A stretch of 47,625 bases of DNA from a virus: positions 1-47,625 of IMG/VR virus record IMGVR_UViG_3300025000_000028. One strand, given 5' to 3'. The notes below the pieces were generated by a model that searched no databases, was not told where the DNA came from, and saw only the letters and a program-made list of their open reading frames with translations. The position numbers were made by a program, and so were the translations under genes. Numbering within the stretch: position 1 is the first letter of the stretch; every line of letters begins with the position of its first letter. Below are positions 1-47,625 of this stretch, in pieces.

Positions 1-127
1 AAAAAGATTTTCTTTAGTTCTGTTGGGGGAAGATATTTCTTTATGATTCTTCCTGTTCAATTCGATACATAGTTCACTTGTATGTATCTTCATTGCTTTG
101 CTCTGTGGTAGGCTGTCATATAGCAAA
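1..127. repeat. Terminal direct repeat, left copy
   Basis: Bases 1-127 are identical to 47499-47625. A 127-base exact overlap at both contig ends is what a k=127 assembly graph gives for a circular molecule. It is therefore best read as evidence of circularity (unique length 47,498), not as a biological terminal repeat. A circularly permuted, headful-packaged genome would give the same picture. Confidence 0.95.
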
Positions 128-179
128 CTCATTCGATTTTTGCTAACTGAGGCAGACTACATACGATTACTTCTATCAT
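1..179 (-). CDS. Small HTH-like protein crossing the circular junction (5' part)
   Basis: With UGA as Gly an ORF starts at ATG 177-179, runs off base 1 and continues at 47498 on the other end, stopping at 47459-47461. The joined product is about 70 aa. It holds a block resembling small phage DNA-binding proteins (LAKIEGVCYMTAYHRAKQG, then a basic beta-like stretch ending KKYLPPTELKKIF). The stop overlaps the start of the ParB-like gene, suggesting translational coupling. A promoter at 222-249 lies upstream. The helix-turn-helix reading is inference from sequence pattern only. Confidence 0.6.
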
Positions 180-221
180 TTTTCTGTTCTGGTTAGGTTG
201 TGTTAAAGTAGTTCTGTTTTT

Positions 222-249
222 ATTATACGTTTTTTAAGAAAAAGTCAAT
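222..249 (-). promoter_or_regulatory. Phage promoter P1
   Basis: Minus-strand -35 TTGACT (243-248), spacer 15, -10 TATAAT (222-227), with the internal TTTTCTTAAA block shared with the other phage promoters. It points towards base 1 and across the junction to the HTH-like ORF and the ParB-like gene. It overlaps the 3' end of the 234-581 gene. Confidence 0.75.
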
Positions 250-581
250 TTTTCTATAATAGATTTTTCAGTTTTCTCAATTCTTCAAGAACTTCATCTC
301 AGAATTCAAATTTCTTCTCTGTTCTTTCCTTTTTTATATCTATTTCCACATTTATTCATCAGGTTGGTTCTGGTCAGTCTTGTCCAAAAATAGTCTCACT
401 CAGGGGTATTTACCCAAATGAATTTGTTAATTAACTCCATCCAACTGATTCTTATTATCAAAGTACTCTGTGTTTGTAAAGAGCCTTTCTGCTTTATAGA
501 ATTATAAAGCCATTTAGTGCTTACTTCTCTTGGGAGTAAATCCAACCATTCCCGTCCTGTTTTTTCTATTGCCATATCCAT
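234..581 (-). CDS. Hypothetical protein, 115 aa
   Basis: ATG at 579-581, TAA at 234-236, four UGA codons read as Gly in the C-terminal half. The N-terminal half contains EKTGREWLDLLPREVSTKWL, an amphipathic stretch of the kind seen in small phage regulatory or early proteins. The C-terminus is Lys/Arg-rich. No family recognised. It is the last gene of the small-gene run that reads leftward from promoter P2, and its stop lies inside promoter P1. Confidence 0.65.
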
Positions 582-584
582 ATG

Positions 585-719
585 TTATTCTTTTATAGTT
601 ATCCATCTACCATTTGGTAGTTGTTTTTTGAGTAATTTCTTCCCTTTCTTCGTCTTGTAAAGAGTTTGAGTCAATCAGTCTCATCATTCTCAAAGTCTTT
701 CGTGGGTTCAATTTAACAT
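585..719 (-). CDS. Small basic hypothetical protein, 44 aa
   Basis: ATG 717-719 to TAA 585-587, with five UGA codons as Gly in the first third (HERLGEGGDGLTQTL), then a lysine-rich tail. It ends four bases before the next gene. No family recognised; accepted because it fits exactly between its neighbours in a packed operon. Confidence 0.45.
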
Positions 720-720
720 A

Positions 721-876
721 TTAGGATTTTATTATTGCTAAAGCCTTATCTCTGCAAGTTTTGCAAATTCAGTGGGTTGTAGTATATCAATCTCTCTCGA
801 ATGCTTTGGTCAGCTTCTTTTCCGAATCACACCAAGCACATATCTTAATATATTCTTCTTGGTTATTGTTGCACAT
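721..876 (-). CDS. Small zinc-ribbon-like protein, 51 aa
   Basis: Start at 874-876, stop TAA 721-723. Two CxxC knuckles, CAWC and CKTC, about 25 residues apart, suggest a zinc-binding mini-domain. Such small zinc ribbons are common among phage early proteins that bind nucleic acid or host polymerase, but no role can be assigned from sequence. Two UGA codons fall between the knuckles. Confidence 0.6.
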
Positions 877-930
877 CTATCCTATTGTTTCAATTAAATT
901 TATTTTTATCTCGTACATATCTTTACTGTG

Positions 931-1248
931 TTATTCTTCATTAGTGTTTGTTTTAAGTTCTTTAATTATCTTAGTAAGCATTCTTCTTTCTGCATTAATC
1001 CTTCATCTAGCCATACTTCAATATTGGCAGGTTTTCTCTTTGCTCACATAACAATCTTCTAGTTTCTTAACTTCTTCTGTTATCCTTTCTCTTTCTTCCT
1101 CCTTTCATTTCTTATATCTATCATTGAGGAGGGAATTTATAAAATATAGGTAGTCAATTTCATCATTTTTATTAAAGTCTTCATATGCTACATATTTCAT
1201 AGCTTCTTTCCTCTCTTCTTCTGTCAGCTCTATATTCTCTGTGTTCAT
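931..1248 (-). CDS. Charged hypothetical protein with Cys pair, 105 aa
   Basis: ATG 1246-1248 to TAA 931-933. Acidic N-terminus (TEEERKEAMKYVAYEDF), a Glu/Lys/Arg-rich helical centre and a later region with two Cys residues around KLEDCYVSKEKTCQYG. Probably soluble and largely helical. No family recognised. It starts two bases before the stop of the upstream gene. Confidence 0.6.
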
Positions 1249-1249
1249 A

Positions 1250-1429
1250 CTATTTTTGATTAATTTTAATAAGCTGTTGTAGCCAAGGTAGGATTTTATA
1301 ATAGTCTTTATCAGATATATAAAATCTACTATTAAACCACCCTTTATCTTCCTTAAAATTCATTCATTCCATATTTAGCTTATGACGTAGTGCTTTTCTA
1401 TATCATCATCAACATTCTGTATACTTCAT
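1250..1429 (-). CDS. Hypothetical protein, 59 aa
   Basis: ATG 1427-1429 to TAG 1250-1252. Three consecutive UGA codons give a CGGGY stretch at residues 6-10. The rest is basic and aromatic (NSRFYISDKDYYKILPWLQQ). No family recognised. Confidence 0.5.
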
Positions 1430-1440
1430 AGTAGGTTTAG

Positions 1441-1794
1441 TTAATGAGGTAAATTATTTATTTTTGATAGATTTCTTTGAAAAGTATGATACTCGCAATA
1501 TGTTTTTGAATATTGTTTTAAACTGGGTTTGCTTATATTTTTGAGATAATATGCTCACATAGAGTATCTTCCTCAGTCGTCATCTTGTATCATATTTATA
1601 TTTATTCCACAATGACTATCATTAGTTTTTTCAAATGATACTATCGTTAATTTTGAATTATCCAATAAACAAATAATTTTATCTCATATTTCATACACTC
1701 AATCTCATTCACTAATACTGCTACAGAATATCTTAGTAATTTTACCATTATTAATATAAAGGGTTTCTTCTATTCAGAAGATAGTGTTTTGCAT
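1441..1794 (-). CDS. Hypothetical protein, 117 aa
   Basis: ATG 1792-1794 to TAA 1441-1443, with several UGA codons (SEGDGVYEIGDKI, DDDGGRYSMGAYY). A beta-rich N-terminus and two Cys residues are visible; there is no membrane segment. It overlaps the end of the upstream 110-aa gene by a few bases. No family recognised. Confidence 0.6.
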
Positions 1795-1797
1795 CCA

Positions 1798-2130
1798 TTA
1801 TTTAATAAGGTTATAGAGATAGAGTGAGGGGTTGTCGAGATTAATCAATAATTCATTTTCCCAATCTTGTCAATATTTATCCTTCTTTAATAATAGTTCC
1901 GAATTATGTTTTACTAGATGTACTTTGTACTTATCCATAAACTCTTGAGTGAAGATTATCTCTCGTTCATCTCTTTTTCATTCATATTGATAACCATTGG
2001 TGGTTTTTGCAATATCGTGTCAGAAATTATTACTGAGAGATATATCAAATCAATGTGATTTTAAATTATATCCTATCTTCTCACATATTATCTTCAACAT
2101 CTCGTGAGTTGTTAGTTCTTTAGTGGTCAT
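1798..2130 (-). CDS. Hypothetical protein, 110 aa
   Basis: ATG 2128-2130 to TAA 1798-1800. Opens with an alpha-helical block (TTKELTTHEMLKIICEKIGYNL), followed by SLSNNFGHDIAKTTNGYQYE and a charged C-terminal half. The N-terminal pattern could be a small winged-helix or protein-interaction module, but no family is recognised. Confidence 0.6.
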
Positions 2131-2139
2131 ATTTATTTA

Positions 2140-2229
2140 TTACGAATAAAAACTATAGTTAAAAGTATAAATCATGTAGCATTTCTCTTTCTTTTTGCAA
2201 CCTTCTCAGTTACACATTGATATATCCAT
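2140..2229 (-). CDS. Cys-rich micro-protein, 29 aa
   Basis: ATG 2227-2229 to TAA 2140-2142. The core CNGEGCKKKEKCYMIY resembles tiny phage proteins with spaced cysteines (C-x4-C-x5-C) that probably bind a metal. It fits exactly between two better-supported genes. Existence is plausible, function unknown. Confidence 0.4.
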
Positions 2230-2234
2230 ATAGG

Positions 2235-2621
2235 TTATTTGATTAATGAAATAAAGAAGTCTTCTAATGTTTCGTTGTAGATAGCATCTGCTTGGAATAT
2301 TCTGAATTTCCTTGCTATATCTGGAGAGTAAAACATATCAATCATAGCAGGTGGAGAATTTTTCCCTTTTTCGTTCATAGTTTTTACTATATATTTGTAG
2401 AACGCGTCTATAAACGGGCGAGAAGTTATTATTCTAATTAATTTATCTCTTGATATTTCCATACTTCAAGTTTTAATTAATGAGTTTTCATATTTAAGAT
2501 ACACCCTATTCCCACTTATAAATACTCAAACTGTATTTGTTTTTCATTCTAAGTTAGTGATAAACTGTCCCCCATTCTCTATCGCTATTTTCAATATAGC
2601 TTCTATTGTTTCTTTTTTCAT
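2235..2621 (-). CDS. Hypothetical protein, 128 aa
   Basis: ATG 2619-2621 to TAA 2235-2237. The frame is continuous only if three UGA codons (ITNLEGKTN, TVGVF, IKTGSMEIS) are read as Gly; with the standard code only the last 75 residues survive. Mixed alpha/beta, no membrane segment, no family recognised. Confidence 0.65.
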
Positions 2622-2622
2622 A

Positions 2623-2865
2623 CTATCTTATATTAAATGCTAATGTTGTGGTTGGAGTAGATAGGTAGAATATACTTATTATTATCATTGCCTTGCGTTT
2701 TTTCATTTCAGGGGAATATTTAGCTTTTAGGGTTTCAAACCCTTCTAGGAGCTTATTTCTTATGGTTTTGGGTGCTTCGGGTAAATCTTGTAGGAAGTAA
2801 TCTTGTAGGATTTTGCTTTTTCTGAATATCCTCTTGATTTTCCTTGCCTTTATCCAATTATTCAT
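2623..2865 (-). CDS. Basic protein with C-terminal hydrophobic segment, 80 aa
   Basis: ATG 2863-2865 to TAG 2623-2625. Strongly basic N-terminus (KARKIKRIFRKSK), a helical centre, and a C-terminal hydrophobic stretch AMIIISIFYLSTPTTTLAF that could be a tail anchor. It starts inside the 3' end of the next upstream gene. No family recognised. Confidence 0.6.
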   Translation of the reverse strand: MNNWIKARKIKRIFRKSKILQDYFLQDLPEAPKTIRNKLLEGFETLKAKYSPEMKKRKAMIIISIFYLSTPTTTLAFNIR

Positions 2866-2983
2866 TTGAGGCTGTTACAGAATAAGGATTAGCATCATTA
2901 GAATTACAATAGTTTACTGAATTGTAGATTCATTGTGCTAATATTGCTATGATTACTGCAATAGTTATCTGTATCTGTTTCAT
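2858..2983 (-). CDS. Small secreted or membrane peptide, 41 aa
   Basis: ATG 2981-2983 to TAA 2858-2860. The N-terminus KQIQITIAVIIAILAQGIY is a signal-peptide- or anchor-like hydrophobic helix, followed by a short polar tail with one Cys. Probably inserted in or exported across the host membrane. Function unknown. Confidence 0.5.
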
Positions 2984-3069
2984 ACTTTGTTTATTAAAAA
3001 GTAGGTAGGGGGCTTGGATTTTAAACCGAAGGTTCATTGGGATTTTATCCGCACCCCCATATCTGCCTT

Positions 3070-3183
3070 TTAAACAGTCTGCTTCAATTTTAGTTCAGCA
3101 TCAGACATCTCTTCGATGTTCTGGTTCTCATCAGTCCTGATAGTTTTTGTTAACCAAAGATTAACGAATTTATCCTTTGTCAT
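3070..3183 (-). CDS. Small hypothetical protein, 37 aa
   Basis: ATG 3181-3183 to TAA 3070-3072; no UGA codon. Polar, probably helical (RTDENQNIEEMSDAELKLK). Supported only by position and compact spacing. The roughly 85 bases downstream (2984-3069) hold no ORF and no clear signal. Confidence 0.4.
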   Translation of the reverse strand: MTKDKFVNLWLTKTIRTDENQNIEEMSDAELKLKQTV

Positions 3184-3200
3184 AATAGGGTAATTAAAAA

Positions 3201-3392
3201 TTAAAAAGTTTGTTCAACCTGAATTAATCTTCTGTTCCATACTCGTAGGCTGTGTTTCAAGAATGAAATCATCTTATCCTTATGTTGGTATCTGTTGGTT
3301 ACAGAAAGTTTAAGTCTCTCGATGGCTATTTCTATCCTGATTATCTTATCAAGGATTTTAGCTGACATTATGTCGTGTTTTGATTGTGTCAT
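3201..3392 (-). CDS. Small basic helical protein, 63 aa
   Basis: ATG 3390-3392 to TAA 3201-3203. Predicted almost entirely helical (SAKILDKIIRIEIAIERLK), basic, no UGA codon. A small coiled-coil or helical-hairpin binding protein is possible. No family recognised. Confidence 0.55.
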   Translation of the reverse strand: MTQSKHDIMSAKILDKIIRIEIAIERLKLSVTNRYQHKDKMISFLKHSLRVWNRRLIQVEQTF

Positions 3393-3394
3393 AA

Positions 3395-3589
3395 TTACTG
3401 TGTTAGTAATATATTGGTTAATTCTTCTGTGGTTGTGTGTCTTAGTGTCTCCTTATTCTTCTCTACAAATTCAAGTGTATCTTTCAGTTTTCGGGTAAAT
3501 CCTGTTCAGAGGATTTCAGATAGGAAGTCTAATTCTTGTATTATTTCCTCGTCTGTTTGAGTGGCTAGTGTTTTTTCTGATAGAATCAT
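3395..3589 (-). CDS. Hypothetical protein, 64 aa
   Basis: ATG 3587-3589 to TAA 3395-3397, with one UGA in SEILGTGFTRK. Acidic, helical. It ends two bases before the next gene. No family recognised. Confidence 0.5.
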
Positions 3590-3601
3590 AGTCTTTTAAT
3601 G

Positions 3602-3919
3602 TTAAAGAGTTTCAAGTAAAAGTGTCCAGTTGCAGTATATGGTGTTGTTTATATCTCAGGTGTTACACCCATAGACATCTCAAGTCTTTATCATATATTG
3701 GTTCTCAATTCCGACCTTATCTATATGCGGTAGCTTTCAGTATATGAGATATGTTGAACCTTTAGGGTAAGAGTTGTTGATATATTCTATCATACAGTCT
3801 GTTGTTCATTTTCATATCGTTTTAGCTAGTACATATTTTGAGAGGGGGAATAGGATTAGCTCTCAGATAAGAATTGTATAAAAAGCTGTGAGTATCAATC
3901 TTTTTGTTTTTGTTTTCAA
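3602..3919 (-). CDS. Membrane-anchored or secreted protein, 105 aa, TTG start
   Basis: No ATG is available. The best start is TTG at 3917-3919, giving KTKTKR followed by a hydrophobic helix (LILTAFYTILIGELILF), which is a signal or anchor sequence. The following domain has several Cys (DCMIEYINN, YGCNTGDINN, YCNW) and could form disulphides outside the membrane. It is the first gene after promoter P2 (3977-4004). Function unknown; a surface protein acting on host or competing phage is possible but unproven. Confidence 0.55.
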
Positions 3920-3976
3920 AATTAATTGGTTTAGTGAATAAATGGTTGGTCTTATTTTTTGCAACTCAACACAACC

Positions 3977-4004
3977 ATTATAATCACTTATTTAAGAAAA
4001 GCAA
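3977..4004 (-). promoter_or_regulatory. Phage promoter P2
   Basis: -35 TTGCTT (3999-4004), spacer 16, -10 TATAAT (3977-3982), preceded upstream by an A8 tract and including the shared TTGCTTTTCTTAAA block. Directs transcription of the small-gene run below 3.92 kb. Confidence 0.85.
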
Positions 4005-4011
4005 GTTTTTT

Positions 4012-4359
4012 TTATACTTTTTTTCAAAAAACTTCAACAATCGCTTTTATAAGCCTTCTCCAGTATGGTAGTTTTTCTGGCTCTGTTATAACTGGTTTTG
4101 TATTATCTATCAGTAAGCTCTTAGGGTTATAATATCAGCTCAATGAGGGTAAGTCCTCATATTCTGTTGTGTAGAGCTTATCAGTAGGAGAATAGTATAT
4201 CTCGTGATTACGCCTACATTCTGTCTTTATCTTGTGTCTTACCAATAATCATTCCTTGGTATAGAACTTAAGGGTAGAGTCAATGGCTATGTCTGATATG
4301 CCTACCAATCATTTAAAGCTGTATATATCAAACTCTGACCCCTTGCCAAATCTTTTCAT
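4012..4359 (-). CDS. Hypothetical protein, 115 aa
   Basis: ATG 4357-4359 to TAA 4012-4014. Contains several UGA glycines (YSFKGLVGISDIA, YTKEGLLVRH, SLSGYYN). Mixed composition, no membrane helix. Its last codons form the A-tract just upstream of promoter P2, so gene end and promoter are fused. It follows the vWA gene and is probably cotranscribed with the ATPase-vWA pair. Confidence 0.6.
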
Positions 4360-4418
4360 ATCGTCTAGGATTTTTCCCTAGCTCAACAATTTAAATGCTT
4401 CCCCATAATTAAAAAAGG

Positions 4419-5231
4419 TTATTTAATAATAGTCTTTAGGTACGTTACCATCTTTGGGTATATCTCATTGGCATCATTGATCTCTACGAACTTGTGTCCT
4501 GCTGATTCATATTGTTTTCTAGGATTATCAGTCTGTATTAAGAAGGATACTATATCTATCCCTTCTCTCTTGTATTTCTTGAGTAAATCAGGTTGAGTTC
4601 TCTCATTGTATTTATCCCAGCAATGTCCAGATAATACCCAGTTCTTATCCATAAATTTACTTCTCATCTCTGTCACTCAATCCTGTAGAAGCATTATTAT
4701 CTTTCCTCATTCTTTTTTCTTTAATCTAGTGACGGCTGATTGCATACTGGATATCTCCCAAGTTCAATACCAAGCTTCATCTAGGGGGTTTATATTGAAT
4801 CATTCCCTATAATCAGTGATATAGTTCAGTCAGTTTATGGTCTCATAACCTATTTGTCTTGAACATATCTTTTCATATTCCGAGAATGACAGCATCATAA
4901 ATTCTCTAGGGGATATTATCTTCTCCGAGCAGTTGAATATGCGGATATTAATATCACAAACATATTGGAGGATAGATATTATATTCTTTGTCGCTAGGAA
5001 TGACTGTTCTGCTCTAGGTCCATAGAACATACTCTTACTTCAATCTAGGAGTATCTCTACGGAGTAGTTCTTCTCGCTTTTACCAGTCTTTTCGCTGAAT
5101 AGTTTTGCAGATGTCTTAAAGAAAGATAATCTGTTGGTTTCTAATCTTCCTCTTTTCGAGAGAGTTCGTCTCTCGAAAAGGTTATCTTTGAAGATTTTCT
5201 TAATATGGTGCAGTGCCTGTGCTTCTGTCAT
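4419..5231 (-). CDS. vWA-domain protein (CobT/MoxR-partner type), 270 aa
   Basis: One continuous frame from ATG 5229-5231 to TAA 4419-4421 once UGA is Gly; with the standard code it breaks into three pieces. Residues 63-67, DGSKS, match the metal-ion-dependent adhesion site (DxSxS) of von Willebrand factor A domains, preceded by a strand (NYSVEILL). A second strand ends in IIMLLQDGVTEM and a late strand GIDIVSFLIQTD fits the Rossmann-like vWA fold. Note that the Gly of DGSKS is encoded by UGA. It starts 12 bases after the stop of the MoxR-type ATPase gene. In known MoxR-vWA and CobS-CobT pairs the two proteins form a metal-dependent chaperone or insertase, so a joint remodelling complex is inferred. 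The target is unknown. Confidence 0.85.
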
Positions 5232-5243
5232 TGTGATTTTAGA

Positions 5244-6842
5244 TTAAGAGATGAGTTTTTTGAGTTCTTCAAACTTCTGTACTTGTACTTTAAGTTCGTG
5301 ATTTTCTTTGATTGCCTCATCCAGTTGGTTTTCCTTGTATATAAGAGCTTCTTGATATTCCTCTAGCTTTTTCTTATTATCAACAGCACTTTGCATTGTT
5401 CTCTTTATACTTTCAATCTCACTTACTATCTCGTTTGATTTCTGGATAGTTATCTTTAGAACTTTTCCTGCCTCACTCTGTATCTTAGTCTTCTCTATTT
5501 CTGTCTGAATCTTATTTAGGATAACTACCTCGAAGGATTGCTCTATTTTCAGTCAGCTTTGTATAAGCTCTGCCATATAGACTAGGTCACGAGTAGAGCA
5601 GAAGTATTCTATCTGTTCTGATTGATGAAGCCTTCTTAATGCTTGTCAGATTTCTGTAATTCTTAGTATCTGACCACCCATCTTTGGGAATTTCTTACCT
5701 AGTAACTCTCTTTCTTTCTCTTGTGATAGAACATCTATCTGGAGCATAAGGAAACGGGATAGGGTAGCTGGGTTGAAGTCCTTAGTACCTATATACTTGT
5801 CAGAAGGGTTGGCGGTTCAGAATAGTCTTGTATCAGGATGAGGTATGATTACCTCTCAGTCCTTTTCAGCAAGAAGTATATGTCCTAGCTTTCCGTGATT
5901 ACTTTCTGCTAGTGCTTGGATAACGAATAAGACCTCAGGCAATGCTGCATTTATCTCATCTAGGAGAATCCAATGTCAATATCTTAAGGCTGTTACCATT
6001 GGTCAGTCTTGCCAGATAGTCTCTCCTCATATAAGTACATACTTTCCGATGAGCTCTTCCCTACCTGTCTGTCAGTTTAGATTGATACGGACTAGTTCTT
6101 TACCTTTCTTCTTGGCTTCGTGTCTTACTAGGGTAGTCTTACCTGTTCAGGTCTCTCAGATAAGTAGTAGAGGGATATTAGCTTTTACAGCACAATCAAT
6201 TATCTCTAGTTCCTTCTCATTGTTGACAACACCATCTTGTTCTTCCTCCTCCTCTTTCTTTTTCTCTTCTTCCTTTTCCTTCTCACCTTCTTTCTGTTCT
6301 CCTTCACCTTGTTTCCCTTCCTTATTTTCCTCACCTCCTTCTTTCTGTTCTCCTTCTTTTCATTCTCATTGTTCATCTTTTCCTTCTCATTCTTTTTGGT
6401 CTGATTTACTTTCCTCTTTGTTTTTTCATTCAGCCTTATCTTTCTTAGCTTGTTCTTTTGCCTCTCTCTCAGCTTTCATTTCAGCTTGAGTTCTGCGAGT
6501 CTTGATTTCCCTACCTGTCTTGGGGTCTATTCTTGTCTTTGGTCTCTCTTTTTGTTCTCAGTCTTTCTCTTTTCCTTCTTCTTGTCCTTCTTCTTGAGTT
6601 TCTTCATCAAGGATATCTTGAACTTCTTCTGCTAGAGAAGGCGGGGTTGTTAACATCTCTTTTGAATAAGAGAATCATATGCACCCTTTAAGTTGGACAG
6701 TATCTCCGTGAGTAGTAGATATAACTGTTGTTCTTCATTTTGGCATTCAGTCTCTGAACGTTAAGACTCAATATTGTTTGTTTGGTTCAAGGTCTTCTCT
6801 GATATAAACCTCTTCTCCTGCTATATATTTTAATTGTTCCAT
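5244..6842 (-). CDS. MoxR/CobS-type AAA+ ATPase, 532 aa
   Basis: ATG 6840-6842 to TAA 5244-5246. Walker A GETGTGKT at residues 229-236, with Gly229 and Gly232 both encoded by UGA. MoxR/CobS signature RINLNGQTGREELIGKY follows, Walker B WILLDEINAA begins at Trp291, and a sensor-1-like RLFGTANPSDKY and an LSRF arginine element come later. Residues about 85-205 are an extraordinarily charged Glu/Lys-rich low-complexity insert, probably disordered. The C-terminal about 130 residues are a long coiled coil. MoxR ATPases act with vWA proteins to remodel or metallate client proteins; the vWA partner is the next gene. The leader carries a 9-base triple repeat (6881-6907). The client cannot be told from sequence. 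Confidence 0.93.
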
Positions 6843-6880
6843 TTTAATATGTATGTTAAATGTTAAATGGATTGGTATAT

Positions 6881-6907
6881 TTGGGGTATTTGGGGTATTT
6901 GGGGTAT
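6881..6907. repeat. Three 9-base tandem repeats in the ATPase leader
   Basis: TTGGGGTAT occurs three times in a row, 39-65 bases upstream of the ATPase start, directly after the upstream gene's stop. On the transcript it reads ATACCCCAA x3. Iterated 9-mers in a leader could be a regulator- or RNA-binding site. Confidence 0.8.
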
Positions 6908-6912
6908 TTGTT

Positions 6913-7245
6913 TTAGACTACTCAGGTTATCTCTATCTTGAAGAACTCCTTATGGAATTCCAATAAGTCTTTGTGGATGAGTCATTGTCAGATACCTTTT
7001 ATCTTTCACTCTTTTACTCATTGGAGAAAATCTAAGTACATAAGCTTTCATAGGAATTGTGCTTCCTCTTCTTGTGAGGTTAGTAATTTTCGGATAAATC
7101 ACTCTAAGACCCCGTTCTTAACCTTATCGTTGAAAACTGTCTCTTCTTCCTCTGTACTGGGAGTTTTTTCCATAACCACTTCACATTCTCAGTGAATGGT
7201 TGCGACTCCATCCTTATAGGATATCTCATATTTTAGTCAGCTCAT
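6913..7245 (-). CDS. Hypothetical protein, 110 aa
   Basis: ATG 7243-7245 to TAA 6913-6915; first gene after promoter P3. Acidic centre (EKTPSTEEEETVFNDK) and many UGA glycines towards the C-terminus (FLQGVKEGKIKGIGQGLIHK). No family recognised. Its position directly ahead of the ATPase-vWA pair suggests an accessory or adaptor role, which is inference. Confidence 0.65.
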
Positions 7246-7278
7246 ATATTTTGAATTAGAAAATAAACTAACAACCTA

Positions 7279-7306
7279 ACTATAATGGTATTTTTAAGAA
7301 AAGCAA
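7279..7306 (-). promoter_or_regulatory. Phage promoter P3
   Basis: -35 TTGCTT (7301-7306), spacer 16, -10 TATAGT (7279-7284), upstream A8 tract and TTGCTTTTCTTAAA block as in P2. Drives the 110-aa gene, the MoxR-type ATPase and the vWA gene. Confidence 0.85.
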
Positions 7307-7330
7307 GTTTTTTTTATAAAATCTTTTACC

Positions 7331-7368
7331 TTTCTATCTACTGTTGACTTTTCTATCTACTGTTGACT
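7331..7368. repeat. 19-base tandem duplication at a gene end
   Basis: TTTCTATCTACTGTTGACT occurs twice in direct succession (7331-7349 and 7350-7368), covering the last codons and stop of the 79-aa gene. Looks like a recent slippage duplication. Confidence 0.85.
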
Positions 7369-7573
7369 TTCAGTTTATCATTTCTCTTATTGCTTTCAAT
7401 TCTCTTAGCATCTGGTCTCATCTGTCTTCTTCGTGATTATATGAATTTACTTCTGCTATAGCACCTGTTACTCCAGTTCCATAAGTTCCATAAAAAAACT
7501 GTGGTGTCATCGGAATGTTGAAATAATAATTCAAGGCTGCATATAATTTTGTATCCATTTTTGTTTTATCCAT
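7334..7573 (-). CDS. Hypothetical protein, 79 aa
   Basis: ATG 7571-7573 to TAG 7334-7336. Region MTPQFFYGTYGTGVTGAIAEV followed by a charged helix (RGDQMLRELKAIREMI). The extreme C-terminus lies in a 19-base direct duplication (7331-7349, 7350-7368). As 19 is not a multiple of three, the duplication shifts frame and probably created the present stop. No family recognised. Confidence 0.55.
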
Positions 7574-7634
7574 TTTTGTTATTAATTAAGTTATAGGGAT
7601 AGCACTATCTCTAATGCTATCAATTACAAACTAA

Positions 7635-7907
7635 TTATTCACCTAGGTCTTTTTGAGCCATACATATCTCTAACATCTTTCAATCTCTGGAAAGTATACG
7701 GCAGTAATCGAACTTAGAATGGCAAGAGCCTCATTTATAGATTTTTTTATAGATTTTACTGTTCATCTTGCATTCTTCCTTATCTGTTTTAGTTCATCCA
7801 TTCTCTTCTTTGAATTTTGTGGAGTTCGTGAAGTTAGAAAGTACTATAAAGATTGCAAGGATAGCAATGAGTATAAGTAGCTCTATAAGAGTGAATCATT
7901 TTTTCAT
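7635..7907 (-). CDS. Type IV pilin-like protein with class III prepilin signal, 90 aa
   Basis: ATG 7905-7907 to TAA 7635-7637. The N-terminus MKKGFTLIELLILIAILAI is a textbook type IV prepilin/pseudopilin signal: short basic leader, Gly at -1, Phe+1, Glu+5, then a hydrophobic helix. The essential Gly4 is encoded by UGA, so the signal exists only under UGA=Gly. The rest is short, lysine-rich and has four Cys (EECKMN, GGSCHSKFDYC, EICMAQ), which may form a disulphide-bonded minor-pilin head. The start sits two bases past the stop of the SPFH-like gene, so the two are likely coupled. A phage-made (pseudo)pilin could enter the host pilus machine, for example to block pilus-dependent phages; that role is inference. 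Confidence 0.85.
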
Positions 7908-7908
7908 A

Positions 7909-8754
7909 TTATTTAACATTAAGGAATGGTACTGTTGAGTTTGGAATCATTTGGGTAGGCAGTTTACCATCCCATTTCTCTATTCTTTTTAATTCTACAT
8001 ATTCCTGACCTCAGTTCTTCTGGATGGCTTCTGATTGAATCCTGATAGATTCTGCCTCTGCTTGAGCTTTAGCTATGGCAGCTTCCTTTTGTGCAGTTGC
8101 TTGAACTACTAGCTGTCTACCCTCAAACTCTATCCTAGCTAGGTTATTCTTAGCTCTTTGGGCTTCTTGCTCTGCTGTGACTTTAGACTCGATAGCCTGA
8201 TTGAAACTCTCAGAGAAGTTGAAATCCATTATGTTTACAGAGCTTATCTGTATTCATTGCTTCTGAACCTTATCTTTGATGTTCTTAACTATATTGTCTG
8301 AAACAGCTAATCTCTTAGTTATAAGTTCCTCAGCTGTGAACATTGCAGTTGCAGCCTTTATGGAGTCTTGGACACTAGGTTGTATAAGTCTTAGTTCAAT
8401 AGTATCCTCATCTCAGAAGGTTTTCTTAATCTCTCTTACTGCACTAGGGATGATATTGTAGTTCACGGCTACCTTAGCAGTAACATTCTGTAAGTCCTTT
8501 GATGCAGCAGTTGCGATTATCTCTACCTTCTTAGTCTGTACGTTCATTGTAACTCTGTCTGCTAGAGGGTTCTTGAAGTGGAATCAGCTATCGTAGACCT
8601 CATTTCAGATACTACCGAAAGTAACAACAAAGGCTCTTTCTCAAGGGGCAACAGTAAACCAAGAAGAGAAGAACATTATGATAAGGAATAGCCCCCCTAT
8701 GATATAGGAAATAAGTTTCCCTACTTTAAGTCCTCAATTTGAATCAATAAACAT
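7909..8754 (-). CDS. SPFH/prohibitin-family membrane protein, 281 aa
   Basis: ATG 8752-8754 to TAA 7909-7911. An N-terminal anchor (residues about 14-33, LISYIIGGLFLIIMFFSSWF) is followed by a band-7 domain (VAPGERAFVVTFGSIGNEVYDSGFHFKNPLAD) and a long Ala/Glu/Gln-rich coiled coil (EQEAQRAKNN..., AQKEAAIAKAQAEAE) as in prohibitins and stomatins. Such proteins form membrane-bound rings that organise microdomains and regulate proteases. About 281 aa is a normal prohibitin size. Next to a pilin-like gene and a MoxR-vWA pair it suggests remodelling of the host envelope. Family assignment is firm; role is inferred. Confidence 0.92.
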
Positions 8755-8780
8755 AATTAATAAATTAATATATAAATGGT

Positions 8781-8811
8781 GGGATAACTCCCATAAACGA
8801 GGTTTCCCTCG
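8781..8811 (-). terminator. Hairpin with GAAA tetraloop between operon parts
   Basis: Minus-strand CGAGG-GAAA-CCTCG stem (8798-8811) immediately after the NinB-like gene, followed by TTTA, then a second small GGGA/TCCC hairpin in the leader of the SPFH gene. The T-run is short, so it could be a weak terminator or an RNA-processing or stabilising hairpin. Confidence 0.5.
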
Positions 8812-8812
8812 A

Positions 8813-9274
8813 TTAACTTAGATAGTAACTTCCTTTTGTTTTAGCTTCTCTTTCCATTTGTTCTGCTATCCATATCATCTGTTCATCGTTATTTGGAGTT
8901 GGTATCTTGAGTTCTAACTCTGTATTACAGAAATATATTATCTTATCTAGGTATTCTTTGAATTGCTTAGTATCTAACTTAGTTGTAGATTTTATTATCT
9001 TGAGTTTTCTTCTCTTGTCTTTTGGTAATTTTATTATATCAGTAAGGAATGCCTCTCAGAAGAATTGATGAACCCAGTCTTTAGTTGTACCCAATTCACA
9101 AGCTACTAGTGTATAAATAGCCCATAAGAGACGGTTCTGAGCATAGGTACGAGTCTTGTATATTCTTTCAAAGGTAAGCTCATAAACTCAATTACTGAGT
9201 GATAATACTGTGTCTTTTATATTATCACCTGTAACTGTTCAGTCTTTGATTTCAATTGTTATAACTTTTGTCAT
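8813..9274 (-). CDS. NinB-like recombination protein, 153 aa
   Basis: ATG 9272-9274 to TAA 8813-8815. The central block RTYAQNRLLWAIYTLVACEL, a later HQFFGEAFL and STTKLDTKQFKEYLDKI resemble phage NinB-type proteins, which bind single-stranded DNA and help recombination mediated by Orf/Red-type systems. The first 40 residues form a small beta domain. It belongs to a recombination operon (nuclease, annealing-like protein, NinG-like protein upstream). Moderately confident; a related uncharacterised family is the alternative. Confidence 0.65.
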
Positions 9275-9549
9275 TCTGTCTTGTGCATTAATTCTTTAAA
9301 GATTTTCAGATTGGTAACCTGTCTCATTCTCAGTTCCTCAATGAAGTCTAAATCAAATCTCTTATTCTCTAAGGTTGTTATTATCTCTCATACAGCAGTT
9401 GTGTTCCAAGTCATTATAGCTTCCTCTGTAAGGTTTTCCATCTTATTGAGGTAGTTATACGCCTGTAACACCTTGAAACTTCTGTGTGGGGCAAATATAG
9501 TGTATAAAATGAAGAATATAAGTTTGAATATGAATTTGATTACTAGCAT
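9259..9549 (-). CDS. Membrane-anchored hypothetical protein, 96 aa
   Basis: ATG 9547-9549 to TAA 9259-9261, overlapping its downstream neighbour by 16 bases. The N-terminus (VIKFIFKLIFFILYTIFA) is a transmembrane helix; the rest is a polar helical domain with one UGA glycine. No family recognised. Confidence 0.6.
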
Positions 9550-10385
9550 AATTTAAAAGTTAGGGATTTAGAAACTTTCGGAATAGCTGTCTTCTTAAAA
9601 TCTTCCTTAGCTTTATCAATCAATTCTTCTGCTTTCTTTATCTTATCAGGGTATTCGTAGGTCTTCTTCTCTGTATAATATAGGCTTCCGTCACTTGTGG
9701 TTATTTTAGAGCCTTTTTCATCTAGGAGAGCTGAGAGAAAAGGCTTTAACTCATCTGCTTTGGATTGTAGTTCTTTGATTTGACGGATATAGCTGGCATA
9801 TTCTTGGAGTTCAGTTGGTTCTAATTGAGGTTTTCATTGGTTCTCTTCCCATACTCTGTGGGTCTCTTGTATCTCACTCCATATCTTAGGTATTTCCTTC
9901 TTCCAATAATCTATAAGAGATTCATCCCACTCTACTATATAATCCATCATATCTCCTGTGAATCAGATAGTTCAATCAGGCTTGTTCTCTGTTCTTGCCC
10001 ATATCAGTTTAGCTTCTGGTATAACTCCTGTGTATTGTTCTATAAGAATAGCATAGATATACATCTGTCCGTGGGAATTAACCTTATCTTGAGTCCAAGG
10101 TTCTTTACCTGTCTTATATTCATAAAAATTATTTAAGAACTCGTGAGCTGAATCTAGGTATCATAGCATTGGGACTCATCCGATAGTTCCTCTTAACTCA
10201 TATTCTGAGTGGAATAGGATAGGGAATGGGCTTACTCCTATCTCTGCTAGGTCGGCAGTTGATTTACCGAACTTCAACTCTTTAGTCTCGAACATCTTCT
10301 TTCCTTCAAAATACCTCTCTATATATTGCTGTTTGGATTGTTTCCAAAGGGAAATCTGGCTCCAACTTAGATATGGCTTTAGCAT
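9543..10385 (-). CDS. PD-(D/E)XK nuclease (RecB/Cas4-like), 280 aa
   Basis: ATG 10383-10385 to TAG 9543-9545. N-terminal KPYLSWSQISLWKQSKQQY matches the S-x-L/I box that opens PDDEXK_1/RecB-type phage nucleases. Catalytic motifs are GYLDSA (Asp78) and YEYKTG (Glu89-Tyr90-Lys91). A helical region ending in a long coiled coil follows, typical of phage exonuclease-like members. In phages these act as 5'-3' exonucleases paired with single-strand annealing proteins; a candidate partner is the 181-aa gene at 10723-11268. No Fe-S cysteine set is obvious. Confidence 0.85.
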
Positions 10386-10696
10386 AGCTCTTGTATTTTA
10401 GTTATAAATTGTTCTAAACTATATTCTTCTCACTCGTGTCACCATTCCCAAGTTTTATCGGATAGATTAAATTCCATCGAGCAGGGAAGAAAATATGTTG
10501 TTGCTTTATCTGGTGATATTATCCTACATCATATAGCTAAAAATCATTTTTCTTGGAATATCTCTAGTATTTTATGTAGTTCTTTCGCAGTTTTTACTAT
10601 AGTAGTTAGTTTCCCTACTCCAATAGTGGTGAGAGAGGACAAAGATTCCATCCCCATCATTTTTTGTAGCTCTTCTAGCTCGTCTAATATAGACAT
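10379..10696 (-). CDS. Hypothetical protein, 105 aa
   Basis: ATG 10694-10696 to TAA 10379-10381, overlapping the nuclease start by seven bases. Sequence runs MSILDELEELQKMMGMESL and ends in an acidic stretch (WEWGHEGEEYSLEQFITKIQ). Helical N-terminus, one Cys pair. No family recognised; operon position suggests a recombination accessory. Confidence 0.6.
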
Positions 10697-10722
10697 ATAT
10701 TTTTATAATTAGTGGTATAAAT

Positions 10723-11268
10723 TTACAGTTCCATAATCTTAGCCTTCGTTTCCTTAGAAACTCTGAAAGCAGACTCTAATGTCTTGATAATCTCTTCTGG
10801 TGTCTTCTCTCATTTATCTATCAGGTCTTTCCATTTAGCTTGAACCTTATCAAAATCATTATACCAAGGTTTTTCCGACTCGGCAAAAGCACTTCATCTA
10901 TTTACTGCTTTAACTACCTCATCAGCACTTGCTATTCAATTCATTGTACCAATTCAGGCAAATGCACAAGCACGTCATACGGCAGAAGTTTCAGCATTTT
11001 CTAAAGCACTTGTGAAGTTTACGGATGATGTTACGGCACTTTCTAATTCTTGAGCTAGTCAGGTATATACCTCTCAGGTATCTAACATTGTCAATTTAGC
11101 TTTAACCACCCACATCTTTCTTTCATCGAAATATTCGTATTCAGTTTCAATAGAATATCTGATATCATCTTCTGCAAGGGCTAATACTCTTTCTTTAACT
11201 TCAACATATTCCTTACTTCATTTGACTTTGACAGTCTTGAATTTCTTATTAAGAATTGTTTTCTTCAT
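10723..11268 (-). CDS. Putative ssDNA-annealing/recombination protein (ERF/Rad52-like pattern), 181 aa
   Basis: ATG 11266-11268 to TAA 10723-10725. A beta-rich N-terminal half (RYSIETEYEYFDERKMWVVK, AKLTMLDTGEVYTG) is followed by SALENAETSAVGRACAFAGI and IASADEVVKA. That 'A-E-T-S-A-x-G-R-A' block recurs in phage DNA-annealing/recombination proteins encoded beside exonucleases. The PD-(D/E)XK nuclease lies two genes downstream, giving an exonuclease-annealase pairing. The exact superfamily is my inference from the motif. Confidence 0.6.
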
Positions 11269-11269
11269 A

Positions 11270-11419
11270 CTAACGAATATAAAAAAATAAGTAGCTTATA
11301 GTAGCAATTACGGACAGAAGGGGGATAAAGAAGAATACTGTCTGTCTTAAGTCTCTCTGGTGACTTACTAGGTCTTTATCTAAAGACTCTACGTTCGTAA
11401 GTTTTCTGAATAATAACAT
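11270..11419 (-). CDS. Small membrane protein, 49 aa
   Basis: ATG 11417-11419 to TAG 11270-11272. Polar N-terminus, then a C-terminal transmembrane helix (TVFFFIPLLSVIATISYLFF) ending in YIR. No UGA codon. A tail-anchored small protein of unknown role between recombination genes. Confidence 0.5.
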   Translation of the reverse strand: MLLFRKLTNVESLDKDLVSHQRDLRQTVFFFIPLLSVIATISYLFFYIR

Positions 11420-11422
11420 AGC

Positions 11423-11704
11423 CTAGATTTTACCATATAAATCAAATCTCGTATTTCCTTCTTCGTAGGGGATAGTTTTATTGGCTATTCATTCCTCGTA
11501 ACATTTCAGGAAATATGAGAGTTTTGAAAACGCAACAAACTCACTTCTAATATGCTCTTGAATTGCTTTTAGTACTGGTAGGTTATCTTTATAGTCGGTA
11601 ACTAGGTTGTCTGTTAATTTTTGTCTGAGCTGGATGATTTTAGTTAGTCTAACCCTAAGAGAGCTAATTTCATATTTTGATTTTAGTATTTCAGTAGTGG
11701 TCAT
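11423..11704 (-). CDS. Hypothetical helical protein, 93 aa
   Basis: ATG 11702-11704 to TAG 11423-11425; one UGA (CYEEGIANKT) near the end. Long amphipathic helices (SSLRVRLTKIIQLRQKL). No family recognised. It is preceded by a leader with interlocking hairpins (11733-11783). Confidence 0.6.
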
Positions 11705-11732
11705 ATGTTTTTATATTAATATTATATAGAGA

Positions 11733-11783
11733 GGTATAAACAGTTCGGCAGATAGCAAGTGAATTTATACCCAGTTGCTATCT
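11733..11783 (-). promoter_or_regulatory. Two interlocking inverted repeats (alternative hairpins)
   Basis: GGTATAAA (11733-11740) pairs with TTTATACC (11764-11771), and AGATAGCAA (11750-11758) pairs with TTGCTATCT (11775-11783). Both are perfect and they overlap, so they exclude one another or form a pseudoknot. They sit between the 232-aa gene and the 93-aa gene and may act as an attenuator or processing site. Confidence 0.7.
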
Positions 11784-11793
11784 ACTGAAATGA

Positions 11794-12492
11794 TTACTTA
11801 AGTAGTTTTGTATCAGATGTAATTATTCCTCATTTGATTTCTATGTTTCAGATATCAAGTTCAGGAGGTACATCTATCCCTAATCCTTTCCAATCTACTG
11901 AATAGAATTTAAGGAGGATATCTCTGTGTTCCTTTGAAGATACTGCAAGATTGAACATATTCCTGAATCTCTGTACGATTTTCGGAAACTCCAATTTGTT
12001 TATATGAGCTGGTGTATCTTTGATTGCCATTAAAGCATTGTATTGTGATTTTTTATTTGCTGAGAATCCTAGTTCATTTAATGTCCTTTTCTCCTCAATA
12101 GTTATGTATGGGTCAATCTCATCTTGTTGAATATATAGAGTATCTAGTTCATTGTCGATTTTCCCTCTTGATTCTTGATATTTAGAATATAAGAGGTTTT
12201 TCTCCGTCTCATACTTTGCATAAATATCCTCTTTCTCTTTTATTTTCTTATCTAGCTTTTCTTGTATTTCTTTTTGTTTATCAGTTTGAGACTGTTCTAC
12301 TAGTAACTTTTCATATGCAGTATTGTACTGAATATTTAAGGCTCTTTCTATTTCAGACGCAGCTGCATCAAAAATAGAAACTATGTTTTTCTTTTCATAA
12401 CATTTACAAGCTGTTCAGCAACCAGTACACAATACTGTGCCTGTTATTGAATGTCTGAATGTCTTCTTTTCACATCAGTAGGAAAGTTTCAT
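11794..12492 (-). CDS. Coiled-coil protein with N-terminal Cys motifs, 232 aa
   Basis: ATG 12490-12492 to TAA 11794-11796. N-terminal cysteines (GCEKK, LCTGCGTACKCYEKK) suggest a small zinc-binding knuckle. A long Lys/Glu coiled coil follows (about residues 60-130), then a folded C-terminal part (FPKIVQRFRNMFNLAV, DWKGLGIDVPPELDI). No family recognised. Position between NinG-like and annealing-like genes suggests a role in DNA metabolism. Confidence 0.6.
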
Positions 12493-12576
12493 AATAGCTT
12501 GTGCTTATATTCTAAAAAACAATTGAAACAACAAAAGAATTGTAAGTGCTTATATCTATTCGCCTTCTTGCAGTTT

Positions 12577-13077
12577 CTACACTCCATCCTCTAAAAGTAA
12601 TTTCAATATTCTTATCTTCTCTAAAAGGTATTCTGAGGTCACTTTCAGAGGGATATGGCTCAGTTCTTGCAATTTATGGACAAACTCCCTTCCTCTATAA
12701 TTCTCTAGCCAGTAAGTAAATTCTGTTGGTGTCTTGTGGGCAGAGAAGTTAGGGTTAAATGTATGGTGTCCTGCACAGAGTGATATTCCGTTTGAAATCT
12801 CCCATCTTACCGATTTATTGCTTCTGGAGAATATGTGGTGTGCATTCAAATTGTTTATTTCTCAACAGTATGCACACTTTCATATTTTCCTGACAACCTT
12901 AGACCATAATCCGTCTGCCACCTTCCCTAAGGAACTGACTGACATTCGTTTCTGAATCTTTACCTGTCGCTTTTTTATCTTTTCCTTCTCTTTACTACAT
13001 TTCATAGAACAGACATTCATAAGCCCTTTGGGCATTAGTTTATTACATACCTTGCAGGGCTTTAGATTGTTTTTCAT
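12577..13077 (-). CDS. NinG-like zinc domain fused to HNH nuclease, 166 aa
   Basis: ATG 13075-13077 to TAG 12577-12579. Residues 1-30 carry C8-x2-C11 and C23-x3-C27, the zinc module of NinG/Rap-type recombination proteins. After a basic linker comes CAYCGEINNLNAHHIFSRS and then SNGISLCAGHHTFNPNFSAH, a classic HNH endonuclease core with a CxxC zinc site (GKCAYCGE; UGA encodes both Gly). Rap/NinG resolves recombination intermediates such as Holliday and D-loop structures. The fused frame exists only with UGA as Gly. Confidence 0.87.
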
Positions 13078-13338
13078 TTATCTTTTGTTTTGTAAGTAAA
13101 GAGCGTTTTTGAATGTCTTATAGGCTCATATGAATACTGTCGGTTCTACTAGTAATGTTCAGTTTAAGTATTTATCAATGGTTTCAGTTAGTTCGGGTGT
13201 TTTCACAAACTTGAATTCATAGATATTCTTAACAACATTCTTTAGTTCTACTCAGATATATTCACATCAGAAGTATTTCAGAGTTGTGGCTAATACTAAG
13301 TCTTGTATATACACAACTTCTTCTCTCTCTTGCATCAT
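13078..13338 (-). CDS. Hypothetical protein, 86 aa
   Basis: ATG 13336-13338 (a second in-frame ATG precedes the CAA codon) to TAA 13078-13080, abutting the NinG-HNH gene. Pattern YIQDLVLATTLKYFGCEYIG then VKNIYEFKFVKTPELTETID resembles short phage proteins often seen beside replication genes. No function assigned. Confidence 0.6.
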
Positions 13339-13344
13339 TTGTTT

Positions 13345-13890
13345 TTATAAATTATCGGATAGGTTTTTGAAGTTGATTTTAGTGCTATTTGGGCTGTGGG
13401 GTAATTCGTATTTCTTAACATCAGTTCTTTCTTGTCCGTATAATACTGTTCTTGGGATTGATATCTTGAATCCTATTCCATTCTTCATCTGTTCCTCAAA
13501 GTCAGCTTTAACCTTTGCTAATTCCACTTTAAGGTCTCCATCATCATTCCAAGTATATCATTTGTCAGCTAAGGTATTTAGAGTTTGCTGAACGTCCTCG
13601 TAGGTCTCGAACCCTGTTATAATAAGTTCAGTCATGTCTCTCTCTTTAATGATCCTGTCTAGTCTTTTCTTTGCTCAAGCTTCTCAAGCATTTATTCCCT
13701 CAATCATCTCTTCTAACTCAGAGAATGGGTTTCAACCTTGTTGACTTCTTACCAGTTTTTCAAGTATTTCATGAAGACGGGTACTTGCTTCTTCTTCTGT
13801 CCTTACTTCTCCTACCTTTTCTTTTTCCTCTTCCTCTTGTAGTTGTTTAGCCTGTTCGGCTAGACCTTTAAGGTCTTCGTCCATAGACAT
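13345..13890 (-). CDS. Acidic hypothetical protein, 181 aa
   Basis: ATG 13888-13890 to TAA 13345-13347. Glu-rich N-terminal coiled coil (AKQLQEEEEKEKVGEVRTEE), a central helical part with several UGA glycines (INAGEAGAKKRLDRI) and a C-terminal folded part (NGIGFKISIPRTVLYGQER). No family recognised. First gene after the hairpin at 13934-13958. Confidence 0.65.
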
Positions 13891-13933
13891 AATTTATAAT
13901 GTTATAATATATAGAGGGATAAACTCCCATAGG

Positions 13934-13958
13934 AGGTACTCGTAACTATCGAGTACCT
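13934..13958 (-). terminator. Strong 9-bp hairpin
   Basis: AGGTACTCG (13934-13942), 7-base loop, CGAGTACCT (13950-13958), a perfect stem downstream of the tRNA-like cluster. Transcribed leftward it is followed by TATGGGAG, not a T-run, so a transcript-end stabiliser or processing site is as likely as a terminator. A GGGA/TCCC mini-hairpin follows in the next leader. Confidence 0.55.
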
Positions 13959-13963
13959 ATGCT

Positions 13964-14041
13964 TTAGTTTAATTTCTTCTCGTCTCTCTTCTTTAGTTTT
14001 TCTTTTTCTTTTTCTTTTTTCCATTTGTCTGATATTGGCAT
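13964..14041 (-). CDS. Possible lysine-rich micro-protein, 25 aa
   Basis: ATG 14039-14041 to TAA 13964-13966. Almost entirely Lys/Glu/Asp after MPISDKW. It lies between the tRNA-like cluster and a strong hairpin. Could be a genuine micro-ORF or chance; only weakly supported. Confidence 0.25.
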   Translation of the reverse strand: MPISDKWKKEKEKEKLKKRDEKKLN

Positions 14042-14067
14042 AATGCTAATATTATAAAAATAATGAA

Positions 14068-14110
14068 CAAGGTTTTGGAGTTGAACCAATTTATTCTACC
14101 ATAGACCTCA
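14068..14110 (-). other. Truncated tRNA-like element, T-arm only
   Basis: On the minus strand a T-arm-like hairpin TTGG-TTCAACT-CCAA is followed by AACCTTG. TGAGGTC 32 bases before it can pair imperfectly, with a D-loop-like GGTAGA in between and no anticodon arm. Looks like a degraded or minimal tRNA. Confidence 0.3.
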
Positions 14111-14126
14111 TTCCTAAAAAGGGCAA

Positions 14127-14183
14127 CAAGGCGGCAGGAATCGAACCTGCGGTCAATCATCTTATATCTACCCAAGAACCCTG
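14127..14183 (-). pseudogene. Partial tRNA-like element
   Basis: Perfect T-arm GCAGG-TTCGATT-CCTGC followed by CGCCTTG. A 5' strand CAGGGTT pairs at six of seven positions allowing G-U. Only 26 bases lie between, too few for D and anticodon arms, and I find no good anticodon stem. Likely a decayed tRNA. Confidence 0.35.
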
Positions 14184-14193
14184 TATAATGGGT

Positions 14194-14265
14194 TGCGGAG
14201 ATTGGAATCGAACCAATGACGTCAAGATTATGAGCCTTGCAAGCTAACCTCTGCTCTACTCCGCA
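14194..14265 (-). tRNA. tRNA with CAU anticodon (Met or lysidine-type Ile)
   Basis: 72 bases, full cloverleaf: acceptor TGCGGAG/CTCCGCA (7 bp), D-arm GAGC/GCTT with GG in the loop, anticodon arm CAAGG-CTCATAA-TCTTG, five-base variable loop, T-arm ATTGG-TTCGATT-CCAAT, discriminator A, no encoded CCA. Anticodon CAU. The U1-A72 pair argues against a classical initiator. It may be elongator Met, or Ile after lysidine modification. Confidence 0.93.
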
Positions 14266-14271
14266 TAATGA

Positions 14272-14345
14272 TGGCACTCTAGGGAACTGCCCCCTACTAT
14301 CAATGATAGTCGCCTAACTAGCCGAAAGTCACTAGCCAAGTGCCA
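14272..14345 (-). ncRNA. Cloverleaf-like RNA, non-canonical
   Basis: 74 bases bounded by a perfect 7-bp stem (TGGCACT/AGTGCCA). Inside are GGCTAG/CTAGTT, ACTAT/ATAGT around a five-base loop, and TAGGG-GGCAGTT-CCCTA at the T-arm position. It has the size and four-stem plan of a tRNA but lacks the TTCRA T-loop and a clear anticodon. Six bases separate it from the tRNA. Could be a tRNA mimic, a processing guide or a divergent tRNA. Confidence 0.5.
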
Positions 14346-14356
14346 TAAACCAACTA

Positions 14357-14593
14357 TTAAGTTGTTGGTATTACTTGTACATACCAAAGACTAACTGTAT
14401 AATCTGGTTTTTCTTCTATGAATTTTGTTATTCAAATTCATAGAGCTTCATCACAAGAATTTGCTTCTATAAAATATAGTCTTAAAGCTTGTTTACGTTG
14501 TGTTCATTCGTGCTTAATTGCAAACACTGATGTTGCAAATATTGGTTTACCAACCTTTTGTTCTTTTTGAATAGAACTTTTTATCTTATCCAT
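14357..14593 (-). CDS. Hypothetical protein, 78 aa
   Basis: ATG 14591-14593 to TAA 14357-14359; first gene after promoter P4. Beta-alpha pattern (GKPIFATSVFAIKHEG, RKQALRLYFIEANSCDEALG, YTVSLWYVQVIP). No family recognised. It is immediately followed by the tRNA-like cluster, so it probably shares a transcript with it. Confidence 0.6.
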
Positions 14594-14629
14594 AATTTTA
14601 TATATTAATGCTAAATGTGTTGTAAGGGT

Positions 14630-14657
14630 AGTATATTCAGTTTTTTAAGAAAAGCAA
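14630..14657 (-). promoter_or_regulatory. Phage promoter P4
   Basis: -35 TTGCTT (14652-14657), spacer 16, -10 TATACT (14630-14635), upstream A8 and TTGCTTTTCTTAAA block. Drives the 78-aa gene, the tRNA-like cluster and probably the recombination operon. Confidence 0.85.
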
Positions 14658-14677
14658 GTTTTTTTTAAAAAATCTTT

Positions 14678-15148
14678 TTAACTATATGGGCAGGAATTCA
14701 TTTTACGCCATACACATAGCGAATATCTTTTTAAAAACTTTTCTCAGATATATTCTTTTTTCAGGGCTTCATCTAGTTTTTCTCTGGCAGCTAGAAGACA
14801 TTCTTCATACATCTCTTTCATTCAAGGTTCTTTCATTTTCTCGATAGACCAAGCCTTTTTCTTTTTTTCATTCTCCCTATAAGCTTTAATCCATCCATCT
14901 TGTGCCTTTTCTTCCTCACTACGAGCTTTTGTATTAATCTGGGTCAAATCCTCCTTATATTCGATTATATCAGCAGGTTTGCCCCAAAAGAGTAGTTGTT
15001 TGGTGTCTGCATCTTCTATCTTAATCATATCATCTTTTAGTTTTCTGGCTAACTCTATGGCATCAACCTGTTTCTGAGTGACATAGAAATAATCTTTGTC
15101 TCGTTTTATTGCTTTTATTATCTTTGCATTTGGTCATAATTTCTGCAT
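14678..15148 (-). CDS. Hypothetical coiled-coil protein, 156 aa
   Basis: ATG 15146-15148 to TAA 14678-14680. N-terminal compact part (AIKRDKDYFYVTQKQVDAIEL), a Lys/Glu-rich helical region (RENEKKKKAWSIEKMKE) and a C-terminus with two Cys. The FYVTQKQ-type opening is seen in small phage DNA-metabolism proteins, but no family is claimed. It follows the DnaD/DUF6291-like gene. Confidence 0.6.
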
Positions 15149-15168
15149 ATTTTAATATGGTTATATGT

Positions 15169-15876
15169 TTATATCGTTGTTGTACCTCTGGACATCTTCT
15201 TCATTTCGTTATAAACGGGAACATAATGCTTATAGAAGGTCTCTGCGTTATAAAGCTTTCAGTTATACCAGTCCAGTTTAGTGGAGACTTGGAATATGTT
15301 AGCTAGGAATTCGTGTCGTGTCATTCATTGTTGTTCACATAAGTATCAATAATCTTTTCAGGTCAATATATTCTTGATTCGGTTGCGTTCTTGAGGTCAG
15401 GCTTTATATCATAATCATAATCTACGGACTACATCTTTGATATAATCTTGCATCTTGTTTATGTCCTTGTCACTTTTATTTTCTTCTTCTATTTTAATAA
15501 TAGATTTATCTATTATTTTAATAGATTTATCTATTAACTCTTTTTCTTTTTCTTTTGGGGGGTTTTGTGGGGGGTTATTTTTAGGGGGCTGTGGGGGGTT
15601 ATTTTTTAGAGGGGGTCTTCACCCTAGTTTTCCGTATTCCTTGCCCTTTATTCAATGTACCCCACCTTTGCATCAATCTGAAAATCTTTTATTGTTTGCA
15701 TCAATCTGTGGTTTTACCATTTCAAAAATTGATAAAGGAATTCAAGAAATTTTTGGTTTTTTTCACTCAAGTCAGTATTCAACTATCGCCAATAAAGTTT
15801 CTCATATCTGTTCCTTGTTCAGGTGCTTCATAACAGGCAAGAAGCTCTTATAGAATATAAATCAATCTCTCTTCAT
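15169..15876 (-). CDS. Replication-initiator-like protein (DUF6291/DnaD type), 235 aa
   Basis: ATG 15874-15876 to TAA 15169-15171. N-terminal RDGFIFYKSFLPVMKHLNKE, AIVEYGLEGKKPKI and a helix ending FSDGCKGG match the phage DUF6291-type domain, found in front of DnaD-like or primosomal proteins. A Pro/Asn/Lys linker (PPLKNNPPQPPKNN) and a Lys/Glu stretch precede a C-terminal domain. It may load host replication machinery; no phage helicase or polymerase is visible. The frame needs many UGA glycines. Confidence 0.7.
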
Positions 15877-15897
15877 AATTTATTTGTTTTTAAAGTA

Positions 15898-16150
15898 GCA
15901 AAAACCCCCGAAAGTCTGACTGTACTTTTGGGGGCTTTTTAGATTTTTGCTAAAAGCAACAAGTGCTTTTTCAGTCAGTTAAAAGAACTTGTTTATTTAT
16001 TATAATGAACTTTAGTAAAGAACAAAATCTATTTCTAAAAATATAGAAGATATTCTCAATGCCTAAGTCGAGAATATCTTCTCTTTACTTTGGAACAACA
16101 CAATCGGATTTTTGTATTTATATTTATTTTTTTCTTATAGTACATGAGTA
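15898..16150 (-). ncRNA. Candidate structured non-coding RNA, about 250 nt
   Basis: Between promoter P5 (16156-16183) and the terminator at 15905-15934 there is no convincing gene. The transcript would contain hairpin A (AGAAGATATTCTC 16045-16057 with 16070-16082, perfect 13 bp), hairpin B (15958-15970 with 15981-15993, 7+5 bp around one mismatch) and terminator hairpin C. The loop of B contains CAGTCAG and the loop of C contains CTGACTG, an exact 7-base complement that allows a kissing-loop contact. A 36-aa ORF (16035-16144) overlaps hairpin A but looks incidental. This stretch of about 310 bases holds nothing else. Confidence 0.65.
15900..15940 (-). terminator. Intrinsic terminator (bidirectional-looking)
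   Basis: CCCCCGAAAGT (15905-15915), loop CTGACTGT, ACTTTTGGGGG (15924-15934), flanked by A-runs and T-runs. On the minus strand the stem is followed by TTTTTGC. An outer AGCAAAAA/TTTTTGCT pair (15897-15904 with 15944-15951) can extend it. It ends the structured RNA made from P5. Confidence 0.85.
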
Positions 16151-16155
16151 ACTCA

Positions 16156-16183
16156 CTTATAATAATTTTTTATAGGAAAGCAA
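16156..16183 (-). promoter_or_regulatory. Phage promoter P5
   Basis: -35 TTGCTT (16178-16183), spacer 16, -10 TATAAG (16156-16161), A7 tract upstream. Drives the candidate ncRNA and, with read-through, the DUF6291-like gene. Confidence 0.8.
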
Positions 16184-16189
16184 ATTTTT

Positions 16190-16399
16190 TTATAAATAAC
16201 TTTCCATATTCTCTTGAAACTTCCTTTTTAAGGCATTTCTTTTCCCATTTTCATAAGCTTTTATACAGGGGTGATATTCGTGTAATTTTACCTTTATATT
16301 TTTAGACTGTCGTAGAAAAGCTATCTTCCGATAGATATATCAGAAGTCTCTTGGGTGTCTTTCCTGTGATAGGTCTATCTCAAATACTATAGCTTTCAT
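16190..16399 (-). CDS. Small basic protein, 69 aa
   Basis: ATG 16397-16399 to TAA 16190-16192. Starts within the last codons of the peptidase gene. Basic, mixed alpha/beta (AIVFEIDLSQERHPRDFGYIY). Last gene of the lysis cassette. No family recognised. Confidence 0.55.
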
Positions 16400-17178
16400 A
16401 TCTTATTTTCGATTAGAGTGATTAAAGCTCACATCATTGTCATAACCTCTCATCTTGTAGCTGGCTTATCTTGGTTCTTACCACTGGTTATTCAGCTGTC
16501 GATAGCCTTCTGTATATTCTTTTGCATAATATTCTGTTTAAAAAGTAATATTCTGTCAGTATCTTCAAAGTCTGAAATAGCATATCTTGTAAATAGTGTA
16601 TTGACAAGATTGTAAGGTATTTCAAAAACACCATTATTTTCCCCGTAGGAGTTGATTGCTATAAATCAGGTTAGATTGTACCCAATTATACAGAAAGCGT
16701 GTCCTAGGGTTCTTTTATCAGTTCTTAATCTGTATATATGATTGTTCTTTACATATGTCCAATCTCAATTCTGACTTCCTGTGAATATAAATCTTCCTGA
16801 ATCTATGGCTGATTTCATAGCTTCGATAGTCCACGTTCTGGAATATCAACTTATCAACCCTTGTTCTAGGAATTGGTCTAACGAGGATTGTAGGGTTGCT
16901 CAGGTTGTCTTAGCAGAAGAAACTATCTTACAGTATTCTAGCCAAAGCCTTTTAGCCATTCAATCATCTTGCTCTCATTGAGCTAATAGGTTGTTTCAGT
17001 TGGTTATATGTGCCATTCATTGACGTGTACAGCTATAAAACATAGCATCGTCAGATGATTGGTCTTGTATATTAAGTTCCTTGATTGGGAACTCCTTTAT
17101 GATATCATTGATAAGTCAGAATATTTCTTGATAATCAAAATCAGTCAGACGTGGTTTATCAAAGCAAGCATTTTTCAT
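16387..17178 (-). CDS. Papain-like cysteine peptidase, candidate lysis enzyme, 263 aa
   Basis: ATG 17176-17178 to TAG 16387-16389. A papain-type triad is visible: Cys50 in FYSCTRQGMAH, His160 in LGHAFCIIGYN and Asn176 in IAINSYGE, in the C-H-N order and spacing of C1-family enzymes (NSYG for the usual NSWG). The C-terminal region has an ATRGEVMTMMGALITLI stretch that resembles SLH or anchor-type repeats. It follows holin-like genes and is the only enzyme in the cassette, so it may act as endolysin by cutting wall peptides or a surface protein layer. The alternative is processing of virion proteins. Confidence 0.75.
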
Positions 17179-17375
17179 TATATTTTAAGTAAGATTTTAC
17201 ATATAGCCGTCTTCACTTTTGAGTGAAGCTTAAGATATTCCTCATCTCTCTCATCCATAGTCATAAGTCATTGCCTAACGTCTGCATTGAAAGCATCTCT
17301 CTCAAGATTAGCAAAGTAGGTAATGTTCTGTATCTTCTCTTTCTCTCCTTTTGGGAGATGGTCATATAATGCCAT
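17178..17375 (-). CDS. Hypothetical protein, 65 aa
   Basis: ATG 17373-17375 to TAA 17178-17180; the stop overlaps the peptidase start by one base. Charged and helical (GEKEKIQNITYFANLERD). No family recognised; it belongs to the lysis cassette by position. Confidence 0.55.
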
Positions 17376-17393
17376 ATATCTAATGATTAAGAA

Positions 17394-17513
17394 TTAAGCA
17401 ACTCTTTCCCAAGGTTTCACAGTTTCAGGTTTCTTTTTTGAGGTGTCTATCTTTAAGACTTTTTTAGGAGTTCTTATTAAGATATTCTTTGATAATCTTT
17501 TTAACGCCTTCAT
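17394..17513 (-). CDS. Small basic peptide, 39 aa
   Basis: ATG 17511-17513 to TAA 17394-17396. Very Lys-rich (KALKRLSKNILIRTPKKV). Overlaps the end of the 57-aa membrane protein. Function unknown; cationic peptides in lysis cassettes can be regulatory or membrane-active. Confidence 0.4.
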   Translation of the reverse strand: MKALKRLSKNILIRTPKKVLKIDTSKKKPETVKPWERVA

Positions 17514-17674
17514 ATTGTTGTTTGATTAGGGTCTGTCATAATATTATATATAACATCTATTTTACTAGTGTTAGATTGAGTTTCTTTATAGTGAAGATAA
17601 TTTACAATAAGAAGACCTGTAATTATTCATCACATTACTCAGATGGTAACGGATACGTAGAAATTATCTTTCAT
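17501..17674 (-). CDS. Small membrane protein, 57 aa
   Basis: ATG 17672-17674 to TAA 17501-17503. One transmembrane helix (VTIGVMGGIITGLLIVNYL, four of its glycines from UGA/GGN) followed by a short polar tail. Probably a holin partner or spanin-like component of the lysis cassette. Confidence 0.6.
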
Positions 17675-17967
17675 TATCAGAAATATTTATTAATAATATA
17701 TCCTATAACAGTAAATGCTAAGGATAGGAATCAGGAAGTATAAGCAACCTTACTGTTTATGGTTTCCCTGAAAGTCTCAAAATCTTTCTTATCTGCAAAA
17801 ATCTGTGGAGAAGTAAGCATAAAGATATTTATCTTTTCCATAAATACCTCTATCTTCTGTAAAGATGCTTTCATCTCCTGTATATCTTTTGCCATAGATT
17901 GATTGTCTTTGTTAATAGCTATAAATTCTCATTCCTTAAAGCAAGGAGGGCAGGAGTTCTTAGTCAT
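17674..17967 (-). CDS. Haemolysin XhlA-like lysis accessory, 97 aa
   Basis: ATG 17965-17967 to TAA 17674-17676. N-terminal CPPC pair, a coiled coil (AKDIQEMKASLQKIEVFMEK) and a C-terminal membrane helix (GFLSLAFTVIGYIINKYFG). This coiled-coil-plus-TM plan is that of XhlA-type proteins that work with holins. Family call is by architecture only. Confidence 0.6.
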
Positions 17968-17969
17968 AA

Positions 17970-18188
17970 TTATTTTATTATTTTATTAATTAGTTTCTCT
18001 ATCAGCTTATGTTCTTGGATGTACTTCACGACTGTTGTCATCGTAGCAATCAGAACTCACAAAAAAAGAGAAGCTAAGGTTTTTGTGCTTAGTTCTCCCA
18101 TGTATTGTAGTTGTAAAATAAGAGTGGAAATGAAAGTAGTCAGAAATAATCTAACTATTGATATTATGTATCTCTTTCATTTGCTCAT
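17970..18188 (-). CDS. Holin-like protein, 72 aa
   Basis: ATG 18186-18188 to TAA 17970-17972. Two hydrophobic helices (about residues 7-25, IISIVRLFLTTFISTLIL, and 37-57, LASLFLGVLIATMTTVVKYI) joined by a short polar loop, with a positively charged C-terminal tail, as in class II/III holins. First gene after promoter P7 and head of the lysis cassette. Confidence 0.7.
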
Positions 18189-18212
18189 ACTTCTAGTTTA
18201 AGTTATATTTAA

Positions 18213-18240
18213 CTTATACGGTTTTTTTATGCAAAATCAA
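18213..18240 (-). promoter_or_regulatory. Phage promoter P7 (lysis)
   Basis: -35 TTGATT (18235-18240), spacer 16, -10 TATAAG (18213-18218). The -35 deviates from TTGCTT. Immediately upstream of the holin-like gene. Confidence 0.65.
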
Positions 18241-18241
18241 G

Positions 18242-18580
18242 CTAATTATATTTAAAATATCTGTATCAGAATAGCCTTACAGCATTATAATACAAATATG
18301 ATAAAAGTACATAGTATACTCGTCTTATTCAGTCTAGCTTCTGGCAGTCTATAAGCATATATTTCAGGAATCATTCATCAGCTATTTTCCTATCAGCTTC
18401 TGTTCATCATTTAAAGTAATTATAATCATGAATCTCGGCTGATGCTTCATCCATTGCAGGAGTCAACCATTTTAGGATAGTATGTAGAATAGGGGAGTTA
18501 CGAGGTCAGAATCAATTGATAATCCCTTTTTGTTTTAGATCAAGAATCTCAATGTCCGTAAGCTCCCAGTATTCTTTCAT
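18242..18580 (-). CDS. DUF1353-like phage protein, 112 aa
   Basis: ATG 18578-18580 to TAG 18242-18244. Block LTPAMDEASAEIHDYNYF, then a helix TEADRKIADEGFLKYML and a C-terminal VRLFGYRYF fit the DUF1353 pattern of small tail/lysis-region proteins (HD...Y, R-AD). Function of the family is unknown. It overlaps the upstream gene by one base. Confidence 0.65.
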
Positions 18581-19071
18581 TACCGAATATCAATAACTAC
18601 CTGTGGTATCACTCATTCCATTCAAGGCATTACACTTGTATTTTCTGGACTAACCTCAAACAGGTTAGATTCTAACTCTTCTAATGTAGTGTATGTTCTA
18701 ATGAAAGAAGCAAGGGTTTCCTTAGTTTCCATAACCACTTTGAATCAAGAATCATTTGCTATCATCGCCTCAACATAAGCTAGGTCTTTTCAATAGAATG
18801 CAAGAGCATCTTCATTCACTTCTAGCTTAGCTATCAAAGCACCTGAGATGGTATCTTCTGGGGTGGAGGCTCAAACAGAACGTAGAGCAGGAATAAGTCA
18901 AGGTATCTCGCTCCATTTCTTGTATTTAGAAGTGGGTATCAGCTCACAAGTCATATTGATTATACCTTGCAGCTCTGGATAAATCTCGAATAGGCTCATA
19001 TTAGGATGAAGCCTGCACCCTCAGGCTAGAGAATTCGGCATTATTCGGTATGAGAAATATATAGTTTTCAT
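18580..19071 (-). CDS. Hypothetical phage protein, 163 aa
   Basis: ATG 19069-19071 to TAA 18580-18582. Opens KTIYFSYRIMPNSLAGGCRL; contains KYKKWSEIPGLIPALRSVGA and a C-terminal acidic part (TLEELESNLFEV). No family recognised. It lies between the receptor-binding protein and the DUF1353-like gene, so a tail-tip or assembly role is plausible. Confidence 0.6.
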
Positions 19072-19090
19072 AGGGGATTTTTGTTAAGAA

Positions 19091-21103
19091 TTATTTAATA
19101 AAGGTTGCGTTATATAGTTGTTGGATTTCTAGGTCGGATAATGCTCTGTCATATAACTTAGTATCAAATATATTTCAATTATGATAATTATAATTTCAAG
19201 GAAAATCTCGTCTTCATATATTTAATAATTGTGTAACATTTTTTGCAGGTCAAGTTGTAGCTACACTTCAAATTAAAACTCAATTATGGTATATTTTCAT
19301 ACTTCAATTATCCCAAACAAATACTGCAAACATTACTTTTCAACTTTGAATTACAGCAGGTGTTGGATATAAATCGTATAGAGTTCAACTACTATTCCAT
19401 CATACTGCATAGTACCTACTAATAGAAGCATTAGGATTAAATATTAAACTACGATTAGTTCAATCATCTCGTCAAATAGTAATACTGTCATTTGTAATAG
19501 TGTACCATTGTGCAAAAGTATAATAGTTTGGAGTTGATATATTTACTGTTAAATATTGACTACTAGTAGATACATAATTTAACCCCTTCTCTCCTATTCT
19601 CCTACTAATAGTAGGTCAATTAACTAGAGTCGCATTATTTCCATTCCCACTCAAATCTTTACCTTGTTCATTAAGCCACATAACTAATCCATTTTGTAAT
19701 GATTTAGGTAGGTTGGATTTCCAAGGGAGTAGGTTGGGAGTTGTTGAGGATAGTTGGTATAGGAGTTTAATTTCCTCTGGGGTTTTAGCTTTGTTAAAGA
19801 TTTGTACATCATCTATTTGTCAATTATGGAATTGTCTTGATGTTGTATAATATCTAGCTCATATTTGTAATGGTGTAGTGCCAGTATTAGTGCTAGGAGT
19901 CGTTCAAGATGTAGAAGCAACCTCAACTCAATTAACATATAGTTTCAAACTATTTCAAGTGTGTACTCATACAACGTAATACCAATCGGTAGATGTCGGA
20001 GAATTTGGTCATCAGAAGGCAGTATCAATAGTCGAAGGTACTCAAGTTCAAGTTCATCAATTTATATAAAAATTAAATCAAGTAGTTCAAGCGGTAGCTC
20101 CTTTATGATAGGCTAGATAATATGCTCTTTCAGATACATTTCAGTCTTTCGCTACAAGCACAGCATCTTCATAAGTGGCTATTCAAGATGTATCTACAGT
20201 ACACCAACAAGCGATTGTATATCAACTAGCTAATTGGAATACAGAAGAACTACCACAATCGATATATTGAGAAGAATTTTTTACAAAATTATAGGCATTA
20301 TCAGCTATCCCAAATCTATCTGTTGTAAGAGTAGCACCTGTAACAGTACCATTATTTCCTCCTATTACATCTTGTGCATCTCATTGGAAATCATATTGTG
20401 CTACAAGTCCGTCAAACAAAGACCCATATCATTGTCAAGAGAGTTGTCTTAGTCCTTCTTGGTAGAGAGTTTGGATTTCTTGGGAGGAATATATATGCAT
20501 ATCATATCTTATAGTCTGTAATTTTCAATTGAAATAATTACCTCATCAAGCATATCAAATGTTAAATTCATTAGTTCATCAACTTCAATTTCAAGTAACA
20601 GTTCATTGAGCAACCTGTATTCAATTAACAAAAAGAGTTGATACTGAATTAGAACGAGTTATAACTAAATGATACCATACTCAAGCAGAAAAACTATGAT
20701 TATAAGATGGTGCGAATGCTACTCAAGATTTTCATTTTCAGTAATATAATATAGGAGTTCATCAACTATTTGATAACAATACCTCAAAGTCTGTAGAAGT
20801 TGTAGCCTCTTTAATTAATGTAATATAATTATATGTTCAAGAACTTGGAAGTGACGCGGCATTGAACCATAAACTCATACTAGAATCTCAAGTAGAAGTT
20901 AATCACATATTTGAGCCTATTGTAACAAAACTACTGCTTCCATTAAAAACCCCACACTGACTCTGCATTCATCTATCGGTAGAATCAAATGTAAGGTTGG
21001 TTGCGGTTCCATCATTTCAACTTCAACTAGAATCGAGACTCGAACCATCAAGTAACCATTCACCAACAAGTCATTGTCTATTGATCGTTTTTACTTTTGC
21101 CAT
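19091..21103 (-). CDS. LamG/concanavalin-like receptor-binding protein, 670 aa
   Basis: ATG 21101-21103 to TAA 19091-19093. Three LamG-like beta-sandwich modules can be followed, for example DNAYNFVKNSSQYIDCGSSS, WYYVVGVHTGNSLKLYVNG, RQFHNGQIDDVQIFNKAKT, and a last one ending ALSDLEIQQLY. Such domains bind surface glycans and commonly form tail spikes or fibres. I count about 56 UGA glycines against about two dozen GGN, by far the highest UGA load in the genome. The start follows 15 bases after the stop of the tail-fibre gene. Likely determinant of host adsorption. Confidence 0.85.
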
Positions 21104-21118
21104 TTGTTTTTAAATTAA

Positions 21119-21817
21119 TTAATGTCATCTTACTATTACTTTTGCATTCATAAGTGGGGTGGTACTTCAAGCTGTTACTAGATAAGCAACAAGATAGTCT
21201 CAATCAGCTAATGCGGAGGATGTAAAGGAATTAGTACTCACCTTTATTTTTAAGTTGGTTAATTCATCTGTAGTTGCTATTGTAAGTACAGAAGATAGGA
21301 TGGAGCTTCATGTTAGATATGAGTTCTTTCTAAGTTCTAGGGTTGCATTAGCTCATACGGGTATTGCGTCTGATATAAGAACCACCTCATCAAGTGTTCT
21401 GGCTTCTGCAAAGTCTTGAACTCATAATATCTGTCAGTCGAAGTTCTGTCATTGGGTGTCTTGGAGGGTGAATTCAAAGAATCATCCAGAACTAGGAGTT
21501 TCCCAGGTAAGGTCTCAATCTGCATCACTTGTGGCAATTTTTCAAGCTCAAGCTCATGTTGTTATCTTTATTGCGGGAGTCGTTACAGTTCAAGTGAAAG
21601 TAGGAGAAGCAAGAGGGGCTAGTGTATTTAAATTGACATCGAATGAAGGCGCGGACGTGGCTCAATTACTCTGTAATAATTCTCAAGAATCTCATAAAGA
21701 TACTGCCGTGTATACTCAGGAATTATTCTTATATATTACCGAATTATTAGCTATTCAATCTAGTTCCTCTATTGTTTGTATCTCTGACAGAGTAAGCTCT
21801 GCATCTGTTCTTGCCAT
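21119..21817 (-). CDS. Tail fibre protein, 232 aa
   Basis: ATG 21815-21817 to TAA 21119-21121. Contains the phage-fibre repeat APLASPTFTGTVTTPAIKI and then GAGKIATSDADGDLTWE, hallmarks of trimeric tail fibres. The C-terminal domain is beta-rich (TLDEVVLISDAIPVGANATLE). Many glycines come from UGA. It adjoins the LamG protein and may be its attachment stalk. Confidence 0.8.
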
Positions 21818-21825
21818 AGTTTTGA

Positions 21826-22437
21826 TTATTTAATGGTAATTTGTCTACTTCATAATGTGTCTATCTCATAGTGTATTCAGAAGTCGAAGGCTCCTGCCTC
21901 TGCTCAGTAGGTATCGGCTACATCTGTTGGGTCTCTGAATAGTCTGAATACAAATCTGCTTCCTATATCCATTCAAGTTCCAGTGATAGCAGGGAATGAT
22001 GACCTCAATTCCTGTGCTACCACTCAAGAAGTAGCAGCAGTTACGGATATTGTAGTTGATGAGGTTATGGTTCATAGTCTATTTATCCAAGCATATTCTA
22101 ATTGCCACTTCACATTACCTGCTCAGGTAGTGGTAGGACACCAATGTATATGGGGGGTTATATCGCTTCATTGTTTGTAATCGTGGAGTATCTCTGTGCT
22201 TCAGTAGGCAGATACAGCTAACACACCAGCCCCATCAAAAGTCTTTATACTAAGGGCTGTTCAGGGAATTGTAAAGTTACCGAGTGCTGTTGCTCAGGGT
22301 ACAAGACTTCATAGTGATAGGTTTATATCCTGCCAGCAGGTGGCGTTTCAGACTGCGTGGTATGTTCCGTCTGCTTCAAATTCTGAATAGTTAGTCGGGA
22401 CTTGTCAGAATTTATTTCTTGCGTCAGCTCTTCACAT
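21826..22437 (-). CDS. Virion-associated beta-rich protein, 203 aa
   Basis: ATG 22435-22437 to TAA 21826-21828. Resembles phage structural proteins with a jelly-roll-like C-terminus: DITPHIHWCPTTTGAGNVKW, then SRFVFRLFRDPTDVADTYG and FDFGIHYEIDTLGS. 'HIHW...WQLEY' is a recurring pattern in tail/baseplate-associated proteins. Precise role unknown. Overlaps the coiled-coil gene downstream of the capsid block. Confidence 0.65.
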
Positions 22438-23032
22438 TTTCTTTTGCGGTTAGTTTTAAATATCTTTTTTCTTTCATATCAAGCTCTCATCTTAATTTAA
22501 TCAGACTTTGTTTCTCTTTCTGAATATCATCTAATATCTTAAGATTACTTGTTATATTCTTTTCAATTTCTACTTGCTCTTTATTTAATCATCTCATTAT
22601 CTCAACAGTCTGGCTTTGAATTTCCTGTGAATTCTTCTGTATTTCCTGATATTTTATCTCTCATAGTTTTATCTTATCTTCTAGTTCTTTGTTTTTACCC
22701 ATTAAATCATTGAATTTAGCGAGTTCAGCTTTCTTTGCTAGTATTTCTACCTCTATCTGTTTCAAGTGGTCTTCTTGCCTCTTATAATTGGAAAGGAATT
22801 CTGAATAGCTCTTTCAGTTGATTTTAGACAAAATTAAAGACTGTTCCTCTAGTAAGAATTTGACATCTCATAAAGTAACAGTCTCTAATGAAACTATTGT
22901 CTTCCCTAGCCTTTGGCTGGAAATCTCTTCTCTTATCTTATCTCTTTCTTTCAGTAATTCAATAACCTCACCTTTAATTGTATCCCTTTCAAAAGTTAAT
23001 CTGTTTATGTCTTGATTCAGAGGGATGAACAT
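22412..23032 (-). CDS. Coiled-coil protein, 206 aa
   Basis: ATG 23030-23032 to TAA 22412-22414. Almost entirely Glu/Lys/Gln/Ile-rich heptads (ERDTIKGEVIELLKERDKI, KELEDKIKLGEIKYQEI), so a long coiled coil. Sits between two structural genes. Could be a fibre shaft or assembly chaperone. Confidence 0.65.
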
Positions 23033-23033
23033 A

Positions 23034-23429
23034 TTATTGGTTATCAGTTAGTAATACTTGTGAAGTGATTGAACCAGCAGAACCTGAGATAAGTTTCATT
23101 CCTATCCAGTATTCTCCGTTAAGATTAAGCTCGAATTGTTTGCTTTCTACTCAAGAGAAGGTATATCCAGTCGTACCTGTTATAGGAGAACCGTCATTAA
23201 GGTCGATAGCCTGTACATATTGCCATCTGTTTGTAGTCGTTACGGCAGCATCGAAGTTAGGCTTGTCTTCTTGCTTAGATGCAACAAATTGTATCTTTTG
23301 ATCTGCACTTGTAGCAGATACCACATCGAAGATAGCATTCCTGAAATCCCTAGCCAATATAGTCTTTGCAGTTGCAGCAACAGTGCTTTGTGTTCATAGG
23401 TCGTATTTGACGACTTGTCTTAGTGCCAT
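23034..23429 (-). CDS. Small virion protein, 131 aa
   Basis: ATG 23427-23429 to TAA 23034-23036. Beta-rich with Ser/Thr/Gly (DVVSATSADQKIQFVASKQ; NDGSPITGTTGYTFSGVE; NGEYWIGMKLISGSAGSI). Likely a small head or tail decoration protein; no family recognised. Confidence 0.6.
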
Positions 23430-23458
23430 AATTAGGTTGTTAGATTATAATATCCGAC

Positions 23459-23496
23459 TTATCCTCGTGGAATAACACAATCATATACGAGGATAA
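23459..23496 (-). promoter_or_regulatory. 10-bp inverted repeat between virion genes
   Basis: TTATCCTCGT (23459-23468) and ACGAGGATAA (23487-23496) form a perfect stem with an 18-base loop in the gap between the beta-helix gene and the 131-aa gene. No T-run follows. A TATTATAAT lies 20 bases downstream and could be a -10. Processing hairpin or local regulatory site. Confidence 0.6.
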
Positions 23497-23534
23497 AGAA
23501 GATTTACAATTAAGTAAAATTTATTATTTATGTC

Positions 23535-24539
23535 CTAAGTAGCTTGTATTCAGATAGTAGCTGTTGCGACTCTTGCTGGTGTACAATTAAATATACCAGT
23601 TGCTGTTGCAATTTTTGTACATTCAGAAGCACAAGTATCACCAGTTAAGATAACTCTTGCGTTTGTAAGTGTAACTGAATCTATAGCTACTGCTGGAACT
23701 GCTCCCAGAACATTAGCTACGAATTGACAATCATGGAACTCCATACCCCTCTCAATATCTCCGTCTGCCACGATCTTTACCATTGATGTTGTTGTTCATC
23801 CAGCTTTCTTCCAGAACCTACATCCATCAAATAGGACATCTCTTGAAGTATTTACTGTTCAAACAACTGAACCATCAACTAATACTGCTGGTCTGATTTT
23901 ATCGCCATCAACTAAATCAGCCAATGAACCAAAAGTACAATTAACGAATTGAGGAGAATCTCAACCAAGTACTAATTCTGCAACTGTGTCAGAATCTAGG
24001 TTTGTTGAGTTGTAGAATTCACAGTTTTCGTAGTATGTGTATTCTCATCCTTCTCAAACTGTTCCGACTACTTGAGCATCTGTATTAGCATTAGTGAATT
24101 TAATTCCTCTGAAAGAACATCTAACTCCAGTAACTTTAATTATAAATGGGTCTGCTGTTGCAATTCCATCTGCATAATTAATTTTTGAACTTTGACCGTA
24201 TCTTCTTTTAACTCCAAGAAGAGAATCTAGTCCAATGAAATGTACTCTGTTATTAGAAACAGTTAACATTGATGTCAATTGGTGAGATGAATTACCATCT
24301 AAGATAATAACATCGTTATTGTTACTTTCAGTTGCAGCGTAAGCAGTAGCAAGACTTGTATGGAATCTTACTCTACCATCATAATCATTAGGGAACAAAT
24401 CTTGTATGTTCTGGTAGTTTCCTTCATCTACATCAGAAGAATTCATAACCACGAATACATTACCGAATGTTCATCCTACTGCTGTATGAATAGCAGAAAG
24501 CATAGCATTTCCGTATCCAGCGTTTTGATTTAATCACAT
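23535..24539 (-). CDS. Right-handed beta-helix virion protein, 334 aa
   Basis: ATG 24537-24539 to TAG 23535-23537. Repeated short strands with Asn/Cys turns (VHFIGLDSLLGVK, CSFRGIKFTNANT, YYENCEFYNSTNLD, PQFVNCTFGSLAD, VLFDGCRFWKKAG, MEFHDCQFVANV) are the pectate-lyase-like parallel beta-helix pattern. No lyase catalytic set is evident. It follows the major capsid gene by 71 bases, so a capsid-surface or decoration role is more likely than a tailspike enzyme. Confidence 0.75.
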
Positions 24540-24610
24540 AGTTTTAAAGTTAAATTATACCACCTCCAACCCCGACTTTATAAGTAAAGAAGAAAAACTA
24601 TTTTTTGTTA

Positions 24611-25624
24611 CTAAGAACCTAATCAAGTAGAGAACTTAATCCATCTAGCACCAGTAGTAGCGATACCATAAGCAGCCCTAGAAGCATAGTTCCAGTTCTC
24701 AGAAGAGAAGTCTTCACCATTGTTTCCGTCCATTGGAGTCTTAAGGTAAGGAGCTTCTGACATACCTAGATGCATCTGAGTATCTTTAGTAGATGCAATT
24801 CACCAGTATTTTCTTTTAGTAGTGTCGACTGCACCAGTTGCAGTAGTAGCTAATAGAGGAAGTTTTACTTTCTTCATTGTATTAGCATATACATTGAATG
24901 TTCCAGCATTTGCAGAAGAAATATCAGCGGTAGCTTTAAGTAGTTCATCTATCTGGTTGTTTGTATCTTCGTCATCAGTACAGATAATAGTATTGAAGTC
25001 CATAGATACCTTTTCTCCTAGGTTGTTGTAAGTTTCTTCAACAGTTAATCTCTTAGCAGCAGCTAGAGAACCTTTAGAGAATTGAGGATTACCTGGAACG
25101 ATGTTGTTGTAAGTAGTGGCTGAACCAGTAAGAGTATGTGCAGTATAGAATAGTGCAAATCCGTCTCAAACAGTAACATCAACTACATCACCTGAATTGT
25201 CAGTATAAGAAGTAGCGAATCCGAATGTGAACCTGTGGTTAAGGTCAAGCTCGATTTTAGAAGGACAAACTTCTGATAGGTCAGTAAGTCTTCTGATTAC
25301 CTCTGGGTATTTATTCTGTTTTCTTTCTTCAACAGTGATACCAACATCAAGACCGATACGTTTAATTTGCATCTGTTTCTCATATCCATATTGGATACGA
25401 GCTTGTTCTGCGTTAGCACCTTCATCCTTAGTAGTAGCATAAAGATTTCTGTCTGGTAGTTCAGAAAAATGTCTGAATTGTCCAGTTCATTCTGGAATTG
25501 CCATTTCATTGATAAGTCCTGATTTCCTTAGAACTTGAGGAACTTGCTCTAACCCTTTTTCAAACATTCTTGTAACCAAGTCTGTAAGCTGAGGAAGAGT
25601 GGCAGTATTTAATTGTGGAGCCAT
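24611..25624 (-). CDS. Major capsid protein, 337 aa
   Basis: ATG 25622-25624 to TAG 24611-24613. Location (scaffold, portal and terminase upstream), size and pattern fit an HK97-fold capsid protein: N-terminal helix LPQLTDLVTRMFEKGLEQVP, E-loop-like AIPEGTGQFRHFSELPDRNL, P-domain YEKQMQIKRIGLDVGITVEE, later SMDFNTIICTDDEDTNNQI. Only four UGA codons are used and most glycines are GGT/GGA, unlike other genes; highly expressed genes may avoid UGA. Confidence 0.85.
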
Positions 25625-25648
25625 TTTGCCGTTATTTAAGTGTTAAAA

Positions 25649-26137
25649 TTAAGCTGTTTCAGTAGAAGGTAGGTTAAAATTACATAGTCCTCTTGTAGAA
25701 GAGATGTAACCAGTAATTCTAGCACCTTTTCAAGCTGTATCAACAGCAAGAGATTTAGAGTCAGAGTGGATTTCAACTGTCTTGAAAACATCAGCAGCAG
25801 TAAAAGTACCTGCACCTACTGTAAAGTAAGCCTCAGCTAGTGGAGTCTTACGAACCCACACACTCTTTAGTTTACCTGCTGTTGCATAATCTGCATCAGT
25901 AGATACTATTGGTTCAGCTAAGATACCAACAAAGTCAGCACCAGTAACATTTTCAACCCCCATTAGTGTAACATTACCAGTAGTAGTGTTACTTGAGATT
26001 TCAATACCAATTGCAGCACCCTCAACCATAGCTGTTGACGCTTTGAAAGGAAATGATTTCATTTCCCATTTATCATCAGCAGGGAGGAAATTGCGGTTTT
26101 CGTTAGGCTTATTTAAGCCTGTAACTGCTTTTCACAT
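25649..26137 (-). CDS. Head decoration/minor capsid protein, 162 aa
   Basis: ATG 26135-26137 to TAA 25649-25651. Beta-rich Thr/Gly/Ala sequence (EISSNTTTGNVTLMGVENVT, AYFTVGAGTFTAADVFKTVE), as in capsid-stabilising proteins encoded just upstream of major capsid genes. Only two UGA codons, as in the capsid gene. Confidence 0.65.
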
Positions 26138-26149
26138 TTGGGTAAAAAG

Positions 26150-26518
26150 TTAAGAATTAAGAAAGTTTTTAGTATGAGATACTCTGATATTTCGGATTTG
26201 TTTATCTGTAATACCATCGAATTCATCTTGTAGTCACGCAGCCTTAGCCATCATTCTATCAGAATAAGCATCACAGCTCCACTTAACCTTTTGCATAATC
26301 AAGTTAACATCAAAGAATCTTATGTCGTGTTCTTCTAATACCTTTAGAATATCAGCAGCTACATTATCTACCGTTAGCATCTGTAAATCACTGTCCTCCA
26401 TAGCTTCATCGGAAGTTATATAAGTAAGTGCCTTTTCAGTATACTGGGTTTTACCTCCATCCACAAAGAAAACGAGTCCGTCTTCAATCTTTTCAATTTC
26501 TCTAGTTCCTATAAACAT
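26150..26518 (-). CDS. Hypothetical protein in capsid operon, 122 aa
   Basis: The start ATG 26516-26518 (MFIGTREIEKIEDG) fits better than ATG 26567-26569 because it follows the upstream stop. Ends TAA 26150-26152. Contains VFFVDGGKTQYTEKALTYIT and EHDIRFFDVNLIMQKVKW. No family recognised; head-assembly role by position. Confidence 0.6.
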
Positions 26519-26525
26519 TTTTGAT

Positions 26526-27092
26526 TTAGTTAATGATATTTCAATCCACTTCAAAGGTATTTCAGTCAATATTGAACTTGTAATATCTTTTTCAGCCTCT
26601 TGTTACTTCTTCTTCTACAAATATTTTTTCACTTCTTTGGTAATTTTGGGAAAAGTCATCATAGGTAACGACAGTCTTAGAATTATCAGCGAATGTTAAC
26701 TCTACTTTCTGGTCTACGATATATCCACCTTTTACATAATCTCTGCTAACCTTGTTAGACGTTGTCTTGAGACTTATGATTGGTTTACCTTCAAAGGTCT
26801 TAAAAGAGTATTTGTGAGGTCAAGTGTATTTCTCTCTTCTCTTCTTTAGGACTTCACTGAAATTATTAGATTTCAATTCATCTTGAGATTCTTTAAGAGA
26901 CCTATTCTCTTCCTCTAGCCTCTGTAACCTTTCTAGTATCTGTTCACTGTAATCAATAGTCTTAGTAGAACCTGCATCTTTGATTAAATCAATGGAAGGT
27001 TTTGTTTCTTGAGTTGGGGTAGTAACTTCATTTGAAGTCTGTTCGGGGTTATTGAGGTTTAGCTCAATACCTATTCATTTTTTAGCTGGCAT
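26526..27092 (-). CDS. Hypothetical protein in capsid operon, 188 aa
   Basis: ATG 27090-27092 to TAA 26526-26528. Acidic linker, a coiled coil (YSEQILERLQRLEEENRSLK), then a beta-rich domain (KYSFKTFEGKPIISLKTTSN; TFADNSKTVVTYDDFSQNY; RYYKFNIDGNTFEVDGN). Could be a scaffold cofactor or portal-associated protein. Confidence 0.6.
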
Positions 27093-27095
27093 ATT

Positions 27096-27818
27096 TTATG
27101 ATTTCGTTTTAGAATATAAATGTCCTAATCACATTGCTTTGGCAAGTTCCTCTCAGCTGTTTGTAGCTGATGTATTGGAAGTAGTGCCTTTTCATCACAA
27201 TGCGGTAGAGGCTAGTTTTGCTATCTTTCAGTCCTTTGTACTATTCTTAGTAACATAATAGACTGACATCTCTGCTATTTCCTCTAGCCTAGCAAGGGGT
27301 AGGTCTTTTCCGTCTGTAAGTTCTTTGAACATCTCTTTAGCTTGGGATTTCTCATCCTTATCTAATCATTCAAAGACTTTTTCAGCAGATTTGACAGCTT
27401 CCTTCTTAGCTTGTCGGTCTTCCCATTCTTTATAGAGCTTCTCTGGGTCAATAGTCTGGGTCTCTTTTTCGAGAGGTACTCAGTTCTTGACAGCATTAAT
27501 CTTAGCAATAGCTTCCTTAGCACTTTTTACTCAGAAGTGCTTCGCTACTTTATCGGCAAGCTCAGGGTCTTCTGCATATAGTTCTAATAGATAATCATTG
27601 TTCTGCTCAACTTTGTCTGTTGCAGTTTTAATGAACATTGTTTCAAGCTTAGCAGCCTTCTCTTCGGCTTTCTCTGCTTGTAACCTTCTTCCCTCTAGTT
27701 GTTCTTTATAGCGAACTTCTTTTGGGTCTTCGGCTTTTCAGCCATCTTCTGGAGGAGTAGTCTCATTATGAGGGTCGCTCACTTTGTTTTCTTCCTCAGT
27801 AGAGTTGTCTATTCACAT
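27096..27818 (-). CDS. Scaffolding-like protein, 240 aa
   Basis: ATG 27816-27818 to TAA 27096-27098. Acidic, Lys/Glu/Ala-rich and mostly helical: disordered start (DNSTEEENKVSDPHNETTPP), a coiled coil (EQLEGRRLQAEKAEEKAAK), a charged C-terminal half. This composition and its place between portal and capsid genes are those of scaffolding proteins. Confidence 0.7.
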
Positions 27819-27864
27819 AGGGTCTCTGAGTTAGTATATAAATATGAAGATTTTATTCTTCAAC

Positions 27865-27894
27865 TCCTATCTACCTTTGGCGGTATAGATAGGA
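27865..27894 (-). terminator. 9-bp hairpin in the gap before the scaffold gene
   Basis: TCCTATCTA (27865-27873) and TAGATAGGA (27886-27894), perfect, with a small GAAGA/TCTTC hairpin next to it. It lies in the 94-base gap between the 115-aa gene and the scaffold gene. No strong T-run; may set relative expression of portal and capsid parts. Confidence 0.5.
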
Positions 27895-27912
27895 AGTCGA
27901 ATAACAAATGGC

Positions 27913-28260
27913 CTAAGTCTTTGACCTCTTCTTTGCTTCTTCCTTCTTCAATTCAAACGTAGCTCTAGTGTTCTCTATATTACTTATATCACCTATTAGG
28001 TGTCAGATTGCATTATATGCTCACAAGAGTTCTGTCTCTCGTCAGACGTTTAATGCTCTCTCATAGAATACAGATTTCCGAGCTTGTTGAAGATAATTAA
28101 TGAACGATTGCTTATATGTATCTATTCTCACTATATCCTTATATACTAGCTTTTCAACTTGTGTATCAGGCATATAGCTGTTTGCTTTCTTAAATGCTTC
28201 TAGCTCTTGCAGATATTCTCTATCTACTATTACTAGGTCATCATAGCTGTTGCTTTTCAT
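27913..28260 (-). CDS. Hypothetical helical protein, 115 aa
   Basis: ATG 28258-28260 to TAG 27913-27915, overlapping the portal gene's end by 28 bases. Helical and charged (REYLQELEAFKKANSYMPDT; TYKQSFINYLQQARKSVFYE). Head-assembly position; no family recognised. Confidence 0.6.
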
Positions 28261-30260
28261 AGGTTGTTAATGTCAGGTGTTATTGGTGTTCTTACTGGAG
28301 GTAATGCTCAAGTACTTATGTCTCATCCTACATTAGGTAGAACTCAAGGTGTCTTTGCTTGTCAAGGAGAACCTGCTGGCTCTTCTCATTCAGCTGGGAC
28401 TCATCATTCTGGAAGTTCAGCATCAGTATCTACTCCTGTCATAGCCCTTATCTGTTTCATTAATGTCTCTTTCTCATTACTTAGGCTATCTTTGAATCCT
28501 CCGATGCTATCAAGGTCAACATCATAGTCGAATGCTGCTTGCTTAATGAATTCCTCTACCTTTAGAGTCTGTCATAGTGCTGGGTTCATCTGGATTGCTG
28601 TTGTTATCTCATTTACGAGCTTAACGAAGTCTGCTAGGTTCTGTCTCTTTAGTTGTTTTAGGGTAGGAGCATTGAAGTTAGTAGCAACACTTACATCAAT
28701 CTGTCCTCTTATATACTCTGGTTTTACTTCAAAAGGGAACTTTCAGTCGAACTGTACAAACTCATCATTGACGAACTTCTCATCTTTCAACATTATACTC
28801 GGAAAATCCTCTTGTCAAGTTATAGCCTTACCAGTCTCTTCATCAATCTCTAGGAGACCTTTAGCCGTTTTTATAGGGAAGAACTGCTGTAGGTTCTGTA
28901 AATGCTTTTTAAATACGTGATTCAGAGCCATATCCCTGTTCTGTAGAACTACATTAACCCTTTTCAGAGCTGATTCAGTCTTCACGGCAGTCTCGAAGGC
29001 TGTGCTGGAAGCTGTTCATATAATACCTGCTGGGTCTATTCAGACGAACATAGCTATTTCCCTAAGTAATTCTTGAAGATAATCGAATATAGCTGTATTA
29101 GGTGGAGTTCATCTAAGCTCTCTGAAATTTGCATCATTTAGCTGACCTTCAAATTTAACAGTAGTATTATTAAACCCGAAACTCTCTCAATCGAAAGTAA
29201 GTCATCCTCAGATAGCGAACATAGAGTTATTTGACCTTTTAACATTATCCATAATCATCTCCTTTAGGGTGTTGATTTCGGACTTGAAGTTTAGTAAAGC
29301 CTCACATAATCCTCTTCCATATAGGGAGAAAGGATTGTATCAGTATTGTCTAGGGGTTATAGGAAGCTCTTTATGGGAATAAGGTATGAAAGTCTCCTTT
29401 ACTGTTGCTTGTCGATTAGCTACTACTACATATTCATCACTTTGTTTATTCCAGTAGTGCATCATTTCTACAAGCCCTGTATTATTCATCCCTCTTTCCT
29501 CATTTGTATAATAGGCTTGATTTGATTTTACTGTTGTACCTACCGACCTGATTGCCTCTGAATTCCATCCTCAGTCTGGATTATCAGCTAGGGCTAGGAA
29601 CTCTTCTGGAGTTATGTACTCTATATAGATACAGTCATTAGCTTTCTCATAATCAGTCACTCTCTCATCAAAGTAGACATTCCTTATATCTACTGCCTCT
29701 AGTAGAATCTTATTTTTAGTTAGTAGTTTTTTCTTTCATACTATCTTACCTCAGATAAATTCAGGGTCTCTTATCACTCTTGCTGAGCTTTCAAATCCGT
29801 TGAAATAGAAAGAAGTACCAAACATCGGTGTAAGGTACTCTGCTTTGTATAATTGGTCTTCTCTTGAATTTGTCTTGAAATCATAATCCCATACTCTTTT
29901 GATAACCTCTTCTCTGACTATATCAGTTCATCCGATAGCCTCAAAAGAAGGAATTGACTTCCTGCTTACTGCCTCAGATACGAACAGTTCTATGATAGCC
30001 CATTCTAACGGGACGTTACTTCTGCTTCTTCAATCAGAGTAAGGGATATAGATAGCCTCAAACTGCATCTGGTACATCTGCCAGTTCCTGTCTATCTGGG
30101 TTCTCTTGGAAGCCATCTGGGTGAATCTGTTTGTAACGTGTCCTAGTAATTGCTTATCTTTGTCTGTTGCTTCATACGGGGTTGTCTCTACTTTCTCCAA
30201 CATATCAGTTGGTGCAAGGTCTGTGAGGGGTGATTTTATCTCTTGTAGCTGTTTTTCCAT
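28233..30260 (-). CDS. Portal protein, 675 aa
   Basis: ATG 30258-30260 to TAG 28233-28235. Size and pattern of large podovirus-type portals: LTPMFGTSFYFNGFESSARV, a typical mid-domain YNPFSLYGRGLCEALLNFK followed by SEINTLKEMIMDNVKRSNNS, and the helical stem AMFVGIDPAGIIGTASSTAF. The acidic Gly/Pro-rich C-terminus is disordered. It follows the large terminase gene by 40 bases and requires many UGA glycines. Forms the dodecameric DNA gate at one capsid vertex. Confidence 0.88.
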
Positions 30261-30300
30261 AAGAAGTTTAGGTTATTTTAATTATTGTATCTAAAAGCCC

Positions 30301-31914
30301 TTATTTGTAAACTGTTTTAACGATTCACGTGATTGGGTCTCCTATCTCATATTTCTGTAGCTTCTTTACTTTGGGTTTAAGCTCTTCCTGCTCTGTTATG
30401 AATAGGACTGCATATTCTAGTGCAGTGCGGAAATGGGAAGTCCAGTCGTGTATAGGTTTGTAGCTTGTTGCTGTACTTTGTGAAGTCTCTTTCTTTTCTG
30501 GATATCTTGCATTCTGTATAGCAGATATGAAGTCTGTACATCATTCGTTTACCTCTAGCCTATTAAGATTGTTCTGGGTTATCCTTATCTGCTCTGCTAT
30601 GTTTCATCCTACTCACATTACTGTCATAGGGGTAACTAGATTAAGTCAGAACTTAGCATATTCCTTAGATATAGAGGTATCATTCCAAGTAGAGTGAGTA
30701 TCGTATGGGTCTGCTATGAATATAGCTGGCTTATAGGTTTTCCATTTGGAGAAGAAATTAAATGTGTAATCATCCATTACAAATCCTGCTATGGGTTGTT
30801 TTGCAAGGAAAGAGGCACATTCGGTGATTGAAGTCTTTGAAGGAAGCTGTATGGTATCTATAATACGAATCTTACCGAGTGGTGTTGTTTGGAAAACTAT
30901 GATTGCGTGATTGTCTGTTCCTCAATGTGAATTATCAATAGAACAATATAAGGGAAGGGTATAATCATATCTGAAATCTCATATCTCAATATCTCATACT
31001 GGTTTAGGGTGGAATCTCTTATAAACAGCTCATTCTACGGAAGCATTGTAGCTTATCTCTAGCTCTTGTGCTATCTTCTCAGGAGTCATTCAGGCAGTCT
31101 TCCAATCATACCAAGCCTTGTCATATAGAGGATGCAGAGACCAGTGTAGAGTTACTCAGTCTATCTTTCATTCTCTTGCTTTAAGTCTCATTCGGTAGTA
31201 TTCATTTCACTCTCCCAAAGGAGTAGAATTATAAATGATACAAGGGGTCGCAGCAGCACAGGCAGTATTAATCTGACTGGCATTCTGCATCTTAGCCATT
31301 TCATCTAGGAATATACAATGATAAGTTCATCAGGTTCAAGCATTAGGGTTAGCTGATTCTCAGGTAATAGAAGAGCCATCAGGTAATGACATAGCCATAT
31401 ATTTGTTCCAACGTGTTCAGACATCAGCTGAGAAGTCCTCAGGAAGCATCCAATGTGGCATAAGACGAGTGAAATAACGAAGCTTCTCGAAACAGCTACG
31501 CATATCTCAGGCTTTATCTACATATTCTTGCTTTTGGGATACTATAAGGTATCTGTGTCTATGAAATAGGAATCCATAATAGAATACTCACATCATTAGC
31601 CAAGTTATACCCATCTGACGGGATTTCTCTATGAAGACGTTCTTTCACTCTGATATATCCTTCCATATCCTCCTTATAAGCTCCTTCTGATACTCAAAAG
31701 GCATAAAAGGTATATCTCTAGGCATATCTTTAGTGAAGAAGGTATCGTTCTTCATAGTCCATAGGAAGTTCTCAAAGAAGTAGACTGGGTCTGCTACACA
31801 TTTTCTTATGATACAGGCTTGCAGAACAGGGTCTTTCTCTGCTTCATCAAGCATAATAGCCCTGCTTCGTATATTATCCCATATATTTCTCTCTAACTGT
31901 GAGTTGTAGAACAT
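30301..31914 (-). CDS. terL: Terminase large subunit, 537 aa
   Basis: ATG 31912-31914 to TAA 30301-30303. ATPase part: Walker A-like KSRQMGITW (residues 97-105), Walker B CIFLDEMAK (Asp204, Glu205), coupling motif YNSTPLGEGNEYYRM. Nuclease part opens with LYCSIDNSHGGTDNHAIIVF, the RNase-H-fold first Asp, and continues to GFVMDDYTFNFFSKW. Packages DNA into the prohead with the portal, encoded just downstream. Its start overlaps the stop of the giant upstream gene. Confidence 0.95.
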
Positions 31915-34900
31915 TATGATTTTCTTTTAAGGACATTTTTGTTTTTATTGTCGTCATCGTCTCCAAATGGATTGTATCCGAACATATCTAGCATTACCTT
32001 AGCTCACATAGTAGGTCATAGTATCTGATATACCTTGCTTGCGTTCTTCATTATCATATCTGTATTTTTCTTTAAGTCAATCTCGAGGAATTTATCTCAT
32101 TCATCACCTTTAAATAAGTCTTTCAAATGTTGTTTTACAACCTGAGCATCAGAAGTATGACTACTATCCATAAAATTAGCCATTACATCTCTTATTTCTG
32201 ATGAGTTCCAATCTACTCATATTTTATGTAATTCTGATTGAAGTGTATTATGGTATGAGTCTAACATCCCCATTCTTTTTTTCCTTGCTATTTCTTCGGC
32301 TAATGGCATTATCTTTTCATCTGTAATAGGTTCTTTACCTTTGATTGTCTCCTTAGCATCGAAATACTTGACCAACACTTTCCTAACATCCTCATCATAG
32401 AACTTCTGTAAACCTTGCTGTCATCCTTCTCACCATCATTCTATCTTAGATACAGTCTTTCAGGTAGGGAAGTATATCTTCTCGTGTCATTTCTCTATTG
32501 AGTCTTTGATAAGGTCTTTGATTACCATTTCGTGCCAGTTCTTTTGGGTTTTAGAGATTTCGGTTAAAACTCATTCCTTTGTTTTAGGAAACTGTTCTTT
32601 GAAGAAGTCTTCAAAATCTATAGGGTCTAGTTTTATATTTAAATCCTCTGGATACTTTTGACTAAAATTATAAAGTAAATCTTCAAATTTAGATATCCCG
32701 ACATCTATTCTGCCGTTGAGAATGATATCATTAATTATCCCTCTAATAATTTTTTCTTTACCAATTGGAGATAAATTGTCAATTTCTTTATTATAATTAT
32801 CCAGAACTGCTTCTCAGTTTCCTGAATTGAAATATTCTTCTGCTGATTTAGATAATGATTGTGCTTTTTGATTCTCGCCTCCTACTTGTTTCATAACATC
32901 ACTCTGTATTTCTGTGATATAGCGCTCAGGTTTACTATATTTAGCTGAAATGCTCTTATAATTTTCTTTGGCCAATTTCTTTGCAAGATAAAGCTCATCT
33001 CATTTCTTGTCGAACCTTACATATTCTTCATATAGTTCAGGCTGTTCAGCCTTAATTCTATCCTTATGCTTCGATATTGAATCATAAGCTTTATACTCCT
33101 CATTCCATTTTGACTCGATTTCACTCATCTTATCTATTATATCTCCGTATTCTTTCTGAATCTTGTCCAGATGTTCTGCTGCCTTCCCCATTTCGGGATT
33201 AGATTTGTCTGCATTGAGCTTATCTACATACCTTGAGTGGGCAATATAATCATCTTTCTCAAAATGAGCGGATTTATTTCATAGTGCAGTTCATTCTTGT
33301 CAATAAAGACGAGTGCTAGCCTTTCATCATTCTTGATATAGCTTACTGAGCGCTTTAATGTGACTTGTTCCATAATCAGCATATTTATCTGTCTCTTGCT
33401 TATTTATCTTAGGGAATTCATCCTGTACCTGCCTCACCAGTTTGGACCTCTCTATATTCTCTCAGTCAACACGCTGTAATACCCCTCTGATGATATTCTT
33501 CTCAGCTGGCTTGTATTTGTCTTGGTTTAGCATATTCTCTACACTAGTTCTCTTTAATACTGGCTTCTTTGGTAGGTCTTCTAGGAAGGTGGATGTCTGT
33601 CCCTTTATCTCGAAAGCCTCATCTCATTTTGATAACATATTAGATATAGCTTCTCATCATCCTGCTTGTGGTTTAATCATTCAAGGAAAGTTTCCTGCCA
33701 TAAGGTTTTCGCCTGATATAGGGTCTTTTACAGTCTTTATAAGGAACTCCTCAACTTCTGCCTTCGGAGCTTTCTTGATAGCTTGCTCTACTGCTTGAGT
33801 CTGAGTCTGGGATAGTTTACCTCATTTGGATAGGGTGTCTACAATAGATTTAGCTCATCCTTTTACTAGACCATACTTCTCCAGTACGAAAGCCACTAGA
33901 GGTGGGAAGGAGGCTAGTGCCATAACAGCTGCGACTACTGGGTTGACTGCTCATATTGCTGCCCCTCATAGAGCCGTTGCCCTGAATACGGTAGCTCAAT
34001 AGGTTCAGACTTTAATAGAGGTGGCTGCCTTCACATCTTCATAAGCCTTAAGGGCTTTGGTTGCATTAGTTATTCAAGGCATAATCTCTTCCATCCTCTT
34101 CAGCTTGCCTTCCTGTCATTTCCTTGCCAGGTGGGATATCGCATCTTCTCTTAGCTGTCATTTCCTGAATAAGTCTGACTTGATTTGTTTAAGCTCTTGT
34201 GCTTTTGGTGCGAACTGTGCATCTAATTCTTTGAGTCAAGGTATCCTTGCTTTTGCTAAGTCGTCTATATTCTTCCTTATCTGTTTAACTACTGCTTGTC
34301 ATTCTGAGCTTACTCATTTATCCCAAGTTATGGTAGAGTCTACTTTCTTCCTAAGTCTGATAAGCTCATCATCGGTTATATTCTTTCAAGCATTGAATTC
34401 ATTTATATATTGTTTTACTTCCTTTAAGGCTTTTCTATCTGCATTTGGTAGAGAGGTCTCTGTTAGTTTTCTTTCAGTCATAACATCAGTGACGATATTC
34501 CTTATATCCTCTATATTAGCGACAACCTCTCATTTCTTTACACTTCCATATTCCTTTCCTATTCCTTCTAAGTCATCAATCTTAGCATTAATCTTAGCTT
34601 CTGCATCTTGGAATAGTCATTCCTTTGAGATATCTCCAGTCTTAGCTTTGTTGAATTCCTTAGGTAACTCTTTAATAGTCTGTTGTGCTTCTCTGGATAA
34701 TCAGGATGTCTGTGAGGTTATGAATTCTTGTACTGGTTTTGTAACCTTAGCTCATAGTTTCAGAGCTTTACCTGTTCCTTTTATTGCTAGTTCAGGCAGT
34801 TTTATATAAGGATTGAATAAGTTAGCTGTCTGTTCTACCTTCTTTAGAGTCTGAGCTGTCTGTCCTAGCTTCTTAATTTTTCATAGCTCTTGTGCATTTT

Positions 34901-35828
34901 TCATTGCATTTCATTCTGCTATGATTCATTTGATAGCCTCGTCTATGTTAGCTCACGGGTGGTTAAGCTCTTTAAGCTTTGCTGCTAGCTTTGAAATCTG
35001 GCTTGTTTTCTGTACTTGTGTTAGCTTTCCTGCTGTCCAAGCTCATCAGGCAATAACAGAAGCAATATCTCAGGCTACTATCATAGGGTCTTGCTTGATA
35101 GCCTTGATGAATTCATCCTTGTCTGTATATTTACCTAGAACAGTATCATAAGCCTGTTCAGCTGTTTGAGTTACCTCATCATCAACATCTGTAGTTGCTT
35201 TTAGTATTCAACCTGCTATTGTCTTTCAGACAGTATCTATCGTATTTAGAGGGTGTAGGGCTATGTTACCTATTCATCATAGGACATTAGCAGTAGATGC
35301 TCACACATTAGCTGAAAACTCTTGGAAATTCTTAGGGTCTTCATTCGGAACTTCTGCTGTAGGTATACTGAAAGGAAGTCAAGGCACTTTAGCGAATGGT
35401 GAGTTATCTTTCACAGGAGCTTGCTGTGGAGTTTTGAGCTGTTCATTAGCCATCGCTATATCCTCATCTGAGAATCATTCATCAATAAGCTGTGAAATCT
35501 CGTCATCAGATAGTTCTTGTGCTGAGGCTTGGGGAATTCACCCGATTCAACCTAAAACACTCGTAGGAGCTGATTTTGGTGCTTCTTGTACTGATTTATT
35601 CTTTATCCCTGTGACCATTTTATCAGAAGCCATACCAACTAGGTCAGGTATGATAGGTGTTTTTATTCCTGTGGATAGTGGAGAAGGGGTTGGTCAAGCC
35701 TTTCATAGGACTTGAATAGGTTTTGCAGCAGGATTAGCAACAGACTCGCCAGTTGTAACTGTTCAAGTCTGCTTTGCTAATTTCTTCTCTTCTTCTTTTC
35801 AAAAATGAAAGTCTTTCCAGTTTGCCAT
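31914..35828 (-). CDS. Giant virion protein, ejection/polyvalent type, 1304 aa
   Basis: ATG 35826-35828 to TAA 31914-31916. N-terminal low-complexity, then long helical regions (coiled coils at GQAVVKQIRKNIDDLAKARI and similar), a hydrophobic glycine-zipper-like stretch around residues 605-660 (AAIGAVNPVVAAVMALASF), and a C-terminal domain near residues 1090-1150 with KNWHEMVIKDLIKDSIEKGH, KIYFPTG and LQKFYDEDVRKVLVKYF. This last block resembles the 'WHE...YDK' domain found in very large phage polyvalent proteins. Likely packaged and injected with DNA; the hydrophobic segment may form a membrane conduit. Confidence 0.7.
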
Positions 35829-35850
35829 ATTGTTTTGGTTATTGTTTAGC

Positions 35851-38541
35851 TTATTTATTAGCTGTCTTTTTATTCCTCATCTCTACTATTCTTGACATTA
35901 TATCCTTATTGCTTGCTGTTTGTGTTGGAGTTGGAGTTTGTTCAGGTGTCATTCCTAATGCTCTCTGTGCATCAGCAACAACATTCTTTACTTGAGTCTT
36001 GAATTCTTCCTCTGACATACTTAGATTAAGAGGAGTAGCAGAGTTCCTTATGAATTCTATATCTTTATCTGACATTGCCCCTTTAAGCTTATCAAGATTA
36101 GGTAGGACTAGATTGTCTCTGAATGATTTGAATTTAGCTATAAAGTTGGCTGTATCAGTTCAAGGGATAACTCTATTCTCTCATAGAACCTTCTGGAAGC
36201 TGACTCAGACTCCTCAAGATAATCAAGGGTGTTTCAGTAGAGATTGTGCTTCTGTTGATATCTTCTCTAGCTGTGTCCTTGCTTTCTTTCATACATAACC
36301 ACTATCTAATAATTTAGCCTTAGCATTAACTACCTGAGTTTGTACTCATTTAGGTAGGTTCTCTATATCTTTATCAGTAAGGTTTCAGTCTATATATTGT
36401 CTTGCTTTCTGTTCTACTGCTGTTTTTGTTTGTTGTCCTCCTGTTCCTCCTGCTTTAGTTATCTCTTGGATAAATCAAGGGCTTTCTTTAGTTAGGTGAG
36501 CATTCATAAGCTTGTTCATCTGTTCTGGAGTAACTTGCTCGAATTTAGTTCATTTCTTTATACCTGCTATAGCCATAATATCGTTGGCATATTTAATCTT
36601 ATTAGCTACTTTAGTAGATTGTGGGGTATCCCTGTTTCAACCTGCTGACCAATCATATAGCCTCTGATATACATCCACATTAGATTTACCTCCTGGGTGC
36701 ATCAATGATAATTGGTAAGCTGCAAGTCAGTCTGATACGCTGGCGAATTTAATATAATTACCTCATTCTTTTTTTGGTCTGGCTGTTCATAGTTGGTAAG
36801 ATATACCCGCTCAATCAAACATCTTCTTAAGACCATCTGATATTCCCCAAGTAAGTCCTGTTGGGTTGTTGTTCTTGAATGCTGCAACACCAGGATGAGC
36901 ATTGATTACTGCTTGGTTAGTAGAGAAGTCCAGTCATCCTGATGAAGGAAGGGAATTTCAGTTTCAAGTTCCTGTATAACCTCCTGTGGTAGTCTGGTTA
37001 TCCTTGTCTATGAATCCGTAGTCATTTACCATAGTTCCTGTATTCTCGTCATAATGCTGTCATACTATTCCATAATCAGTATTATTCTTTCCTGTTCAGG
37101 TTACCTGTGATACTACCTTCTGTATCTGTGCTGGAGATAATCACATAGCTTTGAGGGTACCTGAATCAATAGCTCAGCTTGATACTGCTTTAGCTATTCA
37201 AGAAATCATATCATCTGATATATCGGCAACCTCAGTTCCTGATACTTTTACTGTGCTTAGTGTCTGTTTTCAGTCTGCTCAGGTTGTTTGGTATATCATA
37301 GCCATTGAACCATCTGGGAGAGTTATAGGTTCTTTTGTTATTGGTGTTCATCCTACTGGCTTCTGAATCTTTAGGTTGTTGCCTTTTGAATCAGTCATTC
37401 TCTCTCAGCTTGCATTGTAGAGATAATCATCGTTCATCTGCTTTGTTATGTTGTCATCGTATTTGGTTTGAGTCTTTTTTTCTTCTCTTAGAGTTGTGTA
37501 TTTCTGGTCTAGGACTGATAGTGCGTTATAATAACTTGTGCTTGCTTGGAAGTTATTTTCTAGGGTTTTCTGTACGAAGCTTCTAGCTTGCATAAGTCAC
37601 ATCTTTGTATTCATCTGTCCTGTTGAGTCAAGAGCTGCTATGTTCTTAAGCATAATCTGCATTCCTTCATCAACAGCATCATTGTACTGATTACCTATAA
37701 GTTCTGTCTCATACTTTAGGTCTTCTGCTATTCTTTGTAATTCTCTTTCTTTTCATATAGCTAGGGAAGTATAGATATTCTTATTATTATCAAGGACTTG
37801 ATTGATAGCATTAAGCATATTCCTACTCTTCAATCTTCCCGCTGTTCATTGGACAACTGACATATTGTTAGCATCAGCTTCCATTCTCTGTTTCTGTTTA
37901 CCCATAGCCTCATCATAAGCTCTCGTAGCGTCTGATACAGCTCTCTCATTAAGAGCATTTGTCCTATCTTGCTTAAGGGTTAGGTCTCTTGTATTCCTAT
38001 ATGCTTCTAGGATTCATTTAGCCTTGTCTACTAGGATAGAGCTGTTTCATTTCAATGCTCAGATATATGCCTCAGGGTTTTCACTTCCTAATGCACTGAT
38101 AAGAGAACTCTTCTCTTCTGGTGAGAAGCTTCCGTTTGGGTCTAAACTCTTTATGATAGAGTCTATCGACTCGCTTTTGATTTGTTCTGGGGTTTTGCCA
38201 GCAGTAATATCTGGTGCATCTGGTGCTGCCTTAGGTGTCTCTGGTAATTTGATAGGCTCAGCAATACCTCATAGATAAATCTCTCAAGGAGTTCATTCAA
38301 CAGCTGGAGTGGGAGCAGGCTCACTTATATTAGGTTCAACTGTATTGGTTCAGGTTGAAGGAGTTGCTGCTACTGGTGTTGGAGCTGTCTCTATCTTTGG
38401 AGTGACAGATAGAGGTGCTGGCTCTGTTGACTTTATAGGAGCAGGAGCTGGTGCAGGCGGATTTAATGAGTTAAGGGAACTATCTACCTGATTAAGTAGA
38501 GTATTCTGTCCTGTTGCATCCTTTGGGTTGACTACTGGCAT
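35851..38541 (-). CDS. Large virion protein, 896 aa
   Basis: ATG 38539-38541 to TAA 35851-35853. Pro/Ala-rich disordered N-terminus (NPPAPAPAPIKSTEPAPLSV), a helical body (DKAKGILEAYRNTRDLTLKQ; MEADANNMSVVQGTAGRLKS), and a middle domain with VAAFKNNNPTGLTWGISDGL and NYIKFASVSDGLAAYQLSLM. That last pattern recalls the N-P-G-N / F-x-S-x-x-D-G-x-x-A motif of phage virion-borne transglycosylase-like domains, but no catalytic Glu is proven. Probably an internal/ejection or tail-tip protein acting on the cell envelope. Adjacent to the 1304-aa gene. Confidence 0.65.
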
Positions 38542-38547
38542 ATTTTA

Positions 38548-39711
38548 TTATTTGTTAGGAGTGAAGTAAACTGTTGCTGAGGCAAGTGTTCAAGTTGTAT
38601 CTACTCTATAATAGTTTCATTTCTTAACAGGGAAGCATAGTCATCCATTAGTTAGATTACCTCAACCATCTACTCTAGTCTGTGCTATTAGTGTTGTTGC
38701 TGGGTCTGCTGCTCATACATATCAATTGAGTCATCCGTTATTTCAAGAAGAATAGGTACATATAGCATTTATAAATCAGCTCTCAGCAGCTAGATAGTTT
38801 GTTCCTGTGGATTTACCTACCACATCACCGATACTATCCTTTATAGCTATATGTAGAGTTCAGTCTGATACATAGCTTCCTAGTATGTAGTTTGTTCCAT
38901 CATAAATTAGTTCGTAAGTTCATCCTGCTGCAATATCTCAGTTAGAAGGGTCTAATCCGTTCTGTAGTTTTATAGCTATAGCATTGAGTGTACAAGCTCC
39001 TGTATTGATAGTATCAAATTTTACCCTCACGAGTGTTCAGGCAGTTGGGGTTAGAGTTGGTGTGAAAGTTGCTGTATAAGTGTCTGATAGGTCTGTGGAG
39101 TGTCAATATATGTGTGTTCCAGATTGGGTATTGATTGCTATATCACTTGGAGCTACGAATAGAGGTCATACAGTTCAGGTATTAGTTCAGGATATGGATT
39201 CAGCACTTGTTGCTTTCTCTACTACTCCTGTTGATGTCTCTGTTGAATTACCTATTGAACCTCAGTTAGGGAACAGGACATAATCACTACCATTATAATA
39301 TACTGGTCATCCTTGTGTTGTATCCCAGAATATCTCTCATAGAACCTTCCCTGTTCTAGCATTAAGCTGGACAGTTGTCTTCTGTGGCATTGGTGAACCT
39401 TCCTGTCTGTCTGATAGCTGGTCGTGCATAGCTACTAGCTTAGCTTCTGTAACTGCTAACCAAGTAAGTCCTGTTCAGGCTGTTGCTGGGTCTGCTGTCT
39501 GTGATAATCCTCTTACTAGGTTAGGATAGATATATTCTGTTCCTGATAGTGTTGGGCTTCCGCTGAACTCTATCCATTCTACCTGAGTATCATCTACTAG
39601 GTAAAGTCTCCCCTTATCTATTCATAAATCCCTATCAGCATATAATGAAGTATCTGCTGGTTGGAGCTTACGTGTTAGGATTATCTTTCCTCAGGTTGCA
39701 TATGTTTGCAT
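38548..39711 (-). CDS. Fibre-like virion protein, 387 aa
   Basis: ATG 39709-39711 to TAA 38548-38550. N-terminal part contains a fibre-neck-like segment (KLQPADTSLYADRDLGIDKG). The rest is Thr/Gly/Asn-rich and beta-structured (TFTPTLTPTAGTLVRVKFDT; GDIAAGGTYELIYDGTNYIL, a common phage-fibre motif). UGA glycines are frequent. Likely a tail fibre or collar appendage, upstream of the large virion proteins. Confidence 0.7.
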
Positions 39712-39722
39712 ATTGTTTGGTT

Positions 39723-39754
39723 ATTAACGAATTAACGGATTAACGGATTAACGT
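39723..39754. repeat. Four 8-base tandem repeats
   Basis: ATTAACGA, ATTAACGG, ATTAACGG, ATTAACGT in a row, overlapping the stop codon of the nozzle-like gene and filling the gap to the next start. Slippage microsatellite or short regulatory array. Confidence 0.85.
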
Positions 39755-41331
39755 GTACTTGCTGTTAGTTGTGGTAGTAGTTCAATTCTTGGTGTAAACT
39801 GCTGTAGTAGAACTCTAGCTCATAGAGCCGAACAGCTCCATCTTACTTTGAATACCTGTCATCTCTGTTGGAGATTTCACTTATCTCTTATGATTGAGAT
39901 ATTAACTAAGTCAGATACTTTTGTCAAGTCAGCCTCTTCTCCTATCGCAAAGGTTCATATCTCTTGAGTTCCTATTCAGTCTATATCATATGGTAGGTCA
40001 TCTCTATCTATAGTTCTTGAGTCGACTAATTGTCAGTCTCTGAACGTCTCTTGGTCTACCACTGCTAGGGAATTGATTCATAAGAATGTTCTCTCTTGCC
40101 ATAGCTCTTTGAGCATAGTCGGTTCTCATAGGTCTATATCCTTAGTCTCATAGAAGAATTGGATTGGTGTGTCATCATCTGTAAAACCTTCTTCATCTCT
40201 ATATATCTTTGGTTCTATCTGGGAAACTGTGTAGTTCTTAGTGTTGTAATTAACTCAGGCATAGAATATCTTCTTGGTATCTGGCATAAAAGCATCCTCA
40301 AGGACATTATATACAATACATATATCGTTGTAGTTAGAGCCTTTAGACTTAAGATGCCATTTAATCAGACTAGATTCAGGTATAACGTAAGAGAATGCTT
40401 TGGATTGGTCTGAGTCTAATTGGTTCATTGTCTTCTCTATTCCTCATACGTTTCTGTGGGATACATCTATGACATCCCATTGAGCTGATTGTCAAGGAGC
40501 TATCTTCTTAAGCTTGTTTGATTTAGATAGGTAGTAGCATTCCTTTCAATATACTGCTATACTCTCGTGATTCGCTGCTCATTCATTAGCTTCAAGAGGT
40601 AGGGAAGTATATACAAGAGTGCTTCATATCTGTTTGATAGAGTTGGAGCTTATAACATCAATGGTATTCTTGGAGAAGACATATAAGCTTTGTAAAGTAG
40701 TCGCTAGTCAAGTGATTGGATAAGAGGAGGTAAATAGGTCTGAACCTGTTCAGGAGAATGTCTCAGGACTATTAGCTCCTGATTTGTATAATGAATTGGG
40801 AGCTGTTGCATCTCAAGATACAAATAGGCTATTATCAAAGAAAGCTCCGAAAGCTGGTTTCAGAGTTATTCATAATGAGGGTACTGTATATGTGGTTCAG
40901 TTAAGTTTACCCATCTCATCAACTCAGTTCATACAATATAGTGAATCGTTGGTTGAAACGAAGTTCATCCTATTGTCACTCGTTATAAGTGCTGATGTTA
41001 GTATAGAAGTCTGTACTCAGGTAGTTGGGTTGACCTCTAGTAATTTATGAGTTGCATCCTTGTTATATCTGACGATTAGTTTGTCGTTGGTTGGATTGGA
41101 ACGATAATAGGCAGCAATACCTCTTGGGTAGTCTGTAGCACCTAGACTGTCTCAAAACTGGTAGAATCCTTCTCTGATTGATATACCTCTCTCAGTTATC
41201 CTGAAATTCTGTGCATCTGGAGTATTCTTATATGGTAACATCCATCTTTCAGTGTTTGTAACAAGACCTCAAGTGAATATAGGTCATTGTTTATCTGTAA
41301 GGGTTATATACTTGGCAGTTGCAAAAGACAT
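39748..41331 (-). CDS. Beta-propeller/tail-nozzle-like protein, 527 aa
   Basis: ATG 41329-41331 to TAA 39748-39750. Repeating beta blades (KLIVRYNKDATHKLLEVNPT; NDSLYCMNGVDEMGKL; AFGAFFDNSLFVSGDATAPN; LQSLYVFSKNTIDVISSNSI; ECYYLSKSNKLKKIAPG) are the propeller pattern of P22 gp10 / T7 gp12-type tail-hub proteins. C-terminal part RDKGNLQQRGQVFKVRW is also typical ('R.G..R...FR..W'). With the adaptor two genes upstream this indicates a short-tailed virion. Confidence 0.72.
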
Positions 41332-41585
41332 TATATGTTTGCGTTAAGGCTATTTAGGATTCTCTTGAGTGATGCTTTTGTCTGTTCATTGTTGCTTTCT
41401 TCTATCTCTTTCTGTATATTAGCACTTAATTCATCTAAAGTCTCTATTAGATCCTCTATCTTACTGATGAAGTATTCTATCTGACTCTGTTTATCTTCTA
41501 TGATTTGTGTTAGCTGTTCATTTGCTAGTTTCTTCTCAGTTAATTCTTCACCAATCTTGTTGGCTGTTGATTTCAATACGAACAT
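41331..41585 (-). CDS. Coiled-coil protein, 84 aa
   Basis: ATG 41583-41585 to TAA 41331-41333; the stop overlaps the next start. Nearly all heptads (LTEKKLANEQLTQIIEDKQS; KIEDLIETLDELSANIQ). First gene after promoter P8. Possibly an assembly chaperone or stalk for the tail hub. Confidence 0.65.
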   Translation of the reverse strand: MFVLKSTANKIGEELTEKKLANEQLTQIIEDKQSQIEYFISKIEDLIETLDELSANIQKEIEESNNEQTKASLKRILNSLNANI

Positions 41586-41603
41586 AGTTTTTATGATAAA
41601 TTT

Positions 41604-41633
41604 ATAATAGAACCCCGTAAAAGTTTAAAGCAA
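41604..41633 (-). promoter_or_regulatory. Phage promoter P8 (virion operon)
   Basis: -35 TTGCTT (41628-41633), spacer 18, -10 TATTAT (41604-41609). Weaker match than P2-P6. Lies between the adaptor gene and the coiled-coil gene, ahead of the main virion block. Confidence 0.55.
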
Positions 41634-41634
41634 A

Positions 41635-42570
41635 TTAGATATTCGGGTATAAATAATCCTTGCTTGTCCTTACTCTTTGATTGTATTGTAGCTCTCATTT
41701 CTGAGTCTGGTAGAACTTATACATATTCTTAGTATTGACGAATGCGAAGTTATTAAGCATCAGAGCTTCATTCATTTCTCATCTGTTAGCCATCATCTCT
41801 GCTATTGCTAGATATGGGACTGTATTAAGTATGTAGTCATCTGGTATAGTTGCTAGGTCTGCCGCATCTACCATCTGCTCTGGAGCTTTCTGATACTCGA
41901 ATCTTAGCATCTTTCCTTCTGCACTTGGTATGATGAATAATAGATATTGGGCATTGATTACTGTATAGTAGTATTCACTGAACTGTGTATCACTGGTGAA
42001 GTCATTGCGGAAGTATCTCTGTAGGAAAGGACTGGTTGGGACTTCTGATACTAAGTCTCTCTGGTCTATGTTCTTAAGCTTCTGGTTACTGTTGTAGTTA
42101 ACTGATACTGGTTGTCCGAAGTCTGCTGGTAGAGCATATAGCTGTACTATTGGAGTTCCTGCCTCAAAGGCAAATGATATAGAACCTGTTCAGGTTGCTG
42201 GTACTCAAGTCAATCAGTTAGCATTCACTCCACTATAACTTATTATATCCCCTTTAAGATAGATAAATCAGCTCGTAGCGAGTCATTCGGTGTTGCAGGG
42301 TAAAGTGGTGGCTCATACGACTGATAATGCTGTCAGGGTGGATTTAAGTGATGAAGAATAGAATTGAGTAGAATTTAAAAAAGGTAATGTTACCTTTGCC
42401 AGCTGTTCTTGGGTCTGGAGATTGGTGACATTACCATAACATATATCGTTTTGAGCTTTGTTTGCGAATGAGTCGAATAGAGCTAATGGGTATGCTGAGG
42501 AGTTCTGTGGTTGTTTGATTATTCAATAAGCTATGTTACGAATATCCTGTAAAGTCTTTGTATTAGCCAT
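41635..42570 (-). CDS. Head-tail adaptor-like protein, 311 aa
   Basis: ATG 42568-42570 to TAA 41635-41637. N-terminal TLQDIRNIAYGIIKQPQNSS and C-terminal LATIPDDYILNTVPYLAIAE, MMANRGEMNEALMLNNFAF match the helical adaptor (gp4/gp11-type) proteins that sit under the portal. A large beta insert lies between. Fits upstream of the nozzle-like gene. Confidence 0.65.
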
Positions 42571-42609
42571 TTGTTGAAAGTCATAATTTAACTTTCCGTA
42601 TTATAATGA

Positions 42610-43131
42610 TTATCCCTGAGTTTTCAACTTATTTTTTATGTAGTCGTTTACCTCTTCATCTGTCATCTGGCTAATGTCTTTGACTTCTAATACTCCTGTA
42701 ATCTTTGTATCTTGTTTTATGTTGCTTGTCGGTTCTCCCTTCTCTGTCTTTACTATCTTCCAGAGTTTCTCTAGCTCGAATATATTAGGGCTTACAAGTA
42801 TCTCTCAGGTCTTTGGGTCTATGCTGTCTTTGATTGCCTTCTTTATAGAGGCTTTGAATAATAGGTTTATACCTTTGTGCATCTCTCATAGTTCTTCCAT
42901 TGTAGGTTTGTATGCTTCCACCATCTTCTTCTCTGTTTCTTCCATTGCTTTTGCTTTAGCTCTATCTAACATTGATAGTTTCTCATCTCTCCATCATTTA
43001 GTGTTTGCGTGGCTATTTCAACCCGACACGTCTATTCAATAGTTCTGCATAACAAATGGTGCTACATCTATTGCATCTGATTTCATATAGGCTGCTCTTA
43101 TCTCTGTCCAGTTATGCTTTACTCTTGCCAT
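42610..43131 (-). CDS. Possible small terminase subunit, 173 aa
   Basis: ATG 43129-43131 to TAA 42610-42612. N-terminal HTH-like block HNWTEIRAAYMKSDAIDVAP then FVMQNYGIDVSGNSHANTKG; middle helical oligomerisation-like region (EKKMVEAYKPTMEELGEMHK); C-terminus with MTDEEVNDYIKNKL. This plan is that of phage TerS proteins. It lies far from terL but heads the virion block. Alternative: a DNA-binding regulator. Confidence 0.55.
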
Positions 43132-43245
43132 TTGTTTGGTATTTAGTAAGTATAAATTCTTTTGCTGTGTTGTTCATCTTTCATTCCTTTGCTTCGTTAT
43201 ATAAGAAGTTTTTAGTCCAGTCATCAAACTCTTCCCAAGTGGTTT

Positions 43246-43359
43246 CTAGTCTGTGTAACCTAAGCTCTTTTCAACTGCATCATAGATTCATTTTCGTATA
43301 TTTACATTGTATGCTCTTCTTATTGCTTTGTGTGTATATCTTCTCTTTAATCTTCTCAT
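43246..43359 (-). CDS. Small basic protein, 37 aa
   Basis: ATG 43357-43359 to TAG 43246-43248. Arg/Lys-rich (MRRLKRRYTHKAIRRAYNVN), probably nucleic-acid binding. The gap above to 43420 holds only short dead-end ORFs. Weakly supported. Confidence 0.4.
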
Positions 43360-43420
43360 TGTATTTCAATGTGGTCTATATTTACCTGTACACCGTCAGC
43401 AGGAACATCATATATGTATT

Positions 43421-43744
43421 CTAGTCTGCATCTTTTTTAGCTGTTAAGTTTTCTTTTCTATGTAGTCTTGTTTTCTGCATTGCTTCTCTGTGTTCATCTT
43501 TGTCATAATATCTTCCGTCTAATCTTCTCTCTTTATATTGTTCTTTGCATTTTGCAAGTCTTTCAGGATATATCTCAAATTCAATAGTTCTTCTGCTAAC
43601 ATTATAATCCCTAGCAAGTTGCCTTATAGATTGTCATTCACTCCAATAGTGGAATATCTCAGCTCTATCATCATCAGTAAGCTTTCTCCTTCTATCCAAC
43701 TCTTTAGGAAGTTTTATGTGCTGTGTGTCTATTTTATATGGCAT
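43421..43744 (-). CDS. Helix-turn-helix DNA-binding protein, 107 aa
   Basis: ATG 43742-43744 to TAG 43421-43423. LTDDDRAEIFHYWSEGQSIR-QLARDYNVSRRTIEFEI is a resolvase/Trp-repressor-like HTH (recognition helix around SRRTIEF), followed by a charged tail (GRYYDKDEHREAMQKTRLHR). This arrangement is widespread in small phage proteins and may be a transcription regulator or TerS-like. It starts five bases after the HAD gene stop. Confidence 0.75.
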
Positions 43745-43746
43745 AG

Positions 43747-44088
43747 CTATTCTGGATTATGCTTATTCCATTCTTTCCTGCTTATCTGGTTGTTGAGTCT
43801 CTTTACTCTTATATTAGTCTTAGCTAGGTCTACATCACAATCATCAAAGCATATATCGACATTCTCACTTTTTTCTTTGTGCAAGATGAAGTCTGGCTCT
43901 AGTCATAATTTATCTGCCCAGTGCCTAGCATAATCAACTCATCCTCAGCTCCACACACACATTGTATGTCATTGTGCTTTAAACCAGTTATATATAGATA
44001 TAGTTTCATAGTTGGGAGTATCAATACTCAATCAGTTTGCTACACTCGGTATAATCAATGTGTCATCTATGTCAAATGCTATTATCAT
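43747..44088 (-). CDS. HAD-superfamily phosphatase, 113 aa
   Basis: ATG 44086-44088 to TAG 43747-43749. Motif I FDIDDTL (Asp6, Asp8), motif II VWSGGG (Ser), motif IV CFDDCDVD near residue 85-92; compact cap-less form. Gly residues of the motif II loop come from UGA. Short phage HADs include polynucleotide- and nucleotide-phosphatases, so nucleotide or DNA-end processing is plausible. Confidence 0.85.
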
Positions 44089-44166
44089 TTGTTTGTTATT
44101 TATCTAATAATTTTCTTCTTAGTAAGGGTTGATGGGAGGGTTGATTTGCATTTGCATTCCTGTAGC

Positions 44167-44352
44167 TTACAGGTTCAACATCTCCAGTCTCTTGGTTCTC
44201 TTTGCTTTCTCTTTAGTTCCATATATTCATAAGGGTAAGTGAGTAAAATATCCTTCTGCTTTTAATCTTCTATATTTCTCTTGGCTATAGGTTCTTATTA
44301 TGAAGAGTCTATCTTCTCTCTGAACCTTCTTTATATCTATGTAACCTATCAT
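44167..44352 (-). CDS. Hypothetical basic protein, 61 aa
   Basis: ATG 44350-44352 to TAA 44167-44169. Basic (QEKYRRLKAEGYFTHLPLGI, then KEKAKRTKRLEM). Overlaps the 3' end of the 80-aa gene by seven bases. No family recognised. Confidence 0.5.
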
Positions 44353-44588
44353 ATCTTGGAAGGTTTAATGAATTTCTTTCAGTATAGGTTACTCATCTGT
44401 TTGTTTACTTCCTTCCATATGAACATTACTTCTCATCTGTCTCAGTTCTCTTGCTTTATTATATGGTTGTTAATCATATTGAAAGCCTTTAGCCATAGTT
44501 CTTTGTCTTCGCTTGAAGTCACCTTGTGGAATATATCTTTTATATATCCTTTGGCTTCTTGTTTTATGTCAGAGGTCTTGAGTCCCAT
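44346..44588 (-). CDS. Hypothetical protein, 80 aa
   Basis: ATG 44586-44588 to TAG 44346-44348; first gene after promoter P6. Helical (TSDIKQEAKGYIKDIFHKVT; NGDRGEVMFIWKEVNKQM). No family recognised. Confidence 0.55.
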
Positions 44589-44620
44589 ATGATTTAATGT
44601 TATATGTTAATGTTGAGGGT

Positions 44621-44648
44621 ATTATAATCATTAATTTAAAGAAAGCAA
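44621..44648 (-). promoter_or_regulatory. Phage promoter P6
   Basis: -35 TTGCTT (44643-44648), spacer 16, -10 TATAAT (44621-44626), upstream A8 tract; internal CTTTAAA near the shared CTTAAA. Drives the 80-aa, 61-aa, HAD and HTH genes. Confidence 0.85.
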
Positions 44649-44662
44649 GTTTTTTTTATAAA

Positions 44663-44854
44663 TTAATCAATATACACCCTGTATATTTCTTCTGTTATTG
44701 TTCAAGGAAGCTCTCAGAACTTTTCTTGATATTTCTTGGCTGCCTCAATTATATCTGAAGCCCTGATAAATGTTTGACAAGATTCAGTACAACATCATTC
44801 GTTCCTTATTCAGTTGCTTCTAGGAATCTTTTTATCTGCTATAAATAGTAACAT
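44663..44854 (-). CDS. Small Cys-rich protein, 63 aa
   Basis: ATG 44852-44854 to TAA 44663-44665. MLLFIADKKIPRSNGIRNEG, then a CC..C cluster (EGCCTESCQTFI). Possibly metal-binding. Overlaps or abuts the glycosyltransferase gene, hence cotranscribed with it. Confidence 0.5.
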
Positions 44855-44856
44855 AG

Positions 44857-45573
44857 TTATTTTAGGTTAAGAAGTATTTCGTTTTCTCTCTTTGAGTTGT
44901 CTCTTATTATGGTTCACCATTTCTTCTTTAGGATATTTATTGCTATCTGTTCCCTGTTCTTATCTCGGTAATCTACGCATCATCATTTGTTGGTGTAGTG
45001 TATAGCCTCAACTGCTACCGAGTTGTTTCTCAGCACTCACCCATAGGTAAATATATGCTGGAGGCTGTAATCGTAGTCCTCCTTTAGTGTCAATGTCTCA
45101 TCGAATCTTAGCTCTGTGTTTATTATTCCTGCGAATGTTCATATAATGAAGCATTTAGTGTTGTACTTAGAGGACATAAAGAAATTGTTTGCTATTGGAT
45201 ATATTCACCACATCTTCAATCCTTGCTTCTCACACTTGTCGAACTCTCTTATTATGAGTTTGGTTATCTGCTCTTTATTTAGCTTCTGGAGCTTGTCTTT
45301 GAATAAGAACTTTACTGACTTTATGTCATCATCAAGCATAAGAACCTTATCTCCTTCTTGGAAGTAGTCTAGGATTGCGTTCCTTGTTGGGGTTATTCCT
45401 ATAGCATCTGTTCAGACTACTGTTGCATCGGGACAATGCTCTTGGTAGGTATAGGTCTCTTCTTGTCTTACGAACACATAGACATCGAATATCTCGGTAT
45501 CTATAAGCTTTAGTGTTAGGCTGGCAATTTGTTCTGCTCTCTTGTATGAGGGGATTGCTATTTTTATTTTCAT
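44857..45573 (-). CDS. GT-A-type glycosyltransferase, 238 aa
   Basis: ATG 45571-45573 to TAA 44857-44859, overlapping the radical SAM gene's stop. Opens KIKIAIPSYKRAEQIASLTL (nucleotide-sugar binding), has the metal-binding LMLDDDI (Asp81-83), later TFAGIINTELRFDETLTLKE and DYDYSLQHI, as in compact GT-A enzymes including those linked to modified DNA bases in phages. Three or more UGA glycines lie in loop positions. Likely target is a modified base, given the neighbours, or a surface glycan. Confidence 0.8.
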
Positions 45574-46823
45574 TTGTAAAGATAGATTATGTTTCAGTTC
45601 TTGTCTAATCCTTTAGGCTCTAGTAGTCCTTCAAATAACTTATAGGGACTATTACCTGACTTGGGGTTGTTCCAGTATTCCTTTATCTTATCGTTTATGC
45701 TTAGGTCTCAGAATCTTGCTCTTGCTTTTCAGCTTCCTTGGTTAAGTCAATCAGCAGTTCAGAACTTTACGTTCTTAAGTATGCTTACCTTCTCTAGGTC
45801 ATCCCAAGTAACATATCCTTTTATCTTGGCTAGTTGGATAGCTGGTAGGTATTGACCTTTATGTACTTGAGTGAATACTCAAGTGTTAGGTAGTCCACAG
45901 CAGGAGTTGGAGAAGTTAACTTCCTTATGTTTTGGGTCTGAGCTAGCTAGTAGGATGTTGTTCTTGTCGCATAGCTTCTTCAAATCATCCATATAAGGCT
46001 GGGTAAACTTCTTGCTGAGCCTCATATAACCTGTGGTATTACTGTGTTCTCTGTACATCTGGAATATATCGAATCAGCATTCATCACTTATACCTTGGAA
46101 TTTCTTGCGTATTTCAGGGGTACTTCTCGCCTCAACACAGAAGAACTCAGTTGAGCAGGCTTTTACTCCTGCCTGACCTGCTGCGTTGATAGTGTCCTTT
46201 ATAGTCCTGTCTGTTACCCCTATTATATAAGGTCTTAACCTAAGGACTGTCCAGACTCAAACATCAGATAAGGTCTTAAGCACTTCCATTCTTCTCTGTG
46301 GAGTTGGTACTCAGGCTTCGATTCTCTTCGCCACCTGCTCATCATAAGTTATGATAGAGGACATATAAGCGAACCTGTCTTTACCTCTCTCAAATTCTTT
46401 CAGGTATCTGTCATCCCTAAGAATGAGGTCTGACTTGCTGGAGAATCGTACTGGGTACTCTATATCGTTGAAGAACTGCATCATCTCTAATCCAGCTCCC
46501 CCATCTTCCTCAATAGGACACATAGGGTCTGATAATCATCCCCATTGCAGAACATACTTTCATTTGATATAGTCGGTAAATTGTCATCCGTACTTATCAG
46601 GCTCAGAGAACATTCTCTTTACCTTATCTACATTTATCTTCTTAACTTGTTTCTTTACATAGTTCTCTCTAGGTTTACCTATGCTTCTCTGGAATGTGGA
46701 AAAACAATAAAGACACCCATAACCACAGTTGGAATAGGTGTCGAATGTCATAGGCATTGAGCAGTCAAGATACTCTCAAGACCACCTAGGGCTTCAATAT
46801 TTCTCAGGTAGGAATGTGAACAT
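45564..46823 (-). CDS. Radical SAM enzyme, 419 aa
   Basis: ATG 46821-46823 to TAA 45564-45566. The [4Fe-4S] motif is SNCGYGCLYCFS (Cys33-x3-Cys37-x2-Cys40). SAM-domain features follow (QWGGLSDPMCPIEEDGGAGL; PVRFSSKSDLILRD; AYMSSIITYDEQ; RRMEVLKTLSDVGVWTVLRL). This resembles SplB/DNA-repair-lyase-type enzymes. Late cysteines (NSCCGLP) may bind a further cluster. Start overlaps the ParB-like gene's stop. A role in base modification is inferred from neighbours. Confidence 0.88.
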
Positions 46824-47474
46824 TTAGATTCTTTTAACCATCTCAAGTAAAAGTTGTGTATTAGCTTCCCATTTCTTTGTAGTTGCGAATATAGGGTAGA
46901 GAACTTCATACTCTTCATTTGAACAGAAGAAGGTGATTGGTTTCTTTTGGTTTTGCCCACCCATTATATCAGTTGGGATTGATTGTCTTTCCATTGCCTC
47001 ATCTATATCATCTATATCAAGGTCAAAGCTGTCCATAATATCAGTAGCCTCTTGGGTTGATTTCTTTGTCTCCATAAGTATTCACAGGTTGGCTAGCTCC
47101 ATATCAGTGAATCATAGGGTCTTGATATCGAATAGCTTAGATAGTTCTTTTAGCTCGCTAGATAGATTGGAGAAATCGTATGGTGACTCATTCATCTTGT
47201 TATCTGCGATTCTCAAAGCTCTTATATCTTCATCAGGGAATCATTCAAGGACGATAACCTCTACTTCTTTCCATCATAGGTATTTGATTGCCTCGAATCT
47301 TCCGTGACCTATAACGATAGTATTATTGCTGTCCACACATATTGGTTGGATATAGCCGAATTGTGTAATACTTCAAGCAATCTGCTCAATCTGTTCATCA
47401 GAGTGTTTTTTGATATTTTTTCCATAGGGGATTATTTCTGAAACTTTAAGTTTCTTTTCTATTTGTTTTCACAT
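46824..47474 (-). CDS. ParB/Srx-domain protein, 216 aa
   Basis: ATG 47472-47474 to TAA 46824-46826. ParB N-terminal domain: KVSEIIPYGKNIKKHSDEQI, then FGYIQPICVDSNNTIVIGHG with GHGR at 56-59, and FPDEDIRALRIADNKMNESP. That last block is typical of ParB domains attached to DNA-modification enzymes rather than partition. The C-terminal part is acidic (DLDIDDIDEAMERQ) and then FFCSNEEYEVLYPIFATTKK. First gene of a three-gene overlapping set with radical SAM and glycosyltransferase. Confidence 0.85.
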
Positions 47475-47625
47475 ACTGTCGTAGGTTTATTAATGGCTAA
47501 AAAGATTTTCTTTAGTTCTGTTGGGGGAAGATATTTCTTTATGATTCTTCCTGTTCAATTCGATACATAGTTCACTTGTATGTATCTTCATTGCTTTGCT
47601 CTGTGGTAGGCTGTCATATAGCAAA
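47459..47625 (-). CDS. HTH-like junction ORF, 3' part
   Basis: Second half of the ORF described at 1-179. In the closed circle it reads 179 to 1, then 47498 to 47459, stopping TAG at 47459-47461. Here it includes the duplicated 127 bases. The stop overlaps the ParB-like start by 16 bases. Confidence 0.55.
47499..47625. repeat. Terminal direct repeat, right copy
   Basis: Exact copy of bases 1-127; remove one copy to circularise. See the left copy for interpretation. Confidence 0.95.

Follow-up and report, generated by a model that had tools for sequence, protein, structure and literature searches.

The virus DNA analyzed here (positions 1 to 47,625 of IMG/VR virus record IMGVR_UViG_3300025000_000028; "the window" means this whole stretch of 47,625 nucleotides) encodes a small protein with a canonical prepilin signal directly after a gene for an SPFH protein. 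The pairing of a small prepilin-signal gene with SPFH recurs across many uncultivated phages that are not related to one another, suggesting a shared, putative tool with which phages alter the surface of the host cell. A preliminary description of this DNA had noticed the prepilin signal but overlooked the SPFH partner, which is the main feature. SPFH genes are common in phages, and the recurring small partner provides a concrete handle on their role in infection.

The small gene and its SPFH neighbor

The window is a linear virus record, possibly a fragment, in which terminase and portal genes are present. The small gene (7907-7635, minus strand) encodes 90 aa in genetic code 25. Its product begins MKKG|FTLIELL, i.e., MKK-G(TGA)-FTLIELLILIAILAIFIVL, and ends in a brief hydrophilic stretch containing four Cys. 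The protein scores 24.5 bits against Pfam N_methyl PF07963 (curated cut-off 21.2) and 23.0 bits against TIGR02532 (curated cut-off 16.3). All elements of a class III signal were identified: a basic leader, Gly-1, Phe at +1, Glu+5, and a hydrophobic helix. The predicted cleavage glycine, Gly-1 (residue 4), is a TGA codon (7898-7896, minus). Phe+1 is residue 5, the first of the hydrophobic helix (residues 5-27; 7827..7895, minus), and Glu+5 is residue 9 (GAG; 7883-7881, minus). The short, predicted exterior part (residues 30-90; 7638..7820, minus) contains Cys46, Cys62, Cys69, and Cys82. The prepilin-signal ORF is real, well beyond chance. Three claims of the preliminary description are thus borne out: that a phage gene carries a canonical prepilin signal, that UGA encodes its Gly-1, and that a small Cys-containing part lies beyond the helix. 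NCBIfam equivalogs of specific pilins (ComGC, GspG, GspH, ComGF, and others) all scored far under their cut-offs (for ComGF, 21 versus 80 bits), and a six-frame scan of the window revealed no second convincing prepilin signal.

The 22 bases 5' of the start at 7907 resemble those at other gene starts of this phage (98th percentile of all ATGs). A longer, 111-aa ORF from 7970 was dropped, given that its 5' context reaches only the 45th percentile, and MKKG is therefore the likely start. Across the window, no G-rich stretch of the Shine-Dalgarno kind precedes the gene starts; their context is A/T-rich, with T at -1 and A around -13 to -12 and -8 to -3.

The ATG of the small ORF lies one base past the stop of the SPFH/band-7 (HflC/prohibitin-like) gene (7909..8754, minus; PF01145 1.8e-32, phrog_200 7e-55). 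With 113 bits against PF01145 Band_7 (cut-off 23.6) and an N-terminal membrane segment, its product clearly belongs with the phage SPFH/band-7 proteins (phrog_200; the "prohibitin family" genes of isolates). Its score against the HflC equivalog TIGR01932 is below cut-off (41.6 versus 134.4 bits). A NinB/Orf-like recombination mediator (8813..9274, minus; phrog_72 2e-19) marks the recombination region that holds the pair. None of the PADLOC anti-phage defense models matched the small protein, its counterpart in a related phage, or the SPFH protein. Also near the unit are a MoxR/CbbQ-type AAA ATPase with a long Glu/Lys-rich stretch (5244-6842, minus) and, after it, a weak CobT-like VWA protein (4419-5231, minus), together a phage chelatase-like ATPase/VWA pair.

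A related contig encodes a terminase that is 95% identical and an SPFH protein that is 91% identical to those of the window, with a neighboring structural gene within 91-95%. It has the same gene order, with a small ORF at the same place and TGA at -1. The two small proteins share only 49% identity, yet both have the signal and all four Cys. Elsewhere in the region, small genes have diverged to a similar extent (37-39%), so the fast change is not peculiar to the small prepilin gene.

UGA as glycine and the likely host

UGA is the commonest Gly codon in the window (562 of 1042, or 54%) and is present in 65 of its 68 ORFs (absent from three). Genetic code 25 places the host of the window's phage in the Absconditabacteria or Gracilibacteria; this assignment by code applies to the window only, and the wider SPFH-linked set also includes code-11 contigs. 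Phages of Absconditabacteria and Gracilibacteria have been described (PMC10746230). The only tRNA found in the window is for Met, so decoding of UGA must depend on the host.

When genome contigs were scanned for the prepilin motif in its TGA form, 49 stretches emerged, about half of them SR1/Gracilibacteria pilins with UGA at Gly-1; the motif is thus present in host genomes as well as in related phages. In 14 of these genomes, which were picked via the TGA form, the motif has TGA at 17 places and GGN at 6. UGA at -1 is therefore expected and ordinary, because it is common in the window and occurs at the same site of SR1/Gracilibacteria pilins. On these grounds we rejected the proposal of the preliminary description that UGA at this site acts as a special gate for processing. 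Its expectation that plausible hosts could supply the prepilin peptidase fared better: PF01478 exceeded the cut-off in 9 of 16 candidate host genomes, nearly all of them SR1/Gracilibacteria.

Searches for traces of these phages in genomes provide weak evidence. The L105 head was not found in 380 Patescibacteria genomes searched for prophage or host copies. The product of 24611-25624, a probable capsid protein based on position and sequence, gave one weak partial match in 353 genomes of the class of the SR1 reference.

Recurrence beside viral SPFH genes

A prepilin motif search of viral contigs returned 18 contigs (16 distinct); in five of these, an SPFH gene on the same strand lies upstream at a distance of 0.1-0.4 kb. 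A search of viral contigs with an SPFH alignment recovered at least 190 relatives; the count given here rests on 80 of these, representing 73 distinct loci. Of the 475 ORFs that begin no more than 1.3 kb 3' of SPFH, 14 carry the strict prepilin motif, which was fixed after a first look at the data; all 4785 remaining ORFs of these loci lack it (p 2e-15). Because the SPFH alignment included genes from pilin-carrying contigs, we also left out the four contigs already known; the 10 newly found contigs alone give p 3e-11. We excluded one motif match (L147) as fortuitous, and another member (L139, 32 aa) is weak. The recombination-gene neighbors of the unit are present in L154 and L103 too.

A prepilin ORF is missing from the majority of the viral SPFH loci, 59 of the 73. 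When nine SPFH loci of isolate phages were scanned with the motif, none had a prepilin-signal gene after SPFH, unlike the window, and inspection of chromosomal SPFH loci of Patescibacteria revealed no such gene. Given the viral and isolate-phage loci that lack it, SPFH works without the small protein. The prepilin trait is dispersed over the SPFH tree, with 15 changes of which no fewer than 8 are forced, and the gene is therefore frequently gained or lost, as are accessory host-interaction genes. Searches of viral contigs with the heads retrieved, for one family, nothing beyond its three known members and, for the window head, a single relative. A tblastn search of INPHARED with the relatives' proteins, the heads, and a generic prepilin signal found nothing meaningful, these queries being too short to inform.

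Other small genes were observed at these loci. A second recurrent small neighbor (67-92 aa, coiled-coil-like, "MFG[NK]TIRxxVLxKVNxMI...") accompanies the SPFH/small-protein unit; it lies just 3' of SPFH in L116, L117, and L138 and 3' of the prepilin ORF in L002. In L123, at +163 from SPFH, there is a HAD-like small protein that is, by eye, about half identical to the product of 43747-44088 (minus) in the window. L011, L018, and L019 encode another, Cys-rich family of phage proteins with a prepilin signal (137-169 aa, "DTVY[VI]xKHDTV"), and no SPFH gene was detected near it.

Heads, anchors, and a possible role at the cell envelope

The reading that we favor, and to which we give a little less than an even chance, is that the small envelope protein and the SPFH protein form a unit that uses the host prepilin pathway and acts against pili or incoming phage. 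The two genes would make up a two-gene unit within the recombination, and probably early, region. The small protein would enter the host prepilin pathway as a single-pass inner-membrane helix, from which the MKKG leader could be removed by the host peptidase, with the short disulfide-bonded end facing outward. The SPFH protein, which is predicted to build a ring or microdomain in the membrane, may be its physical partner and organize or protect it. Together they would alter the envelope of the infected cell, most likely through interference with type IV pilus subunits or assembly, or through superinfection exclusion; building of a pilus by the phage is a less likely outcome.

The 17 SPFH-linked proteins have 28-96 mature residues, and their heads fall into several unrelated families. 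The number of Cys beyond mature residue 25 is even in all 17 (0, 2, 4, or 6), a pattern that fits disulfide bonds located outside the cytoplasm. Ordinary transmembrane (TM) anchors also carry heads of two of the families. In L117, the L116/L101 head (about 80% identical) sits on an ordinary TM segment that lacks Gly-1 and Glu+5, and the SPFH gene of L117 is the sister of that of L116 on the SPFH tree. The head of L148, a relative of the L103 and L005 heads (shuffle z 4.3 and 6.7), is likewise on an ordinary TM segment without these residues. Prepilin processing is therefore not essential for all members, and the exchange of anchors suggests that the head can act without the pilin machinery.

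These exchanges speak for an alternative in which the prepilin stretch is a mere membrane anchor and the Cys-rich head acts at the surface, for example by blocking a second phage, with the pilus machinery irrelevant save for optional removal of the leader. It is also favored by the better of two structure models, that of L116 (pLDDT 75), in which a loose linker (29-34) sets off a TM helix from six short strands forming a small, separate beta domain. We nonetheless consider it rather unlikely. Four almost headless members (L123, L132, L138, and L139) have at most 20 residues past the helix, which suggests that the prepilin helix itself has a role. Moreover, GFTLIELL is near-perfect in many lineages, beyond the needs of an anchor, although the search motif partly selected for this consensus. 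Together, the consensus and the near-headless members suggest an important helix that engages the host pilin machinery.

The preliminary description took the protein for a genuine pseudopilin able to join, cap, or divert the pili of the host, which now appears improbable. The window protein does share the leader, Gly-1, Phe+1, Glu+5, and helix of the type IV pilin/pseudopilin N-terminal domain (PF07963, TIGR02532), so that the class III signal is complete, and candidate hosts encode the peptidase. The closest solved protein by sequence, mainly across the signal, is the similarly short geopilin PilA-N; this pilin chain of ~61 residues does assemble, and a tiny or absent head is therefore no bar to assembly. 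However, a pilin-type head did not appear in either model. That of the window protein (pLDDT 65, pTM 0.35) has a helix at 7-36 plus small elements, and structure-library searches with the models returned no pilin match and none below E 0.1. This evidence is weak because the alignments hold two or three sequences only (two for the window protein). The pseudopilin idea is further weakened by the swap to TM anchors in sister loci and by linkage to an SPFH gene instead of pilus genes. Relatives without Gly-1/Glu+5 and a predicted structure without a pilin head are outcomes that the preliminary description had itself named as counting against its proposal.

Short phage proteins in PHROGs (13280, 11263, 10597, 27437, and 3433, the last annotated "pilin") match the window protein over the signal and little past it, and SPFH linkage and Cys heads are absent from their annotation. 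Such prepilin-signal families, several of them without assigned function, would fit a host-derived passenger gene that has no role in infection and lies beside SPFH by chance, but this is very improbable given the repeated SPFH linkage in divergent phages, the conservation of signal and Cys at 49% identity, and the one-base gap to SPFH.

The proposed interference by an SPFH-associated envelope protein has parallels in phage proteins that block the type IV pilus and exclude rivals: PfsE of Pf4 binds PilC, and Aqs1 and D3112 Gp05 target PilB (PMC8764522, PMC11436027). These too are small and phage encoded, and PfsE is at the inner membrane; the similar outcome is, for the window protein, only proposed. 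The latter differs in its prepilin-type signal, exterior Cys part, and SPFH neighbor. In the papers searched we found no pilus-blocking phage protein described with this architecture, no paper joining phage-encoded SPFH with superinfection, and none describing prepilin-signal genes in phage genomes. More broadly, it is possible, if still speculative, that the pair represents an undescribed module in which an SPFH ring and a fast-changing, disulfide-headed prepilin-pathway peptide, with interchangeable anchor and head, remodel the envelope or close it to rivals in many phages, including those of UGA-recoded hosts. Entry of the peptide into the pilin pathway, if it takes place, would mean that phages have made a surface-assembly route serve exclusion or takeover. 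This would bear on Absconditabacteria, Gracilibacteria, and other bacteria with a presumed pilus-based attachment to partner cells.

Two further features of the window were observed. A large protein (19091-21103, minus) contains repeated LamG/concanavalin-like segments, as judged by eye; lectin-like genes have been reported in Patescibacteria phages (PMC12911398). In addition, a ParB-N-like protein adjoins a radical-SAM protein (45564-47474, minus).
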